DNA of 64,000 nt from Luteolibacter luteus (lineage in GTDB: Bacteria > Verrucomicrobiota > Verrucomicrobiia > Verrucomicrobiales > Akkermansiaceae), in contig NZ_CP051774.1 of the NCBI RefSeq assembly GCF_012913485.1, positions 930,001-994,000 on the forward strand, given 5' to 3'. The translations under genes and the position numbers were made by a program. The notes under the pieces were generated by a model that made no database searches, was not told the DNA's origin, and was given only the letters and a program-made list of their open reading frames with translations. Of the stretch, positions 1-64,000 are shown piece after piece (within the stretch, counting starts at the first letter, position 1; each line of letters opens with the position of its first letter).

Positions 1-2
1 CC

Positions 3-1691
3 ACTCAGGAGTATGAGATCGTGATACCCAAAGACCACACCTGCGGCACCTACTGGTATCACGCCCACCGCCACGGCTCGACCGCGGGCAACGTGGCCAG
101 CGGCATGTCTGGTGCCCTGATCATCGAAGGAGGTCTCGACGAAGTCCCGGAGATCAAGGCCGCGAAAGAGCGCGTGATGGTGCTCAATCAGATTCCCTAC
201 ATCTACAAGAACACGCTGGAGGACGACGCGGGCAATGAGGTCACTTTCAATTTCCCCGAAGGGATCATTGAGGAGGATCTGGCTGCCTATATCTTCGGCC
301 CCGGAGATTGGTCCACCTTGGGCCGCTATACCACGGTGAACGGAGTCCAACTCCCGGTGATCCGGATGAGCCCGGGCCAAGTCGAGCGGTGGCGCATCGT
401 GGACAGCGGCCAGCGCGAGGCCATCGACCTCCAGATCACCACCCTGGATGGGATCACCCAAGGAATCCCCTTCCATGAGATCGCCGTCGATGGACTGGCC
501 TTGGGGAAATCGATCCGCAAGAATGTCATCGAGCTCCTGCCTGGCTACCGCTCCGACGTGCTGGTCCAGGCACCTGCCCAAGCGGGCGAGTTCCTGTTGG
601 TCGATCAAGCGACCACCGCTGGGATCTCCGGGCAAGGTGAACCACTCAAATACATCGCTCGCATCGTTGTGGAGGGGCCCACCGGAACAGGCAAGCTGCC
701 AACGGACGATCAGCTCACCAAGTTCCGCCTACCCTCGCTAAAAGATGCCAAGATCGACGCCAACCAAACCGCCCAATACGGCATTCTGCCGGTGTCAAAC
801 GGCGTGATCTTCACGATCGATGGCAAGTCCTTCGACATGGACCAAGCCAAGGAGCTGCTTCTCGGCAACACCGACGAATGGACCGTCAGCGTCAGGAATG
901 GCGGCGGGATCAATACCGGCCACCCTTTTCACATCCATGTGAATCCCTTCGAAGTGCTCTCGATCATGGGGCCGCAGAATCCGGCTGATCCAAAGAGCCC
1001 GCAAGTGGAACAACTCACGGATGGGCCAGTCTGGCGCGACACGATCTGGGTGCCAAATAACGGGACCGTAAAGTTCCGCACCCGCTACGATGATTTCATC
1101 GGCACCTTCGTCCAACACTGCCACATCCTCGATCACGAGGATCAAGGCATGATGCAGCTCGTGGACATCCGGGATCCGAAGGCACCCGTGGCGAGCAATA
1201 GCCTGCCTCCCGCACTTCCCCGCGGATCCGCCGCACCTGGCTTCGACCTGCGCGATGGAGACGGTCGCCAGCACCGGGCGGAAGACTTCGCCGGGCAAAC
1301 GCGCGTGGTATTCCTTTTCAAGGGTCACGGCTGCGTCCACTGCTCGCGCCAAGTGGCGGAGTTCACCGCACTCCATGAGCGCTTCCGGGAAAAGGGCGTC
1401 CAGGTAATTGGCATCAGTTCCGACGATGAGGCTTCGCTGAAAGCCGCGCTGGAAGCCACCCCCAGCCCCTTCCCTATCCTTGCCGATCCGGAGGGCCGGG
1501 CCTTCGCGGCCTACGGTTGTTCCCGCGGAACCGATCTGGCCCACGGCACCTACGTCATCGATGACAAAGACGTGGTCACTTGGAGCACCAACGGATCCAG
1601 CCCTTACATGAACATCGCCGGGCTTCTCGCTGATTTGCCAGCCAAGCCCGCCGGCGACGAAAACCGGCAGCAGGCAGCTAGCGCGCGCTAG
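3..1691 (+). CDS. Multicopper oxidase fused to a C-terminal peroxiredoxin-like domain (5' partial)
   Basis: The reading frame is open to the left edge, so the true start lies outside the window. The first two thirds are a multicopper oxidase: a YHAHRHG copper motif near nt 55-78, HPFHIH near nt 922-940, and HCHILDHEDQGMM near nt 1113-1155, which carries type-3 and type-1 copper ligands. Such enzymes oxidise metals or phenols and reduce oxygen to water. From about nt 1225 the protein becomes an AhpC/TSA-thioredoxin fold domain with a GCVHC (CxxC) motif at nt 1329-1343 and typical segments (VQVIGISSDD, FPILADPEG, YVID). The fusion is uninterrupted. Natural substrate and signal peptide cannot be judged without the N-terminus. 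A tyrosinase follows 48 bases downstream, suggesting a shared copper or phenol role. Confidence 0.9.
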   Translation, partial: TQEYEIVIPKDHTCGTYWYHAHRHGSTAGNVASGMSGALIIEGGLDEVPEIKAAKERVMVLNQIPYIYKNTLEDDAGNEVTFNFPEGIIEEDLAAYIFGPGDWSTLGRYTTVNGVQLPVIRMSPGQVERWRIVDSGQREAIDLQITTLDGITQGIPFHEIAVDGLALGKSIRKNVIELLPGYRSDVLVQAPAQAGEFLLVDQATTAGISGQGEPLKYIARIVVEGPTGTGKLPTDDQLTKFRLPSLKDAKIDANQTAQYGILPVSNGVIFTIDGKSFDMDQAKELLLGNTDEWTVSVRNGGGINTGHPFHIHVNPFEVLSIMGPQNPADPKSPQVEQLTDGPVWRDTIWVPNNGTVKFRTRYDDFIGTFVQHCHILDHEDQGMMQLVDIRDPKAPVASNSLPPALPRGSAAPGFDLRDGDGRQHRAEDFAGQTRVVFLFKGHGCVHCSRQVAEFTALHERFREKGVQVIGISSDDEASLKAALEATPSPFPILADPEGRAFAAYGCSRGTDLAHGTYVIDDKDVVTWSTNGSSPYMNIAGLLADLPAKPAGDENRQQAASAR

Positions 1692-1739
1692 TCAAACGCC
1701 CCTCCTCCTTCTGCAACAAGCTCCATACCTCCTCCTACC

Positions 1740-3272
1740 ATGCCAGCCATTACCACTACTCCGGTCGCGAATCCCACCTGGTATTCCGATATCCGCCACA
1801 TGTTTGTCCAAGAGGACATCGATCACATGCGCGAGCAGGGCCTGGACCTCTCGATCTACGAAGTGGTCCGGGACAACGCGAGCATCATCTACGGCCAGGT
1901 GGCCAGCAAAAACATGCCTCCGGGCCGCCCTTGGGCGGACGATTGGGTCCAGACCTTCCTCAACTGGATGGTGAACGATTGCCCGAAGGGAACCAATGCT
2001 CCTTCGGAAAAGTTCGCCCCCGCCACAACTCTCACCGCGTCCGTCCCGTCGCGCATCCGCAAGAACATCGAAGATCTGACAGCCGATGAACTCACCTTGC
2101 TGAAGAAGGCCTTCGAGGGCATCATCACCAAGGATCCCGATGATCCGCAAAGCTTCTTCAGGCTCGCGGGGATCCACTGGCTCCCTGGCACTGGCACACC
2201 GCCGCGCTTCTTCTGCCAGCACCACGCACCCGGCTACAATCCCTGGCATCGCCCCTATCTCCTGGTCTTTGAGAACGCGCTCCGTTCCATCCCGGGATGC
2301 GAGTCCGTCACTCTGCCCTATTGGGACATCACGAAGCCCTTCCCGGAGGTGCTAAAGCAGCCGCCCTTTGACAAATACACGCTTCCCCGCGACATTGGAC
2401 AGGGCTTCAACAAGGGCTATGTCACCGAACGCTATAGCTATGAGGACATCGCGGCTTCTCTCCAGAACTATGATGTGAATGGCGACATCGCTCGCGCCCT
2501 CGGCAAGACCGACTGGGAGGACTTCCACGGACTCTTCGGAGGAGCACCGAACAATGCCATCATTTCCGCCCACGACAGCGGACACGTGTCGATCGGGACC
2601 ACCATGGGTGACCAGAACGTGGCCGCATTCGATCCCGTGTTCTTCTTCTTCCACTGCAATTGGGACCGCCTCTTCTGGAAGTGGCAGAAGGCCATGCAAG
2701 CAACCGATCTCAACGGCCTGCTAAGCACGATCGACAAGACCGGGGATCCTCTCAGCTACCAGATCTTCACGTTGCCGATCCTGCAGAAGCTGGATCCGTT
2801 CTCGACCTCTCCGCTGAATTTCACTACCGTGTCGATCATCGATTCGGTGGCGTCCCTGGACGTCGACTACGAGGAACCCGTAGCACCCCAAGCCTTGAGC
2901 TTCCAGCCAAAGACCGTGAGGGCCAGCCTCGCTTCCCGGAAATTCGAAGTTCAGCCGAACCTCGTCAACGTGCGGGTGAAAGGGCTGAACCGCTTGAAAA
3001 TCCCGGGCAGCTTTTCCGTCCATCTCCAGAAGGACGGAAAGACCATCGCTTCCACTGCCTTCTTCCAGCCGAACGAAGCGGACAAATGTGAGAACTGCGT
3101 AAACAACGCGATCGTTCACTTCGACTTCGAACTGCCGCTGGAAGAAGTCACCGGCGGGAAGCTCAGCGTCCAGGTCGAACCTCTCAACAAGAATGTCGTC
3201 GGCGACCGCTTCCCGAACAAGCTGATGGGCAATCCGACCGTGGAGGCCCGCCTCTTGCTGAGCAACGAGTGA
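1740..3272 (+). CDS. Tyrosinase family copper protein
   Basis: The 510-residue product is a type-3 copper enzyme, expected to hydroxylate or oxidise phenols or catechols. Copper A ligands are visible as H146 (GIHW), H161/H162 and H170 (CQHHAPGYNPWH). Copper B ligands are H278 and H282 (HDSGH) and H305 in the segment ending FFHCNWDRLFWKWQ. After the catalytic core, from about residue 370, comes a beta-rich C-terminal domain like the shielding domains of polyphenol oxidases. No signal peptide is visible at the N-terminus, which is unexpected if it acts with an exported oxidase; export through a partner cannot be excluded. ATG start 48 bases after the multicopper oxidase, probably the same transcript. 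A near-perfect hairpin follows the stop. Confidence 0.92.
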   Translation: MPAITTTPVANPTWYSDIRHMFVQEDIDHMREQGLDLSIYEVVRDNASIIYGQVASKNMPPGRPWADDWVQTFLNWMVNDCPKGTNAPSEKFAPATTLTASVPSRIRKNIEDLTADELTLLKKAFEGIITKDPDDPQSFFRLAGIHWLPGTGTPPRFFCQHHAPGYNPWHRPYLLVFENALRSIPGCESVTLPYWDITKPFPEVLKQPPFDKYTLPRDIGQGFNKGYVTERYSYEDIAASLQNYDVNGDIARALGKTDWEDFHGLFGGAPNNAIISAHDSGHVSIGTTMGDQNVAAFDPVFFFFHCNWDRLFWKWQKAMQATDLNGLLSTIDKTGDPLSYQIFTLPILQKLDPFSTSPLNFTTVSIIDSVASLDVDYEEPVAPQALSFQPKTVRASLASRKFEVQPNLVNVRVKGLNRLKIPGSFSVHLQKDGKTIASTAFFQPNEADKCENCVNNAIVHFDFELPLEEVTGGKLSVQVEPLNKNVVGDRFPNKLMGNPTVEARLLLSNE

Positions 3273-3283
3273 TCGGTCAATAG

Positions 3284-3318
3284 GGTCCTCCGCCATGCGA
3301 TCCGGCATGCGGAGGACC
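3284..3318 (+). terminator. Hairpin terminator after tyrosinase
   Basis: GGTCCTCCGC-c-ATGC pairs with GCATGCGGAGGACC around a 6-base loop, leaving one bulged C. The hairpin begins 12 bases after the tyrosinase stop. The T-run after it is weak (TGATTCCCTTT), so it may be a factor-assisted terminator. Confidence 0.55.
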
Positions 3319-3364
3319 TGATTCCCTTTGACACTCCATCCTCCTCCTATCCGCTTCAGCTACC

Positions 3365-3844
3365 ATGGCGCAGTGCCAATGTAATGCGAAGGGACCCGCC
3401 GAAGAAGACGGCGGACTTCAGAAAGAAGCCGGAGTGCCTGCCGCGCGCACGGTGGGCACTTTGGTCCTCGGCATCCTTGTCGCATTCTTCCCGAAGTGTC
3501 CCGTGTGTTGGGCTGCTTATTGCAGCGCCTTGGGACTCGCAGGACTTTCAGAGCTACCCTATCCGGGAATCCTGTTACCCGTACTTTCAGGTTTGCTCTT
3601 GTTCAATTTGTTCCTTCTCGGGAAGCAAGCGCCCAAGGTCGGCTTCGGTCCGCTGCTGCTTGGAGTCACCGGCACAGCCTGCCTCTTTCTCTTCCGTCGC
3701 TACGCGCCCGAACTCCACTGGGGGCTGAATGGAGGCGTTCTGTTAATGGTCGCTGGCTTCGCTTGGAATAGCCTCGCGCTAAGAAGCCAAGGTTCGCAGC
3801 GGGCTCGACTCCTCACTAGGGCACAAGAGGCCCCCGGCAGGTGA
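3365..3844 (+). CDS. Small Cys-containing membrane protein
   Basis: The 159-residue product has a cytoplasmic-looking N-terminus with a CQC motif at residues 4-6, then about four hydrophobic segments. The first carries FPKCPVCWAAYC, a CPxC motif at the membrane face. Size, four-helix layout and cysteine pair resemble MerC-like metal-handling membrane proteins, but I do not recognise the family with certainty. It lies 93 bases after two copper enzymes, so a role in copper handling is plausible but inferred only from context. The ATG was chosen because the Cys motif follows it at once. GC and codon use match the neighbours. Confidence 0.65.
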   Translation: MAQCQCNAKGPAEEDGGLQKEAGVPAARTVGTLVLGILVAFFPKCPVCWAAYCSALGLAGLSELPYPGILLPVLSGLLLFNLFLLGKQAPKVGFGPLLLGVTGTACLFLFRRYAPELHWGLNGGVLLMVAGFAWNSLALRSQGSQRARLLTRAQEAPGR

Positions 3845-3996
3845 TTTCCGCATGTGAAATGCGACGATCCGTGGCAACCGGGTCTCATCTCGACACCGGA
3901 TTTACGCGGCCCGATCCCCAAAGCGACGACCATCTGACAGGCCTGAGGTAAGGAGCAGGACACCCCACTTCCCGCTTCGCCACCCATGGACCTTCT

Positions 3997-5034
3997 TCAA
4001 TTGGTGAGGATATTCAGCTCATTCGCCGAGCGTGTGGCTGGCCTGTCCGTGACGACGATGGTCGCGCCGGGAGAGAGCAAGTCATCCACCTTCTGCGCGA
4101 ACTCGGGAGAGAAGCTCACCTTGGACGCGAGCTCATGGGGCGAGCCGCTGCCGCCACTGACACTCATCCATCTCCGGGCAGCCCTGCCCGGGGCAAAGGG
4201 GCTGCTGCCACCGCTCACGCCGTCGAGCAAGGTGAAAACATGGTCTCCCAGACGGCCCTTCACTTGCACCGAAGCCCGGCCGATGGGCTGGCCGTTACGA
4301 TAAACATAGATCGATTGATCCGCGGAGCTGACCATGATGGTGATCGGACCCTTGGTGCTGCGTTTGGGATTCCAGTCGTATTCACCCTTGGCCAGCGGCT
4401 TGAGCATCCCGGAGTTGAAGTCCTTCGGCGCAAGCATCAGGCCGGGATTCGCCGCGAAGTGCGGTTGATTCTTGCTATTGCCGATCACCACCGTGGCTCC
4501 CCGTGCGGTGATCGAGTAAAGCAGCGTGGAGAAATCATAGGGCATGCGGATGCAGCCATGGCTGGCAGCATAGCCCGGGAGATTGCCGGAGTGCATCGCG
4601 ATGCCCTGCCAAGTCAGGCGCTGCATGTTTGGCATCGGCGCGTCGTCGTAGGTGCTGGAGTAATGGGTCTGCTTTTTCTCCAGAATCGTGAAAACACCGG
4701 AGGGCGTCTCGTGGCCCTTCGATCCGGTGCTGACTGAGGAGCGACCGATCAAGATGCCATTCCGGTAAACGCTGATCGTTTGCAGCGGCAGGCTCACGAG
4801 AACCACCACCGGCCCCGCGGGAGACATCTGCGGATTCCACCAGTACTCGCCCGGCTTGAGCGGACCGGTCGGCTTGCCCGTGGGCGAGCCCTTGGTATGG
4901 AAGGACGGCTGCGCCATCGCGCTGGTCTGGGTGGCCGTCTGGCTCTTCGTGAGATCCGTTCCGCTTTGCACCGAGCACGAGGAGAGGGCTAGCAGTGAGG
5001 CCAGCGCGAAGGGCTTCAGAATTCGAGTTCTCAT
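3997..5034 (-). CDS. L,D-transpeptidase lipoprotein with a duplicated YkuD-like region
   Basis: Predicted lipoprotein of 345 residues. The start at 5034 has AGGAAG 6 bases upstream and gives a clean signal peptide ending LALSSC with the lipid cysteine at residue 20; the ATG 7 codons earlier has no comparable site. Residues 60-185 form a YkuD catalytic domain with H148 and SHGC at 158-161, which should cross-link peptidoglycan or attach proteins to it. Residues 215-335 repeat the start of that domain (GEYDWNP, then a strand, then VYRNGQPIGRASV, against GEYWWNP and VYRNGILIGRSSV) but have no HxxxxxxxxxxSHGC motif, so the second copy cannot be catalytic. It may bind substrate. The gene stands alone and faces the upstream genes. 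Confidence 0.88.
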   Translation of the reverse strand: MRTRILKPFALASLLALSSCSVQSGTDLTKSQTATQTSAMAQPSFHTKGSPTGKPTGPLKPGEYWWNPQMSPAGPVVVLVSLPLQTISVYRNGILIGRSSVSTGSKGHETPSGVFTILEKKQTHYSSTYDDAPMPNMQRLTWQGIAMHSGNLPGYAASHGCIRMPYDFSTLLYSITARGATVVIGNSKNQPHFAANPGLMLAPKDFNSGMLKPLAKGEYDWNPKRSTKGPITIMVSSADQSIYVYRNGQPIGRASVQVKGRLGDHVFTLLDGVSGGSSPFAPGRAARRWMSVSGGSGSPHELASKVSFSPEFAQKVDDLLSPGATIVVTDRPATRSANELNILTN

Positions 5035-5055
5035 GTGTCGCTTCCTGTTAAGCAT

Positions 5056-5564
5056 TAGACTTTCCCCAATCCCCCCCAGGTCCCTTGGTAGCTGGACCGA
5101 ACAATGATGGAGAGGGACACTAAGGTGTTAGGGAAACACGACTTCCGATTCAAGGCTGGAGTGTGAACTCGAAGTCAGCATCGGACGCGAATGTGAGCAG
5201 TGACTGCACACGCAGGGCACGAGGGCCTCGATCAATCCGCTCGAAACAGGAGCGAGGAATATCAGAGGCTGCTCACGCTGTGGCAAGGGCTCGCGCGGAA
5301 CAACCTGGAGGGCTCTATCGAGGGCCTCGCTGAGGCGATCCGTGAGCGACCCAACCTGCAGGACGATCCCGACAGGGACACCATTTGAGATGGTCGGGGT
5401 GGCGGGATTGACCTCTGGTCCACTCCAGTTTGCGGCTTTGCCGACGAAGGATGGTCGCTAGCGCTCCCGCTGACTTCAAACCCAGGGCGCTTCGCGCAAG
5501 GGTTCTCATCCCGCCACGACACAGAGCTATGCAAAGCATCGGAATCAAAGGTGACCCTTTTAAG
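5056..5564. other. Intergenic stretch with tRNA-derived debris, no convincing gene
   Basis: About 500 bases between the L,D-transpeptidase start and tRNA-Pro. The first 140 bases should hold the L,D-transpeptidase promoter. A 62-codon open frame at 5200-5388 has a GTG start, no Shine-Dalgarno sequence and no recognisable product. From 5391 the sequence repeats the 3' end of tRNA-Pro, and around 5498-5519 a degenerate inverted form of the same T-arm/acceptor sequence appears (GGTTCTCATCCCGCCACGAC). I see no other structure. Confidence 0.5.
5391..5409 (-). repeat. 19-bp direct repeat of the tRNA-Pro 3' end
   Basis: These 19 bases are identical and in the same orientation to 5565-5583, covering the CCA end, discriminator, acceptor strand and part of the T-arm of the tRNA. 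Identity stops within the T-arm. A tRNA 3'-end copy of this kind is typical of an attachment-site remnant or an abortive tRNA duplication. No integrase gene remains between the two copies, which are only 174 bases apart. Confidence 0.7.
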
Positions 5565-5641
5565 TGGTCGGGGTGGCGGGATTCGAACCCACGGCCTCTT
5601 CGTCCCGAACGAAGCGCGCTACCAGACTGCGCCACACCCCG
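5565..5641 (-). tRNA. tRNA-Pro (anticodon CGG)
   Basis: On the minus strand a 77-base cloverleaf can be drawn: acceptor CGGGGTG/CACCCCG with discriminator A and an encoded CCA, anticodon stem CTTCG/CGAAG, loop TTCGGGA with anticodon CGG, and T-loop GGTTCGAATCC. It reads CCG proline codons. No T-rich terminator follows within the debris downstream. Confidence 0.95.
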
Positions 5642-5805
5642 ATGATTCATTGACTAACCTTTTCCTCTGGTCGGAAAGGCGGGCGGGCTTTTTGGCGATT
5701 TTTGACCAAGCTGCAAGAGAAATGTGACTGGAGTCCCGCCACGTAGAAGAAATTGCTCTATCGCTTGTAATGGACCGAAGGAACTAAGCCGCCCCAAACT
5801 TCATC

Positions 5806-6231
5806 GTGACCTTGGTAAAACACATACGCTGTCACTATCAATTTCACTTGGAGTCTTATCAACTGGCACTGCTTTGTGTGATTGTTTTGCTCGTCACCGC
5901 GAAAACAGCCTTCTGGTTCCAATCTCACGAAGACCGGAAACGCCTCGAACAGCAAGCGTGGCCAGTAGTCGAAGGCCTCATCTTAGAAGCGAGAATCACG
6001 GAGAGCGATAGCTCCTCGATGAGCAGCTTCTCCACCACAATTTCTGCCGCGGGCCTCGTAAGTTACCCCCATCCGACCGGAGAGGCCACCGCGGCATTCT
6101 ATCTGCAATCCTCCTCTCTGCCGGCCAGGAATTGGTCGGAAAATTTCAACCCCGGCTCCCGCCCTGCTCTTCGCTACAATCCCGAGAACCCCAAGGAACT
6201 GTCCTTCATCGACTTCCTCGGCACCCCTTGA
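5806..6231 (+). CDS. DUF3592-like single-pass membrane protein
   Basis: The 141-residue product has one hydrophobic segment near residues 17-36, a charged linker, then a soluble domain ending in NPGSRPALRYNPENPKELSF. The last part resembles the closing motif of DUF3592 proteins, in which a Y-P-x-x-P segment follows an extracytoplasmic beta domain. Function of that family is unknown. The start is a GTG without a strong ribosome-binding site, so the N-terminus is uncertain by a few codons. The gene stands alone between tRNA-Pro and a LacI regulator. Confidence 0.6.
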   Translation: MTLVKHIRCHYQFHLESYQLALLCVIVLLVTAKTAFWFQSHEDRKRLEQQAWPVVEGLILEARITESDSSSMSSFSTTISAAGLVSYPHPTGEATAAFYLQSSSLPARNWSENFNPGSRPALRYNPENPKELSFIDFLGTP

Positions 6232-6293
6232 ATCTAACATCTCTAAAAGAAGTGCTTCCCGTCCTCCGCCCAAGGACCTAAGAACATTTCCTA

Positions 6294-7340
6294 ATGAACA
6301 AGCGCATCCGTCTGAAGGACGTGGCCGAGAAAGCCGGAGTGGCCGTGAACACGGCCTCCACGATCCTCAATCGCCGCCCGAATTCGTGGGCGTCGAAGGA
6401 CACGGAAGCACGCGTGTTCCAAGCCGCGAAGGAGCTCGGCTATCGCCCTTCCAAGACCGCCCGGGCCCTGCGATCCGGTCGCTATCACACCATCGGCTTG
6501 CTCATCCAAGACCTGACAAACCCGTTCTTCTCAACTCTCGCCGACGAACTGGAATCCGCAGTCGAGGAACGTGGCTACGACCTGCTGGTGGAAAACTGCC
6601 GATCCTCCCTCGTCCGGGAAAAACACCTATTTGCCGATCTCGATGACCTTGAGGTCGATGGCAGCGTGCTTTGGCTTTCCGACAACGAGGTCTTCCGCAA
6701 GGAACTGGCCGAGATGGCCGAGGGCCGCCACCCTGTCGTGGTCTTAGGGAATGGCATTCCCGAGAAGGCCTACCCGGTTGATGCCGTGTTTTCCGATTTC
6801 ACCCAAGGCCTTAGCGATGCCGTCGATGCCCTCTGTAGCCTCGGGCACAAGCGCTTCGCCTTTGTCAGTGCGCTCGCCGAGGGGCAGGCCGATGGCAATC
6901 GCCCCCGCCTCTTCCAGGAAATGCTGGCCGCCCGCGGTGTGCCTGCCGCGAACATCGATGTCCTTCGCACCGGTCATACCGTGGAAAGCGCCTGCGAGAC
7001 TTTCGCAGCCTTTCTCCGCCAACGTCCGGACGAACGGCCTACCGCCCTGCTGGCGATGAATGATCTTTCGGCAATCGGAGCGATGCGCGCGGCCATCGAG
7101 GCTGGCCTGAGCATCCCGGCCGATCTGTCCGTGGTGGGAGTGGACGATGTGCCGCTCTCTTCCTACCTGCCGATCACGCTCAGTTCGATCCGGCAGCGTT
7201 ACAAGAAGATCACCCGCGCCGCGGCGAACCTTCTCATCTCCCGGATCGAAGCCGCGGAGGGACTTTCCCTGCCACCCCGGCAGGAGGTATTCGCCACCGT
7301 CTACACCCCCCGCGAAAGCGTCGGCCCTACCAAAGGGTAA
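6294..7340 (+). CDS. LacI family transcriptional regulator
   Basis: The 348-residue protein begins with a LacI helix-turn-helix (RLKDVAEKAGVAVNTASTILN, then a hinge around RPSKTARALRSGR). A periplasmic-binding-protein-like sensor follows (TIGLLIQDLTNPFF at about 64-77, SVVGVDDVPLSSYLPITLSSI near 285-305). It should be a sugar-responsive repressor. It lies 55 bases before an SLC13-type permease gene on the same strand, with a short palindrome in the gap, so that permease is its most likely target. The effector cannot be read from sequence. Confidence 0.93.
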   Translation: MNKRIRLKDVAEKAGVAVNTASTILNRRPNSWASKDTEARVFQAAKELGYRPSKTARALRSGRYHTIGLLIQDLTNPFFSTLADELESAVEERGYDLLVENCRSSLVREKHLFADLDDLEVDGSVLWLSDNEVFRKELAEMAEGRHPVVVLGNGIPEKAYPVDAVFSDFTQGLSDAVDALCSLGHKRFAFVSALAEGQADGNRPRLFQEMLAARGVPAANIDVLRTGHTVESACETFAAFLRQRPDERPTALLAMNDLSAIGAMRAAIEAGLSIPADLSVVGVDDVPLSSYLPITLSSIRQRYKKITRAAANLLISRIEAAEGLSLPPRQEVFATVYTPRESVGPTKG

Positions 7341-7344
7341 CGTC

Positions 7345-7361
7345 TTCCGGCTCGCCCGGAA
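7345..7361. promoter_or_regulatory. Short palindrome between the LacI gene and the permease
   Basis: TTCCGG-CTCGC-CCGGAA is an exact 6-bp inverted repeat with a 5-base spacer, lying 5 bases after the regulator stop and 34 bases before the permease start. It could be an operator for the preceding LacI protein or a small attenuator hairpin. Only one copy was seen. Confidence 0.3.
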
Positions 7362-7395
7362 AGATCGATCCGGATAGCTAGAGACAACATCGGGC

Positions 7396-9222
7396 ATGAA
7401 TCCGCAACTGTTGCTCGTATTAGGACTGCTAGGCCTCTGTGTGGCGCTATTCATCGCCAACAGGCCGCGGATGGATGTGGTGGCGCTCCTGCCGATCCTG
7501 ATCCTGCCCGTTTGCGGGATCATCTCCTTGCCCGAAGCCTTGGCCGGCTTCAGCGATCCGAATGTTGTGTTGATCGGGCTGCTCTTCATCGTGGGCGATG
7601 GACTCGTCCGGACCGGCATTGCCAATAAACTCGGTGAGTTCTTGCTTCACCAGTCTGCGGGAAGTGAAGCCAAGCTGGTGGTATTGCTCATGCTCGCTGT
7701 CTCCGGCCTGGGATCGATAATGAGTTCAACGGGAGTCGTCGCCATCTTCATTCCTGTGGCTCTCTTCGTTGCGGAAGCCCGGAAGGTCGCACCCGGTCGC
7801 CTGATGATGCCGCTCAGCTTCGCCGGGCTCATCAGCGGCATGCTCACGCTGGTGGGCACGGCTCCAAATCTCGTGGCGGATAGCGCTCTTCAGCACGCCG
7901 GCTTCCAAGGGTTCCGATTCTTCAGCTTCACGCCCTTCGGGATCGCAATCCTTACTTGTGGTGTCCTCTACATGCTGGTCGCGCGGCGTTGGCTGAATCG
8001 GGAGAACTCAGGATCACCGCCGCGAGCCCCGCGACGCCGCCTCATTGATTTCGTCCGCGACTACAATCTCGCCGCCCATGAGCACCGCATCCGAGTATTG
8101 AGAGACTCTCCCTTGATCGGCCAAACCTTGAAGGAGATCGATGTCCGGGGTCGCGGCAATGCCAACGTCGTCGCCATCGAACGGATCACGGGCAATCGCC
8201 GTGAACTGATCGAGCCACGCGCAGACTCCCGGATCTTCGCGGGGGATGTCCTGCTCATCGATTACTTCGACGACGCCGACCCCACCGAGGCCCTCGGCGC
8301 CTTCAAGCTCGAAGCCCTGCCCCTGCGCGGCAATTACTTCACCGACCAATCCGGCGAGCTTGGCATGGCGGAAGTCCTCGTCCCGCCCGACTCGGAACTG
8401 GTGGGCAAGAGCGTGATCACCTGCGAGTTCCGCAGCAAATACCGCCTCAATGTCATCGGTCTCCGCCGCGACCGCAAAGCGATCACCAGCGGCCATCTCG
8501 ATGAAAAGCTCCGCGCCGGCGATACTCTTCTGGTCATCGGCAACTGGCGGAACATCCGCGAGCTCCAGAAACGAAAGCAGGACTTCCTGGTGCTCACCCT
8601 TCCCGCGGAGTTCGATCAGATTGCCCCGGAGAGCCGTCGCGCGCCCTATGCCATCGCCTGCCTGGCAGTCATGATGCTGCTGATGATCACCGGCTGGGTG
8701 CCAAATGCGATCGCCGCCCTGATCGCCTGCCTTCTCATGGGAATCACCCGCTGTCTGAATCTGGACAGGGCCTATCGCGCGATTCCTTGGCCCAGCCTGA
8801 TCCTCATCGTCGGCATGATGCCTTTCTCCACCGCGTTGCAGAAAACCGGAGGTGTCGACCTCGCTGTAAATGGATTGCTCCATCTCTTTGGAGACGCCGA
8901 GCCGCGCTTGCTGTTGGCCGCTCTCTTTATCCTCACCGCAGTGACCGGGCTCTTCATCTCGAATACCGCAACGGCCGTGCTCATGGCGCCCATCGCGCTG
9001 AACTCCGCGGCAGCTATCGGCGCCTCCCCCTACCCTTTCGTCATGACCGTGGCGCTCGCTGCCTCAGCCGCCTTCATGACTCCGGTGTCCTCTCCGGTGA
9101 ATACGCTGGTCATGGTCCCCGGTGGCTATCGCTTCGGCGACTTCATACGCATCGGCGTGCCGTTCACCATCGTCGTGCTCCTCATCACTGTCCTGCTGGT
9201 CCCTTGGCTACTGCCTTCTTAA
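7396..9222 (+). CDS. SLC13-type anion permease with two TrkA-C domains
   Basis: The 608-residue integral membrane protein has hydrophobic segments at about 1-200 and 410-605, separated by a soluble region at about 205-395. That region holds two TrkA-C/RCK-C-like domains (IRVLRDSPLIGQTLKEIDVRGRG and MAEVLVPPDSELVGKSV). This is the layout of bacterial SLC13/DASS-like permeases for sulfate or dicarboxylates. Typical half motifs SSTGVVAIFIPV and ISNTATAVLMAPIA are present. The substrate is unknown. Located in the inner membrane. The preceding LacI gene suggests carbon-source control; the gene ends 5 bases before the convergent epimerase gene. Confidence 0.85.
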   Translation: MNPQLLLVLGLLGLCVALFIANRPRMDVVALLPILILPVCGIISLPEALAGFSDPNVVLIGLLFIVGDGLVRTGIANKLGEFLLHQSAGSEAKLVVLLMLAVSGLGSIMSSTGVVAIFIPVALFVAEARKVAPGRLMMPLSFAGLISGMLTLVGTAPNLVADSALQHAGFQGFRFFSFTPFGIAILTCGVLYMLVARRWLNRENSGSPPRAPRRRLIDFVRDYNLAAHEHRIRVLRDSPLIGQTLKEIDVRGRGNANVVAIERITGNRRELIEPRADSRIFAGDVLLIDYFDDADPTEALGAFKLEALPLRGNYFTDQSGELGMAEVLVPPDSELVGKSVITCEFRSKYRLNVIGLRRDRKAITSGHLDEKLRAGDTLLVIGNWRNIRELQKRKQDFLVLTLPAEFDQIAPESRRAPYAIACLAVMMLLMITGWVPNAIAALIACLLMGITRCLNLDRAYRAIPWPSLILIVGMMPFSTALQKTGGVDLAVNGLLHLFGDAEPRLLLAALFILTAVTGLFISNTATAVLMAPIALNSAAAIGASPYPFVMTVALAASAAFMTPVSSPVNTLVMVPGGYRFGDFIRIGVPFTIVVLLITVLLVPWLLPS

Positions 9223-9226
9223 CTCT

Positions 9227-10390
9227 TCATTCCGGCGCCAATTGATGGCAACGCCACAAGGCCCGAGGATGATGGAAGAAGGATTTCCATAGCGATCCCT
9301 TCAGGCTGCTCGTCGGGATCCCATCCCTCCTCAGATAGCCGAACCACTCCCCATCCTCGGGGTCGCCAAAGCGGGCAAAGGACCATTCCCGCAGCTTTTC
9401 ATGCATCGCGAGATAGCGTGGCTCTCCCGTCATCCGGTGCGCCATCAAAGTCGCGATCAGCCCTTCATCATGAGGCCACCAGAACTTCATATCCTGCCAG
9501 TATTCCTGCACCGGCTTTCCGTAGAGATCGCGAAAATAGAACAGGCCGCCGAACTCCTGGTCCCAACCACGTGCCCACATCCAGTCCAGCATCTCGCAAC
9601 CTAGCCCCACCAATGCCGCATCGTTCCGGTACGCGGCCTCGTCGAGAATAAACCATGCAGCCTCGATCGCGTGACCCGGATTCAGCAAACGGCCATCGAA
9701 ATGATCCACGATGCTTCCATCCGGTGCGACGGACTCCATCACCACTTTCAACTCCGGCTTCACGAACAGCCTCCGGATTTCATCCAAGCACCGGTCGATC
9801 CAGCCAGTCAGGATCGCGTCCTCCCCCAGGTGCTTCCGGAGTTCCTGTGCTGTCACCAATGCAATCATCCTCGGTCCCAAACCTTCCATCGGACGTGCTC
9901 CCGTGAACTTCGGAGGGATTCTCCCCGGCGTGAAGTTCCAATCGGTGAACCGCTCGAACCAATGCCGAGCCTTGCCGGCAGATTCGCAGCTTCCTGTAGC
10001 CCGCGCATGAGCCGCATGGGCGATCGCTGCGAAGCTCTCGCTGAAAGCATAGCGCCTCTTGCGGATCGGCGTTCCATCCCGCGCCACATGGAAATACATC
10101 CGCCCATCCGAGGCATCGACGCACTTCCCTTCCAGAAATCGCAAGCCTCCTTCTGCCCATTCCAGCCACTCTGGCTTTCGATCATTCTCGAGGTAAAGCG
10201 TCAGGAGCATCCAGCTCATCCGGCCCTGAGCCCATACTGATTTATCGCTGTCCACCAGCGATCCATTCCGATCGAAGCAATGCAGGAAGCCTCCATGCTC
10301 TTCATCCACCGCCCGCGGAAACCAGAAAGGGAGGCAATCACGGAAGAGCTGGTCATGATAGAAACTCGCGAGATCCATGGCTTCGGTCAC
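9227..10390 (-). CDS. AGE family epimerase (probable N-acetylglucosamine 2-epimerase)
   Basis: The 387-residue protein matches the N-acylglucosamine 2-epimerase family, an (alpha/alpha)6 barrel. Visible motifs include FWFPRAVDEEHGGFLHCFDRNG, the RMSWML segment, HFDGRLLNPGHAIEAAWF with a family histidine, and KFWWPHDEGLIA. As last gene of the nan operon it should convert N-acetylmannosamine, released by NanA, to N-acetylglucosamine, as in Bacteroides-type sialate catabolism. No NanK/NanE pair is present here. The GTG start overlaps the nanA stop (GTGA); an ATG four codons later is possible. Cellobiose 2-epimerase activity is a less likely alternative. Confidence 0.85.
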   Translation of the reverse strand: MTEAMDLASFYHDQLFRDCLPFWFPRAVDEEHGGFLHCFDRNGSLVDSDKSVWAQGRMSWMLLTLYLENDRKPEWLEWAEGGLRFLEGKCVDASDGRMYFHVARDGTPIRKRRYAFSESFAAIAHAAHARATGSCESAGKARHWFERFTDWNFTPGRIPPKFTGARPMEGLGPRMIALVTAQELRKHLGEDAILTGWIDRCLDEIRRLFVKPELKVVMESVAPDGSIVDHFDGRLLNPGHAIEAAWFILDEAAYRNDAALVGLGCEMLDWMWARGWDQEFGGLFYFRDLYGKPVQEYWQDMKFWWPHDEGLIATLMAHRMTGEPRYLAMHEKLREWSFARFGDPEDGEWFGYLRRDGIPTSSLKGSLWKSFFHHPRALWRCHQLAPE

Positions 10391-11313
10391 CCCGCCTTAG
10401 CGCCCCACTCTTGGAAGCCCAGTTCGTCCAAACGACGGATTAAGGCATCCACCTGCCTTGCATCCGGGTTTCCAAAGGGCAGACGGACCGGTCCCACCGG
10501 CACGCCAAGACGTAACATCAGCGCCTTCGCAGCCCCGAGGAAACCTATGGAGGCCATCGCGTCGATCATCGCGATGGAGATATCCTGAAGCCTGCGGGCT
10601 TCCTCCAAGTTTCCTCCTTCAAAGGCAGCGATCAGGGCATGATAAAGCCCGGGAGCCCAGTTGTAGGTCGAGCCTACCCCGCCGCGCGCGCCTGTCGCTA
10701 GCGCCGCGAGCAGCATCTCATCCACGCCCCAGGGAATATCGAAGCGATCCCCTGCTACATCCAGCGTTCGTCGATATGAAACCAGATCCGGATTCGTGAA
10801 TTTGATCCCTGCCAGCGTCGGAATGCGGGCGGGCGCATCGAGCAGGAACCTTTCCATCGGAAAAGACACTCCGGTGAGTGCCGGGATGTCGTAGTAGAAG
10901 AAGGGCGTGCCGGGCGCTTCTGCCGCAATGGCCGCACAGCAATCGATCAAGGCCGCCAAGCTTGCGGGCTTGTAGTAGGACGGCGACAGCGCGCTGATAG
11001 CAGCAAAGCCATGCGTTCCCGCCGCCCGTGCCAGGACCTTGGCGTCCTCCAGGCAATTGCCACCCACGTGCGCGATCACCCGCAGGCCGGACGCCTTCGC
11101 GGCGGGCACCCATGCCTGGTAGAGCGACAGCTTCTCGGCACAGCTCAGGGAATGAGACTCCCCCGTCGAACCCGTGATGAATACCGTGCGGATTCCATTT
11201 GCAGCGAGGAACGCAGCCTGCAACGGCACCACCTCGGGCGCGAGCGATCCATCTTCGTGAAAGGGCGAATGGGTCGCAGCGACCAATTCCTGGAGGGCGG
11301 GTCTCAAGGTCAT
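10387..11313 (-). CDS. nanA: N-acetylneuraminate lyase
   Basis: The 308-residue TIM-barrel class I aldolase belongs to the DapA/NanA superfamily. Features favouring NanA over DapA are GSTGE (DapA usually has GTTGE), FYYDIPALTGV, and the Schiff-base lysine in LAGIKFTNPDL. It splits N-acetylneuraminate into N-acetylmannosamine and pyruvate in the cytoplasm. It starts 5 bases after the transporter stop and overlaps the epimerase start, consistent with translational coupling. Length is normal for the family. Confidence 0.92.
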   Translation of the reverse strand: MTLRPALQELVAATHSPFHEDGSLAPEVVPLQAAFLAANGIRTVFITGSTGESHSLSCAEKLSLYQAWVPAAKASGLRVIAHVGGNCLEDAKVLARAAGTHGFAAISALSPSYYKPASLAALIDCCAAIAAEAPGTPFFYYDIPALTGVSFPMERFLLDAPARIPTLAGIKFTNPDLVSYRRTLDVAGDRFDIPWGVDEMLLAALATGARGGVGSTYNWAPGLYHALIAAFEGGNLEEARRLQDISIAMIDAMASIGFLGAAKALMLRLGVPVGPVRLPFGNPDARQVDALIRRLDELGFQEWGAKAG

Positions 11314-11317
11314 GACA

Positions 11318-12580
11318 TTAAGGGGAAATAGGCATCGACCCCGCCTCGGTGTCGCGCGGCCGGATCATAAGAACGAGCACCACCGAGATCACGGCGGCGC
11401 TGGCGAAGATGCTAAAGCTGGTGAAGAGCGGCACACCGTGGTCCCGCATCACGCCGAATCCATAATCCGCGAAGCCCCCGCAACTGATGCTCACAAAGTT
11501 CATGAGCCCGTAGCCGGTGGCGCGCAGTTCAGGCCGAGCGACCTGACAGAGGATCGGCATGTTGTTGCAATCGAAGAATCCCCAGCCGATCCCGAAGAGC
11601 ATGAGGAAGCCGATTGCCACCGCGAGTTGGCCGCTCTGCGGCGCATAGCCGACCCCGAACATCGCGGGAACGATCAAGCTCATGCCGATGGCACTGACGT
11701 AGATCCTTCCGCGGGGACTCCTCCGCATCCACCGGTCCGCCAGGAAACCGCCAAGGATCGCTCCCACGATCGCGGCCAATTGCCAGTAGAGAGCCGCTGA
11801 AACACCCGCTTTCCCTTGGCCAATGTTGAACTCCGTTTTCAAGATCGCGGGCATCCAGTCCCGCACCACCCATCCTGCCAGCGCGGGCAGCGTGAAATAG
11901 GCGACCAGCAACAGGAACGAGGGATTCGCCAAGAGTTCCCGCAAGGCCCTTCCAGGCGATAGCCTCCCGTCCATCATCTTCAGCCCCACCTGCGGCGACT
12001 CCTTGAGCAGGAAGAACAGAGGAACCGCATACGCCAATCCAACCAGACCGCAGACATCAAAGGCCCAGCGCCAGCCATGATCCGGCGACTCCGCCGCGTA
12101 ACCACTGAAGCCGCCAAGGATCACGCCGCAGTAGATCCCCATCTGATGCAAGCCCACCGCCTTCGAACGCGTCTCGCCGCGATGATGATCCGCAATCAGC
12201 GCAAGTGCCGCAGGAATGTAGAAGGCCTCGCTGATCCCCATGATCGCCCGTGTCGCCAGCAACTGTTCATAGGTGGTCACATGTCCTGTGAGCCAAGTGA
12301 TCAACGACCATGCGAAGAGACTGCCTGCGATCACATGGCGCCGACTAAAACGGTCCGCCAGATAGCCACCGATCGGACTCAGGACCGCATAGGTCCACTT
12401 GAACCACGCGAGGATCTTTCCCCAATTCGCCTCCAGACCGATGCCGGGGATCTCCGCCATGACGGAGCTCTTCATCGTGGCCAGCATCTGGCGGTCCAAG
12501 TAATTCAACAGTGCCACCGGCACCAGCAGGGCCACGATCAACCATGCGGTGCGGCTTGCAGATGATTCGACCGGATTCAT
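11318..12580 (-). CDS. MFS transporter, probable sialic acid importer
   Basis: The 420-residue protein shows about 12 hydrophobic segments and major-facilitator motifs such as GGYLADRFSRRHVIAG between helices 2 and 3 and GGFLADRWMRRSPRG in the second half. It is similar in type to anion:cation symporters for hexuronates and sialate. Its place between nanM and nanA, overlapping nanM by 4 bases (ATGA), indicates uptake of N-acetylneuraminate across the inner membrane. The exact substrate is inferred from context. Confidence 0.85.
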   Translation of the reverse strand: MNPVESSASRTAWLIVALLVPVALLNYLDRQMLATMKSSVMAEIPGIGLEANWGKILAWFKWTYAVLSPIGGYLADRFSRRHVIAGSLFAWSLITWLTGHVTTYEQLLATRAIMGISEAFYIPAALALIADHHRGETRSKAVGLHQMGIYCGVILGGFSGYAAESPDHGWRWAFDVCGLVGLAYAVPLFFLLKESPQVGLKMMDGRLSPGRALRELLANPSFLLLVAYFTLPALAGWVVRDWMPAILKTEFNIGQGKAGVSAALYWQLAAIVGAILGGFLADRWMRRSPRGRIYVSAIGMSLIVPAMFGVGYAPQSGQLAVAIGFLMLFGIGWGFFDCNNMPILCQVARPELRATGYGLMNFVSISCGGFADYGFGVMRDHGVPLFTSFSIFASAAVISVVLVLMIRPRDTEAGSMPISP

Positions 12581-13644
12581 CGCCCGACCTCAGGATTGAA
12601 AAGGAACACCTCCGGAGTGCGCACGCCCGGCTTCACCTCACCGTTGAAGAAAATGTAGCCCCCCTTCCAAGGGGCGGTCGGCAGTGTCACCGTCGGAGGA
12701 ACCTGCAAGGCCCCGGACTGGCTCCATTGGGCCTCCGCCACGTCATAACGGAGAATCCCGGACGTGAAGCCGCAGTGATCGGCAGGGCTGCCCAGATTGG
12801 CTTGCGTCCCGTCATCACCGGATACGACAAAGAAGGCCCCATCCTCCACAGGAGCAGGAGATGCCGCAGCCACGGCGGCCCGAGGCAAATCGCAAAGACG
12901 ACTCCAAGTGCCGTCGCGGTATTGCCACGCTTCCTTCAGATAGGTTCGCTTGGGTTTCCCCGCTTCGTCAGGTTCCAGTGAACAGCCTCCCGCGACAAAG
13001 AAGCGATCCCCGATCCCGCAAGCCGTTGCCAGGATGCGACCTTCGGCGGGAAGTGGCTTGAGCTCTTGCCATCCCTTGCCCAGCGCATCGAGATCGAGCA
13101 TCCAGTGAGTTCCCTCTGCCCGCGTGGCATCCGGAGATTCGATCCCACCGTAAAGATGAACCTCCCGGCCGACCAGTGCCCCCGCCATCTGCGCCCTAGA
13201 AGCGGGCAGAGCGGGATAATCTTCAAATGAAGGCTTCCCTTCGCGCAGCGTGAGCAAGCTCACCTCCTTGAAATTCCGAGAGGCGTCCCCTCCCCCAACC
13301 AAGAGCACTCCCTCCGGAACGGTCAGCGATACACCGTAGCCATTCGGCGTTGGAAGCCGGCCGATCTGCTCCCACTTTGCATCGGGTTGAGCAAGATCGA
13401 GCGCGAACAAGCGATCATGCCATACCTTCTTGCCACCATTCCACGGCATCACGCCATCCGGAAAATTGGCTCCGCCCCCTGCCATCAACCACGTGCCATG
13501 CACCCCGGCAAATGCACCGGCAAAGCCGATCGCATCCGGCACGGGAGGGAGGCGCGTAAGCTTCACGGCATCCGCATGGAGCGGTGTCACCGCAAACAGC
13601 GCGGTGACGATGGAGCCGACAAGAGGGTTTGGCACGGAATCCAT
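12577..13644 (-). CDS. nanM: Kelch-type N-acetylneuraminate epimerase (mutarotase)
   Basis: The 355-residue protein has an N-terminal hydrophobic signal segment ending near PLHA and then a six-bladed Kelch propeller with repeating GG blades (MAGGGANFPDGVMPWNGGKK, LLVGGGDASRN, LYGGIESPD, VAGGC). This pattern matches NanM, which speeds alpha/beta anomer interconversion of sialic acid in the periplasm. First gene of the nan operon. Its start lies 76 bases from the palindromic operator shared with the divergent regulator. Confidence 0.85.
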   Translation of the reverse strand: MDSVPNPLVGSIVTALFAVTPLHADAVKLTRLPPVPDAIGFAGAFAGVHGTWLMAGGGANFPDGVMPWNGGKKVWHDRLFALDLAQPDAKWEQIGRLPTPNGYGVSLTVPEGVLLVGGGDASRNFKEVSLLTLREGKPSFEDYPALPASRAQMAGALVGREVHLYGGIESPDATRAEGTHWMLDLDALGKGWQELKPLPAEGRILATACGIGDRFFVAGGCSLEPDEAGKPKRTYLKEAWQYRDGTWSRLCDLPRAAVAAASPAPVEDGAFFVVSGDDGTQANLGSPADHCGFTSGILRYDVAEAQWSQSGALQVPPTVTLPTAPWKGGYIFFNGEVKPGVRTPEVFLFNPEVGR

Positions 13645-13719
13645 TGGGACAGATCCTGCCAGCGAATGGCAAGCGGGATCATTGGAATGATTCGCATGCC
13701 CTCCTGACAGCCCGCCTCA

Positions 13720-13761
13720 CTGGTTTGATTGACAAACCAGTAAAGCATCTTCGCTGGTTTG
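13720..13761. promoter_or_regulatory. Operator in the nanM-regulator divergent promoter
   Basis: CTGGTTTG at 13720-13727 and CAAACCAG at 13733-13740 form an exact 8-bp inverted repeat around ATTGA. A third identical half-site, CTGGTTTG, lies at 13754-13761. The cluster sits between the divergent nanM and GntR-LacI regulator genes and is the obvious binding site for that regulator. Confidence 0.75.
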
Positions 13762-13817
13762 CTCGGCCCACCGGTCTATGGTCTTGCTCGCCGGTCCTGA
13801 TCTCGCACATTCGTTCC

Positions 13818-14906
13818 ATGCTTGGAGCACCGATGCCATCCCGAGGAAATCTCGTCCTAGACTGCGTCAGGGTGATCAAGCTCCGCGTCGAATCCGGGGA
13901 ATGGCAGCAATTGCTCCCCGGCGAGCGACGCCTTGCCACTGTCCTTCAGGTAGGCCGTGACACCATTCGCCTTGCCTTACAAGAACTCGAACGGGAAGGA
14001 CTGCTTGGCAGTGCCGAAGCCGGCAGCCGCCGGCGCATCCGAAGCGTCGCAACGAACCATGCGGCATCGCGCACCCTTCGCATCGGCCTGCTCGCGCATC
14101 GCCGTCTTGAACAACTTCCCCAGCCATTGCTGCTGGAGATCGACCGGATCCGGAGCACCCTCGCCGACAAGGGCGGATCGCTCGAACTCATCGCCCCGCC
14201 TTGGTATGAGCAAAAAAATCCCGCCAACCGCCTGGCCACATTGTTGGATGAAGAGCCTTGCAGCGCGTGGATCCTGCTACGTTCCAGCGCCGCGGTGCAG
14301 GAATGGTTCATGCAGCGGCGGATCCCCTGCCTGATCCGCGGCTATCCTCATCCGGGCATCAGCTTGCCACACCTTGATGTCGATTGGCGTGCCACCGCCC
14401 GCCATGCGGCCGGCCAGCTCTGGCGTCTGGGTCATCGTCGTGCCGCAATCCTCGTCCCCGCGGATCCGCTGAAAGGGGTGGAGGCGGCTGTGCAGGGAGT
14501 GAAGGATCTCGATGAGGATGGATTTGAGGCGACGACCCAAGTCGAGGACGGCAGTCCTTCCGGGGTGGCACGCGTGCTCTCGCGTGCTCTACAGGTGAAG
14601 AACCCTCCTACCGCAATCATCGCCACACGCGCCCGGCAAGCGGCGACAGCACTGACATGGCTCGCCAGCAAAGGCATCCAAGTCCCCGGGCATATCAGCC
14701 TGATCACTCTGGCCTCTGAACCTTTCCTCGATCATCTCGTCCCGGAGATCAGCGGCTATCGCACGGATCCCGATGCCGTGGCGAAGCTGGTAACGAGACG
14801 GCTGGAGCGCATCGTCGGCGGAGACCCGAGCCCCGGCGGCTCGCCTTGGATCTCTCCGGAGGTGGTAAAGGGGGCATCCCTCGCCAGACTCAAGCCGAAG
14901 CCGTAG
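13818..14906 (+). CDS. GntR-LacI hybrid transcriptional regulator of the sialic acid locus
   Basis: About 362 residues from the ATG at 13818; an ATG at 13833 is equally possible. An earlier in-frame ATG at 13629 would place the operator inside the gene and its product there looks non-coding. The first 75 residues form a GntR winged helix (LPGERRLATVLQVGRDTIRLALQELEREGLL). The rest is a LacI-type sugar-binding domain (LRIGLLAHR, WRLGHRRAAILVP, GHISLITLASEPFLD, ISGYRTDPDAVAKLVTRRL). AraR of Bacillus has the same architecture. Divergent from nanM, it probably represses the nan operon and responds to a sialate-derived sugar. Confidence 0.85.
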   Translation: MLGAPMPSRGNLVLDCVRVIKLRVESGEWQQLLPGERRLATVLQVGRDTIRLALQELEREGLLGSAEAGSRRRIRSVATNHAASRTLRIGLLAHRRLEQLPQPLLLEIDRIRSTLADKGGSLELIAPPWYEQKNPANRLATLLDEEPCSAWILLRSSAAVQEWFMQRRIPCLIRGYPHPGISLPHLDVDWRATARHAAGQLWRLGHRRAAILVPADPLKGVEAAVQGVKDLDEDGFEATTQVEDGSPSGVARVLSRALQVKNPPTAIIATRARQAATALTWLASKGIQVPGHISLITLASEPFLDHLVPEISGYRTDPDAVAKLVTRRLERIVGGDPSPGGSPWISPEVVKGASLARLKPKP

Positions 14907-14907
14907 C

Positions 14908-15558
14908 TCAGGCTTTCCGCAACTGGGAATCGAATCCCCCTGCCACCAAGACGCGATAAGCTTCCATCTCCGCCTCCCCTACCTCCTGTGGCGAGGCAAA
15001 GCCCAGCGCCGGATAGTCGAGTATCCGCTGGAAGTCCCCCGTCATTGCTGCCAGCACCAGCGAAGGAGGCAGATCTTCCGTGCAATAGTCTTCAAACTCC
15101 ATCGCGGCAGAGCTCGTGCAACACTTCAAGTCCGGCCATTGCACCTCCAGCGCGGCAAAGGTCCGGCGCTCCATGTAGGGCTTCTGCACGACGATCGCCG
15201 TGGCATGCGGGATTCCTTGCGAAAGCAAGAGCTCCCGGGAAAAGCGGATGTTTTCCCCTGTGTTCGTCGCGAACTCCTCCCGGAGGATACACTCCTCAGT
15301 TACTCCCGCGCTGAGCGCCACCTTTGCCATCGCAGCAGCTTCCGTTTCCGCCCAGCCTCCGGTCATCCGGCCTCTCGCGCCCGAGAAGAGAATCCGCGGG
15401 GCATAGCCAGCCTTCCACAGATCCGCAGCGTGTCCTGCCACGCGCAGATCACTACTGCCAAAAACCAGGATGATATCCGCAGGCTCCAACTTGTGCCCCA
15501 GGCGATGATAGCTCCACAGGCATTTGGCGGCGGCGAGGACTTCAGGCGACAGATTCAT
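14908..15558 (-). CDS. YdcF family (DUF218) protein
   Basis: From the ATG at 15558 the product has about 216 residues; upstream codons in this frame look non-coding. DUF218/YdcF features are ADIILVFGSSDLRVAGHAADLW at the start, then RILFSGARGRMTGGWAETEAAAM, then EEFATNTGENIRFSRELLL and AIVVQKPYMERR. The family binds a nucleotide-like ligand in a Rossmann-type fold; cellular roles are poorly defined. There is no membrane helix, unlike ElyC/SanA relatives. The gene ends 1 base after the convergent regulator gene and diverges from the sialidase, so co-regulation with the sialate genes is likely. Confidence 0.8.
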   Translation of the reverse strand: MNLSPEVLAAAKCLWSYHRLGHKLEPADIILVFGSSDLRVAGHAADLWKAGYAPRILFSGARGRMTGGWAETEAAAMAKVALSAGVTEECILREEFATNTGENIRFSRELLLSQGIPHATAIVVQKPYMERRTFAALEVQWPDLKCCTSSAAMEFEDYCTEDLPPSLVLAAMTGDFQRILDYPALGFASPQEVGEAEMEAYRVLVAGGFDSQLRKA

Positions 15559-15638
15559 GAAACAATCAAACGGACGGAACGACTCCTCTTTGTCCTTCCA
15601 CTTCGAGGAATGCAAGGTCACACGAGTGACGAAACCGG

Positions 15639-15656
15639 TCTGGCAAACCGACCAGA
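15639..15656. promoter_or_regulatory. Possible second operator between YdcF and sialidase genes
   Basis: TCTGG-N8-CCAGA, with an internal CAAACCGACCAG, resembles one arm of the nan operator (CAAACCAG). It lies in the divergent promoter region, 80 bases from the YdcF start and 90 bases from the sialidase start. The match is partial, so the call is tentative. Confidence 0.3.
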
Positions 15657-15745
15657 TAAAGCCTGACAGACTCACCCTGCCACTCACGAATAAATAAAGA
15701 GGGCACCGTTTCGAGGGTCCCATTTTACCAGCTCACCGCTCCGGA

Positions 15746-17266
15746 ATGATCCATCGCACCTTCACCCTGTTCCCGCTACTCACCGCAATGGCCGCCGGAG
15801 AGCCTTCCACACCTGCCAAAGGGACACGAATTGAGACCGCGCAACCCGTATGCCCGGCCTTCATTCGCGAGGAATTCAATCCCGTCCTGGGTTTCAGGAT
15901 CAAGGTGGAAGGCAATGAGGGCACTGTAGTATTCGAAGGGATCGAACTCGGCTTCGGTGGAACGACACGGCTAGAAGATATCCAGTCATTCCGCCTCGTC
16001 GAAGGCAGCTCCGATCCTTCGAAGGAACCCGGGCAGACGATCGCCGAGGGAAACGGTGCCGCAGAGAAACTTTCCCTTAAGCTCAAACATCCCCTCTCCC
16101 CCGGGGAGCACTGGTTCTGGATCTCTCCGACATTGAAGAAAGGCGCCTCGATTGATGGTCGCATCGACGCTTCGCTCTTTCGGGCGGAAGTCGGCGGGAC
16201 CGCTCTGGTGCCATCGGTACCATCACCCGAAGGCAGCCAGCGGATTGGCCAGGCCATCCGCCTGCCCGGAGACGATGGCTCGAAGTCCTTCCGGATTCCC
16301 GGGCTGGCCTGGACCACAAAGACGAACCTCATTGCCGCTTATGATGTCCGTTACAACCATGCCGGAGATTTGCCCGCAAACATCGATGTCGGCATTTCCC
16401 GCAGCCGCGATGGCGGACAGAACTGGGATCCCATGCGGATCGCGATCGACATGGGCAATGATCCCAAACACGGCCACGATGGCGTGGGAGATCCCGCGAT
16501 CCTTGTCGATCCCACGAATGGCCGGATCTGGATCGCGGCGCTATGGAGCCATGGCAACCGCGGTTGGAATGGATCGGGCCCCGGCATGACGCCGGAGGAG
16601 ACGGGACAGCTCGTGCTTGTTCACAGCGATGACGAGGGTGAGAGCTGGTCGAAGCCGGTCAATATCACCGCCCAGATGAAGAATCCCGAGTGGCGTCTTT
16701 TCTTCAACGGGCCCGGCGCGGGCATCGCGATGAAGGACGGCACGCTCGTCTTCGCGGCGCAGTATCGCGCGACCGACGGGAAACCATGGTCCACCTTGAT
16801 CGCATCGAAGGATCATGGCGAAACATGGCAGGTTGGAAGCGGCGTGAAGAGTGACACCACCGAAGCCCAAGTCGTGGAGCTTGCGGACGGCTCGATCATG
16901 ATCAATGCCCGCGACAATCGTGGGGGGGCACGCACCGTGGCGGTGACAAGAGATCTCGGGAAAAACTGGGAACTGCACGTCACCGATCGCAAGGCGATGC
17001 GCGATCCGGTGTGCATGGGAAGCCTGCTCGCATGGAGAGATTCGCTATGGTTCTCCAATCCCAATGCCACCGACGGCCGGCATTCCATGACCTTGAAGCG
17101 CTCCACGGACCAAGGGATGAGCTGGCCCGAGAAAGACCAGCTTCTCTATGACTCGCGCAGCGGATTCGGCTACTCCTGCCTGGCACCCGCGGGCGACGGG
17201 ATGCTCGGCGTGATCTATGAGGGAAGGAGCGCACTCTATTTCCTCCGCTTCCCCGTGGACGAATAA
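15746..17266 (+). CDS. Secreted exo-alpha-sialidase (GH33)
   Basis: The 506-residue protein has a short signal peptide, ending near MAAG at residues 15-18. A beta-sandwich N-terminal sialidase domain covers residues 25-160 and a six-bladed GH33 propeller residues 165-500. The catalytic-site FRIP motif is at 182-185, and five Asp boxes are visible (SRDGGQNW, SDDEGESW, SKDHGETW, TRDLGKNW, STDQGMSW). It should release terminal sialic acids from host glycans in the periplasm or outside the cell, feeding the nan operon. ATG start with upstream room for a promoter. Confidence 0.93.
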   Translation: MIHRTFTLFPLLTAMAAGEPSTPAKGTRIETAQPVCPAFIREEFNPVLGFRIKVEGNEGTVVFEGIELGFGGTTRLEDIQSFRLVEGSSDPSKEPGQTIAEGNGAAEKLSLKLKHPLSPGEHWFWISPTLKKGASIDGRIDASLFRAEVGGTALVPSVPSPEGSQRIGQAIRLPGDDGSKSFRIPGLAWTTKTNLIAAYDVRYNHAGDLPANIDVGISRSRDGGQNWDPMRIAIDMGNDPKHGHDGVGDPAILVDPTNGRIWIAALWSHGNRGWNGSGPGMTPEETGQLVLVHSDDEGESWSKPVNITAQMKNPEWRLFFNGPGAGIAMKDGTLVFAAQYRATDGKPWSTLIASKDHGETWQVGSGVKSDTTEAQVVELADGSIMINARDNRGGARTVAVTRDLGKNWELHVTDRKAMRDPVCMGSLLAWRDSLWFSNPNATDGRHSMTLKRSTDQGMSWPEKDQLLYDSRSGFGYSCLAPAGDGMLGVIYEGRSALYFLRFPVDE

Positions 17267-17320
17267 CGCAAGGCACGCGTTAACCATGGTAACCGGCGGC
17301 AACTGCATGAAATCCTGAAA

Positions 17321-17334
17321 GGGAACGTTTTCCC
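17321..17334. promoter_or_regulatory. Short palindrome before the 776-residue secreted protein gene
   Basis: GGGAA-CGTT-TTCCC lies 36 bases upstream of the ATG at 17371. It resembles a LacI-family half-site pair around a CG centre, but I found no second copy, so the call is weak. Confidence 0.25.
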
Positions 17335-17370
17335 TGGGCGCCCGCTGCGGCGATACTCCGTTCCCTGCCC

Positions 17371-19701
17371 ATGGTCCGACCCGCCCTGCTTCTCTTCCTC
17401 TCCTTCGTCAGCACTGCCTCGGCAGAGCTGCTCGATACACTTGTCTTCGGCAATGGAAAATCGGAAGCAGCACACCAGCTTTCCGCGGATCTTTCGGAGA
17501 CGAAAACCGGAGGGCTGGGAGAGACTTCACGGCAGCTCTTGGCGGGAGGAGAACAGCCTTGGCTGGGAGGCGTGATGAAGTTCTCCATCCGGGTGAATCC
17601 CGAGCAGCAGAACTATTTCACCGTCCGTCTCTGGGGCGATGACGTGAATCACAACCAGCTGACGTTCCATGTGGAAGGCAAGCAGGTGGGCTATCGGCAC
17701 CTCGGGGACATCGAGGCACTGGACATCGGCACGGATGCGCCGGCCTATCCAGGTCGCTTTTACTATCGTACCTGTCCTCTCCCCTTGGGACTGACGAAGG
17801 GAAAAGATCACATCGCTTGCGAGATCCGCGCCACAGGGCCGATCTGGGGCTACGGAAAGAATTTCGAGGAGTATCAGAAGGCAATGACCAGGCCGACGCG
17901 CGGGTTATATCGGGCCTACACGCATACCGAGGGGTGTTTCATCCCCCCTGGCGATGAGAAGCAGGGAGTCAACCCTGGGAATGCACCCGTCAGACAATCA
18001 CCCGGCCCTGAGGTCATCGAGCAGGCCAAAGAGCGGGTGAACGATGAGATTGAACGGACGATCCGAGAGCCGAAGAAACCCTGCAATCAGATGCAGACTC
18101 TCTTTCTCGCCAAGGCGAGGCACACCCCGTGGACCATCGCAGCGGACAAGCCGCAGACCATCGAGAAGATCGTCACGAGCTTGGATTCCCTTTATCGCGG
18201 CTACGTGGCGGATCCACGCCTCGCCCAAGCGGAGCCTTCCACTTACAACCCCGATTGGTTCGGACTCGGCCCTGCAGGTCAGGTGATCGATCTGCTGAAA
18301 GAAGAGCTGAAGCCCTTTCTGGATCAAGAGATCGACGATGGCATGGGACGGCAGATCAGGCGTCGTGACGGCTTTCGCGACATGCTCGTCGCCTGTCGGG
18401 ACTGGCACCGCGAGAACCGACGGCAGTACACGAATCAATCGATGATCAATGATCTCTACGGCATCTACCTCGCAAACCGGGGAATCGCCGTTCTTGATCC
18501 CGCCAAAGCGTTGCCGGAAGCGCAAGCGCTTCGCTATCTCTACGAATCCATCGGCATCAAACCATGGCTGGGCAGTGAGAAAGATGGCAAGCCGCTCAAG
18601 CCCCTCGGTGATAGTTTCTATCAGCTCACCAAGGAAGGACTGACCAAGGAACTCGGCTTCGTGGGAAACTATGGCGAGGTGCTGGACTGGGCCGCCCAGA
18701 TCTACGAGGCGACCCGGCCCTCACCCAACAAACCGGGCGATGCCAAGATCAAGGAGCAGATCGCCAAGATCGCAAAGGCACGCTCCTATTTCCGCTACCC
18801 GATGCTCGATCAGGAGGGGAATCGAGCGATGGTTCAAGAGACCATCGTCGGGTGGCGTGACGTGCATTTCCCGGGCGATGTCACCTATGACCAGCGCCCT
18901 TCCTGGGATGGCTCGCCCTTTGAAGTCGCAGCGGCCACCCTTGATGCACACTTGGTCGGCTATGCGCAGCAGATGCTCGCAGACAACCAGTTCTTCGCGG
19001 CGGTTGAAGACGCCGTGAAAAGCCCTGGCTTCCGGACCACCTTCGGGCTGCTGGGCATCCCGGAGCGCTACGAGGCGATCAAAGCAGAGCCGCCCTCCTC
19101 GCACCGCCTGCCGATGTCATGGGATCAGCCGGACTTTGTCTTCGCCGATGAAGAGGATGGCGTGATCGCGGTAAAGAACGGAAAGGAGATCCTCTATGCC
19201 TCTCTCTACTGGCGGGCGCGCCACGCAGTGAACTTCCTCGGGAGAGTGCATCTCATCACGCCGGAGTTTGATCGGATCGCCACGGTGAGGCTGGATACCG
19301 AGTTTACGCCATCCGGAATGGAGTACACGCGCCCGGATTGGACGAACTTCGGCTTTGCGAACGGAGGTCACCGCTACCCTGCCGAATACAAGTCGGCCCA
19401 TGCCGGGGAGAAACTCCCGATCGCGCAGATCCCCGAAGGTGTGGCCTTTAAGGCGGGACAAGAGAACGTCCACGCGGGACGCGGAGACTTCTACCAACTG
19501 CGGTATGGATCGTATTTGATCGCGATGAACATGAGCGCTGACAAGAGCTTCCAGTTGAAGGCTCCGCGGCACGCGGGAAAGATCCGGAATCTAGCCACAG
19601 GAAAGCCCGTCGCGCCGGCAGCCGAGGCCGCGGTCGGCCCTCGCAGCACAATCGTGCTCTACTTGGAGGCGAACTCTCCGGCGGAACCAAAGGCGAAGTG
19701 A
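17371..19701 (+). CDS. Large secreted protein of unknown function in the sialic acid locus
   Basis: I do not recognise the family with confidence. The 776-residue product has a clear signal peptide (VRPALLLFLSFVSTASA, cleavage near residue 18). Residues 20-165 look like a carbohydrate-binding-style beta-sandwich (FTVRLWGDDVNHNQLTFHVE, GKDHIACEIRA). Residues 200-570 are mostly alpha-helical with many tryptophans and aromatics (RDWHRENRRQYTNQSMIND, GWRDVHFPGDVTYDQRPSWD). Residues 575-770 return to beta structure. Helical toroid plus C-terminal beta-sandwich is the outline of several polysaccharide lyases and glycosidases. Placed 105 bases after the sialidase, it may act on the same glycans. No catalytic residues can be assigned. 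Confidence 0.7.
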   Translation: MVRPALLLFLSFVSTASAELLDTLVFGNGKSEAAHQLSADLSETKTGGLGETSRQLLAGGEQPWLGGVMKFSIRVNPEQQNYFTVRLWGDDVNHNQLTFHVEGKQVGYRHLGDIEALDIGTDAPAYPGRFYYRTCPLPLGLTKGKDHIACEIRATGPIWGYGKNFEEYQKAMTRPTRGLYRAYTHTEGCFIPPGDEKQGVNPGNAPVRQSPGPEVIEQAKERVNDEIERTIREPKKPCNQMQTLFLAKARHTPWTIAADKPQTIEKIVTSLDSLYRGYVADPRLAQAEPSTYNPDWFGLGPAGQVIDLLKEELKPFLDQEIDDGMGRQIRRRDGFRDMLVACRDWHRENRRQYTNQSMINDLYGIYLANRGIAVLDPAKALPEAQALRYLYESIGIKPWLGSEKDGKPLKPLGDSFYQLTKEGLTKELGFVGNYGEVLDWAAQIYEATRPSPNKPGDAKIKEQIAKIAKARSYFRYPMLDQEGNRAMVQETIVGWRDVHFPGDVTYDQRPSWDGSPFEVAAATLDAHLVGYAQQMLADNQFFAAVEDAVKSPGFRTTFGLLGIPERYEAIKAEPPSSHRLPMSWDQPDFVFADEEDGVIAVKNGKEILYASLYWRARHAVNFLGRVHLITPEFDRIATVRLDTEFTPSGMEYTRPDWTNFGFANGGHRYPAEYKSAHAGEKLPIAQIPEGVAFKAGQENVHAGRGDFYQLRYGSYLIAMNMSADKSFQLKAPRHAGKIRNLATGKPVAPAAEAAVGPRSTIVLYLEANSPAEPKAK

Positions 19702-19733
19702 CAAGATTCCCGGCGCATGGTGTTATCTCCATC

Positions 19734-20927
19734 ATGAAGTTCCGATTCTTTCTCCGGATCAGTGTCCTTCTCTTCCAACTGCTTCCTGCACTCGCTACGG
19801 ACCTGTTCTTTCCGGATCAGAAGGCGGTCTCTGAAAATGGCCTCTACCGGATTGAAGCCCGGTCGCCCGAGAATCGGAACGCAAGGAAGAGAGTAGCCTT
19901 CGCAAGAAGCTTCGCCTACCAGTTGATCGAAACCAAGAGCGGCAAGACCCTTTGGAACTTCCAAGCAGGGCCCCACGATCCATCTTGCTCGGGGCTTCAC
20001 GTGGACAATGACGGCTGGACCGTTATCGAGGACGCTTGGGGCGGGCTCAGCTTTTTCTCGCCGAAGGGCGAAAAGACTGGCCGCCTGGATATCATCGAGA
20101 AAGGAATGACCGCCCGTGAGCGTCGGGACCGGATTCAGCATAGCACCGCTGGCCCGATGTGGGAGGGCTTCTCATTGTGGTATTTCCTGAAGATTGACGG
20201 TCGCCGCCTCTTCGTAATTCGCCCGTGGTGGGGAAGACAGATCATCGCAGACGTCACGGAAGGCAGCTGGATCGACGCAGGAAAGCCCGTCAAAGAGGTG
20301 TGCATCGCTTACGAGCGACAGTGGACCACGGAGGCACTCTTCCAATCGGTCGAGACACTGGACAAATGGAACAACGGATGCTGTGCACCGGAAGCTCATG
20401 TCGCAACCAAGGCTGCCTTCCTCGCTGGCAAATTGGGAATGGTTGATGCCATCCCCATGCTGCGCAAATTGCAGGACTCCGTCTACGTGGGCAACTCTAG
20501 TTCCGGGACCTCCAACTACGAACCTGCGGTAGGAGGAATAGATCCTGCGAATTGGACGCAATTCACGATGCGCCAAGTGGTCCATCAATCGCTTCGCCGG
20601 CTCGGCGAAGCACCGCTCCCCTATCCCTGCATCCAATTTGGAGTGAAGGCCGCGGAGGGAAGAACCAAACGCAAACTTCCACCTGCGGATAGCAAGCAGC
20701 CCCGGGACGAAAACGTGGCGAGTGTGCAAAAAGGCATGAAGCCGGAAGAGGTTGTCCGGCTTATCGGAGCTCCAGACTTCAAGGAGCAAGACGAATGGGC
20801 CTACGACATCGACAGGCCGAAACCTTTCCGCCTCACGCTGACATGGGACAAGGAAGGCGTCACCTCGATCAAACGGGGAATCCCCGGCTGGAAAACAGAA
20901 GACTGGGATCGTATCCTAGCATATTGA
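19734..20927 (+). CDS. Exported protein with helical-repeat segment and BamE-like C-terminus
   Basis: The ATG at 19734 gives a good signal peptide (MKFRFFLRISVLLFQLLPALA); the earlier start at 19698 overlaps the previous stop and adds a non-signal extension. The 397-residue product has an N-terminal beta-rich part, a HEAT-like helical stretch (CAPEAHVATKAAFLAGKLG, AIPMLRKLQDS), and a last 65 residues starting SVQKGMKPEEVVRLIGAPD. That last motif is typical of SmpA/OmlA (BamE)-like folds. Function unknown. It follows the 776-residue protein by 32 bases and may share its transcript. Confidence 0.65.
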   Translation: MKFRFFLRISVLLFQLLPALATDLFFPDQKAVSENGLYRIEARSPENRNARKRVAFARSFAYQLIETKSGKTLWNFQAGPHDPSCSGLHVDNDGWTVIEDAWGGLSFFSPKGEKTGRLDIIEKGMTARERRDRIQHSTAGPMWEGFSLWYFLKIDGRRLFVIRPWWGRQIIADVTEGSWIDAGKPVKEVCIAYERQWTTEALFQSVETLDKWNNGCCAPEAHVATKAAFLAGKLGMVDAIPMLRKLQDSVYVGNSSSGTSNYEPAVGGIDPANWTQFTMRQVVHQSLRRLGEAPLPYPCIQFGVKAAEGRTKRKLPPADSKQPRDENVASVQKGMKPEEVVRLIGAPDFKEQDEWAYDIDRPKPFRLTLTWDKEGVTSIKRGIPGWKTEDWDRILAY

Positions 20928-21004
20928 AAAGATCCGCCGTCGTCTGAGCGAACGGCCGCCCGGGCATCGCAGAGCTCGGACGAGCGAGGCCTCCCGCCAT
21001 GATC

Positions 21005-21042
21005 AAAAAAGAAGCCCTGCAACGCGTTCGTTGCAGGGCTTC
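21005..21042 (-). terminator. Rho-independent terminator of tRNA-Arg
   Basis: On the minus strand a perfect 14-bp stem (GAAGCCCTGCAACG with its complement, 4-base loop) at 21011-21042 is followed by six T residues (21010-21005). It starts 6 bases after the tRNA 3' end, so it ends tRNA-Arg transcription. Confidence 0.9.
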
Positions 21043-21047
21043 GAAAG

Positions 21048-21124
<77 letters not shown>

Positions 21125-21495
21125 TTTGCCTTGTTTGCCGCTCCTTGCGGGGCGGGCGGGAAGAAAGCCGAACGGACCCGCCCCTGTCAAGACATCGATG
21201 ACGATAAATTCGAGAAACTGAACGATTTCTCCGCCAGCCTCCCGCGGGCTTACTCCAACGCCTTCCGATCACTTCCTGATCTCAAAAATCCTCCCTTGCT
21301 TGAGAAGGTGCCCGACGGACTGACGCTCGGAATGGCCCGCGGTCGGAATCCACTGAAATCAAATATCCAGCGCAGCAAGCCGACCCTCGTCTTGAACCGC
21401 CAAGCGTTTAATTTTTATTAAATACCGAAATCAAGAAATCCAAAATCGATAGATTTTTTGAACTATTCGCGCGACCGTAGGTCAGAAGGGGTGAA
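21125..21495. other. Intergenic stretch without a supported gene
   Basis: The 371 bases hold the promoter of tRNA-Arg and, near 21408-21470, an A/T-rich block unlike its surroundings that probably contains the promoter of the Wzz-like gene. A 103-codon open frame over 21110-21421 overlaps the tRNA and has no recognisable product; I do not call it. Confidence 0.5.
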
Positions 21496-22215
21496 ATGTC
21501 TTCTAACAAGAAGGAAAGCCTCCCCCATCCGTCTGCGGCCATGAAGGAAGCAAACGAGTCCCAAGCAACGGCCAAGCCTTGGCGGGTGCTCAAGGCAGTG
21601 GTCCTGTTTGCTGCCCTGGTTCTTTTGCCCTTTGGAACTTGGATTTTGGGATCGGGGATCGTGATGGTCACGCCTCCTGTCTACAGCGGAGGTGCCGTAT
21701 TGAGGGTCGACGCATCCTCCCCGGACCGCCCTCACGCCATCCGTGAGATCTGCGAGCAGTTGCGATCGGAGGAGGTGGTGAGACTCGCTGCCGATTCGCT
21801 CTCGGATGGCTCCTCTAACAGCAGCACCGACCCCATGGCGCGGTACCTCCTCTGGTCCAGCCTCTCCGTAAAAGCAGACGCCGGCCCGAATCTGGTAAAG
21901 ATCGAGGCCCGCAGCACCGAACCCGCCAAGGCCCGCGAGATTGTGGTAGCAGTGGCCGAGGCGTACGAAAAGACGACGCGTGAATCCACAGTGGAGGGCA
22001 GCATGCCCAAGCCTCTGGTGTATGTGGCCCCGCTGGAAGCCGAACCCGTCCCGGCAAGTCCGGAAACCCGGATCATGTTGGGCATCGCTGGCGTCGCCTC
22101 GCTTTGCTTGCTACTTTGCATCCCCTTTCTACGTGCGGTGGAAGGTTCGATGCCGCTGCGCTTGGGATGGGCTGGCTTGATCCCGTCCGATCCTGAACCG
22201 GCTCCGGCTTCGTAA
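21496..22215 (+). CDS. Wzz-like (chain-length determinant type) membrane protein
   Basis: The 239-residue product has two membrane segments, at about 32-55 and 195-212, flanking an extracytoplasmic domain. The first helix is followed by TPPVYSGGAVLRVDAS, the signature start of Wzz/GNVR domains, and the loop contains VKIEARSTEPAKAREIVVAVAEAYE, also typical. Wzz proteins set polysaccharide chain length. No glycosyltransferase or polymerase lies nearby and the domain is shorter than usual, so its partner is unknown. It ends 6 bases before the convergent allophanate hydrolase gene. Confidence 0.7.
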   Translation: MSSNKKESLPHPSAAMKEANESQATAKPWRVLKAVVLFAALVLLPFGTWILGSGIVMVTPPVYSGGAVLRVDASSPDRPHAIREICEQLRSEEVVRLAADSLSDGSSNSSTDPMARYLLWSSLSVKADAGPNLVKIEARSTEPAKAREIVVAVAEAYEKTTRESTVEGSMPKPLVYVAPLEAEPVPASPETRIMLGIAGVASLCLLLCIPFLRAVEGSMPLRLGWAGLIPSDPEPAPAS

Positions 22216-22221
22216 ATTGAG

Positions 22222-23952
22222 TCACCTCGAGGCAAGCCAGGCCTTCCAACCACCGAAGGAGGTGATCTCCTCGGCTCCCGCAGCGGCCCGGGGTTCCGCA
22301 ATGAATCCGGGCACCTCCTCGCCATTTGCCAGGAGAACTTTTCCGATCCCCAGAGGAGCAGGGATCTGCGAGACGAAATCCCCAAAGGCTGCCGGATCGA
22401 GTTCCCAAACCTCGACATCGATCGCGGCGGTCCTGCTTTCATCGCGAATCAGCGCCGGCCTTGGAGGAAGCTTGCCGGACGCAGGAATCACATACATGCG
22501 ATAGACCGGAGCGGTCCTCGTCCTGTCCCTCAGCGAAGCTCCTCGGTCCGCTAGCTGCCAATGGAGCGGAAGCCCTTCCAAGTGAGCCCCACAAACGGCT
22601 ACCGGAATCTTCACAGGACCCGCAGACTTGTTCTCCGGCAAGGGCTCTCCGGTAAAACGGCCAGCCAGCTCCAGCAGCGCTTCATCCCACCCTGCCGGTG
22701 CCACCAAGGTCACCCCCCAGCGGGCACGGCCGTTCCGCGCTTCCCCCGCGGGCACGGCCACTGCGCTAAGATCGAGCAGGTTCATGAAGTTCGTGTATCG
22801 CCCTAGCGTTGCATTCGTCTGGTAGGGCTCATCCAGCACTTCCGAAACCGTATAGAGCCGCGGCGTGGTCGGAAGCAGCAGCACATCGATCTTCTCCCAA
22901 GCCCCCTCCGCAATCCTCGCGAGTTCGCGAAGCCGATACTGCGCACGAAAGGCGGCGGCAGCGTCCCAGCCTTTCGAGGCTTCGAGGATCTTTCGGGTGA
23001 CCGGGAAGACATCGCCGGGATTCTCCTCCACGAATCCACCGACCGCCGCCCAACGCTCTGCAATCCATGGTCCCTCGTAAAGAAGCTTAGCGGTTTCGAC
23101 GAAAGGCGTGAAATCAACTTCGATCAGCTCCCCCCCAAGCGACTTCATTTTCTCGACAGCTGCGTCAAAGAGACCAGGCGTATCCGGGTCACCGGAAAAA
23201 TCCAAGCCGGTCGGGAGGCCGAACCGGAACGAGCTGCCGATCTTTCCACAAGATGCCACTTCGCGGGAAAAGGGATCGCTTTCATCGAAACCGGAGACCA
23301 CCCCAGCCACCCGCGCTGCGTCGGCGGCTGTCTTCGTGAAAACCGAAACGCAATCGAGCGAGCGACAGGCAGGCACCACGCCCGCTGTGCTCAGAAGCCC
23401 TTTGGTCGGCTTCCAGCCGATGAGCTCCTGAAAGGCAGCGGGGACCCGTCCCGAACCCGCGGTATCGGTGCCCAAGGAAAAGCAGCACAATCCTGCAGCC
23501 ACGGCCGAGGCGCTGCCCGAACTGGAACCACCTGGAAGAAACTCGGGATCAATCGCATTTCGCGCCGCGCCATAGGGCGACCGCGTACCGACCAAGCCGG
23601 TGGCAAACTGGTCCAGATTCGCTTTCGCGATGGGAATCGCACCCGCAGCACGCAGACGCTTCACGACACCGGCATCCTCGTGAGGAAGGTAAGCATAGGC
23701 AGGACAAGCCGCCGTCGTCGGCCAGCCCGCGACATCGATATTGTCCTTCACCACGAAGGGGATGCCCCACAGCGGCAGATCCAGCGGCATGGCCTCCACT
23801 TCCGCGGCGAGCGCCAAGAGCTCTTCCTTCTCTGGAAGATGGATGAACAACGCGGGATCATTCCATTCCTGGATCTTCATCCATACCTCCTCGATGAGAG
23901 CGGATGGCGTCAGGCCATTGCGGAATCTTTCCTGTAGCTCGGAAATCTTCAT
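22222..23952 (-). CDS. atzF: Allophanate hydrolase
   Basis: The ATG at 23952 (MKISELQERFRNG) lies 13 bases after the carboxylase stop. The frame is open further upstream but those codons belong to the carboxylase gene. The product has 576 residues. Residues 1-420 form an amidase-signature domain with the Ser-cisSer-Lys triad: lysine in PFVVKDNIDV, serines in GGSSSGSASAVAAG and GTDTAGSGRVPAAF. The C-terminal 150 residues are the usual allophanate-hydrolase domain (PVAVCGAHLEGLPLHWQL). It hydrolyses allophanate to ammonia and CO2, the last step of urea or guanidine breakdown by carboxylation. Confidence 0.93.
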   Translation of the reverse strand: MKISELQERFRNGLTPSALIEEVWMKIQEWNDPALFIHLPEKEELLALAAEVEAMPLDLPLWGIPFVVKDNIDVAGWPTTAACPAYAYLPHEDAGVVKRLRAAGAIPIAKANLDQFATGLVGTRSPYGAARNAIDPEFLPGGSSSGSASAVAAGLCCFSLGTDTAGSGRVPAAFQELIGWKPTKGLLSTAGVVPACRSLDCVSVFTKTAADAARVAGVVSGFDESDPFSREVASCGKIGSSFRFGLPTGLDFSGDPDTPGLFDAAVEKMKSLGGELIEVDFTPFVETAKLLYEGPWIAERWAAVGGFVEENPGDVFPVTRKILEASKGWDAAAAFRAQYRLRELARIAEGAWEKIDVLLLPTTPRLYTVSEVLDEPYQTNATLGRYTNFMNLLDLSAVAVPAGEARNGRARWGVTLVAPAGWDEALLELAGRFTGEPLPENKSAGPVKIPVAVCGAHLEGLPLHWQLADRGASLRDRTRTAPVYRMYVIPASGKLPPRPALIRDESRTAAIDVEVWELDPAAFGDFVSQIPAPLGIGKVLLANGEEVPGFIAEPRAAAGAEEITSFGGWKAWLASR

Positions 23953-23965
23953 GCGGTCTGTTCTA

Positions 23966-26900
23966 TCACTTGGTTCGCACCACGACGAGTGACTGGCCCG
24001 CTCGCACGCTCGCGCCTTCCGCGACCAGCACTTCCACCACCTCCAAATGATCGTCGGCATCGAGTGGCACTTCCATCTTCATCGCCTCCAGAATCATCGC
24101 CGTGGCGGAAGCGTGAAGCAGATCGCCTGCCTGGACGTGGATCTTCCAGACGCTACCGGTCACCGGGCTATCCAAGGTCACACACCCATCCGGAATGGTG
24201 AATTCACTCTCCCCCGCTACCTCTTCCGCAGGAGAATCCATTGAGAGCCCTGCCTCCTCCCAGCGCTTCCGCTCAGCCTCGAAGGCCTCTCGCTGCACGC
24301 TGCGGAACCCCTCGATCTCCCCGGCATGCTCTTCGAGGAAGGCCTCGTAGTCCGCAAACCGGAACACGGTCTCCTCGATCTCCAGCTTGTGCCGGCCACG
24401 CGGCACCTCCTCACGGAGGCGCAGGAGTTCCTCCGCACTCACGGGATAAAAGCGGAGCTGATCGAAGAAGCGCAGCAGCCACGGATTCTGGAAATCCTCT
24501 GTTCTGCGCCAACGGTTCCACACCGGGATCGTACGGCCTGTGAATTGATAGCCGCCAGGCCCTTCCATGCCGTAGATGCAGAGATAAGCCCCGCCGATTC
24601 CCACGGCATTCTCCGGCGTCCAGGTCCGCGCGGGATTGTATTTCGTGGTCACCAGGCGATGCCTTGGATCCAGAGGCGTGGCCACGGGAGCGCCGAGATA
24701 CACATCACCCAATCCCATCACCAGATAGGAGGCATCGAAGAAAATGCGATACACCTCGTCGATGGAATCGAGGCCGTTGATGCGGCGGATGAATTCCAGG
24801 TTGCTCGGGCACCACGGGGCATCCGGCCGCACGCTTTGCATGTAGCGTTGGATCGCCTCCCGCGTGCTCGGGTCATCCCAGCTCAGCGGCAGGTGAACCA
24901 CGCGCGCGGGGACCTCGATCTGCTCCAAGGGCGGCAGCGACAGAATACCCTCGCGAATCTTGCCCCAAAGGGCTTCACGAGAAACCTTGCCGGGATCGAA
25001 ATGCACCTGCAATGAACGGATACCCGGAGTGAGATCGATGATCCCACCGATCCCCTGCTCCTTCAGCCATTCATAAACCACGTGCACCTTGAAGCGCAGC
25101 TTCAGATCGAGATGGTGGGGTCCGAACTCGATCAGGAAATAACGATCTCCCGCCCTGCGCACGACCACTGCATCATCGCCCTCGCCGAAGGAATCAATGA
25201 AGCACGAGCCCTTCGCCATCGGAGAAGGATCGCCGAGTGTCTGCAGGCCACCTTCCAGGAAAGAGTGCACCTCCACCGCACGGCTCGCGGCCCAAGCCTC
25301 ATCGACGGGGATGAAGCGCACCTTGTCTCCCGGCCGGAGTTGTCCGAGCTTCCATAACTCCGCATCGATCACCACGACCGGACAAACGAAGCCGCCAAGG
25401 CTAGGTCCATCCGGCCCGAGAATCACGGGCATATCGCCGGTGAAATCCACCGCGCCGATCGCATAGGCATTGTCGTGGAGATTGGAGGGGTGCAAGCCAG
25501 CCTCGCCACCATCCTTCCGCGCCCATTTTGGCTTCGGACCGATCAAGCGGACACCCGTGCGGGCCGAATTGTAATGAACCTCCCAAGCCGTGGCGAAAAA
25601 GGTGTCGATATCCTCATCAAGGAAGAAATCGGGCGAACCATGCGGACCGTAGAGCACTGCGATGTTCCACTCCGAGCTCACGGGGATGCGCGGAGCCTCG
25701 GACAAGCCAACGCCTTGCTTCGTTAGGCCGATACCAAGAACATCTCCCGGAAGGAGAGCGCGCCCGAAAGGACCGCCGAACTTCCCGAGCGTGAAAGTCG
25801 AAGCGCTTCCCAGATAGTCCGGAGACTCCAGTCCACCCGTCACCGCGAGGTAGCAGCGCATACCCGGGCCTTCGATCCGGCCGATCTTCACGCTATCTCC
25901 CGCTTCGATCTTGATCGCCACATTCGTTGGGATGCTCTCGCCATTCTTAAGAACTAGCACCTGCGCTCCTGTGATCGCGATCGTGGTGGCAGCATTGAAG
26001 CGAAGCGTCGGGCCGCTCATCGTGATCTCAAGGCCTGGCATTCCCTCATCATTCCCCACCATCCGATTGGCGAGACGGAAGGAAAGCGAATCAAAGGGAC
26101 CGCAAGGCGGAACCCCTACTTCCCAAAGCCCGGTGCGTCCCGGCCAATCCTGAACGCTCGTCATGGTTCCCGCCGAAAGCACGTCGATGGTAACCGGTCG
26201 GTAATCGAAGCGGGCCATATCACGCATCGCCACCCCACCAGCCCGGAAAGCCTCCCATCGGGTCACTTGGCGCAGATAACGGAGATTCGTCTCAATCCCG
26301 TAAATCCGGGTTTCATCCAGCGCCTTACCTAACAAGGCAACAGCTTCCTCCCGTGACTTCCCATGAACCATCACCTTGCTGAGCAAGGGATCATAGAACG
26401 GGCTCACCTCGGTGCCCGCCGCGATCCAGCCGTCGCAGCGTGTCCACTCCGGAAAGGAAGCTTCCGTCAGAAGCCCGGAACTCGGACGGAAGTTGTGATT
26501 CGGATCTTCCGCATAGACCCGGGCCTGGATGGCATGCCCTTTCGGAGCGGGAGCAACTGCTGGCACCTGCCAATCCGGATCGAGCGCGAGCCGGATCATC
26601 CATTCCACCAGATCGATTCCAGTGACCAGCTCGGTGACGCCATGCTCCACCTGCAGGCGCGTGTTTACTTCCAAGAAGAAGAAGTCCTGGCGATCCGCAT
26701 CATAGATGAACTCCACCGTCCCCGCGGACCGGTAGTTCACGCTCTCGCCCAGCTTCACCGCCGCAGCGTGAAGTTCGGCGCGAACCTTCTCCGAAAGCTC
26801 CGGCGCTGGCGTTTCCTCAAAAACCTTCTGGTTCCGCCTCTGTACCGAACAGTCTCGCTCACCCAAGGCAAGCACCTGCCCTTTTCCATCGCCGAAGATC

Positions 26901-27532
26901 TGCACCTCCACGTGGCGGCCTCGCTCGATGAAGCGCTCAATGAAAACACCGCCGGAACCAAAGCTCCGTTCGCTCAAGCGCACCACGCTCTCGTATTCCC
27001 TCGCTAGCTCCTCCGCATCGCGGCACACCTTCATGCCAATCCCGCCACCACCCGCGGTGCTCTTCAGCATCACCGGATAGCCGATGTCCTCCGCGGCCTT
27101 CACCGCAGCTTCCGCGCTCTCTAGCAGATCCGTCCCGGGTACCAGCGGCACGCCCGCCGCTCCAGCCAGCCGGCGCGCCTCGTGCTTCAAGCCGAAAGCA
27201 ATGATCTGTTCCGGTGTCGGACCCAGCCACTTCGCGCCCGCATTCTCACACATTCGCGCGAAATCCGTATTCTCACTGAGTAGCCCGTAGCCTGGAAAGA
27301 CCGCCGCGGCTCCCGCGTTCTTGATCAAATCAACCAGCGATTCCTTGAGCAGGTAGCTCTCGGACACCGGCCCGGGCCCGAGGCGATGGGCCTCGTCCGC
27401 CAAATCAACGTGCGGTGCCCCGGAATCAGGATCGGAGTAAACGGCAATCGCACGAAGTCCTAGTTCATGCACGGTGCGGATCGCGCGCGCCGCGATTTCG
27501 CCGCGGTTCGCGATTAGGATGGAGCCTTTCAT
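23966..27532 (-). CDS. uca: Biotin-dependent urea/guanidine carboxylase
   Basis: The 1188-residue protein contains, in order, a biotin carboxylase domain at 1-445 ([38 protein letters not shown]), KipA- and KipI-like carboxyltransferase domains at about 465-1010, and a C-terminal biotinyl domain with EAMKME. This is the standard urea carboxylase architecture. Members linked to the two associated proteins found here are now understood to prefer guanidine, giving carboxyguanidine; that assignment rests on context because the deciding active-site residues cannot be checked here. It acts in the cytoplasm on an ATP- and bicarbonate-dependent route to allophanate. It sits 22 bases downstream of the preceding gene. 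Confidence 0.93.
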
Positions 27533-27554
27533 GGTCTTTGTTTGCGTCGATGCA

Positions 27555-28187
27555 CTAGTCCCAGATCAGCACTTCCACCGGGGTGGGATTCCAGCCGTTG
27601 CAGGGGTTGTTGAGTTGCGGGCAATTCGAGATCAGGCACACCACGTCCATCGCCGCAACCATCTCGACATAACGGCCCGGTGCGGAGATCCCATCGGCAA
27701 AAGTCAGCCCACCCTCAGGACTGACCGGCACGTTCATGAAGAAATTGATATTGCAGGCGATGTCCCGCTTCGTGAGCTCCACTTTCCACTCCTGCGCCCC
27801 TCGGATGAAGGAGTCACGGCAGGCATGCATGCACTCCTTGTCATGGGCGTAGCGCATCGTGTTGCTCTCACGCGAACAAGCCCCGCCCAGCGTGTCGTGG
27901 CGACCGCAGGTATCCGCCGTGATTTCGAGCAGGACATTGCCTTCAGTGCTCATCAGCTTCGTACCGGTGCTGAGGTAGAGCGCCTGTTGGGCCTGGATCG
28001 TACCGTCGGCCGAATAGCGATCGGTCGGATCCGCAGCGTTGTAGAAAAGCGTGTCCGCCGCCTGATTTCCCTCCAGATCGTGGATGCGGAAGGTCTGGCC
28101 GCGCTTGATCTCATGCACCCACCAGTCCCCGGCCGGGATGACGTGGCGATGGGTCGCATCTGCCGGATTCATTGTGCTCTCGGTCAT
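27555..28187 (-). CDS. Urea-carboxylase-associated protein (carboxyguanidine deiminase subunit family)
   Basis: The ATG at 28187 starts 5 bases after the previous stop and gives about 210 residues. It belongs to the DUF1989 family ([36 protein letters not shown]). Characteristic Cys/His segments are [12 protein letters not shown], and [17 protein letters not shown] follows later. Paired proteins of this family beside urea carboxylase (UAAP1/UAAP2) have been described as carboxyguanidine deiminase subunits (CgdA/CgdB), which turn carboxyguanidine into allophanate. Which subunit this is cannot be told with confidence here. Confidence 0.88.
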
Positions 28188-28192
28188 GGCGG

Positions 28193-28909
28193 TTAGAAGC
28201 GCAGGGAGTGATAGGTTTCGTTGTTTTCCCAAGCCCGGACGTTCTCCGGACGGATGGCGAACGAGGGGTCATCGGTAGCCGGGTTGTCTCCTTGGAGGAC
28301 TTCCAGCTTCACAGGATGCGGATGATATACGGGATCCGGATCAAAGGGATGCTGGCAGGTATTGAGCACCACCAGCGTGTCGACCTCGAAGCGCAGCTCC
28401 ACGATGTCGCCCGCCTTGGAGTTCCCTGAAACGAAGGACAGCTTCCCCGCTTCATCCGCCACCACCTTGCTGAACCAGTTCAAATTCGGCACCAGATCCT
28501 TCTTCCCGAGACCCCACTTCGCCAATTCGATCAGGAAGCAGTCCCGCCCGTTGCGATACCACTCGTTGCGGGCTTCTTGGTAGTTGTGCTCGCCATACTT
28601 TGCCAGCACCCGCGCCGCATCGGAATGCCCGCACACCGTATCATGCCAGCCGCAATCATCGCGGACGATCGAGGCGAGCAGCCGCCCCATGTCCGAATGC
28701 AGGCAATAGGGGGCGCGCAGGTAGAAGATATGCTGTCCCTTCAGGGTGTCCGGCATGTTGTAGCGTTCATGGCGCTCCAGCGCATTGTAGAGGAGCATCC
28801 CCACGTTCGCCCCACCTTCGAGATCGGTCAGACGGAGACGCTTGCCGCGGGAAATGATGCCGGACCACATGCCGGCGCCGCTGAGGGTTCGTTCAAGGAT
28901 CGGCTTCAT
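28193..28909 (-). CDS. Urea-carboxylase-associated protein, second subunit
   Basis: The 238-residue DUF1989 protein is a paralogue of the next gene: [25 protein letters not shown] aligns with its counterpart, and [13 protein letters not shown] replaces the CGRHDTLGG segment. The conserved Cys/His residues suggest a shared metal site. It probably forms a heteromer with its neighbour as carboxyguanidine deiminase. It is 1 base downstream of the regulator gene stop, so all five genes from the regulator to the hydrolase look like one operon. Confidence 0.88.
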
Positions 28910-28910
28910 A

Positions 28911-29375
28911 TCATCGGTTCATGCCATTGGCCTTCGCATGCAGCGGCGGCATCAGGTGCGGAGTCAGTGTAAGGTTGGCCGTCTTCACCCCCTTGCAGGT
29001 CACCAGCTTGTTGGCGATCTCACGCAGCGTGCGCGCCGGACCCTGCATCAGGATCACCTCCAGCACGTGCTCGTCTTCCAGAAGGACATGCTGGGAAGAA
29101 ATCACCTCCGCCACATGCTCGCGAAAGATTCGGGATAGATCCCGCAGCAGTGCGCTCTTCGACTCGTCGTAGACCAGCGTCAGGGTCCCCGCCATGATCT
29201 CCGTGCCGATCTTTCCCAAATGCTGTGCCGCGTGCTGATGAATCATTTCCGCCACGGCTTGGGAGCGACTATCAAAGCCACGCGCGGACACCAGCCGCTC
29301 GAAGGCTTGAAAGGTCTCCTCAGGCATCGAGACGGTGATCCGTCTCAAGCCATCGGCAGAAGGGTCGTTGGACAT
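28911..29375 (-). CDS. NikR-like ribbon-helix-helix regulator with altered metal site
   Basis: The 154-residue protein has a CopG/NikR ribbon-helix-helix ([35 protein letters not shown]) and an ACT-like C-terminal domain. From YDESK onward it aligns without gaps to E. coli NikR (sequence recalled from memory). Of the nickel ligands there, the H87 position is kept as His, while H89 is Leu, C95 is Val and H76 is Arg. It should therefore not bind nickel in the usual square-planar way. It heads the carboxylase operon, and a NikR-type operator lies 30 bases upstream. It probably controls guanidine/urea use in response to another signal. Confidence 0.85.
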
Positions 29376-29404
29376 GCCCCTCCGGGAAGCAGCCGCAATG
29401 CCTG

Positions 29405-29432
29405 ATATGAAGTTTTTTTCATTTCTTCATAC
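29405..29432. promoter_or_regulatory. NikR-type operator upstream of the regulator/carboxylase operon
   Basis: ATATGA-N16-TCATAC matches the E. coli NikR operator GTATGA-N16-TCATAC at 11 of 12 positions with exactly the right spacing. It is centred about 43 bases upstream of the NikR-like start, suggesting autoregulation. Confidence 0.75.
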
Positions 29433-29449
29433 CGAATGACCTGATACCC

Positions 29450-29839
29450 TCACCCCGTGTAGCGCGCATGCCGGGGCAGCGTGTCCGCCACCTCGAACCA
29501 CGAAAGCCGGTCCTCCACCCAGGTATGATCATGCGGGGGCATCAGCCCCGGATCGTCCAAGCTGCAAGTGGTCACTTCATACTCCGAGGGAAAGGACGGA
29601 TCGAAGAAGCTCAAGGGCGAACCGCACTCCGGGCAGAAGGTTCGCTCCCTACCCGCAAACTTCAGAAGCTTCGGCTCGCCATGGCTCCAGCGCAGCGTCC
29701 CTGCCGGGAAAAAGGTCCACGCGACCACCGGCGCACCGCTCGCTTTCCGGCAGTCCTCGCAATGACAATAGGACGTGAAGCGCGGTTCCGCCCCGATCTC
29801 GTAGCGCGTGGCTCCGCAAAGGCATCCTCCCTTGATCAT
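29450..29839 (-). CDS. GFA (CENP-V/GFA) family zinc protein
   Basis: The 129-residue protein has the family's metal-binding cysteines: CLCGATRYEI at residues 6-15, YCHCEDCRKASGAP at about 29-42 and FCPECGSPL near 80. The family is named after a glutathione-dependent formaldehyde-activating enzyme, but most members have no proven activity. It lies between the transporter operon and the regulator on the same strand, 47 bases after the ATPase stop, and may be read through from the transporter genes. A link to guanidine use is unproven. Confidence 0.85.
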   Translation of the reverse strand: MIKGGCLCGATRYEIGAEPRFTSYCHCEDCRKASGAPVVAWTFFPAGTLRWSHGEPKLLKFAGRERTFCPECGSPLSFFDPSFPSEYEVTTCSLDDPGLMPPHDHTWVEDRLSWFEVADTLPRHARYTG

Positions 29840-29886
29840 GCATGAAACCTAGCGGCGAAGCCCTCGCGGGCAAGTAGCTGTAATTA

Positions 29887-30780
29887 TCAGATCACATCCG
29901 GGTCCGAAACCGCGAGCCGCATCACCGGCGTATCCTTCTGTTCCTGTCCGGGCGGATGCATCATGTGGTCGATGTGCTTGCGGGTGGCGACAAAGGTGGG
30001 CTCGAAGATCTGCGCCTCCGAACGAGGGCGCGGCACCGGCACTTCCACCACCTCCCGCACCCTGCCGGGATTCGCATCCAGCACCAGAATGCGATCGGAA
30101 AGGAAAACCGCCTCGTCCAGATCATGGGTGATGAAGACAATCGTGATGTCCACGTTCTTCCAGATCTCCAACAGATAAGACTGCATCTTGCAGCGGGTCT
30201 GCGCGTCGAGCGCGCCGAAGGGCTCGTCCATGAAGAGCACGCGCGGTTGATTCGCCAACGCCCGGGCAATCGCCACGCGCTGCTTCATCCCGCCGGACAA
30301 CTGGTGGGGATAGGCATTCTCGAATTTCGAAAGTCCCACGAGATCGATCCACTCGCGCGCCTCCCGCTCCGCGATAAAACCGGACTTCCCGGCCATCCTC
30401 GGCCCGAACATCACGTTCTCCTTCACCGACATCCACGGGAAGAGCGTGTAGCCTTGAAACACCATCCCACGATCCGGCCCGGGGCCCGAGACCGCTTCAT
30501 CATACACGCGGACCTCACCGGAGCTCGGCGTTTCCAGACCCGCGAGGATTCGCACCAGCGTCGATTTCCCGCAACCGGAAGGCCCGATCACGCACATCAG
30601 CTCGCGCTTGTGGACAGAGAAGGAAACATTATCCAGCGCGGTCACCGTGCCACGCGGCGTCTCAAAGCGCTTGGTCAATCCTCGCACCTCCAGCGCGACC
30701 GGCCGCTGCTGCAGGCGGGAGAAGCGCGCGGCAACATCCGGAGACTGGACCCGATAGTCGGGAAGCGTAACGATGCTCAT
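29887..30780 (-). CDS. ABC transporter ATP-binding protein of the guanidine/urea locus
   Basis: The ATG at 30780 overlaps the permease stop by 4 bases (ATGA). A longer in-frame extension upstream runs into permease sequence and is not real. The 297-residue protein has Walker A GPSGCGKST, signature LSGGMKQRVAIARAL, Walker B VLFMDEPFGALD and the H-loop VFITHDLDEAV, in the style of the SsuB/TauB nitrate-sulfonate-taurine subfamily. It energises import of the substrate bound by the co-encoded binding protein, probably guanidine or urea. Confidence 0.93.
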   Translation of the reverse strand: MSIVTLPDYRVQSPDVAARFSRLQQRPVALEVRGLTKRFETPRGTVTALDNVSFSVHKRELMCVIGPSGCGKSTLVRILAGLETPSSGEVRVYDEAVSGPGPDRGMVFQGYTLFPWMSVKENVMFGPRMAGKSGFIAEREAREWIDLVGLSKFENAYPHQLSGGMKQRVAIARALANQPRVLFMDEPFGALDAQTRCKMQSYLLEIWKNVDITIVFITHDLDEAVFLSDRILVLDANPGRVREVVEVPVPRPRSEAQIFEPTFVATRKHIDHMMHPPGQEQKDTPVMRLAVSDPDVI

Positions 30781-32180
30781 GGCGTTTGATTGCGGGTAGC
30801 GGCGAGGCGCGAGGATTCCATCAATGCTGCGCGCTGGCGCAGCCCTGCACCGATTCTCCGGAAGGGCCAGGTGAAGACCTTTGCGATGCCGCGCGAAAGG
30901 GCATTCGACTTGCCGGCCCACGGGAAAAGCAGGCCATGCAGCCAGGATAGAAACTGATCGGTCACGAAGCCCGTCACCCCGATCAGGATAATCACCGGAA
31001 AGACCCGATCGAAGTTGCGGAAGCGGCCCTGCGTCTCGATGAACTCCGTGAGCCCGCTTTTGATCCCGATCAACTCGGCGATGACGAGCCAGGTCCAAGC
31101 CCAGCCCAGAAGGATGCGCAGGTCATTGTAGAGATTGGGCAAGATACCCGGGATCACCACATTGGTCAGCATTTGCCGCGGCTTCGCACCCAGCGTCTGT
31201 GCTGCCTCCAGCAACGCAGGGTCCAAGAGGCGCGTGGTCTTGGAAACCACCAGCACCATCTGGAAAACCGTACCGATGAAGACCAGTGCGATCTTCGGCG
31301 CGTCCCCTGCCAGCAGCACCGCCACCAGCAGCGTGCTGAAGGTCGGAGCAGGCATGTAACGGAAGAAATCCACGAAAGGCTCGAAGAGCTTCGAGAAGAA
31401 ATCGAAGACCCCGCAGAGAATCCCCAGAGGAATACCGATCAGACAGGACCACAGGAAGCCCATCAGGATGATGCGCAGGGATGCCTTGTAGCGCTGCATC
31501 ATCGTCAGCTCGCCCTCGGGCGCATCCGAGCTGAAATCTCGCATCCCCGTGCGCAGCACCTCATGCGGGGCAGGCAAGTAGACCGGGTTCGCAGGCTTGC
31601 CCTGCGGCAGTAGTTTCAGCAGCGACTCATCCGGCAATTGTTTGAAGACGAAGTCCGGCGACAGCGAAGAAAGCATCGCCCAGTTCTGCTTCACGATCGC
31701 CAGATTCTCTTCTGTTAGAGCAGGCTTGCCCGCCACCTTCGCGCCGGTAGCGAGATCCCTCCACACATGGTAGAGCACCACATCGTTTTGGGTATCACCG
31801 AAGGGTAGCCAGCCCTCCTCGATCGCCAGCGGCGCGAGCTGCCGCAGCAGCTTCTGGTTCTTCCGCTTCGCGCCGGTGACCGGCGTGCCTGCCTCCTTGG
31901 CAGCCATCACCGCGGCATTCTCCTCCTTCACCGCATCGACGAACTCCGGAAAGAAGCCTTTGCTCACATGATCGCCTGCCGTGAAAACCGTGGTCACCCC
32001 CTCGCGCTCCGCGGAGAGTTCGATCTTCACATCCGGATGCCAGATCCACGGCACATAGGAGACCACGCACCACGATACCAGCGGCAAGAGGAAGGAGACG
32101 ATACTCAGCGCAAAGCGACGACCCTGCGGCAGATCGCGGCGGATCACGAACCAGTCTTTCAGGAAGCCGGGGCGCGCCAT
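30777..32180 (-). CDS. ABC transporter permease with a long extracytoplasmic insert
   Basis: The 467-residue permease has one N-terminal membrane segment at about 22-45, a soluble stretch of roughly 180 residues, then the SsuC-type BPD_transp_1 domain at about 235-430. The EAA loop appears as LLEAAQTLGAKPRQMLTNVVIPGILPNLYNDL. The long loop after helix 1 (KIELSAEREGVTTVFTAGDH) is not part of the standard fold and could act at the periplasmic face. Permeases of urea carboxylase-linked transporters are of this subfamily. The gene is coupled to the ATPase by a 4-base overlap. Confidence 0.9.
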   Translation of the reverse strand: MARPGFLKDWFVIRRDLPQGRRFALSIVSFLLPLVSWCVVSYVPWIWHPDVKIELSAEREGVTTVFTAGDHVSKGFFPEFVDAVKEENAAVMAAKEAGTPVTGAKRKNQKLLRQLAPLAIEEGWLPFGDTQNDVVLYHVWRDLATGAKVAGKPALTEENLAIVKQNWAMLSSLSPDFVFKQLPDESLLKLLPQGKPANPVYLPAPHEVLRTGMRDFSSDAPEGELTMMQRYKASLRIILMGFLWSCLIGIPLGILCGVFDFFSKLFEPFVDFFRYMPAPTFSTLLVAVLLAGDAPKIALVFIGTVFQMVLVVSKTTRLLDPALLEAAQTLGAKPRQMLTNVVIPGILPNLYNDLRILLGWAWTWLVIAELIGIKSGLTEFIETQGRFRNFDRVFPVIILIGVTGFVTDQFLSWLHGLLFPWAGKSNALSRGIAKVFTWPFRRIGAGLRQRAALMESSRLAATRNQTP

Positions 32181-32205
32181 GAAGTCGATGGGTTTTTAGA
32201 AAGTG

Positions 32206-32237
32206 ATCGCGCCGGGCCGGGACCAGCCCGGCGCGAT
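32206..32237 (-). promoter_or_regulatory. Strong hairpin between binding-protein and permease genes
   Basis: An exact 12-bp GC-rich stem (ATCGCGCCGGGC and its complement, 8-base loop) lies 22 bases after the binding-protein stop and 25 bases before the permease start. There is no T-run, so it more likely protects the upstream mRNA and lowers read-through than fully ending transcription, as seen in many ABC operons. Confidence 0.7.
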
Positions 32238-32259
32238 GATGGCTGCATTCGGATGGAAA

Positions 32260-33237
32260 TTACTTCTTGAGAGCCTTGGTGAGGGAGGGGTCGAGATACT
32301 TCTCCGGATCCTGGCTCTTCTCGTAGACCTTGAACTTCAGATTGAAGGCATTCACGGACTTGGTGGAGCCATAGACGCTCGCAAGCCCCTCGCCCTTCTC
32401 CCAGCGCTTGAGCGCCTCATCGAGCGTAAGGATATAGGTGCCCTTGAAAAACGGCTCGTATTCTTCCGGGGAGATCTTCACGCGGGCAGAGAGGATCTTC
32501 AGAGCATCGTCCAAATTCTCTTCATCGCGCACGTAGTCGGCGATCTTGTACCAGACCTTCACCACCTTCGCCCAATCCTCCTTGTTCTTCTCGAGGCTCT
32601 CCGCGGAGACGTAGAGGAGATCGTAGATGATTCCGGGCGCATCGGCCGAGGTGAAGACCGGCTTGGAGCCCGGCAAGGCCTTCAGCGCTTGACCGGAGTT
32701 CGGTTGCCAAGCGCTGATTGCAGAGACCGCCTTCGAGGCGAGCACCTGCGGAGTCTCGTTGGTAGGGGTGTTCACCACCGTCACATCGTCCGCCTTCATC
32801 CCGCTCTTCTCGAGTGCGGTGAGAAAGAGCAGATGGGAGACGAATCCTTCCTCCAGACCCACCTTCTTGCCCTTCAGGTCCTTCATCGAAGAGATCCCGG
32901 GAGCCGCCACCACCATGTCGTTGCCGTTGGAGTAGTCGTTGATGAGAATACCCACCGACGGCTTGCCCGTGGCACCCGTGACCAGAGCATCGCCATTGGT
33001 CATGCACACCGCGTCCACCTTGCCGGACACATAGGCATCCATCGAAGGCACGTAGTCGAACCACTGGAACTCCACATCCACCCCCGCCTCTTTGAACCAG
33101 CCTTTTTGAACGCCGATCTCCCAAGCGATCCAGCCCGGCCAATCGGAGTAGGCGATCTTCAGAGGCTCGGCTTGGGCGATCCCGCAGAGAGCGAGCATCC
33201 CGGCAAAGGCGGATCGGAAATATGTCGGCGATTTCAT
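32260..33237 (-). CDS. Periplasmic substrate-binding protein of the guanidine/urea transporter
   Basis: The 325-residue protein has a signal peptide ([17 protein letters not shown], cleavage near residue 23) and an NMT1/TauA-like SsuA fold: [36 protein letters not shown] at the start, then [15 protein letters not shown] and [16 protein letters not shown]. This matches the binding proteins regularly found beside urea carboxylase genes. It starts the transporter operon; a NikR-type operator lies 37 bases upstream of its ATG. Confidence 0.92.
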
Positions 33238-33273
33238 CTTCGGTGTAGAACTGGGGATTGAGGAACACCCGCG

Positions 33274-33301
33274 GTATGAAACTTCCGCCGATTGTTCACA
33301 C
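33274..33301. promoter_or_regulatory. NikR-type operator upstream of the transporter operon
   Basis: GTATGA-N16-TCACAC matches the NikR operator GTATGA-N16-TCATAC at 11 of 12 positions with the exact 16-base spacing. Its presence before a second operon of the same locus strengthens the case that the NikR-like protein controls both. Confidence 0.7.
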
Positions 33302-33430
33302 CGGAATAAGCAACGCCCGTACCAAGGCCGTTTCTCTTCTTCGCTTTCTCCGACATCCCGGGGTTGGAAATCGGAGCGATTTTCACAGAGATTTCCTCAT
33401 CCTCTCACGTTTTCATGCTTTGATCCCCGC

Positions 33431-33931
33431 ATGCGGTCTCCGTCGCCCTACCCCATCCTTGATCCCGATCTCGCGCGGCGGACGCGGGCCGGGCATTGGA
33501 CGCTATTCCTCATCAATACCATCCTTTTGGTTCCCGCGGTGTTCGGCACCATGGTCTTGTGGCAGTTCGCCCGGGAGTCCAAGACGAGCCTGAGGACCTT
33601 GGTAGACTTGGAGATGCTCGTCATTTCCCTCCCCACGATCTCCGGGATCCTGGCGTGGGCTGCCCTAGGCCTTCTGCTTACCAAGCCATCCTTCCCGCGT
33701 TGGCACTTGGGAAGCTGGGCATTCGTCCTCCTTTTCGGCCTCTCGAGTATACCCGGCGGCCTCCTGATGATGGCAAATCTCGGAGAAATGCCGGTCTATC
33801 TGGGCCTCTCCGCCTTTGTGATCTGCCTCGGTGCCACCGCGTCTTGGATATCAATCCGTAACATGCGGCTCGCCTGGCATTCCCTGCGCCGCAGCCGGAA
33901 TTTGTCCGGCCCGGCACCTTCCCGCTCTTGA
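33431..33931 (+). CDS. Small four-helix membrane protein of unknown function
   Basis: The 166-residue product has about four hydrophobic segments (LFLINTILLVPAVFGTMVLW near 25-44, ISLPTISGILAWAALGLLL, SWAFVLLFGLSSIPGGLLMM, VYLGLSAFVICLGATASWIS) and a charged C-terminus. No family is recognised. It lies between the transporter operon and the GH95-N-like gene, 22 bases before the latter, possibly in one transcript with it. Confidence 0.6.
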   Translation: MRSPSPYPILDPDLARRTRAGHWTLFLINTILLVPAVFGTMVLWQFARESKTSLRTLVDLEMLVISLPTISGILAWAALGLLLTKPSFPRWHLGSWAFVLLFGLSSIPGGLLMMANLGEMPVYLGLSAFVICLGATASWISIRNMRLAWHSLRRSRNLSGPAPSRS

Positions 33932-33953
33932 ATTTCCGGCTCCGCGTGAGTTC

Positions 33954-34913
33954 ATGGAGCCCGTGAAACGGCTCTTCCTCGTCCTCATCGCGCTCGCCAC
34001 CTGCGACGCAGAAGAGATTACCTTCAAGCAACCCGCGATGGTGATGGAAAAGGCATTCCCGATCGGGAATGGCGATCTCCGGGCGCGGGTCAAGGGCCGG
34101 ACCGGGATCGAGCCCATGGCCATCCTGCCCAAGGGAGGGAAACGCCCGGCCACCGCCAACGTTCCGGGAAATGCCTTCTGCGGACCCGCTTGGTTCCATT
34201 TCTCGCTCGATTGGCTCGCGGGAAAGGCCCCGGTTTCTGACTACAAGCGGGTCTTGAATCTGGAGGACGGCACCGTGGTCACCACCTTCAAACGGGGCGG
34301 CGCGGGATTCACTTGGACTGTTTTCGCCAGTTCGGCCGATGACCTCATCGTGACCCATCTACGCACGGACAAGCCGGGGGCGCTGAACTTCAAGCTCGAA
34401 CTCCCGACCGAACACAAGGGCAAGGTCCACGTGGAGGATCGCCGGATCCTGATCCTGAATGGCGACCTCGGCGGCAAGAAATCAAAGCCCTTCGAAGCCC
34501 GGGCTTGGGTCTATCCCATGGAGTCAGAGGTCACTCCGGGCACCAAGGACATCACCGTGAAAGGCGAAGGCGAGGCTCTGATCCTTCTGGCAGCAGAGAC
34601 CGACCCCGAAAAAATCAAGACCCTGCCGGATCGGCTCAAGCCCTTGGGTTTCGGTGGAGACGATCACCCGGATGTCTTCCAAGTGTGGAAAGGATTATTA
34701 GAGCGGCACACCGCCGCCCATCGCAAGTCGATGGAAGGCGCAGGTGAAGGCAAGACCCGGCTCCTTTCCCGCTACCTGAAAGTGGCCATCACCCGCCCGG
34801 CGGAAGGCGAGATCCTGCCACCGGAGCCTGGCGTGCCCGCCGAACCGATCATCCTCCCCGAGCTCGATCCCGAGGAGATGGTCGATCCCGATCTGCTTCC
34901 GAAGAAGGAGTAG
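33954..34913 (+). CDS. Exported GH95 N-terminal-domain-like protein lacking the catalytic domain
   Basis: The ATG at 33954 gives a signal peptide (KRLFLVLIALATCDA) and a 319-residue product. The motif MEKAFPIGNGDLRARVKG near residues 30-47 matches the start of the beta-sandwich domain of GH95 fucosidases and related GH65-like enzymes. The following strands (VVTTFKRGGAGFTWTVFASSADDLIVTHLRTDKPGALNF) also fit. After about residue 280 a proline- and acid-rich tail ends the protein where an (alpha/alpha)6 barrel would begin, so no glycosidase activity is expected. It may bind glycans. Confidence 0.65.
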   Translation: MEPVKRLFLVLIALATCDAEEITFKQPAMVMEKAFPIGNGDLRARVKGRTGIEPMAILPKGGKRPATANVPGNAFCGPAWFHFSLDWLAGKAPVSDYKRVLNLEDGTVVTTFKRGGAGFTWTVFASSADDLIVTHLRTDKPGALNFKLELPTEHKGKVHVEDRRILILNGDLGGKKSKPFEARAWVYPMESEVTPGTKDITVKGEGEALILLAAETDPEKIKTLPDRLKPLGFGGDDHPDVFQVWKGLLERHTAAHRKSMEGAGEGKTRLLSRYLKVAITRPAEGEILPPEPGVPAEPIILPELDPEEMVDPDLLPKKE

Positions 34914-34916
34914 CCC

Positions 34917-35372
34917 CTAGCGGCTCAACTCCTCTTGGCACACCAGCTTGAAGCCGGCACTATTCAGCACCGTTACCGCGAAGTCGTAGTCCTCCACGTG
35001 GAGCGCCAGCAGCGAGTGCCCCTGAGGCGACGGCATCAGGGCGTAGGCAAAGTCGATGTTCGTCTCAGCCACCATCAGGGTATCGAGCACCGGCAAAAGC
35101 TCCGGCCCCGACTCACGGAGCGAAATCACCAGCAAATCACAGGTAGTATGCGGGATCCCCTTCTCCACGAAGATCTGCTCCGCGGTATCCGGATCCGTCA
35201 CCACCAGGCGAGCGATCGTCGCGTCCCGGGAATCCTGCACGCTGATGCCCACCACTTCGATCGCGGCACCACGCAGCAGCTTCACCAGTGATGCCAAGGC
35301 CCCGGCACGGTTCGGAAGCAGCACGGAAAATTGCTTCACCGGATTCCCCGGCTCGATCGTCTTGGCTGGCAT
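34917..35372 (-). CDS. Tandem ACT domain protein
   Basis: The 151-residue protein consists of two ACT-like units: KQFSVLLPNRAGALASLVKLLRGAAIEVVGISVQDS at 13-48 and LPVLDTLMVAETNIDFAYALMPSPQGHSLLALHVED after residue 92. ACT domains bind amino acids or similar ligands. No enzyme domain is attached, so it may be a free-standing sensor. It ends 4 bases after the convergent GH95-N-like gene and follows the ankyrin lipoprotein gene by 15 bases. Confidence 0.8.
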   Translation of the reverse strand: MPAKTIEPGNPVKQFSVLLPNRAGALASLVKLLRGAAIEVVGISVQDSRDATIARLVVTDPDTAEQIFVEKGIPHTTCDLLVISLRESGPELLPVLDTLMVAETNIDFAYALMPSPQGHSLLALHVEDYDFAVTVLNSAGFKLVCQEELSR

Positions 35373-35387
35373 GTTCGGAGAGAGGTC

Positions 35388-36854
35388 TCAGCCCCGCGGT
35401 CCGCGGAGCGGGACCGTTATTACCTCACCTTTCGACAAATTCTCAATCACCATTTGATTCGGGCGGACATCCACCACGACATACTGGCTGCCGTCCTCAC
35501 CGCTGAACTTCTGGCCAGCCTTCGCCAGATAGCGTCTGCCGCCGCCGTCTTCCACCAGTGCCACGGGATCATGCGCGGTGGACGGGATCCCGCTCACCAG
35601 TTCCCGCGTCCGGCCCGTGCCTCCATCCAGCACCTCCACCACGGAGGCTTCCGTGAGGCCGCTGGAACGATCTTTCTGCTCCATCATCCGGTGCTGGACC
35701 TTCACGATTGTTAGAGAAGTGCCCGGGATCGGGGCACCTTTCGAGATCTGTTGGACGCCACTGCCCGCCACCCGGATCGAGGCGGTTTCCCCCTTCACGG
35801 TTTCGATGCGCAAGGGTAGCTCCCGCTGGCGGAACGCCCGCATCTTCAGCGGCGCTTGGGAAACCACTTCAGAGCCTCCTGAAACCGGCATGCTCACCGG
35901 TCCGGCGATCTCCTTCAGGGTCGCGCCCTCGAGGGCCACCGGCGCGGCATGACTCGCCACCGGCGTATGGCCGCCGCCCGTGGCCGGCTCGGAAGAAGCC
36001 AAGCCGGCCGCTTGGTCCGCCTTCTCCATTTGAGCCAGCATTTCCGCCCCGAGATCGGACGGCTCCTCAATCCCGAATTCCTCCTTCCCCGGCTCTTCAG
36101 AGAGACGCAGGGCCACCTCTTCATGCCCGGCCTCGCGAGCGATGTCTGCGGCAATGCGGCCTTCTTCATCCATCGAAAAGCGGTTCGCCCCCACACCGAT
36201 CAGCATCTCCACGGCTTCGATGTTCCCATTCTCTGCTGCCAGCATCAGCGGGGTGCGGCCATCGTCGGTCCGGGCATAGACCGAGGCACCATAAGCCGTG
36301 AGGGCGTCGATCACACCCGACTTGCCTTCGATCGCCGCGAGCAAGATGGCGGTATCGAGACTGTCCCGGTCATAGGCGGCGAGCTCCGATACCATCTCGG
36401 CCCGGCCTTCGTTCACGGCCAAGGTTAGCGGCCGGTATCCTTTCGCATCCTTCTTCAAGGGATCCGCCTTTTGGGAAAGGAGATACCGCACCATCGCAGG
36501 AGAACCCTTGACCACTGCCGTCATCAGCGGCGTCCGGTCACCCGCGCCCGTCACATCTACCGGCACATGCTGGTCCAACAGGAAATCCGCGGACTTCATC
36601 ATTCCCGCAGCCGCGGCGGCGTGCAGCGCGGTGTCGCCCTCGGAATTCCGGACATCAGGTGCGATTCCACCTTTGACCAGTTTCTGCATCGTCGCCACGT
36701 CGTCGCTCTCCGCCGCCCGGAAAAAGCTCTCCGGGGTGATTTCATAGCCCTTCTCCTTCAGCTCCTGTTTGGCGGCCTCTTCCCGGTTTTTACAACCGGG
36801 AGATGCCAGCACCAGGGTGCCAGCCAAGAGAAATACCATGGGTTTCCCGCTCAT
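35388..36854 (-). CDS. Ankyrin-repeat lipoprotein
   Basis: The 488-residue product starts with a lipoprotein signal (VFLLAGTLVLASPGC, lipid Cys at 21). At least five ankyrin repeats span residues 42-255 (GDTALHAAAAAGM, RTPLMTAVVKGSPAMVRYLL, YRPLTLAVNEGRAEMV, RTPLMLAAENGNIEAVEMLI, DIAREAGHEEVALRL). After a low-complexity linker, residues 330-488 form beta-rich repeating units with similar endings (LPLRIETVKGETASIRVAG and VVVDVRPNQMVIENLSKGEVITV). It should be anchored to a membrane facing the periplasm. Partner unknown. Confidence 0.82.
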   Translation of the reverse strand: MSGKPMVFLLAGTLVLASPGCKNREEAAKQELKEKGYEITPESFFRAAESDDVATMQKLVKGGIAPDVRNSEGDTALHAAAAAGMMKSADFLLDQHVPVDVTGAGDRTPLMTAVVKGSPAMVRYLLSQKADPLKKDAKGYRPLTLAVNEGRAEMVSELAAYDRDSLDTAILLAAIEGKSGVIDALTAYGASVYARTDDGRTPLMLAAENGNIEAVEMLIGVGANRFSMDEEGRIAADIAREAGHEEVALRLSEEPGKEEFGIEEPSDLGAEMLAQMEKADQAAGLASSEPATGGGHTPVASHAAPVALEGATLKEIAGPVSMPVSGGSEVVSQAPLKMRAFRQRELPLRIETVKGETASIRVAGSGVQQISKGAPIPGTSLTIVKVQHRMMEQKDRSSGLTEASVVEVLDGGTGRTRELVSGIPSTAHDPVALVEDGGGRRYLAKAGQKFSGEDGSQYVVVDVRPNQMVIENLSKGEVITVPLRGPRG

Positions 36855-36878
36855 GGCGGCGAGATTAGTTCACCTTTC

Positions 36879-37580
36879 TTAAGCTTTCAATCCGGAACCT
36901 GTCGCGGGCTCGACGCTCCGGATATAACAGATGCCCCCTTCCACGCGAAACTTCACCTCCATGCCGCACAGGCCCGCCCCATGGACTCGCCCTTCCTCTT
37001 CTCTACCCACTGCGGGCCGCGGATCCAGCGAGAGCGCCTCGACAATGAGCTGCTTGGCGCGCTCCGGCAGCCGGTAAAAGCCATCGGCCCCCTCGGTGGA
37101 AACCGCCAGCCGCGCCGGAGCTTCGCCAGCAAAGCCCCCTCGGGCATCCACCGGTGCCTCGGCATACGGAATGTAAGGCTTCACATCGAAGACAGGCGTG
37201 CCATCCACCAGATCCAGCCCCCCAAGCAAGAGCACCGTTCCCTGCCCCTCGCGCTTCTCCAGACCTTCCAGCTTCACCAGCGATAGCCCGAGGCCGTTGG
37301 GCCGGAAGGTAGAGCGGCTAGCAAAAACCCCCACCCTCTCATTACCACCCAGACGCGGCGGTCGGACGGTCGGACTCCAGCCACTCTCCGCGGTAAGATG
37401 AAACCCGAAGATGAGCCATAGGTGGGAAAAACCTTCAATGCCCCGCAAGGCCTCCGCCTGGCGAAACTCAGGCTCGAAGACTAGCTCACCCCAAGCGCTT
37501 GGACAGAGCCCCGGCTGACGCGGCACCCCGAACTTTCCGCCGAAGCATGAGCGAACGATACCGATGGGCTGGATCTCCAT
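36879..37580 (-). CDS. trmO: tRNA (N6-threonylcarbamoyladenosine(37)-N6)-methyltransferase TrmO
   Basis: The ATG at 37580 (MEIQPIGIVRS) is the natural start; the frame stays open upstream but opposes the next gene. The 233-residue protein has the UPF0066/TsaA fold: FGVPRQPGL, GFSHLWLIFGFHL, RLGGNERVGVFASRSTFRPNGLGLSLVKL and DGTPVFDVKPYIPYAEA. TrmO methylates t6A37 in tRNAs that read ACY codons, using S-adenosylmethionine. It is 24 bases upstream of the ankyrin lipoprotein gene on the same strand. Confidence 0.93.
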   Translation of the reverse strand: MEIQPIGIVRSCFGGKFGVPRQPGLCPSAWGELVFEPEFRQAEALRGIEGFSHLWLIFGFHLTAESGWSPTVRPPRLGGNERVGVFASRSTFRPNGLGLSLVKLEGLEKREGQGTVLLLGGLDLVDGTPVFDVKPYIPYAEAPVDARGGFAGEAPARLAVSTEGADGFYRLPERAKQLIVEALSLDPRPAVGREEEGRVHGAGLCGMEVKFRVEGGICYIRSVEPATGSGLKA

Positions 37581-37757
37581 GCGCGGAAGCTGAACCGCCC
37601 GGAGACCCTTGCCAATCCTCCACAAATGCCCTCCCGCCGGGACTCCCTCGACTCCATTAGACACTCGATCCCTATCACACCGGCGGCCCACGCTAACAGA
37701 AGGCGAAGCGTTCCATTTCAGGATTCTCAAAAGCAGCCGCCCTCGATTTCCTGCGGC

Positions 37758-38477
37758 GTGTTCCGTTTTCACCCTCTTCTCCTCGCCACCTCGCTGGTCG
37801 CTCTCACCCAATGCGCTCGCCAGAACGACGAGCTCGCGATCGCCGGCCCCGCCAGGACCGTGACCCGGAGTGAAGCCATTGGGATCGCTTACACCTACAG
37901 CAGGCTCACTTGGACTCCGCAGGAACAACACGTGCGCCACGGAAAGGATGAGCACGGCGTCCTGGTACACACGCCCGATGCAAGTTTGAAGGGACACGGC
38001 TTCTCGAACGGTTGGTGGAAGCCCGGCAAGGAGGCCCGCGGCATGGCCTACCAATGGGGCGGCTTCGACACACCCCGCCAATTTCTCGCTGCGCTCGAAC
38101 GCGGCGAAGCAGCTGGCGATATCTCCACATCTGAGAAGCGCCGGCTCGGCGACAGCGGCACCAGCAAATCCTCTTGCGGCATCGATTGCTCCGGCTTCGT
38201 CTCGCGCTGCTGGCGGCTCTCCCGTCCCTACTCCACCAAGCAACTCCACGAAATCTGCGACAAGCTCGCGTCATGGGATGAATTGAAGGCGGGCGACATC
38301 CTGCTCAATGACCGCCACGTCGTCCTCTTCAACCACTGGGGCACACTTGGAAAAACCGTCCATGTCTACGAAGCCGGACCCTTCCCCGTCTGGCGGGTAA
38401 ATGCCGCCGAGATCCCGGTGGAGAAATTGCTCAGGGAAGGTTACTCGCCATGGCGCTATCGCCGGATCAAGGACTGA
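37758..38477 (+). CDS. NlpC/P60-like lipoprotein
   Basis: I prefer the GTG at 37758, which gives a lipoprotein signal (FRFHPLLLATSLVALTQC, lipid Cys at residue 19); the ATG at 37626 would put 44 unlikely residues before it. The mature part has KSSCGIDCSGFVSRCW with the likely nucleophile cysteine (the DCSGFV motif), then LKAGDILLNDRHVVLF with the likely histidine. This is the pattern of NlpC/P60 cysteine peptidases that cut peptidoglycan peptides. An upstream YQWGGF fits the family. Location: periplasm, membrane-anchored. Confidence 0.8.
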   Translation: MFRFHPLLLATSLVALTQCARQNDELAIAGPARTVTRSEAIGIAYTYSRLTWTPQEQHVRHGKDEHGVLVHTPDASLKGHGFSNGWWKPGKEARGMAYQWGGFDTPRQFLAALERGEAAGDISTSEKRRLGDSGTSKSSCGIDCSGFVSRCWRLSRPYSTKQLHEICDKLASWDELKAGDILLNDRHVVLFNHWGTLGKTVHVYEAGPFPVWRVNAAEIPVEKLLREGYSPWRYRRIKD

Positions 38478-38537
38478 GCCGGGATCTGAAAATCCGGGCT
38501 CGTCGCGACAAGTCATCCCTCAGATTGACTTTCAACG

Positions 38538-39236
38538 CTACGGAATACGCGATCCCTGTCCGCGGATAAAGTAGCTCGCTGTCTGGCTCACTTCGAATTC
38601 CCACCCGAGCGCTCTCAGCCGCGCAGCGAGATCCTCTGGCTCATAGAACACCTTATAAACTTGGTATTCCCGCCCGTCGTTGAGCTTGCGGCGCGAAACC
38701 GTCGACTCCTCGCCGGGAAGATCATGATTCACCGCTGTCGAACCCGAATCTCGAAGCGAATCAACGAAGAACACCCGTCCACCCGGAGCCAGACAGGAGC
38801 GCACCAATTCCCAGAACTCCTCGAAGCGCTCAGGCGGCACATGTGAAAGCCAGAAGCTGAAGAATACCACGTCGAACATCCGGTCCGGCTGCCACTTGAA
38901 GACGTCCGCTTCGATATACCTTACTTTCTCCGATTTCAGCTTCGCGGCATTCACCGCCAGCACTTCCCGCGCTCCATCCAAAGCAGTCAGGCAGGTCGCA
39001 AACGGCAACAACTGCACCGTCCAAATCCCCGTGCCACAGGCGATCTCCAGCACCTCTCCCTCCGGCCGGAAACGGGCGAGCATCTCCGAAATCTCGACTC
39101 CCTCTGCTACCCACCTGCCATTCAGCTCCGGCCCGCGGTCATAGCGCCCTTGCCGCAACCACCATTGGTCATACTCACCCGCCCGGGCATTATAATAATC
39201 GAGTTGTTCCTGTAGGGGGTCGCCGGTGCGGTGCAT
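38538..39236 (-). CDS. Class I SAM-dependent methyltransferase
   Basis: The 232-residue protein has motif I VLEIACGTGIWTVQL at about 60-74, motif II LTALDGAREVLAVN, YIEADVFKW, and a post-motif FDVVFFSFWLSHVPPERF. It methylates an unknown small-molecule or protein substrate. It stands alone, converging on the NlpC/P60 gene. Methyltransferases of this type cannot be assigned a substrate from sequence. Confidence 0.88.
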   Translation of the reverse strand: MHRTGDPLQEQLDYYNARAGEYDQWWLRQGRYDRGPELNGRWVAEGVEISEMLARFRPEGEVLEIACGTGIWTVQLLPFATCLTALDGAREVLAVNAAKLKSEKVRYIEADVFKWQPDRMFDVVFFSFWLSHVPPERFEEFWELVRSCLAPGGRVFFVDSLRDSGSTAVNHDLPGEESTVSRRKLNDGREYQVYKVFYEPEDLAARLRALGWEFEVSQTASYFIRGQGSRIP

Positions 39237-39457
39237 CGTCGGAGCTCATTCAGGATTATCGCCTGACAAAGCGCACGCTCAATTTCCCGCGGCGCAGCCT
39301 TGCTGCGAGGGTTCTTCAGGAACGATGCTGAAACTAGGATAACTAACAATCCCACGGGGCTCCTGCTCAAATAACAGGACTACCCCCGCTCAAGGATTGC
39401 CACAAGGCTAGCCCTCACCCGCCAGCCATTCATTGAACGGCCAAACCGCCCGCTTCT

Positions 39458-40072
39458 TCAAGCCGCTTTCCGCAGCAGTGCCACCAGCACGCCTTGGATG
39501 ATCAATTCGCGGGCCGGAATCAGATCCGGGAACTCCACGTTCTCCGCACGAAGGAAAGGCTTCCCCTTGTTCATGATGAAACGCTTGAGCGTCGTCTCAC
39601 CATCGATCAAGGCAGCCACCACATCCCCATCCCGCGGTTCGCGGAATTCGAGGATCACGGTATCCCCGCTGCAGATATGGGCATCAATCATCGAGTCACC
39701 CCGCACCTTCAGTGCGAAAGTCCGGGCACTGCGCGGGATTCCGATCGAAGCGATATCGATCGAAATGCATCCCTCGCGCTCCGACTCCACGTCTTGGGCC
39801 ATACCCGCGGCGATCTGGCCATACACCGGGATATCCACGATTTCCTCGCGATCGAGCTCTTCGGGGAAGACCACCGCGCGAGCCTTGCCGGGCAAGCGCT
39901 GGATCACCCCCTTGCGCTCGAGCGCGCGGAGATGGCTCATCGCCGCCGTCTGGCTGGCGAAGCCGAAATAATGCTGCAACTCGCGGGTCGACGGCATGAA
40001 GCCGGTTTTCCGCTGCGTGGCTTTCAGGTATTCCACGATTTCCCTTTGGCGCTGTGTCAAACCGTCCTGCAT
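39458..40072 (-). CDS. lexA: LexA repressor
   Basis: The ATG at 40072 (MQDGLTQRQREIVEYL) gives 204 residues, the usual LexA length. A winged helix occupies residues 1-70. The self-cleavage Ala-Gly sits in GQIAAGMAQD, the catalytic serine in RGDSMIDAHI and lysine in GETTLKRFI. It represses SOS genes and cleaves itself with RecA filaments. A palindrome fitting the verrucomicrobial LexA box is 15 bases upstream, so it is autoregulated. The in-frame extension upstream to 40108 would cover that box and is rejected. Confidence 0.95.
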   Translation of the reverse strand: MQDGLTQRQREIVEYLKATQRKTGFMPSTRELQHYFGFASQTAAMSHLRALERKGVIQRLPGKARAVVFPEELDREEIVDIPVYGQIAAGMAQDVESEREGCISIDIASIGIPRSARTFALKVRGDSMIDAHICSGDTVILEFREPRDGDVVAALIDGETTLKRFIMNKGKPFLRAENVEFPDLIPARELIIQGVLVALLRKAA

Positions 40073-40087
40073 GGCGTATGTGAACAG

Positions 40088-40101
40088 TGTTCTTAGGAAC
40101 A
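40088..40101. promoter_or_regulatory. LexA box upstream of lexA
   Basis: TGTTC-TTAG-GAACA is a perfect 5-bp palindrome with a 4-base spacer. This is the TGTTC-N4-GAACA form that I recall being reported for Verrucomicrobia LexA. It lies 15 bases before the lexA ATG, in the gap shared with the divergent carboxypeptidase gene. Confidence 0.85.
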
Positions 40102-40187
40102 AGAACATGCGTGATTCCCCGATACAAGCGGAAATTCAAGGAATCCTGCCTTGAGGGTCGGGGCCCGAGGCAGGATGATCCGCCCCG

Positions 40188-41090
40188 ATGCTTCGCAAAG
40201 CCAACTGGCGTTCCTTTGCCATTCTCGCCCTTTCCGCGCTCCTGCCCGCTTGCGGTGGTGGAGCCCCCCCGGCTCGCCCCTCCGGCCCGCCGGCTGAAAT
40301 CACGAAAGCCCAAGCGGTCCGCGCCGCCACCATCCCGCTGACCCCGCCGCCTCCGGTCGCAGCGGAAAGCGCCATCGTCATCGATCCCGTCTCCGGTCGC
40401 GTCCTCTTCGCCAAGAATGCCGATACCGAGCGCCCCATCGCCTCGACCCAGAAGCTCCTCACCGCTCTCGTGGTGATGGACACCGGCAATATCGACAAGA
40501 TCGTCACGATCTCCTCCGACGACACCTTGTGCGAACCGACCAAGCTCTACCTCAAGCCCGGCGAGACCCATAGCCGCCGCGATCTGCTCCGCGTGCTGAT
40601 GGTGAAAAGCGCCAACGATGTCGGCCGCGCCCTCGCCCGCGATGTGGGCGGCAGCCAGGAAGGCTTCGCCGAAATGATGAATCGCAAGGCAGCCTCTCTC
40701 GGCATGCGCCATTCCCATTTCATGAACCCGCACGGCTTGCCGGCGGATAACCAATATTCCACCGCACGCGATATCTCCATCGCCGCTCGCGCCGCGTGGC
40801 GCAGCCAGACGATCCGCTCCTTCACCGCGCTGCAAAGCACGACCTTCCGCCACAGCGACGGCCGGGTGAAGACGCTGACCAATACCAACAAGCTCCTCAA
40901 GCGAGTGCCCTACTGCGATGGGCTGAAGACCGGCACCACCAATGCCGCGGGCCGCTGCCTCGTGTCCTCCGGCACGCTCGGCAATCGCTCCGCGATCGTG
41001 GTCGTGCTCAAGAGCAATTCCGCCAATGTCTGGGACGACTCCGAAAAGCTGCTCCGTTGGTCACTTGAGCGCCCCGGTGCGGAGCAGTGA
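40188..41090 (+). CDS. D-alanyl-D-alanine carboxypeptidase (DacA-like lipoprotein)
   Basis: The 300-residue penicillin-binding protein has a lipoprotein signal (SFAILALSALLPAC, lipid Cys at 22). The serine-peptidase S11 motifs are SxxK (ASTQK), SxN (SAND) and KTG (KTGTT). It trims the terminal D-alanine of peptidoglycan stem peptides in the periplasm. The protein is shorter than E. coli DacA and lacks its C-terminal amphipathic anchor, which the lipid replaces. The stop overlaps the next gene by 14 bases. Confidence 0.92.
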   Translation: MLRKANWRSFAILALSALLPACGGGAPPARPSGPPAEITKAQAVRAATIPLTPPPPVAAESAIVIDPVSGRVLFAKNADTERPIASTQKLLTALVVMDTGNIDKIVTISSDDTLCEPTKLYLKPGETHSRRDLLRVLMVKSANDVGRALARDVGGSQEGFAEMMNRKAASLGMRHSHFMNPHGLPADNQYSTARDISIAARAAWRSQTIRSFTALQSTTFRHSDGRVKTLTNTNKLLKRVPYCDGLKTGTTNAAGRCLVSSGTLGNRSAIVVVLKSNSANVWDDSEKLLRWSLERPGAEQ

Positions 41091-42237
41091 TCCTACCGGA
41101 CCGCGGGAAGAACTCGCCGCTCTGGAATCAGCCGGCTTGCTGCGCAGCCTGCGTTCGCTCGATTCGCCCGCGGGTCCGAAGGTGATCCGCGACGGCCGCG
41201 AGCTGTGGAACTTCGCGTCAAACGACTACCTCGGTCTCGCCTCGCATCCGGCGCTCGCGGAAGCCTTCATCGAGGGCATCCACCGCTACGGCGCGGGATC
41301 CGCGGCTTCGCGCCTAGTCAGCGGCACCTTGCCACCGCATCGCGAGTTGGAAGAATCTCTCGCCGCCGCGAAGGGAGCGGAAGCCTCACTTGTCTTCTCT
41401 TCCGGCTTCGCCACCGCCACCGGCAGCCTCCCCGCACTCGTGGGCAAGGATGACGTGGTGGTGCTCGACAAGCTCTGCCACGCATCGCTGATCGATGGCG
41501 CGCGCCTCTCCGGTGCCGTCATCCGCGTCTTCCCGCACAATGACGTCCCGAAGCTGGATCGCCTGTTAGAGGTCATCCGGAAAAAGCAAGCGGGAGCACG
41601 CGTGATCGTCGTCACCGAGTCCGTCTTCTCGATGGATGGCGACCTCTGCCCCCTGCGCGAGATCATCGAAACAAAGGACAAGCACGGTGCCCTGCTCTTC
41701 CTCGATGAAGCCCACGCCTTCGGAGCGATCGGACCTTCTGGCATGGGTCTCGCCGCCCAACTCGGACTCCAGGACCGTGTTGACTTCCAAATGGGCACCT
41801 TGAGCAAGGCCGCGGGCCTTTCCGGTGGGTATCTCGCCTGCTCCGCGGAATGGCGGGACCTGCTCGTCAACCGCGCACGCTCCTTCATCTACTCCACCGC
41901 CCCGCCACCCGCTCTCGCCCACGCGGCGATGGCCTCTCTGGCGCTGATCCGCTCGGCGACCGGCGATGCCCTGCGCGAGTCGCTGCACGCAAACATCGCA
42001 GCCTTCGCACCGGGTCATCCCTCTCCCATCGTCCCCATCATCCTCGGCGAAAACCAGCGGACTCTCGATGCATCCAAAGCCCTCGAAGAGCGCAGCTACC
42101 TCGTTCCCGCCATCCGCTTCCCCACCGTTCCCCGCGGCACGGCCCGCCTCCGCATCTCGATCTCAGCAGCCCACCCGCTGGAAGCGTTGGCAGGCCTGAA
42201 GAACGAGATCGCTGCCATCTCACGCGACAGATCATAG
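41077..42237 (+). CDS. Alpha-oxoamine synthase, probable 8-amino-7-oxononanoate synthase (BioF-like)
   Basis: The GTG at 41077 gives 386 residues; upstream in-frame codons belong to the carboxypeptidase gene. Family features are NDYLGLASHP, GAGSAASRLVSGT, LFLDEAHAFGAIGPSG, the PLP lysine in MGTLSKAAGLSGGYL, and TVPRGTARLRISISAAH. It condenses an acyl thioester with an amino acid, in biotin synthesis pimeloyl-ACP with alanine. No other bio genes are near, so 2-amino-3-ketobutyrate ligase or another relative is possible. Confidence 0.85.
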   Translation: MRSSDPTGPREELAALESAGLLRSLRSLDSPAGPKVIRDGRELWNFASNDYLGLASHPALAEAFIEGIHRYGAGSAASRLVSGTLPPHRELEESLAAAKGAEASLVFSSGFATATGSLPALVGKDDVVVLDKLCHASLIDGARLSGAVIRVFPHNDVPKLDRLLEVIRKKQAGARVIVVTESVFSMDGDLCPLREIIETKDKHGALLFLDEAHAFGAIGPSGMGLAAQLGLQDRVDFQMGTLSKAAGLSGGYLACSAEWRDLLVNRARSFIYSTAPPPALAHAAMASLALIRSATGDALRESLHANIAAFAPGHPSPIVPIILGENQRTLDASKALEERSYLVPAIRFPTVPRGTARLRISISAAHPLEALAGLKNEIAAISRDRS

Positions 42238-42245
42238 CGGGCCCT

Positions 42246-43538
42246 CTAACCGATCAAATCACTGATCGATCCGAAGTCCGGCGTGAACAGCCGCTTGTAC
42301 ATCCGCGCCGCATAGCCGTCCGTCATCCCGGCCAGGAAATCACACACCAGCCGCGCCTTCTTCTCCACGCTATCCGCCTGCTCGATCTCCATCGCGGCAT
42401 CTTCCGGCAGCAATTGGAAATTCTGCCCATCGATGCTATCGCCGGACACATAGCGCTTTTCCAGCACATCCCACAAGCGGTGTAGCAAGTGATTGCCCTT
42501 GTGCTCCAGCTGCTTCAACTGCGGCGAAAGGAACACGTTCTCAAACGCCAGCTTCTTGAAGAGCTTCGACTCCGCCTTCACCGCCGGATCCACATTCAAG
42601 CGGAAGCCATAGCGATTGCTCGTGCCACTCAGGAAATTCACATCGGCACTCAGGGACGCGGACCGGATATACTTCCCGATCCGCGAGCCCACGAAGGGAT
42701 CCACCTTGCGTTTGCGGATCGCTGTCACCAGTTCTCCCAGCGGCGTTCCCTCGCTGATCGGCTCGCCACGCTTCTCCGCCCATCCCTCGATCCGCTCAAT
42801 CCGCAGGAACCCGGCACGGACGCTATCCGCCAGATCGTTCAGCGAATAGGCAGTGTCATCCGCCCAGTCCATGATCTGGCACTCGATCGACTTGAAGGAA
42901 TCGCGCTCCTTGCCCGGCGGATACTCGGCCGGGAAATCATGGCCACCCATCGCCCAATCCAGCCATTGGTGCTGGAAATCGTAGAGGAAGTGGTGCTCCG
43001 GCAGTTCCCCTGTCGTGGTCTTCAGCTCGGTCCAGAGCGACTTGTATTTCAGCACCGCATCCAGAAAGGCCCGCGTCGGATCCATCCCCGTGCGCTTCGC
43101 CGAAAAGATCCGCTCGGTCAGAAGCCGCAGCGTCTGAGCATTTCCTTCAAAGCCCCCATAGCCCGCCATCAGGAAATTCAACGTCCTCTCCCCCGCATGC
43201 CCGAAGGGAGGATGGCCGAGGTCATGGGAAAGGCAGGCAGCCTCCACCAGATCCGGATCGATGAAGTAGTCATCCGCCAGCAACCCGCCCGGAGCCTTCA
43301 GCCAGTGGCAGATCGAACGCCCGATCTGGGCCACCTCCAGCGAGTGGGTGAGCCGCGTTCGGTAGAAATCGTACTCCCCGCTCCAGAAAACCTGGGTCTT
43401 GTTCTGCAGGCGCCGGAAGGCAGGCGTGTGCAGCACCCGGTCACGATCGACCTGGAAGGGCGAGCGGAAGTCCCCGGGAATCTCCTGTTTTCCGGAAAAG
43501 CGCTCGGTATCGAAGGCACCGTAGAAGCGGTTGGGCAT
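42246..43538 (-). CDS. dgt: Deoxyguanosinetriphosphate triphosphohydrolase-like protein
   Basis: The 430-residue HD-domain enzyme shows FRRLQNKTQVF and RTRLTHSLEVAQIGR, then the HD pair in CLSHDLGHPPFGHAGE, plus the distal aspartate in IMDWADDTAYSLNDLADS. These are the dGTPase subgroup motifs. It hydrolyses dNTPs, usually dGTP, to nucleoside and triphosphate. It converges on the BioF-like gene and diverges from the large secreted propeller gene. Confidence 0.92.
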   Translation of the reverse strand: MPNRFYGAFDTERFSGKQEIPGDFRSPFQVDRDRVLHTPAFRRLQNKTQVFWSGEYDFYRTRLTHSLEVAQIGRSICHWLKAPGGLLADDYFIDPDLVEAACLSHDLGHPPFGHAGERTLNFLMAGYGGFEGNAQTLRLLTERIFSAKRTGMDPTRAFLDAVLKYKSLWTELKTTTGELPEHHFLYDFQHQWLDWAMGGHDFPAEYPPGKERDSFKSIECQIMDWADDTAYSLNDLADSVRAGFLRIERIEGWAEKRGEPISEGTPLGELVTAIRKRKVDPFVGSRIGKYIRSASLSADVNFLSGTSNRYGFRLNVDPAVKAESKLFKKLAFENVFLSPQLKQLEHKGNHLLHRLWDVLEKRYVSGDSIDGQNFQLLPEDAAMEIEQADSVEKKARLVCDFLAGMTDGYAARMYKRLFTPDFGSISDLIG

Positions 43539-43655
43539 CGGGGCTTTGCTACGGTGCGCGGCCCTCCGTGGCGAGCCCCAAGGGGCGCGGATGCCGCAGC
43601 TGCAGATCTTTTGTTGAAAGCCGGACCACGCTACCGGGGTTTTGTTCGAAATCGA

Positions 43656-46600
43656 ATGTCGCTACGGCCTCTCTACCGCCTCGCCTTATGGATCGGCTTT
43701 CTCGCTCACCCCTTGGCGGCGGAGAACCTGACGGAGCTTTCGAGCGCTCTCACGCCCCACGTCGCCTTCGACGCCGAAAGAACCCCTTCCGGCCTCAAGA
43801 TCGTCGTCGAAGCGGACACCTTCGACGACAACGGGGACATCTCCCTCGAACTCGGCTTGGCGGGCAAGCAACTCGCTCGGCTGGGCGACGGTCAGGCGAA
43901 GCGCTCTCGCAAAGACAAGACCTGCCGCTGGGAATTCCTCCTGCCCGCGGAAAAGGACACGACCTCGCCTCGTCTCGCCTTCGCTCTCGCATGGAAAGGT
44001 GGCCCTCAAGGAGTCGACCGCCTGCGCCAGCGCTTCCGCCATGTCGGTCCCGCGGCGGCCCATGTGCCCCTCTCCACCGACCCGGCGGACTGGCAGCCCC
44101 TCGATTTGGAAGAGCGCACCCGCGAAGCCGCTGACCGCGCTTTGGAAATCGCCATCGATTTCGATCAAGCGATCGAGGGAAAGGCCAGCGTGGTGATCGA
44201 GCGTCCCGATGGCACCCGCGTCCGGAATCTCTTGTCAGGCCAGACGATGCCAAAGGGCCGTCACCGCCTCGTCTGGGATGGCCTTGATGAAGCGGGAAAC
44301 ATCGCCGCCCCCGGCGACTACCGATGGCGGGCCATTTCACACCCGGGACTGAGGCCGGTCCATCTCATGGATTTCTGCGATGGACCCGGCTCGAATCACG
44401 GCACCTTCCAAGCCGCGGCCACCAATGGCAAATCTCTCTTCTTCGCCGCACCCGTCGCGGAAGGCGGACACGAGATCGTGGAACTCGCTCCCGATGGCAC
44501 CTTCATCCGCGGCTTCAATCCACCTCATGGCCACGGCTTGAGCGTCGTCTCCCTCGCCGCCGACGAAAACTTCCTCTACGCCGCTCACGATGGCTTGGCC
44601 TGGGGCAAGCACGTCGACCGCTCGAAGCCGGACTGGAAAGAAGAGCGCACCATCAGCGTGATGCGCATCGATCTGAAGAGCGGCAATGTCGCGGAGTTTC
44701 CCGGCGGCCTCCGCCACTCCCCGCTCCTGACCTACGAAGCCGGCCCGGGATCTGAGCAGATCCTGACAGAGTATCGGCTGAGCGGCATTGCACTCTGGCA
44801 GGGCTCGCTCTGGCTGGCGGACCAGTATGCGCAGGAGATCATCCCCATTGATCCAGCTACCGGACAGCGCTCATCCGCCACGCCGATCCAGTATCCACGG
44901 GTGAGAGCTCTCGCCAGCCACGGTGATAAACTCTACACGATCTCCGAGGGGGACCTCACGGTGATCGAAGGCAACCAGCGCAAGATCCGGAAGATCGCGA
45001 GGACAAGCGGCGGCCTCTACGTCCAAGGACCCGATGAGATCTATGTGAGCGACAAGCTCTCCCGCTGCGTTCGGGTTTTCGACGACAAAGGCCGCGAAGG
45101 GAGAACCATCGGAAAACCCGGCGGCATCGTTTCATTTCGCTACGATCCCCTCAGCATGTATCAACCGGCCGGCTTGGCAGTGCTAGATGGGAAGCTCTGG
45201 GTCACCGAGCAGGACCGCTGGCGTCCGAAGCGCCTCGCGGCCTTCGACACCCTGAGCGGCGCCGTGGTGAAGGAATACTTCGGCCCGACCAATTACGGCG
45301 CGCAGGGTGCCGGTTTCGATCCTCTCGATCCCACGCGGTGGATCGGCCAGGACACACTCTGGAAACTCGATTTCGCCAAGCGCAGCGCCACGCCCCAAAT
45401 CATTTTCGAGGGCAAGTCAGGACGACGCCACAGCTTCTGGCGGCAAGATGGCCGCACCTTCATCATCACTTGCGGAAAAGTCACCTGGATCCAGGAGCTC
45501 ACCGCCGACAACCAATTGCATCCGCGGGCCTGCCTCTCCTCCGCCCATCAATTTTCCTACGCGTATGACTGGCAGCCTCCCGACGAGTTTATCGAGGCCT
45601 TCCAGCGCGATTTCCCGGAAGCCAATTACAAGGGCAGCAAGGGCGGCATGCTCGATGAGGGCAAGCCCGGCCACGGCTACGGGATGCTCTGGGTGGACCG
45701 GAACGGAGATGAAGCGCTCGACCCGGACGAAATCGAATTCACGGCAAAGGGCACCAGCGTCGGCGGTGCAGGATGGAGCCATGACTTCAATGACCTGACC
45801 CTCCGTGTACCGGGCGAGCGCAATGGCAAGCCCGTGCTGGTCACGCTCGCACCGGATAGCTGGTGGCGGGACGGCGCACCGCGCTACCCCTCGCTGAAGG
45901 AAGCCGTGGCGAAGGCTCCGGAGATCGACTTGCCCGGCAGCAGCATGGTGGAAAGCATCACCGACCGCTTCGGAAATACGGTGATGAACTCCGATCCAGC
46001 CATGCGCTCCATCTCCCCGGAAGGAAAGCTGCGGTGGACCTACCCGAACCGCTGGAGCAATGTTCACGGCTCCCACAATGCCCCGCTGCCCAAGACCGGC
46101 GAACTCCAAGGCTCCCTCTTCTATAGCGGCATGGCCCCGCTCGATGACACGTCCGATGTAATGCTCATCAATGGCAATCACGGCCGCGCCTTCGTCATGA
46201 CTAGCGATGGCATCTACCTCGACGAAATGTTCCCGGATGTCCGGATGATGACCAATCCTCAGGCAGGCGGCATCGGCATCCTTGGCGGCGAGTGCTTCGG
46301 CGGAACCTTCGGACGATCGAAGGATGGCGACTACTATTTCCAAGGCGGCGGGATCTCCTACCGGATCTATCGCGTTGAAGGCCTGGGCGGCACCAGGCGC
46401 GCCGAAGGACGTCTCGTGGTAAGCGGCGAGCAATCCTTGGCCGCCGCTAGAAACCAAAACCGCGTCGCCAGCGTCTCATCGAAAATCCATGAAGCTACCC
46501 TTCCTTGGGGAGACCAAGCCCGGGAGGTAGCGAAGTGGGACAAGGACGGGAATTTCCCCGTCACCGTGAAAGCATCGCGCGACGGCAATCTACTACGCCT

Positions 46601-47159
46601 CCAGTATGAGGTGGCGGATGCCTCGCCTTGGGTAAACCAAGGTAAGGACTGGCAATCGCTCTTCAAGACCGGCGATGGAGTGGATCTCCAGCTCGGCATC
46701 TCGCCCGCGGCAGACCCGCGTCGCACCGATGCCGCGGAGGGAGATCTCCGCCTTTTCATCGCACCCATGGGCGAGGAAAATGTCGCCGTCCTTTACCGTC
46801 ACCGCTTCCCGGGAGCCGCGGCAAACGAAGCCGTGAACTTCCAGAGCCCCTGGCGCAGCGAGAAAGTGGATCAGGTAAAGCGGCTCGAGAACGCGGCAAT
46901 CAAAGTCGAGCGCAGCGGAAATGGTTATAAAGTGGCCATCGAGCTTCCTCTTTCTGAGCTCGGCCTCGGCGCACCGGAGGCCCTGCAACTCCGCGGCGAC
47001 TTCGGCGTGATCTATGGTGACCCCGCTGGCACCATCAATACTTTCCGGAATTATTGGTCCAATCAGGCCACCGGCCTCGTCAATGACGTGCCCGGCGAAA
47101 TCATGCTGAGCCCGAATCTCTGGGGCCAACTCAACTTCTCCCCCGCCCCGAATCCATGA
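43656..47159 (+). CDS. Very large secreted protein: FlgD-like, beta-propeller and DOMON/CBM9-like domains
   Basis: The ATG at 43656 gives a signal peptide (YRLALWIGFLAHPLAA) and 1167 residues; the frame is open far upstream but that part is the shadow of the dGTPase gene. Residues 165-220 form a FlgD-type Ig-like domain (ASVVIERPDGTRVRNLL and GRHRLVWDGLDEAGN). A long region with propeller-like blades follows (IALWQGSLWLADQYAQEIIPID, VTEQDRWRPKRLAAFDTLSG). The last 220 residues resemble a CBM9/DOMON sandwich (FPVTVKASRDGNLLRLQYEV). Overall role unknown, probably binding or processing of extracellular glycans. Coupled to the next gene by a 4-base overlap. Confidence 0.75.
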   Translation: MSLRPLYRLALWIGFLAHPLAAENLTELSSALTPHVAFDAERTPSGLKIVVEADTFDDNGDISLELGLAGKQLARLGDGQAKRSRKDKTCRWEFLLPAEKDTTSPRLAFALAWKGGPQGVDRLRQRFRHVGPAAAHVPLSTDPADWQPLDLEERTREAADRALEIAIDFDQAIEGKASVVIERPDGTRVRNLLSGQTMPKGRHRLVWDGLDEAGNIAAPGDYRWRAISHPGLRPVHLMDFCDGPGSNHGTFQAAATNGKSLFFAAPVAEGGHEIVELAPDGTFIRGFNPPHGHGLSVVSLAADENFLYAAHDGLAWGKHVDRSKPDWKEERTISVMRIDLKSGNVAEFPGGLRHSPLLTYEAGPGSEQILTEYRLSGIALWQGSLWLADQYAQEIIPIDPATGQRSSATPIQYPRVRALASHGDKLYTISEGDLTVIEGNQRKIRKIARTSGGLYVQGPDEIYVSDKLSRCVRVFDDKGREGRTIGKPGGIVSFRYDPLSMYQPAGLAVLDGKLWVTEQDRWRPKRLAAFDTLSGAVVKEYFGPTNYGAQGAGFDPLDPTRWIGQDTLWKLDFAKRSATPQIIFEGKSGRRHSFWRQDGRTFIITCGKVTWIQELTADNQLHPRACLSSAHQFSYAYDWQPPDEFIEAFQRDFPEANYKGSKGGMLDEGKPGHGYGMLWVDRNGDEALDPDEIEFTAKGTSVGGAGWSHDFNDLTLRVPGERNGKPVLVTLAPDSWWRDGAPRYPSLKEAVAKAPEIDLPGSSMVESITDRFGNTVMNSDPAMRSISPEGKLRWTYPNRWSNVHGSHNAPLPKTGELQGSLFYSGMAPLDDTSDVMLINGNHGRAFVMTSDGIYLDEMFPDVRMMTNPQAGGIGILGGECFGGTFGRSKDGDYYFQGGGISYRIYRVEGLGGTRRAEGRLVVSGEQSLAAARNQNRVASVSSKIHEATLPWGDQAREVAKWDKDGNFPVTVKASRDGNLLRLQYEVADASPWVNQGKDWQSLFKTGDGVDLQLGISPAADPRRTDAAEGDLRLFIAPMGEENVAVLYRHRFPGAAANEAVNFQSPWRSEKVDQVKRLENAAIKVERSGNGYKVAIELPLSELGLGAPEALQLRGDFGVIYGDPAGTINTFRNYWSNQATGLVNDVPGEIMLSPNLWGQLNFSPAPNP

Positions 47160-48817
47160 AAGCCATCCTCCTTCTTCTTTCAATGGCCGGGGCGTCCGCA
47201 GCCTTGGAAATCCGCTGCAGCGGCGTGCTCGGAAATTCCGGTGAGCAGGGCAGCAGCTTGGTCCGCTTCGCGGAGAAGACCGCCACCGGCATGGGGGTCG
47301 CATGGGACGCCGCGGGCACCATCTGGGATCGGGGTGGCGACGGCCGCCTGAATCGCTACGCCGTCGATGGACGCCTGCTCGCTAGCTATCCGCTCCCTCC
47401 CGGCGGGGGACCTCAGGACAAGGACACGCTCCTTATCTGCGGTGACTCGCTCTTGCTGAAGCTCGGCAAGAAGCTCTACCGACTCTCCTTGGATGCCCCT
47501 GCGGGAGCAGAGCCCGTCGAACTCGGCATCGATGCCAAACGTCTTTCGCTCTCCGCCGAGGATGGCTGGGCGGCCGCAGCGAATGGGAAAGCCATCTTCC
47601 TCGTGAACTCCTCTGGCGAAACGAAACCGGTCGCCACCTCGGAAGAAGACATCTCCGATCTCGAAATCGGCCCCCGGCATGGGATCTACGCGAAATCCGG
47701 CGACAAGATCCGCCGCGTCGATCGCTTCGCTCCGGAGAAGGGCGCGGGACCATGGACAGCCCCGGACGACCGCCCGCAGTGGATTGCGGACCGTTGGTTC
47801 GGCTCGGCATGGCACGGGACCCTCCGGCGCTTCGGGGAGGACTTCTTGCCGGATCCCGGCGTGGTGCTCGGCGGTGCCTCCGGATCCTTCATCGGCTACG
47901 TGGAGGGAAATCATGAGTTGAATGACTCCCGTGGCCTCGCCACCACCGATGGACGTCTCTTCGCCGCCTCCGGTGCGGAGGGCGTCATGCACCTGATGGA
48001 ATGGCGCGCCGCGGAAAACCGCTTCGCCCTGCTCCGGAGGATCGGCGCCATGGCCACTTGCAGCGCCCTCGTGATCGATGCGGACCGGCGCGTCTATTTC
48101 AATGGCGGCTTCTGGGACTGGAGCGATGCTCCGGACACCCCGCTCCGCCACAGCGTGCCACCGCCGCAGGCACCGGGCTTTGCAGGCGCGTCCGCCGCAC
48201 CGGATGGCGGTTTTGTCGGCCCGGCGATCCGCTGGGACAAGCCGGCCATCTACTACGGTGGGCACGGCGGCCCGCTGAAACTCTCCGAGGACATTCCTCT
48301 CCCCGAGGGCGCGGTCGCCTCGACCCTGCTACGGGTAAAAGACCGTGACGCCCTTTTTATCTCCGACTCCCGTGGAAAGGGCCGCATCTGCTTCGTCAGC
48401 CGCGAGGGAAGGTTCGAAGGCGATGGCGGCGCGGCAGAACTCCGGACCCGGGAGCCCATCGGGAAGCTCACTAGCCTCACTCCTTCCGGTCCGGAACTCC
48501 TCGCCGCCGCCGATGGCAAGCTCCTCCGCTTGAACGCAGTGGACGGCGGGTGGCAGGAAAAGCAAGGGATTGAGGCAGGCTTCGGAGCGGAGATCTACCT
48601 CGCCGCATCAGGGGATCTCCTCTGGGTGAGCGACACGGAGAACCATCGCGTCCTCTGCCTGCGGGCCGGAAAACCCATCGCTGAATTCGGAACCGCGGGG
48701 CGAAAAGGCGCGGACCTCCAGACCTTGGATCAGCCACGTGCCATCGGGGCATCCGGTACCAGCGCCGCGGTTTTTGACTCCGGAAACCAGCGCCTGATGA
48801 AGCTGGAGCTCCGCTAG
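47156..48817 (+). CDS. Secreted beta-propeller (NHL-like) protein
   Basis: The 553-residue product has a signal peptide (KAILLLLSMAGASA). Repeating strands such as GMGVAWDAAGTIWDRGGDGRLNRY, YFNGGFWDWSD, and a final blade with LLWVSDTENHRVLCLRAGKPIAEFG and QPRAIGASG are typical of NHL propellers. No enzyme motif is visible. Its ATG overlaps the stop of the 1167-residue protein gene (ATGA), so the two are made together and probably work together. Confidence 0.75.
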   Translation: MKAILLLLSMAGASAALEIRCSGVLGNSGEQGSSLVRFAEKTATGMGVAWDAAGTIWDRGGDGRLNRYAVDGRLLASYPLPPGGGPQDKDTLLICGDSLLLKLGKKLYRLSLDAPAGAEPVELGIDAKRLSLSAEDGWAAAANGKAIFLVNSSGETKPVATSEEDISDLEIGPRHGIYAKSGDKIRRVDRFAPEKGAGPWTAPDDRPQWIADRWFGSAWHGTLRRFGEDFLPDPGVVLGGASGSFIGYVEGNHELNDSRGLATTDGRLFAASGAEGVMHLMEWRAAENRFALLRRIGAMATCSALVIDADRRVYFNGGFWDWSDAPDTPLRHSVPPPQAPGFAGASAAPDGGFVGPAIRWDKPAIYYGGHGGPLKLSEDIPLPEGAVASTLLRVKDRDALFISDSRGKGRICFVSREGRFEGDGGAAELRTREPIGKLTSLTPSGPELLAAADGKLLRLNAVDGGWQEKQGIEAGFGAEIYLAASGDLLWVSDTENHRVLCLRAGKPIAEFGTAGRKGADLQTLDQPRAIGASGTSAAVFDSGNQRLMKLELR

Positions 48818-48965
48818 GGAAGGACCGTCGGAAATTCCCCCGAACATCTTTCCGCTCTTTTTCGTTTGAGTGAGAGAGCCCGACATTTTCTCCCGTTTCC
48901 GCGATAAATTCCGAGCTCGGCCTCGCTTTCGCCGGAAAAACCGCTTTCATCTACCGTCGCTCACT

Positions 48966-50654
48966 ATGAACGAGTCCAATCCCTTCAAGCGCCTCTTCTT
49001 CTGGCTGTCAGGCGCGGGCACCGAGACATTGGAGCTCTGCCCGGCATGGGAACAGCGCAAGTACGTCGCCTTCGGCGCGACCGTGCTGGTCCCCTGCGCC
49101 TTCGCCTTCATCGCGTGTTCCTACGCGCTATCCACGCTCACCGATAATCCCAAGGTGATCTACCCGGTGGCGGCCGTCTGGGCCTTCATCATTCTCACCA
49201 TCGACCGCGCCCTGCTCGCTGGCTACCGGCCCTTCATGTCCTGGTGGCGGAAGCTGTCCCAGTTTTCCCTGCGTCTCATCGTCGCCATCCTCATGGGCCT
49301 GACGATTGCGCACCCGCTGGTGCTGCTGCTGTTCCGCGACACCATCAACACCGTCGTCGAGGAAGAGCGCTCTCAGGAAATCAGCCAGGAGCGTGGCAAG
49401 TTCGCGGTGGGCAAGGACAGGGTCCGCACCGAGATCACCAAGCTTGAGGAAGCCATCGCCGCCCAGCGTGAAAAGTGGAACGAGACCTTCCAGGCCAAGT
49501 TCATCATGCAGGAGAAGACCGAGGCCGCCGCCGCGATCCCCGGTCTGACCGCCGAGCAGCAGACGGAGCTGAAGGCCGCCACCGACGAGGCGACAAAGCC
49601 CTTCAAGGACCGTCTCGATGCCATCAACACCCAGGCCGACGAACTCTCCCCGCAGTATACCAAGCTCCAGAGCGAACTCGGTTTTTGGCAGGCGGAATTC
49701 GAACGTGAGCTGAATGGCCAGCGCTCCGGCATGAAGGGCGAAGGCCCGCGCGCCCGCTCGATCCGTGCCGACCAGCTTGAACCGCGCCGCGAGGAGTCAA
49801 AGCGCCTCGGCGCGCTCTTGGAGCACCTCACTGCCGAAAAAGCTACCCTGCAGACCCAAGTCCGCGAGGCCGAGAAAGGCGCCATTTCCGCCTTCGAAGC
49901 CAAGCTCGCCGAAATCCAAAAGAAGAACAAAGCCGAGGAAGACCGCGTCGCCGCGCTGAAGCAGCAGGTGGAGCAAAACCAGGCTGACTCCTTCGTGACG
50001 CAGCAGAATGCCCTGCGCGAAACCATCAAGCAGCAGATCGACACAAGATTGCAGGAGCTCGAGCGCGCCCAGAACGAACTCGCGGCCGTGGCGACTGAGG
50101 AAGCCAACCGCGTCGCCGCCATCCAGGCAGAGCCGCGCAAGGACATCCTCACCCAGACTCTCGCCCTGCACGGTCTTTTCAAGGAAGGCAGTGAAGGCGG
50201 CCAATTCGCCTTCGCCACCTATCTCGTCCTCACCTTGCTCTTCATGCTGGTGGATACCATCCCGCTCATCGTGAAGTTCTTCACCAAGCCGGGTCCCTAC
50301 GACACCCTGCTCGATCGCGATGAAATCGTCTTCGATGGTGAGCACCGCGCCTTCCGCACCAGTCACCGCCGCTACATGGAAAGCCTGTCCGCAGGCAATC
50401 TCCTCGCAGTCACCCGGAACAAGCGTCTGGAAAATGCCCTCGTCGACGGCGTCGAGCACAGCCGAGCCGCACAGGAGTTTCTCGATTCACTGATCCAGAT
50501 GGAAAAATCCTTCGCCGAGAAAATCCGCATGGAGCAGGAAGAAGCCCGCCACGCCGGCCCCGAAAAGCTCGCCGCCCTCGAAGCCATCAAGAAGCGCTTT
50601 TACGAGGACATGCAGCGCCGCATGGAAGCCTTCTTCGCCGGCCAGCACGCCTGA
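48966..50654 (+). CDS. DUF4407 family membrane protein with long coiled coil
   Basis: The ATG at 48966 (MNESNPFKRLFFWLSGAG) gives 562 residues. The N-terminal part fits DUF4407: ELCPAWEQRKYVAFGATVLVPCAFAFIACSYAL, then WAFIILTIDRALLAG, with about three helices in the first 130 residues. A coiled coil rich in Glu, Lys and Gln covers residues 135-405 and should lie outside the membrane. A further helix (FATYLVLTLLFMLVDTIPLIVKFF, about 415-440) returns the chain to the cytoplasm. The C-terminus is charged. The function of DUF4407 is unknown. A perfect terminator follows. Confidence 0.85.
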   Translation: MNESNPFKRLFFWLSGAGTETLELCPAWEQRKYVAFGATVLVPCAFAFIACSYALSTLTDNPKVIYPVAAVWAFIILTIDRALLAGYRPFMSWWRKLSQFSLRLIVAILMGLTIAHPLVLLLFRDTINTVVEEERSQEISQERGKFAVGKDRVRTEITKLEEAIAAQREKWNETFQAKFIMQEKTEAAAAIPGLTAEQQTELKAATDEATKPFKDRLDAINTQADELSPQYTKLQSELGFWQAEFERELNGQRSGMKGEGPRARSIRADQLEPRREESKRLGALLEHLTAEKATLQTQVREAEKGAISAFEAKLAEIQKKNKAEEDRVAALKQQVEQNQADSFVTQQNALRETIKQQIDTRLQELERAQNELAAVATEEANRVAAIQAEPRKDILTQTLALHGLFKEGSEGGQFAFATYLVLTLLFMLVDTIPLIVKFFTKPGPYDTLLDRDEIVFDGEHRAFRTSHRRYMESLSAGNLLAVTRNKRLENALVDGVEHSRAAQEFLDSLIQMEKSFAEKIRMEQEEARHAGPEKLAALEAIKKRFYEDMQRRMEAFFAGQHA

Positions 50655-50688
50655 AGCGACTCGATCAGCTCTCTATTCCTCTCCAAGA

Positions 50689-50716
50689 AAGGCCCCGGAA
50701 AACCGGGGCCTTTTTT
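50689..50716 (+). terminator. Rho-independent terminator after the DUF4407 gene
   Basis: AAGGCCCCGG pairs perfectly with CCGGGGCCTT around a 4-A loop, followed by a run of T. It begins 34 bases after the stop codon. Confidence 0.93.
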
Positions 50717-50743
50717 AAGTACCCACGCAGAGCGGAACCTTCT

Positions 50744-50854
50744 AAAGCCCCAAAGGGGCGGGAGGGAGATAGCCCAAGGCAAGCGCGAAGCACGCAACCC
50801 TGGGTCTTTAGGGAAAAGGTATCGCACTACAAGGGAGTGCAGGGAGGCCTGCAA
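50744..50854. repeat. Degenerate intergenic palindromic repeat element
   Basis: A series of small palindromes, AGCCCC-AAA-GGGGC, then AGCCCAAGGC with ACCCTGGGT, then CACTACAAGGGAGTG, resembles short palindromic elements that I associate with intergenic regions of Planctomycetes and Verrucomicrobia. Only one copy occurs in this window, so its repetitive nature is recalled, not shown here. The remainder of 50855-51027 holds nothing I can identify. Confidence 0.5.
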
Positions 50855-51027
50855 ATTCATCCATCCCCGTTTTAGCCGATCCTGGCAGTAGAAACCCACC
50901 GCCCACATGTGCGAAACTTCCCGCCAGCATGCCCCTCGTCCGCGCATTCATCCGCCCCACTTTATTCCCGCGAAGCGCACTTCGTTTGATAATTAGGAGA
51001 TCGACGATTGGTGATTTCTCCCTTCAC

Positions 51028-51059
51028 CCGCCTGTTATTTTTCCTGTTATAACAGGCGG
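51028..51059. promoter_or_regulatory. Perfect hairpin upstream of kinase 1
   Basis: CCGCCTGTTAT and its exact complement ATAACAGGCGG form an 11-bp stem around a 10-base T-rich loop, 110 bases before the first kinase start. It could be a regulator site, an attenuator or a leader hairpin. Confidence 0.5.
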
Positions 51060-51169
51060 AACAGGCACCAGCTCCCCACGGTCCTCCCACTTTTCCCGCG
51101 GCTTTCCCTCCCGAATCTGCTCATGCTGATTTCCTGTAACAAGCCCCCTCCTTTCCTGAATCACCGGGC

Positions 51170-53050
51170 ATGAGCGACACGAACCCATCCACCTGCCCGC
51201 GTTGCGGCGCACCGTTGAGCCCGACCGATGCGGCCGGCCTCTGCCCGCGCTGCCTGCTGGCGATGAATCTCCGGACGCGCACCATGCCGACCGGGGAAAG
51301 CTCCCCTTCGCACCCCCCTCCTTCCCCCGCCGAACTCGAACAGAAGTTCCCGCAATTCGAAATCATCGAATGCCTCGGCCGCGGTGGCATGGGCATCGTC
51401 TACAAGGCCCGGCAGAAGGCGCTCGATCGCACCGTCGCGATCAAGATTCTCCCCGGCGAATTCCAGAATGATCCCGGTTTCGCCGAACGCTTCGAGAAGG
51501 AAGCAAAGCTGCTCGCCCGCCTCAACCAGCCGAACATCGTGACCATCCACGACTTCGGCAATGCAGGCGGTCTCTACTACATCGTGATGGAGTACGTCGA
51601 TGGCGTGAACGTCCGCGACCTCCTGCGCGATGGGAAGATGGAGCCCGAGCAAGCACTCGCCATCATCCCGCCGATCTGCGAGGCACTGCAATTCGCTCAC
51701 AACCACGGCGTCGTCCACCGCGACATCAAGCCGGAGAACATCCTGCTCGACCGCGAGGGCCGCGTGAAGATCGCGGACTTCGGCATCGCCACCATTGCGG
51801 GGGATGCCGCGGACCGCTCGGGAACCCCGGCCTACATGGCTCCGGAGCAAGCCGCACACGCCGCGAAGATCGATCACCGCGCGGACATCTATGCCTTGGG
51901 CGTGGTGCTCTACGAGATGCTCACCGGGGAACGCCCGGGCAAGGATTTCAAGGAGCCGTCCAAGAAGGTGCGGGTGGATGTGAAGATCGATGAGATCGTG
52001 CTCCGCGCCCTTGAGAACAAACCCGAGCTACGCTTCCAGACCGCGGGCGAATTCAAGACGCTGGTCGAGACCATGGCACCCGCCGCGGCGCCTCCACCGC
52101 CACCGGAAGCCCCCTTGTCAGCACCATTCAAGGCCCCTTCCAATCACACTTCGCCGATGATCCCGAAGCTGGCATTGGGCACCTTGCTCATGGCCTTCCT
52201 CGGCACGCCGCTTCTTCTCAGTTTTGCCAAGCGGGACGAGGGCGTGGTCTTTTTCGGCATCCTCTGCCTTCTCGCCTCGATCGTCTTCACGATCATGTCC
52301 CGCAGAACACGCATTGGCAAAGTCCTGTTGACGCTGTGGGGAATCTTCATCCTCGTGAACCTCGGCTACCTGGCACTCCGCTCCGTGGGGATGAGCAGAA
52401 GAGAAGAGGTGGCCAGGCAAGTGGAAGAGAGTTACAGGCGGCAAGCGGAAATCGCGAGAATCGCCGCCCGTGAGGCCGATGAAGAGGCCCGGAGAGCGCC
52501 GCTCTCCACTCCGCCTCTGGTCGAAGCTCCTTCTCCCGCCCCGCCCTCCGCCATGGCCGGCGACTTGACCCCGGTGATCCAGCGTTCCCAGATCCTCGTT
52601 CGTGGTGAAGGCGAATACCTTCTCGATGGCACCCCGACCACCATGGAGCAATTGACCGATCAGCTCCGCCAGCGGGCAACAGGCAACTCCGCTCACTCCG
52701 TCACGATCACCGCCAGCCCGTCCTCACCCGCCAAACCGGTCACCGATCTGCTCACGACCTTGTCCCGGCTCGGGCTCCACGATATCTCGGTCAATCGGAC
52801 GCAAACCGAGATCCCCAAGCGGGACCGGCTCCTCGAAATCGAGCTCAGCGCCGCTTTCAAGAGCTACGAGGATCTTCAGATTCGCCTTCGCGAGGCCGAG
52901 CTGCAGCGCAATCTCGCGGTATCCCGCGGCTCGGAAACCGACCAGAAGGAACAAGAGCGCCTCTTGGAACTTCTCCGGCTTCAAATCGATGAAATCCGGC
53001 ACTCCATCCTCGACCTCCAAAAGAGATCCGAATCCCAACCACAACGCTGA
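51170..53050 (+). CDS. Zinc-ribbon Ser/Thr protein kinase with ExbD-like periplasmic domain
   Basis: The 626-residue protein has a zinc ribbon with cysteines at 9, 12, 25 and 28, then a Hanks-type kinase domain at about 62-302 (GRGGMG at 70-75, Lys92, HRD at 183-185, DFG at 203-205, APE at 224-226). Three membrane segments follow at about 331-351, 358-376 and 383-403. Outside the membrane, residues 472-545 resemble the ExbD/TolR domain (ILVRGEGEYLLDGTPTTMEQL, then VTITASPSSPAKPVTDLLTTL and GLHDISVNRTQ). A coiled coil at about 550-620 ends the protein. It should signal across the inner membrane, probably with the nearby ECF sigma factor as a target. Confidence 0.9.
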   Translation: MSDTNPSTCPRCGAPLSPTDAAGLCPRCLLAMNLRTRTMPTGESSPSHPPPSPAELEQKFPQFEIIECLGRGGMGIVYKARQKALDRTVAIKILPGEFQNDPGFAERFEKEAKLLARLNQPNIVTIHDFGNAGGLYYIVMEYVDGVNVRDLLRDGKMEPEQALAIIPPICEALQFAHNHGVVHRDIKPENILLDREGRVKIADFGIATIAGDAADRSGTPAYMAPEQAAHAAKIDHRADIYALGVVLYEMLTGERPGKDFKEPSKKVRVDVKIDEIVLRALENKPELRFQTAGEFKTLVETMAPAAAPPPPPEAPLSAPFKAPSNHTSPMIPKLALGTLLMAFLGTPLLLSFAKRDEGVVFFGILCLLASIVFTIMSRRTRIGKVLLTLWGIFILVNLGYLALRSVGMSRREEVARQVEESYRRQAEIARIAAREADEEARRAPLSTPPLVEAPSPAPPSAMAGDLTPVIQRSQILVRGEGEYLLDGTPTTMEQLTDQLRQRATGNSAHSVTITASPSSPAKPVTDLLTTLSRLGLHDISVNRTQTEIPKRDRLLEIELSAAFKSYEDLQIRLREAELQRNLAVSRGSETDQKEQERLLELLRLQIDEIRHSILDLQKRSESQPQR

Positions 53051-53055
53051 ATCCC

Positions 53056-53406
53056 ATGAAACTCCCTCTTGTCGCATTCGCCACCTCCGCGTTCCTGACC
53101 GGAGTCACCCCCGCCCAATTCGAAACTCCCGCGCGCGCCGCTTCCATCGAAGTGCGCATCTGCCAGGTCGATCTGGATGTCGCGCTCAAGCACTACGAAA
53201 AGCTTCAGACCATGCTCCGCGAAACCCGCCTCGAGCGCGATTTGCAAGGAAGCTCCCTCGGTCCCAACAATCCGGAGGTCGAGCTGACCACACGCAAAAT
53301 GGAGGTCATTCAGAGGTCCCTCGCCGAACTCAAAGTCGAGATCCAGGACCTCAGCGCGCGGCTCGAAAAAACCACCCCGCGCCCCAGCGGTTTACAGACC
53401 CGCTGA
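53056..53406 (+). CDS. Small secreted coiled-coil protein related to the kinase 1 C-terminus
   Basis: The 116-residue product has a signal peptide (KLPLVAFATSAFLTGVTPA) and a helical coiled-coil body. Its core (IEVRICQVDLDVALKHYEKLQTMLRETRLERDL) resembles the last 70 residues of the preceding kinase (LLEIELSAAFKSYEDLQIRLREAELQRNL), and both continue with a second helix ending near LQK or LEK. This suggests a duplicated module that could pair with the kinase outside the membrane. The start is 5 bases after the kinase stop, so the two are co-expressed. Family unknown. Confidence 0.75.
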   Translation: MKLPLVAFATSAFLTGVTPAQFETPARAASIEVRICQVDLDVALKHYEKLQTMLRETRLERDLQGSSLGPNNPEVELTTRKMEVIQRSLAELKVEIQDLSARLEKTTPRPSGLQTR

Positions 53407-53455
53407 TGGATTTTCCATGTAACACGGTGCCGCTTTTCCGGTAGGGTTCTTCGAC

Positions 53456-54184
53456 ATGCCCTCCCCATCGGAGAACTCCCGGGTCTCTCTCTTCCTCACC
53501 ACGCGCTGGACGCTGGTGGGAGACGCCGCTTGCGGCGAGGACAGCCGGGCTGAGGAAGGTCTCGCGCAGCTTTTCCAGATCTACTGGCCGCCGCTCTATC
53601 GCTATGTCCGGCGCAGCGGTCGCCAAGAACAGGATGCCGAGGACCTCGTCCAAGGCTTCTTCCTCCACCTCCTCGAGGGCAAGGGCCTTGGCTCCGTGGA
53701 CCGCGAGCGTGGCCGCTTCCGCGCATTCCTGCTCGCGGCACTGAAAAACTACCTGGCCAACGAATGGCGACGCGATCACCGCCAGAAGCGCGGCGGCCTC
53801 ATCACCCATCTCTCCATCGATTGGCGCGATGCTGAAACCGGCTTGGGCATCGAACCGCCGGACGACCGCAGCCCCGACAAACACTTCGACCGCGAGTGGG
53901 CCATCGCCCTCCTCGACAAGGTGCTCGATGATCTGGGGAACGATGAAAAGGACCAGGATTTCACCCGCTGGAAACCCTTTCTCAGCATGAGCAGCGATCG
54001 CATTTCCTACACCGCGATCGCCAAGGAGTTCGGAATGAGCGAAGGTGCTGCACGAGTCGCCGTCCATCGCCTGCGCAAACGCTACCGTCAACGCCTCCGC
54101 GATGAAATCGCGCGAACCCTTACCACCGACGACCTGGTGGATGAAGAGATGCGCGCCCTCTTCGCTGCGCTCACCGGACAGTAA
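53456..54184 (+). CDS. ECF-type RNA polymerase sigma factor
   Basis: The 242-residue protein has sigma-2 (LAQLFQIYWPPLYRYVRRSG, then AEDLVQGFFLHLLE and RFRAFLLAALKNYLANEWRR) and sigma-4 (YTAIAKEFGMSEGAARVAVHRLRKRYRQRLRDEI). It belongs to the long-linker ECF type common in Planctomycetes and Verrucomicrobia, where it is often found beside Ser/Thr kinases. No anti-sigma gene is visible, and the kinases may replace one. It lies 49 bases after the small coiled-coil gene in the same direction and ends where the convergent gene ends. Confidence 0.92.
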   Translation: MPSPSENSRVSLFLTTRWTLVGDAACGEDSRAEEGLAQLFQIYWPPLYRYVRRSGRQEQDAEDLVQGFFLHLLEGKGLGSVDRERGRFRAFLLAALKNYLANEWRRDHRQKRGGLITHLSIDWRDAETGLGIEPPDDRSPDKHFDREWAIALLDKVLDDLGNDEKDQDFTRWKPFLSMSSDRISYTAIAKEFGMSEGAARVAVHRLRKRYRQRLRDEIARTLTTDDLVDEEMRALFAALTGQ

Positions 54185-55462
54185 TCACCCGCCCTCTCCC
54201 ACCCACGGTTCCTTGGGAGCCTTTTCCTTGATCGCCGGATCCTCGATTTGCTCTCTCAGCGCTGCGAAAACTTCCTTCTCATGGGTGTACTCCAAGACAC
54301 CGCTGATGAAGCGATCCCGATTCTCCCCGGAATGAAGAGTCTTCATGCTCTGCAGCAGGTCATCGGAACTCGAATGCGCCGCCCATTTCCGGCCCGCCTC
54401 CCGCAAGGCAATCTGCCGGAGGTCATCCCGATCAATGGCTCCCAGCTGCTCGACCTGAAGTCCCGGATCGGACCGTCCCACCTCGTATGACAGCTGTTGG
54501 GAGATAAAGTAGCCGACCTCCCTCTCCGGTATAAGCCGCCACAAATCACGGCGGTCCAACTCCTCCAGAAGCTTCACGACACCTTCCCCGCTCGCATCGC
54601 CATCATTGTTGCTGACGGCGCCTGTCACGAGCCGCAACGCCTCCGGCAGCAGCTCCTCGGGAACCTCATCCAAACGATCGAGTGCCTTCTCCATCGGCAG
54701 GATGCTGATCTCTTGGGAGACCCACTGGGGAAGAAGTGCCTCCTTCAATTTGGGATCATTCTCCTGATCATAAAGCGTCCGGAAATCCCCATCCGCCAGT
54801 TCGAGCTGTCGACCCACATAGGCATTGCTCATCCCTCGATAAAGCCCTTTGTCCCACAGCTCGCGCATCTGGCGGAGTTCCTCGGCATTCATCATCTGGC
54901 ACTCCTCGAACAAGGGATCCTCCATGTATTTCTCACCCTCCGCAGCCCGGGCCAGCAAGACATCCCGCCGACCGGCGTTCCGCATCGTGTAGACCCATCG
55001 CTTAATCACGGTTCGGCGGTTCGATCCGTAGCTATCCGACGAGATCCAATCCCAACTCTGCAGAGGTTGCCGGACCATTTCCTCGGCCAGCGCCGAGGAC
55101 ACCCCGCCACTCCAGTTGTTCAGAGCCATCCGGAATCGTGCGTAGTGCTGCGGAGAGAAGAAGTGGGCTATTGCCCCCCGGAGATCCTTCCGGATCCATT
55201 CAATCATCAGCGCATCTCGTGCGTCCTTGTAGTCGCTCCCCTTCAGATCGCTGGCATCCAACTCAACCAAAAGTCGCCGATAGGAATTCACTCCGTCCTC
55301 CTCGCCACGCAAGCGCGACTTGGATCCGGCCCGCTTGGCATTCAGGCTCTCGCCTTCCGGCCCGCTCGCCCCTACGGCTGCCGCATCCGGTCTGCTCGCG
55401 AAGAACACGAGCAGGTGGGAACAAACCAGCAACAAACCAAAAGCCACGATCTTCCGGTTCAT
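54185..55462 (-). CDS. Exported alpha-helical protein of unknown function
   Basis: The 425-residue product has an N-terminal signal anchor (IVAFGLLLVCSHLLVFFA) and a mature part made of charged helices with tryptophans (ALMIEWIRKDLRGAIAHFF, ELRQMRELWDKGLYRGM, DRDDLRQIALREAGRKWAA). Layout and helical character resemble the upstream 470-residue protein, so the two may be paralogues. Its start overlaps that gene's stop (ATGA). No catalytic motif is visible. The ECF sigma gene ends on the opposite strand immediately next to it. Confidence 0.65.
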   Translation of the reverse strand: MNRKIVAFGLLLVCSHLLVFFASRPDAAAVGASGPEGESLNAKRAGSKSRLRGEEDGVNSYRRLLVELDASDLKGSDYKDARDALMIEWIRKDLRGAIAHFFSPQHYARFRMALNNWSGGVSSALAEEMVRQPLQSWDWISSDSYGSNRRTVIKRWVYTMRNAGRRDVLLARAAEGEKYMEDPLFEECQMMNAEELRQMRELWDKGLYRGMSNAYVGRQLELADGDFRTLYDQENDPKLKEALLPQWVSQEISILPMEKALDRLDEVPEELLPEALRLVTGAVSNNDGDASGEGVVKLLEELDRRDLWRLIPEREVGYFISQQLSYEVGRSDPGLQVEQLGAIDRDDLRQIALREAGRKWAAHSSSDDLLQSMKTLHSGENRDRFISGVLEYTHEKEVFAALREQIEDPAIKEKAPKEPWVGEGG

Positions 55463-56871
55463 TGTCCACGCTCCTTCCTTTTGGAGGCCAGCTTGCGCTT
55501 GAGCGCGCCGTCCGGAAGCTGTCGGTAGATTTCCTCATAGACCGCGGGTTCCTCTAAGCCCCGATAAAGGAAATTCGAACCCAAGCGATCCAAGAGCGGC
55601 TCCGAAAGTTCCTGATAGCCCCCGAAGATGGCGGCATAGACCTCACCGGGATGCGCCGTCTCGGAACTGGACGAGTTGGATTGGAATATCGCCTCCGCGA
55701 GTTCCATCCAGTCGGGCCGCGTCTCCTTCAGCCATTCCATGGTCTTGACCGGGTCCACGTTGAAGCTCGCCAACGCCGCGGTGCTCAACAAAGGCTGCGA
55801 GATCTTCTCGCTACCCGGGACCGTCTCCATGAGCTTCTCATAAAGACCGGCTGGGGCCAGCGTCCCGCGAGCCACTTCCGTCTGCCATTCCTCAAGGTCC
55901 GGCGCCACGATCTTCCATCCGTCTCCCCGGAAGGTGTCACGGGTCTGCAAGAAACTGATGGCGTTCTGCTTCTCCTGCTCCTTCGCGATCGTTTCGGCAA
56001 AGAGCTCCGGGGTTTCCTTCACCAGTTCGAGGCGTTCTCCAGCCGCATTCTCCTGGGCCGCCCACTCGCTCGGCTTCAATTTCCTCTCCAACGCAGCCAG
56101 TGCCTCCGGAGGGAATCCTGCCTCCCTTGCTTCCTCCTGCAGCGCGGCAACATCGGTTTCCTGCGTAATCGAAATCCCGCCCAGAAAAGCCACCGCACCG
56201 GCCTTGTCGAAAAGCCCGATCGCCTCTCCAAGATGACCGCTCAGTTGCTCCGCATTCCAGCCGTAGCTGAGGAATTCCAAGCGATCCTTCTGTCGGGTAA
56301 GACCCGCCGCAGCCTCCAAAGCGGAATCTACCTTTCCCTGCTCCCACACCGACTCCCACGCCGTCATCAGCAAGAAGCGGTTCGCTTTGGGAGAGAGGTC
56401 CAAGTAGCGCTGTAGATTGGCCAAACCTTCTCTCTTGAAATGCCGGGTAATCTCCCCGCGAAAGTACCAATGCCCCGTTCGCATCCCATCCTGAGCCTCC
56501 TTCAACGCGGCCGCCGGATCCCGCTCGAACCACGCCCCAAAGGCCGCGATCACTTCCGCGTTTGGAATCCCTCCCTTGTTGATCGTCTCCCTCACGAGCC
56601 TGACCAAATCATCTTCCTGACGAATCCGGCTCCGGGCTTCTTCAATCCGGGCGTCCAGCGTTCTCTCGTCCTCCTGTTTCTTCCGATCCGCCGCAGCTTT
56701 CTCGGCCCGGTAGGCAGTGAGGATGTGGCCAAGCTCCGACTTCGCCTGAACCCGAGCTTCCACCGAGGAATCAGGCACGTCGCGCAGCCCTTGCCGCGGC
56801 GAACGGCTCCCCCACCACAGGGCGACCCCATGACTGGCGAAGAGGAGAACGATAACGAGGAGACGCCTCAT
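55459..56871 (-). CDS. Exported alpha-helical protein of unknown function, first of pair
   Basis: The ATG at 56871 (MRRLLVIVLLFASHGVALWWG) gives a signal anchor and 470 residues. The mature part has a coiled-coil section at about 30-90 (AYRAEKAAADRKKQEDERTLDARIEEARSR) and helical repeats after it. FGAWFERDPAAALKEAQDG and LEFLSYGWNAEQLSGHLGEAIGLF are representative. Function unknown. It is the first gene of a two-gene operon facing the kinase 1/sigma operon, and divergent from kinase 2, whose start is 123 bases away. Confidence 0.65.
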   Translation of the reverse strand: MRRLLVIVLLFASHGVALWWGSRSPRQGLRDVPDSSVEARVQAKSELGHILTAYRAEKAAADRKKQEDERTLDARIEEARSRIRQEDDLVRLVRETINKGGIPNAEVIAAFGAWFERDPAAALKEAQDGMRTGHWYFRGEITRHFKREGLANLQRYLDLSPKANRFLLMTAWESVWEQGKVDSALEAAAGLTRQKDRLEFLSYGWNAEQLSGHLGEAIGLFDKAGAVAFLGGISITQETDVAALQEEAREAGFPPEALAALERKLKPSEWAAQENAAGERLELVKETPELFAETIAKEQEKQNAISFLQTRDTFRGDGWKIVAPDLEEWQTEVARGTLAPAGLYEKLMETVPGSEKISQPLLSTAALASFNVDPVKTMEWLKETRPDWMELAEAIFQSNSSSSETAHPGEVYAAIFGGYQELSEPLLDRLGSNFLYRGLEEPAVYEEIYRQLPDGALKRKLASKRKERGQ

Positions 56872-56994
56872 GAAACCATGAATGACAGGGCAGCCCGGGG
56901 AGGCAAGGCTACCTCGCTGCATACGCTCCATCTCCTTTCAATCTGCCAACAAATTCGGTAACAAGCCCGCACGGATGGCAATGAGCAGACCAAG

Positions 56995-58710
56995 ATGAAC
57001 GCGACCCCATCCAGCCTCTGCCCCGAGTGCGGAAAACAGCTCCCGGCAAGCAGCCCGCACGGCGTCTGCCCCGCCTGCCTGATGGCTCAGGCCATGGCAT
57101 CCCGGACCATCGACCCGGGACGGGAAAACGAGCAGCAATCCTCAGCCCCGGAACCCGGCGAGATCGCCGACCGCTTTCCCCAGTTCGAGATCTTGGAATG
57201 CCTCGGACGAGGCGGTATGGGCGTGGTCTACAAGGCTCGCCAGAAATCCCTGAACCGGGTGGTCGCGATCAAGATCCTCGCTCCCGAGCGAGTCAAAGAC
57301 CTGAAGTTCGCCAGCCGCTTCGCCCACGAGGCCGAGCTACTTGCGAGGCTGAATCATCCGCATATCGTCACCATTCACGACTTCGGCGAGACCGGCGGGC
57401 TCTACTACCTCGTGATGGAGTTCATCAACGGCGTGAACGTGCGGGACCTGCTACGCGAGGGGAAAATGGCGCCCGAGCAGGCACTCGCGATCGTCCCTCC
57501 CATCTGCGAGGCCCTCCAGTTCGCCCACGACCACGGCATTGTCCACCGGGATATCAAGCCTGAGAACATCCTGCTGGACCGGGATGGCCGCGTGAAGATC
57601 GCTGATTTCGGCATCGCCACCATCGCAGGAGATTCCGCGGACCGCTCCGGCACGCCGGCCTACATGGCACCGGAGCAGGCTGCGCATGCCACCAGGATCG
57701 ATCACCGAGCGGATATCTACGCACTCGGCGTGGTTCTCTACGAAATGCTCACCGGTGAGCGACCCTCTTCCTCTCCGCTCGCGCCTTCGAAGCGCGTGCA
57801 GATCGACGTCCGCTTGGACGAAGTCGTCCTCCGCGCCTTGGAGCAGGAACCCGAGCGACGTTTCCAGACCGCGGCGGATTTCCGGACTTTCGTCCAAAGC
57901 GTCGCGCATAGCCCTGCCCCTGCGACGCCGGCATCCTCTCCGGCCTTCAACGCATGGCAACGTCTCGAAGGCGTCGACTACCGCTCCAAGCGTGAGTTCA
58001 TGGGACTGCCTCTCGTCCACATCGCTTCGGGGATGGACCTGCAAACCGGGAAGCGCCGCATCGCTCGCGGCTGGCTGGCAGTGGGAGACACCGCGATCGG
58101 GGGCATCGCGTTCGGCGGTGTCGCCGTGGGTGGTTTGGCCTTCGGAGGATTGACGCTCGGGATCGTCGGATACGGCGGCTGCGCGCTCGGCGTGATCGCT
58201 TTCGGCGGACTTGGGATCGGGCTGCTCGGTGCTTTCGCCGGACTTGCCATCGGCGGAATCGCCGCGGTGGGAGGCATGGCGATCGGCTACTATGCCCACG
58301 GCGGCGGCGTGGTCGGGGAATATGTTCTCGGCCCGATGAGGAAAGACCCGGAAGCCATCCGTTTCTTCCAACCATGGGCAAACGCGGCCCTCTCCAGCTT
58401 CGGATTCTGGAACAGCATCATCATCGCGTTCAGCATCGCGATCTCGGCCGGGCTTCCGGTATGGGCGAGGCTGAAGAAATCCAAACAACCCGGTCAGCCA
58501 GCCCCACCGCGTTCTCCGCTTGTCCCCGCTGAAAAGAAATCGGAGACTTGGAAGCTGATCCTCCACTTCGCACCAGCCCTGCTGCTCATCCTCGCATGGT
58601 GGACCTCCGGCCTGGAGGAAGGAGCGATCTTGATTCTAAGTTCGGTCCTCGTCGCCGTGCTGGTCCTCCGTGCGCTCCATAAGAAAAAGAGCTCCCCGCC
58701 TCCTCCCTGA
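56995..58710 (+). CDS. Zinc-ribbon Ser/Thr protein kinase with glycine-rich repeat
   Basis: The 571-residue protein shares the architecture of kinase 1 at its N-terminus: zinc-ribbon cysteines at 9, 12, 25 and 28, then a Hanks kinase domain at about 63-303 (GRGGMG at 71-76, Lys93, HRD at 184-186, DFG at 204-206, APE at 225-227). It lacks the ExbD-like end. Instead, residues 361-445 contain regular GG-spaced repeats (DTAIGGIAFGGVAVGGLAFG). Two membrane segments follow, at about 470-490 and 520-560. It is divergent from the exported helical proteins. Confidence 0.9.
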   Translation: MNATPSSLCPECGKQLPASSPHGVCPACLMAQAMASRTIDPGRENEQQSSAPEPGEIADRFPQFEILECLGRGGMGVVYKARQKSLNRVVAIKILAPERVKDLKFASRFAHEAELLARLNHPHIVTIHDFGETGGLYYLVMEFINGVNVRDLLREGKMAPEQALAIVPPICEALQFAHDHGIVHRDIKPENILLDRDGRVKIADFGIATIAGDSADRSGTPAYMAPEQAAHATRIDHRADIYALGVVLYEMLTGERPSSSPLAPSKRVQIDVRLDEVVLRALEQEPERRFQTAADFRTFVQSVAHSPAPATPASSPAFNAWQRLEGVDYRSKREFMGLPLVHIASGMDLQTGKRRIARGWLAVGDTAIGGIAFGGVAVGGLAFGGLTLGIVGYGGCALGVIAFGGLGIGLLGAFAGLAIGGIAAVGGMAIGYYAHGGGVVGEYVLGPMRKDPEAIRFFQPWANAALSSFGFWNSIIIAFSIAISAGLPVWARLKKSKQPGQPAPPRSPLVPAEKKSETWKLILHFAPALLLILAWWTSGLEEGAILILSSVLVAVLVLRALHKKKSSPPPP

Positions 58711-58793
58711 GATGAAGCGGCTTGCGAGATTGCCACGGTTGCTGGCGAATTTGTCACCCAGATCGGGGGACCATGCAGCGTAGTATGCGCTCC

Positions 58794-59762
58794 ATGAAAA
58801 CACGCCGGCGCTTCATCCAATCCCTCGCAGCCACCGCCACCTTCCCTCTTCCTGTGATCGCCGCGGACGGATCTAACAAAAAGCTCCGCATCGGCCTCAT
58901 CGCGGACATCCACAAGGACCTCGTGCCGGACGCCGATGAACGACTGAAGGCATTCATCGATGCCATGAACTTGGAGAAGGTCGATGCCGTCATCCAGCTC
59001 GGCGACTTCTGCCAGCCGAAGCCGAAGAACCAAGGCTTCCTGGAAATCTTCCACGGCTTCCCGGGACCAAAGTATCACGTGCTTGGCAATCACGACATGG
59101 ACGGCGGCTTCAAGCGCGAAGAAACCGTCGCCTATTACGGGATGGAGAATCGCTACTACTCCTTCGACATGGGCGGCTGCCACTTCGTGGTCCTGGACGC
59201 GAACGACAAGCCGGAGGGCTGGAAAAGCGGCTACCCGCATTTCATTGCCAAGGATCAGGTCGATTGGCTGGCCGCAGATCTGGCGGCCACAAAGCTAAAC
59301 ACTTTCATCTTCTCTCACCAAAGCCTGGAGCGCCCGGCCTGTATCGACAATCAGGAGGACGTCCGCCGCGTGATCGAAGAGGCCCGCACCCCGGATGGCA
59401 AAGCGAAGGTCGCCGGATGCTTCAACGGCCACTGGCACATCGACCACTGCCGCCGTATCAACGGCATTCCCTACGTTCACATCAACTCGGCCTCCTACTT
59501 CTGGATGGGTGGCCAGTACCGCCACGACCGGCTCGACCCCGAACTCGCCAAGCAGTTTCCCGCACTGGCGAGCAGCGGGCCCTACGTGAAGCCGCTCTTC
59601 ACCGTGCTGGAAATCGATCCCGCGCAAGGCAGCTTCACTATCCGGGCAATGAAGTCGGAATGGCAAAAGCCATCCCCTCAGGACCTGAACTACCAAAGCA
59701 CGGACATCGAGGCGGACTTCATCCGCGCCGAAATCCGGGGAGTGGATTCGAAGGCAATCTAA
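58794..59762 (+). CDS. Exported metallophosphoesterase (Tat signal)
   Basis: The ATG at 58794 gives 322 residues starting with a twin-arginine-type signal (KTRRRFIQSLAATATFPLPVIAA). The phosphoesterase metal motifs are visible as LIADIHKD, AVIQLGDFCQ, VLGNHDMD, FSHQSLE and FNGHWHIDH. Calcineurin-like enzymes of this type cleave phosphate mono- or diesters after folding with metals in the cytoplasm, which fits the Tat export. Two alternative ATGs lie just upstream. The stop is 14 bases before the convergent FadR regulator gene. Confidence 0.88.
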   Translation: MKTRRRFIQSLAATATFPLPVIAADGSNKKLRIGLIADIHKDLVPDADERLKAFIDAMNLEKVDAVIQLGDFCQPKPKNQGFLEIFHGFPGPKYHVLGNHDMDGGFKREETVAYYGMENRYYSFDMGGCHFVVLDANDKPEGWKSGYPHFIAKDQVDWLAADLAATKLNTFIFSHQSLERPACIDNQEDVRRVIEEARTPDGKAKVAGCFNGHWHIDHCRRINGIPYVHINSASYFWMGGQYRHDRLDPELAKQFPALASSGPYVKPLFTVLEIDPAQGSFTIRAMKSEWQKPSPQDLNYQSTDIEADFIRAEIRGVDSKAI

Positions 59763-59776
59763 GCACCTGCAAAACC

Positions 59777-60466
59777 TCAGCGTCCCCCGCCCTGCTCCAG
59801 ATCCACGAAGTGGCGGCGGGAGGACAACAGGTGCTTGCGCATCGCCTCGGCAGCTTTGTCCGGCATGCTGGCTTCGATTGCCTCCAAGATGTCGCGATGG
59901 CCGTCGATGACAGGGGTGGACCAATCGCCATCGCCCCGGTTCGCCTGCGCGTATTCGATGCAGCGCTTCTCCAAGGCACCAAGCAGGATCGAGTAAATGC
60001 CATTGCCCGAGCCCCGGGCGATCGCCAGATGGAAGGCGATATCCGCCTTGCTGAACTTGTCCTTGGCACCACGGACCTTCTCCATGGTGTCGAGAATACG
60101 GCGCAACTCCCGGATCACGGCCTCGCCCGCATTCTTCGCGGCAAGACGCGCACACTCCGTCTCGATGAGAATGCGGAAATCGATCAGCTCCAGGAAATCA
60201 CTCTCCTCAGCCAGGACCGAATAGCTCTCCACGGCATTCCCGAGGGACTCCAGGCTTGGATCGGCAATATAGGTGCCGGAGCCCTTGAGGGTGCGCAGGA
60301 GGCCGCGGCCACGGAGCTGCTGGATGGCTTCGCGGATCACCGTGCGGCTCACGCCGAAGCGCTCGCACAACTTCTCCTCCGATGGCAGCCGGTCTCCCGG
60401 CGGCAGCTTGCCAGCAAGCACTTCCTGCTCAAGTTCTCCTGCGATCTGGGCGCTTCTCCGTTGCAC
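59777..60466 (-). CDS. FadR-subfamily GntR transcriptional regulator
   Basis: The start is a GTG at 60466. The 229-residue protein has a GntR winged helix (LPPGDRLPSEEKLCERFGVSRTVIREAIQQLRGRGLL) followed by a helical FCD domain (ELIDFRILIETECARLAAKN, FHLAIARGSGN, DGHRDILEAIEASMPDKAAEAMRKHL) with histidines that may bind a metal and a carboxylate effector. Divergent from the sugar-acid operon, it probably represses it until a sugar acid appears. Confidence 0.92.
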   Translation of the reverse strand: MQRRSAQIAGELEQEVLAGKLPPGDRLPSEEKLCERFGVSRTVIREAIQQLRGRGLLRTLKGSGTYIADPSLESLGNAVESYSVLAEESDFLELIDFRILIETECARLAAKNAGEAVIRELRRILDTMEKVRGAKDKFSKADIAFHLAIARGSGNGIYSILLGALEKRCIEYAQANRGDGDWSTPVIDGHRDILEAIEASMPDKAAEAMRKHLLSSRRHFVDLEQGGGR

Positions 60467-60497
60467 GCCCGAAAGTTAGACCTGCATCCGCGAAAGC

Positions 60498-60523
60498 TTC
60501 CAGTGGAAAGCAGGACACTTTCC
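60498..60523. promoter_or_regulatory. Possible FadR-type operator of the sugar-acid operon
   Basis: Two overlapping exact inverted repeats lie in the 83-base divergent promoter: TTCCA-G-TGGAA (60498-60508) and GGAAAG-N7-CTTTCC (60505-60523). Their place between the FadR gene and its target operon makes them candidate binding sites. Confidence 0.45.
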
Positions 60524-60549
60524 CGGATGACGCGCAGCTTCTGTCATGC

Positions 60550-60951
60550 ATGATGGCTCGCATGCTCAAGAGCGGAATCCTCAATCCCCATGTTCTAAGC
60601 CTTCTCGCGCGGATTCGTCATACAAATACGCTGGTAATTGCTGACTGGGCATTTCCTTACTGGCCGGAGATCGAAACCGTCGATATTTCCCTCACCATGG
60701 GGATTCCAACCGTCTTGGATGTGTTGGACCTGATCACGCCTAACTTCAAGGTTGGGCGGATTTGGCAGGCCGAAGAGTTCCTCGCGACCAATACCCCGGA
60801 AAAGATCGATGCCTTTGCCAAGTCCTTCGGCTCGATCCCCCTAACCCGCGAACCTCATGTCGATTTCAAGAAGCGGGTCCCGAAGGCGATCGGCTTGATT
60901 CGCACCGGCGATCCGAATCCTTACGGCAATATCATCTTGGAATCCGAGTGA
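60550..60951 (+). CDS. RbsD/FucU family sugar mutarotase
   Basis: The 133-residue product (or 129 from the ATG at 60562) shows MLKSGILNPHVLSLLARIRHTNTLVIADWAFP, the start of the RbsD/FucU family with its catalytic histidine. VDISLTMGIPTVLDVLDLI and a C-terminal IRTGDPNPYGNIIL follow. The family interconverts pyranose anomers of ribose, fucose or related sugars. First gene of the operon, it overlaps the next start by 1 base (TGATG). The preferred sugar is unclear. Confidence 0.88.
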   Translation: MMARMLKSGILNPHVLSLLARIRHTNTLVIADWAFPYWPEIETVDISLTMGIPTVLDVLDLITPNFKVGRIWQAEEFLATNTPEKIDAFAKSFGSIPLTREPHVDFKKRVPKAIGLIRTGDPNPYGNIILESE

Positions 60952-61763
60952 TGAAGACTGCCGTCACACTCTGCCGGGTGCCAGAGATGGCAGCCGGTCC
61001 CTTCGTCTTCCATGACGAACTGCCCGTCGCCTTCGCGAAAGCCGCGGCCTGCGGATTCGATGCCGTGGAACTCTTCTTCGCCGGGCCTGACGAGGTTCCG
61101 GTAGAAACCATCCGCGAGCTCTGCCAAGGACACGCACTCGGTGTAGCCGCCATTGGCAGCGGTGCCGGGATGGCAAAGCATGGATTATCCCTTACCGATC
61201 CATCACAAGAGAAGCGTGCCCAAGCCCTCGATTTCATTCTCGGGATGGTCGATTACGGAGGAAAGCTCGGCGCTCCCGTGATCCTCGGCTCGATGCAGGG
61301 CAAGTGGGGCGGCGAAGTCTCCCGCGCGCAAGGCCTCGGCTTCCTTGCCGCCGCTCTCAAGCACATCAACGAGGCTGCGGCCAAAGCTGGAGTTCCTTTT
61401 CTCTACGAACCCCTCAACCGCTACGAGACGAACCTCTTCAATCGCCTTGCTCCTGCCGCGGTGTTCCTCGAACAACACGACCTTCAGAACATCCTTCTGC
61501 TGGCCGATCTCTTCCATATGAACATCGAGGAACCCGACTTGGCCGCCGCTCTCATCGAAGCTGGCCCACGGGTAGGCCACGTTCACTGGGCAGATTCGAA
61601 TCGCCTCGCCATGGGCAGCGGCCACACCGACTCCGAGGCCGTCATCGCCGCACTACGAGGCATCTCGTACCAACGCTACGTTTCCGCGGAAATCTTCACC
61701 AACGGGGATCCCGAAGCCGCTGCCCGGCAGACCAGGGAATCAACCCGCAAATTTGGAATCTAG
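60951..61763 (+). CDS. Xylose isomerase-like TIM barrel protein
   Basis: The 270-residue protein has AP-endonuclease-2/sugar isomerase features: AAACGFDAVELFFAGPDEV, LGAPVILGSMQG, PFLYEPLNRYETNLFN with the catalytic-type glutamate, LLADLFHMNIEEPDL, and VGHVHWADSNRLAMGSGHTD. It should isomerise or epimerise a sugar or keto-sugar acid using a metal in the cytoplasm. The start was set at 60951, next to the mutarotase stop; the frame upstream is open but runs through the mutarotase gene. It precedes the dehydrogenase gene by 4 bases. Confidence 0.88.
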   Translation: MKTAVTLCRVPEMAAGPFVFHDELPVAFAKAAACGFDAVELFFAGPDEVPVETIRELCQGHALGVAAIGSGAGMAKHGLSLTDPSQEKRAQALDFILGMVDYGGKLGAPVILGSMQGKWGGEVSRAQGLGFLAAALKHINEAAAKAGVPFLYEPLNRYETNLFNRLAPAAVFLEQHDLQNILLLADLFHMNIEEPDLAAALIEAGPRVGHVHWADSNRLAMGSGHTDSEAVIAALRGISYQRYVSAEIFTNGDPEAAARQTRESTRKFGI

Positions 61764-61767
61764 CAGG

Positions 61768-62793
61768 ATGAAAGCCGTCCAATTCACCCAGCCCGGAGAA
61801 ATCCGTATTATCGATCTTCCTGAACCCTCTGCTCCCGGCCCGGGCGAAGCACTGGTGCGCACCCATAGCATGGGCATCTGCGGGACGGATCTCTCCGGCT
61901 ATCTCGGGAAGATGCCATTCTTTTCCTATCCCCGCATCCCGGGCCACGAGTTGGGCCTCGAAGTGCTTTCGGTAGGCGACGGTGTCGAGAATGTGAAGGC
62001 AGGGGACAAGGTTTCCCTGGAGCCTTACGTCAATGATCCTGCTTCAGCCACCAGCCTGAAGGGCTCATCGAATTGCTGCCCCGGCGTGCAGGTGCTGGGT
62101 GTCCATCAGGACGGTGGCTTGCGAGACTCATGGATCGTCCCTGCGCGGAAGCTGCACGCGGGAAATCATCTCTCCTACGACCAACTCGCCTTAGTCGAGA
62201 CTCTGGCCATCGGCTTCCACGCGGTGCAGCGGGGCAATCCCCAGCCGGGAGAAACGGTCTTGGTCATCGGCGCCGGGCCCATCGGCTTGGCCTGCCTCGA
62301 ATTCCTGAAGCTGATGGATCTACGGGTGATCGTCATGGACATGGTCCAAGGCCGCCTCGATTTCTGCCGGGAGAAGCTCGGCATCCCGCATGGCCTGCTG
62401 GTCCGCGGCGATGGCACGGAACTGCCCGAACTGGAAACCATCACCGGCGGTCAACTCGCCGACGTGGTGATTGATGCCACCGGCTCCGCGGCATCGATGT
62501 CGAACTGCTTTCAATACGCCGGTTTCACCGGGCGCATCGTCTATGTCGGCATCACCACACAGGAGCTGAAATTCCCGCACGCTCCGGTTTTCCATCGCCG
62601 GGAGCTCACGCTGCTCGCATCCCGCAATGCACTCCCAAAGGACTTCACCCGGATCATCGAGCTGATTGGTGAAGGAAAGATCGATACCGACGCTTGGATC
62701 ACTCATCGCATCCCCTTCGCCGAGGTGCCCACCGGATTTGCCCGCTTTACCGATCCTAATGTCGGTGCGATCAAGGTGATCATTGATCTATGA
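61768..62793 (+). CDS. Zinc-dependent alcohol dehydrogenase (L-idonate/galactonate dehydrogenase type)
   Basis: The 341-residue medium-chain dehydrogenase has the zinc motif GICGTDLSG and GHELGLEVLSVGDGVENVKAGDKV, and the Rossmann motif VIGAGPIGLACLEF. The cysteine-rich structural zinc lobe looks reduced (SSNCCPGVQ). Members of this group oxidise L-idonate or L-galactonate to 5-keto acids. With the kinase and SDR downstream, idonate to 5-ketogluconate is the best guess. It overlaps the gluconokinase start by 4 bases (ATGA). Confidence 0.88.
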   Translation: MKAVQFTQPGEIRIIDLPEPSAPGPGEALVRTHSMGICGTDLSGYLGKMPFFSYPRIPGHELGLEVLSVGDGVENVKAGDKVSLEPYVNDPASATSLKGSSNCCPGVQVLGVHQDGGLRDSWIVPARKLHAGNHLSYDQLALVETLAIGFHAVQRGNPQPGETVLVIGAGPIGLACLEFLKLMDLRVIVMDMVQGRLDFCREKLGIPHGLLVRGDGTELPELETITGGQLADVVIDATGSAASMSNCFQYAGFTGRIVYVGITTQELKFPHAPVFHRRELTLLASRNALPKDFTRIIELIGEGKIDTDAWITHRIPFAEVPTGFARFTDPNVGAIKVIIDL

Positions 62794-63275
62794 AAATCGT
62801 CCTCGGAGGAGTCAGCGGCAGCGGCAAGACCACCATCGGCGTCCTTCTGGCCGAACAACTCGGCTATGAGTTCGCCGACGCGGACGGCTTTCATCCTCCA
62901 GAGAACATCGCGAAGATGAGCGAGGGCACTCCTCTCACCGATGAAGACCGCGCGGGCTGGATCGACGCTTTGGGGACCTATCTTGCGAGCCATCAGAACA
63001 TCGTTCTCGCCTGCTCTGCCCTAAAGAAGATCTACCGCGACCGCCTCCGGGCCTTGGGTGGTGAGGTGAGATTTATCATTCTCACTGCTGGACGCTCCAC
63101 AATTGAGGATCGGATGGCGGAAAGAGAGCACTTCATGCCTTCCAGCCTTCTAGATTCCCAACTGGCGACCTTGGAATTGGGCGAAGACGTGACAGAGGTG
63201 GCGAACGACGCCAGTCCGGAGACAATCGCAGCCCGCGTCGTCGAAGGGCTCCAGATTCTCCCGCAAGCTCCGTGA
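62790..63275 (+). CDS. gntK: Gluconokinase
   Basis: The 161-residue P-loop kinase has GVSGSGKTTIGVLLAEQLG at the start, then ADGFHPPENIAKMSEGTPLTDEDRAGW, the gluconokinase signature, and ACSALKKIYRDRLR. It phosphorylates gluconate to 6-phosphogluconate with ATP. Normal family length. In the idonate pathway it is the last step, feeding the Entner-Doudoroff or pentose phosphate routes. The next start lies 38 bases downstream. Confidence 0.95.
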   Translation: MKIVLGGVSGSGKTTIGVLLAEQLGYEFADADGFHPPENIAKMSEGTPLTDEDRAGWIDALGTYLASHQNIVLACSALKKIYRDRLRALGGEVRFIILTAGRSTIEDRMAEREHFMPSSLLDSQLATLELGEDVTEVANDASPETIAARVVEGLQILPQAP

Positions 63276-63312
63276 TCCTTGCGCCGGACCGCAAGATCGG
63301 CTAGCCCGTCCC

Positions 63313-64000
63313 GTGCGCAGCATTCTCATCACCGGCGGAAATGGCGGGCTCGGCCTCGGCATCGGACGCTACTTTCTGGAAAAGGATCCCGAGGCGAAAG
63401 TCTGGCTCGGAGTGCGTGCGAATCGCACGAACGCAGAAGCGCTTGTAGGGGAATTCCCTGACCGCTGCCAGCTGGTAGAGCTGGAGGTGACCTCCAAGGA
63501 AAGTTGGGAGGCCGCCGTGGCGACAGTCCTCGAAGTAGATGGCCGGCTCGATGTGCTGGTGAACAACGCCGGAATGCACCGCGATGGCCTGCTGGCCACG
63601 ATGGAGGACGACGCTTGGTCCTCCGTAATTTCCGCCAATCTCGATGCCGTCTTCCTCGGCTGCCGCGCCGTCATCCGTCCGATGATGGGCCAGCGCTTCG
63701 GCCGGATCGTCAATATCGCCTCGCTCAGCGCCGTCCTGCCCCCGCTCGGGCAGACCAATTACGCGGCCGCGAAAGCCGGGGTGGTCGCGCTGACCCAGAC
63801 GCTGGCAAAGGAAGTCGCCCGGGCCGGGATCACCGTGAATGCCCTTCTCCCCGGCTATATTCAGACCGAGGCCCTCTCCCACATGGACGAGGAAGCCGCC
63901 AAGCGGGCCAAGGCGGGAATCCCGATGCGCCGCTTCGGGACCCCTACGGAAGTGGCATCCGCGGTGTTCTTTCTCGCTTGCCAGGATGCGGCCTACGTCA
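63313..64000 (+). CDS. SDR family oxidoreductase, possible 5-ketogluconate reductase (3' partial)
   Basis: The likely start is the GTG at 63313 because the Rossmann strand begins at once (SILITGGNGGLGLGIGRYF). The gene runs off the window after about 229 codons. Short-chain dehydrogenase motifs are TGGNGGLG, LVNNAGMH, the catalytic NIASLSAV-N6-TNYAAAKAG with Ser, Tyr and Lys, and AGITVNALLPGYIQTEAL. It resembles FabG-type reductases; placed beside gluconokinase and a zinc dehydrogenase it could be the IdnO-like 5-ketogluconate reductase. Confidence 0.88.
   Translation, partial: MRSILITGGNGGLGLGIGRYFLEKDPEAKVWLGVRANRTNAEALVGEFPDRCQLVELEVTSKESWEAAVATVLEVDGRLDVLVNNAGMHRDGLLATMEDDAWSSVISANLDAVFLGCRAVIRPMMGQRFGRIVNIASLSAVLPPLGQTNYAAAKAGVVALTQTLAKEVARAGITVNALLPGYIQTEALSHMDEEAAKRAKAGIPMRRFGTPTEVASAVFFLACQDAAYV

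Follow-up and report, generated by a model that had tools for sequence, protein, structure and literature searches.

A NikR-fold regulator lacking most nickel ligands is linked to guanidine-assimilation genes through conserved candidate operators in Luteolibacter luteus and its relatives

So far, RNA switches supply most of what is known about control of the genes for guanidine uptake and breakdown. Guanidine-I and guanidine-II riboswitches control carboxylase, carboxyguanidine deiminase, and transporter genes, the same kinds of genes as those described here; the switches are RNA, whereas the candidate regulator of this locus is a protein, and the two layers meet in Acinetobacter. MumR of Acinetobacter baumannii offers another likeness, as a protein regulator of a urea-carboxylase operon; the available part of PMC5050338 describes it as a LysR family activator of an NRAMP/urea operon, and it was ruled out as the same regulator because it is LysR-type and belongs to a different operon. 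A further likeness is to NikR of E. coli, P. horikoshii, and H. pylori, a nickel-responsive ribbon-helix-helix repressor with which the regulator shares its fold, domain order, and the geometry of a 28-bp palindrome. The NikR operator consensus is GTATGA-N16-TCATAC (excerpt of PMC7055735), with half-sites reported as GTATGAT in enterobacteria and GTGTTAC in delta-proteobacteria (excerpt of PMC545781). Unlike NikR, the regulator lacks the full set of nickel ligands, and it is linked to guanidine genes rather than nickel genes, with no nickel response expected. On our best reading of these sequences, a NikR-fold regulator appears to have moved from nickel to guanidine metabolism. A sequence-only reading of this DNA had suggested that the regulon was undescribed, and a search of one open-access library (PMC) agrees, since the matches listed include no description of it and no NikR-type, RHH/CopG, or other guanidine-linked regulator.

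The locus lies in a 64,000-nucleotide stretch of the Luteolibacter luteus genome (the window), where its genes form two sets on the minus strand. The transporter operon encodes an ABC transporter substrate-binding protein (32260-33237; best match TIGR03427, below its cut-off), a permease (30777-32180; PF00528), an ATPase (29887-30780; PF00005), and a GFA-family protein (29450-29839; PF04828) that is the last gene before operator 1. The ATPase start given is the ATG common to relatives, from comparison with locus L026, while the listed ORF reaches 31098. The second operon encodes the NikR-fold regulator (28911-29375), UAAP1 (28193-28909; TIGR03425), UAAP2 (27555-28232; TIGR03424), a urea-carboxylase-family enzyme (23966-27532; TIGR02712), and allophanate hydrolase (TIGR02713; 22222-24060 for the ORF as listed, whose true start is probably further in because the listed ORF overlaps the carboxylase). 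Judging from gene order and spacing, each set would form a single transcript.

Several features mark this as a guanidine locus, as the sequence-only reading had labelled it. UAAP1, UAAP2, the carboxylase, and the hydrolase all score above their family cut-offs, and the binding protein has the sub-threshold best match noted above. The residue aligned with Asn1330 of the K. lactis urea carboxylase, which we take to be the specificity position of the Asp/Asn rule for these enzymes, is Asp in the window carboxylase and in 62/62 readable loci of 68 scanned; among the six unreadable carboxylases, five contigs end in or before the gene and L104 was not matched by the pattern. Asp at the specificity position is the state given for guanidine carboxylases and Asn that for urea carboxylases (excerpt of PMC12186494), and the window enzyme is a predicted guanidine carboxylase. 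Both UAAP1 and UAAP2 belong to DUF1989 (PF09347), which also includes the carboxyguanidine deiminase subunits CgdA/CgdB (PMC11410670, in excerpt), and are probable deiminase subunits themselves. The carboxylase, the DUF1989 pair, and the allophanate hydrolase occur together, as expected of the guanidine carboxylase pathway.

The regulator combines NikR_C and ribbon-helix-helix domains (PF08753 at 77.1 bits and PF01402 at 25 bits, both above cut-off), and its sequence matches solved NikRs. An AlphaFold2 model built from 15 close sequences (mean pLDDT 64.1, pTM 0.47; adequate for the fold, not for the ligand pocket) returned NikR 2bj7 as its best Foldseek match. Five curated NCBIfam NikR models match the regulator, none of them above its cut-off. 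At the positions equivalent to E. coli NikR (EcNikR) residues 76, 87, 89, and 95, where NikR has H-H-H-C, the regulator reads R-H-L-V. The earlier description of a regulator without a nickel site is thus right for three of the four ligands and too strong for His87, the sole ligand left and residue 96 of the window regulator. No other NikR_C protein was found in the genome, and a second, true NikR was accordingly ruled out as owner of the operators described below.

Loss of the ligand set extends across the clade. Phylogenetic analysis compared 59 guanidine-linked regulators with L067, two reference NikRs, and 20 unlinked NikR-like genes sampled from the phylum. A single branch (support 100/98; 100% of 200 bootstrap trees) parts the 59 linked regulators from the 23 others, in a tree that has few columns, where some long branches meet and the unlinked NikRs are a sample. 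The complete H-H-H-C set occurs in 0/59 linked regulators vs 21/21 unlinked NikRs examined from the phylum. Cys95 is absent in 59/59 linked members. At position 91, 56 of them have Glu (Glu100 in the window regulator) and 3 have Asp, vs Asp in 19/21 unlinked proteins. The linked members that branch closest to the canonical NikRs retain several His and carry Tyr or Ser at position 95, which suggests that Cys was the first ligand to be lost.

These counts bear on whether the protein is still a metal sensor, in which case His87 and other residues would bind an ion such as nickel or zinc, and metal would control the guanidine genes. The NikR fold and domain are compatible with such a role, as is the presence of His87 in 47/59 linked members and of three His in some. 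Against it stand the universal loss of Cys95 and the clean division from same-phylum NikRs that keep all four ligands; biotin carboxylases of this kind, moreover, are not known to be nickel enzymes. We consider continued metal sensing quite improbable.

Two candidate operators, both on the minus strand, precede the two operons. Operator 1 (29405-29432; ATATGA-N16-TCATAC) lies before the regulator/carboxylase operon and operator 2 (33274-33301; GTATGA-N16-TCACAC) before the transporter operon; both agree with GTATGA-N16-TCATAC at 11 of 12 positions and at the exact spacing, and they end 29 and 36 bp, respectively, from the start codons. The sites were therefore correctly placed and described at the outset. 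Within the 64-kb window, the canonical pattern with up to three mismatches occurs 8 times vs 8.8 expected by chance, so the weaker matches are uninformative; the only matches with one mismatch are operators 1 and 2. Across the genome, a single contig of 6,412,079 bases, the pattern RTATGA-N16-TCAYAC without mismatch finds only these two operators, and the canonical pattern with at most one mismatch finds three sites vs 1 for a reversed control pattern. The third site (G000:C1:6277917) falls within an ORF and was taken as a chance match.

The operators are kept in relatives, and the conservation check proposed with the original claim was passed. In all 15 orthologous loci found, each from Verrucomicrobiota, the site precedes the regulator; nine of these sites are perfect and the others have at most 2 mismatches. 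Ten genomes, the window's own and nine relatives, were searched whole with the canonical pattern at one mismatch or fewer, and the 26 sites recovered are largely confined to the two operons: 16 immediately precede the regulator or the binding-protein gene, and the other 10 lie elsewhere; all 7/7 perfect sites are in the former group. In eight of the whole-searched relatives, the gene immediately downstream of a near-perfect site is that of the binding protein. One genome, G388, shows only an unrelated match at this threshold, which its regulator site misses by having 2 mismatches.

Across 387 genomes of the phylum, the regulator was matched at 1e-6 in 129 and UAAP1 scored above cut-off in 44; in 37 of these 44, the two genes share a contig and lie within 10 kb of each other. 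A wider set of 59 regulator-bearing loci was assembled, including nine from a plasmid collection (Novosphingobium, Sphingobium, Asticcacaulis, Acinetobacter), the only source of its Proteobacteria. L099 and L124 were left out (same genomes as L034 and L032), L048 and others were omitted from alignment A1 and L035 from A2, and the near-identical loci L036-L038 and L095/L097 were retained and counted. Sites with a 28-bp span precede the regulator in 41/59 loci vs 1.1 expected from shuffles and the binding protein in 34/48 vs 1.5, and 56/59 loci have such an operator in at least one of the two positions. Control windows within carboxylase genes gave 0/506. Three loci (L091, L104, L125) have no site before either gene, and L091 has one before UAAP1 instead. 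On the most distant branch (L116, L123, L126-L128), some sites are weak and equalled in 3-12 of 100 shuffles. A scan for palindromicity alone at a 28-bp span ranked the same sites best in many, not all, loci. Six regulator-less loci could be read upstream of the binding protein, and one of these has a weak match, 361 bp away.

Chance matches could account for two such sites in principle, and the window taken by itself, with no excess at three mismatches, would allow it. Their retention at a fixed distance in every close locus, the wider-set counts far above shuffles, and the covariation of a site base with a regulator residue all argue otherwise, and the near-perfect sites are ruled out as chance products by their uniqueness in the genome, the wider-set shuffles, and the ten-genome counts; we regard a chance origin as extremely improbable.

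Binding specificity appears to have diverged within the family in a way that can be read from both partners. In the clade of the window regulator, the half-site GTATGA is that of E. coli NikR. Outside this clade, many half-sites read GTATTAC, which resembles the delta-proteobacterial NikR signal GTGTTAC. The proposal that the regulator has kept the NikR DNA code accordingly stands for operator geometry and for the window clade, and does not extend to the branches that use GTATTAC. Residue 5 (EcNikR numbering; Thr14 in the window regulator), which in NikR presumably contacts DNA, is Thr or Ser across loci. Thr5 occurs with half-site G5 in 22/22 loci and Ser5 with T5 in 30/31, with six mixed or siteless loci set aside and a site search that favoured neither G nor T. 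The one exception, L123, has its site 288 bp from the gene and a weaker site nearer. On the tree, residue 5 changes four times and the half-site base five times; an independent-pairs test gave agreement in nearly all draws, with two starred pairs (four when all branches are used), too few for significance.

Promoter elements at the operators indicate how regulation might operate. Just upstream of operator 2 on the minus strand lies a sigma54-type -24/-12 element (33309-33324; TGGTACGGGCGTTGCT) that scores 12/12 against the consensus used here. Elements scoring at least 10 by this measure lie beside 42/75 operators vs 1.6 for shuffled sequence and 4.0 for windows drawn at random from the same loci, and a sigma54 gene is present in the genome. 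No consensus sigma70 promoter was found at the two sites, and that candidate was dropped. Operator 1 is abutted by a GG-N10-GC element (29388-29403, minus strand) that is conserved in the clade. A sigma54 start from this element would land at the ATG, and a Shine-Dalgarno-like GGAGGGG intervenes; because the spacing from element to ATG is wrong, a sigma54 promoter for the regulator operon is not relied on.

The arrangement at operator 2 fits a repressor, because a protein bound there would sit over the start region of the sigma54-type promoter. The regulator might instead be an activator, for which the position of operator 1-type sites upstream of the conserved GG-N10-GC element could be cited. 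Activation would be hard to reconcile with an occupied start at operator 2, and NikR itself is a repressor (PMC7055735, as excerpted); we consider an activator unlikely.

We therefore favour repression, and think it probable that the NikR-fold regulator, no longer sensing nickel, is a dedicated repressor of guanidine assimilation that responds to guanidine or to one of its breakdown intermediates by leaving the DNA. We infer that the protein, presumably a tetramer, binds DNA at both operators and represses the regulator/carboxylase and transporter operons until guanidine or such an intermediate frees it from DNA. For the transporter genes, a nitrogen-regulated (sigma54-type) promoter would be gated by a guanidine-linked repressor bound at operator 2, across the promoter start; the layout suggests general nitrogen control held in check by a substrate-specific protein.

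Riboswitch searches inform what the inducer might be. No guanidine riboswitch reaches Rfam gathering scores in the window, and such a switch was set aside as its control element. Scored with stricter filters, guanidine-I riboswitches occur in 0/44 UAAP1-bearing Verrucomicrobiota genomes and guanidine-II in 5/44, each time away from the cluster. All-Rfam scans of the window and 21 loci, the sole cover of other classes, gave only two guanidine matches, both in Acinetobacter. In the A. baumannii record L082, a 14/14 operator (4437-4464) is followed by a guanidine-I riboswitch (4499-4594) and then UAAP1, and a second Acinetobacter record has a 13/14 operator (L131:2260-2287), then a riboswitch (2113-2224), then UAAP1. 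These pairs tie the operator to guanidine without relying on enzyme names. The regulator/allophanate-hydrolase genes and the permease gene of L082 have an operator and no riboswitch.

The same pairs leave room for a regulator that senses another nitrogen signal or pathway compound, such as allophanate, urea, or methylguanidine, rather than guanidine itself. Since the riboswitch already senses guanidine at one operon, the Acinetobacter regulator may sense something else, and a second sensor there could serve for a compound other than guanidine; in some relatives, moreover, the regulator adjoins genes for a creatininase and a Rieske oxygenase. Telling against this, the L082 operons without a riboswitch carry the same operators, and in Verrucomicrobiota, where guanidine-I riboswitches are absent from the genomes scored, guanidine would need another reporter. 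We hold sensing of a different compound to be possible, though somewhat doubtful.

The family is a concrete protein candidate for guanidine sensing with defined operators, and it is this testable candidate that gives the regulator its high interest. A more ambitious version is offered tentatively, as we judge it slightly more doubtful than probable: this would be the first guanidine-responsive transcription factor family, in which the former nickel pocket (conserved Glu91, no Cys95) binds guanidinium. The family would span Verrucomicrobiota, Alphaproteobacteria, and Acinetobacter, would replace or double the guanidine riboswitch, and would rely on a single Thr/Ser residue to switch its DNA code from GTATGA to GTATTAC or back. 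The family also appears to show a metal sensor that lost its metal site and was recruited to an organic-nitrogen pathway, with a readable change of DNA code, and a guanidine-responsive repressor, if real, would be a useful biosensor part.

Gene content and operator layout vary further among the loci. Seven UAAP1-bearing loci have no regulator (L113, L115, L119, L121, L122, L130, L090), and their genomes contain no guanidine-I or guanidine-II riboswitch either. Matches to RF02514 (5' ureB sRNA) lie near the cluster at L100:4601-4890 and L088:155-453. At L036:4770-5627, the transporter-side operator precedes a 285-aa ORF and then the binding-protein gene; the ORF has the look of an outer-membrane barrel by eye and no Pfam match. 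Two operators about 300 bp apart separate the binding-protein gene from a divergent gene at L084:4845-5207 and likewise in L085, L086, and L087; this gene, which L084 and L085 annotate as a TonB-dependent receptor, is a possible member of the regulon.

The permease side of L071, a locus related to L082, encodes an SMR exporter, a 2OG-Fe(II) oxygenase, and a hypothetical protein, which resemble the guanidine export genes and the mgdH/mgdL pair described in the available portion of PMC12508155. A GFA-family (formaldehyde-activating) gene lies close to the cluster in many relatives as well as in the window, and methylguanidine breakdown releases formaldehyde according to the same excerpt (PMC12508155). 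The transporter-to-regulator interval of L026 (1159-6705) contains glutamine-synthetase-like and FGE-sulfatase-like genes together with a creatininase, a GFA gene, and a Rieske oxygenase; these may form an upstream route that starts from a larger guanidino compound.
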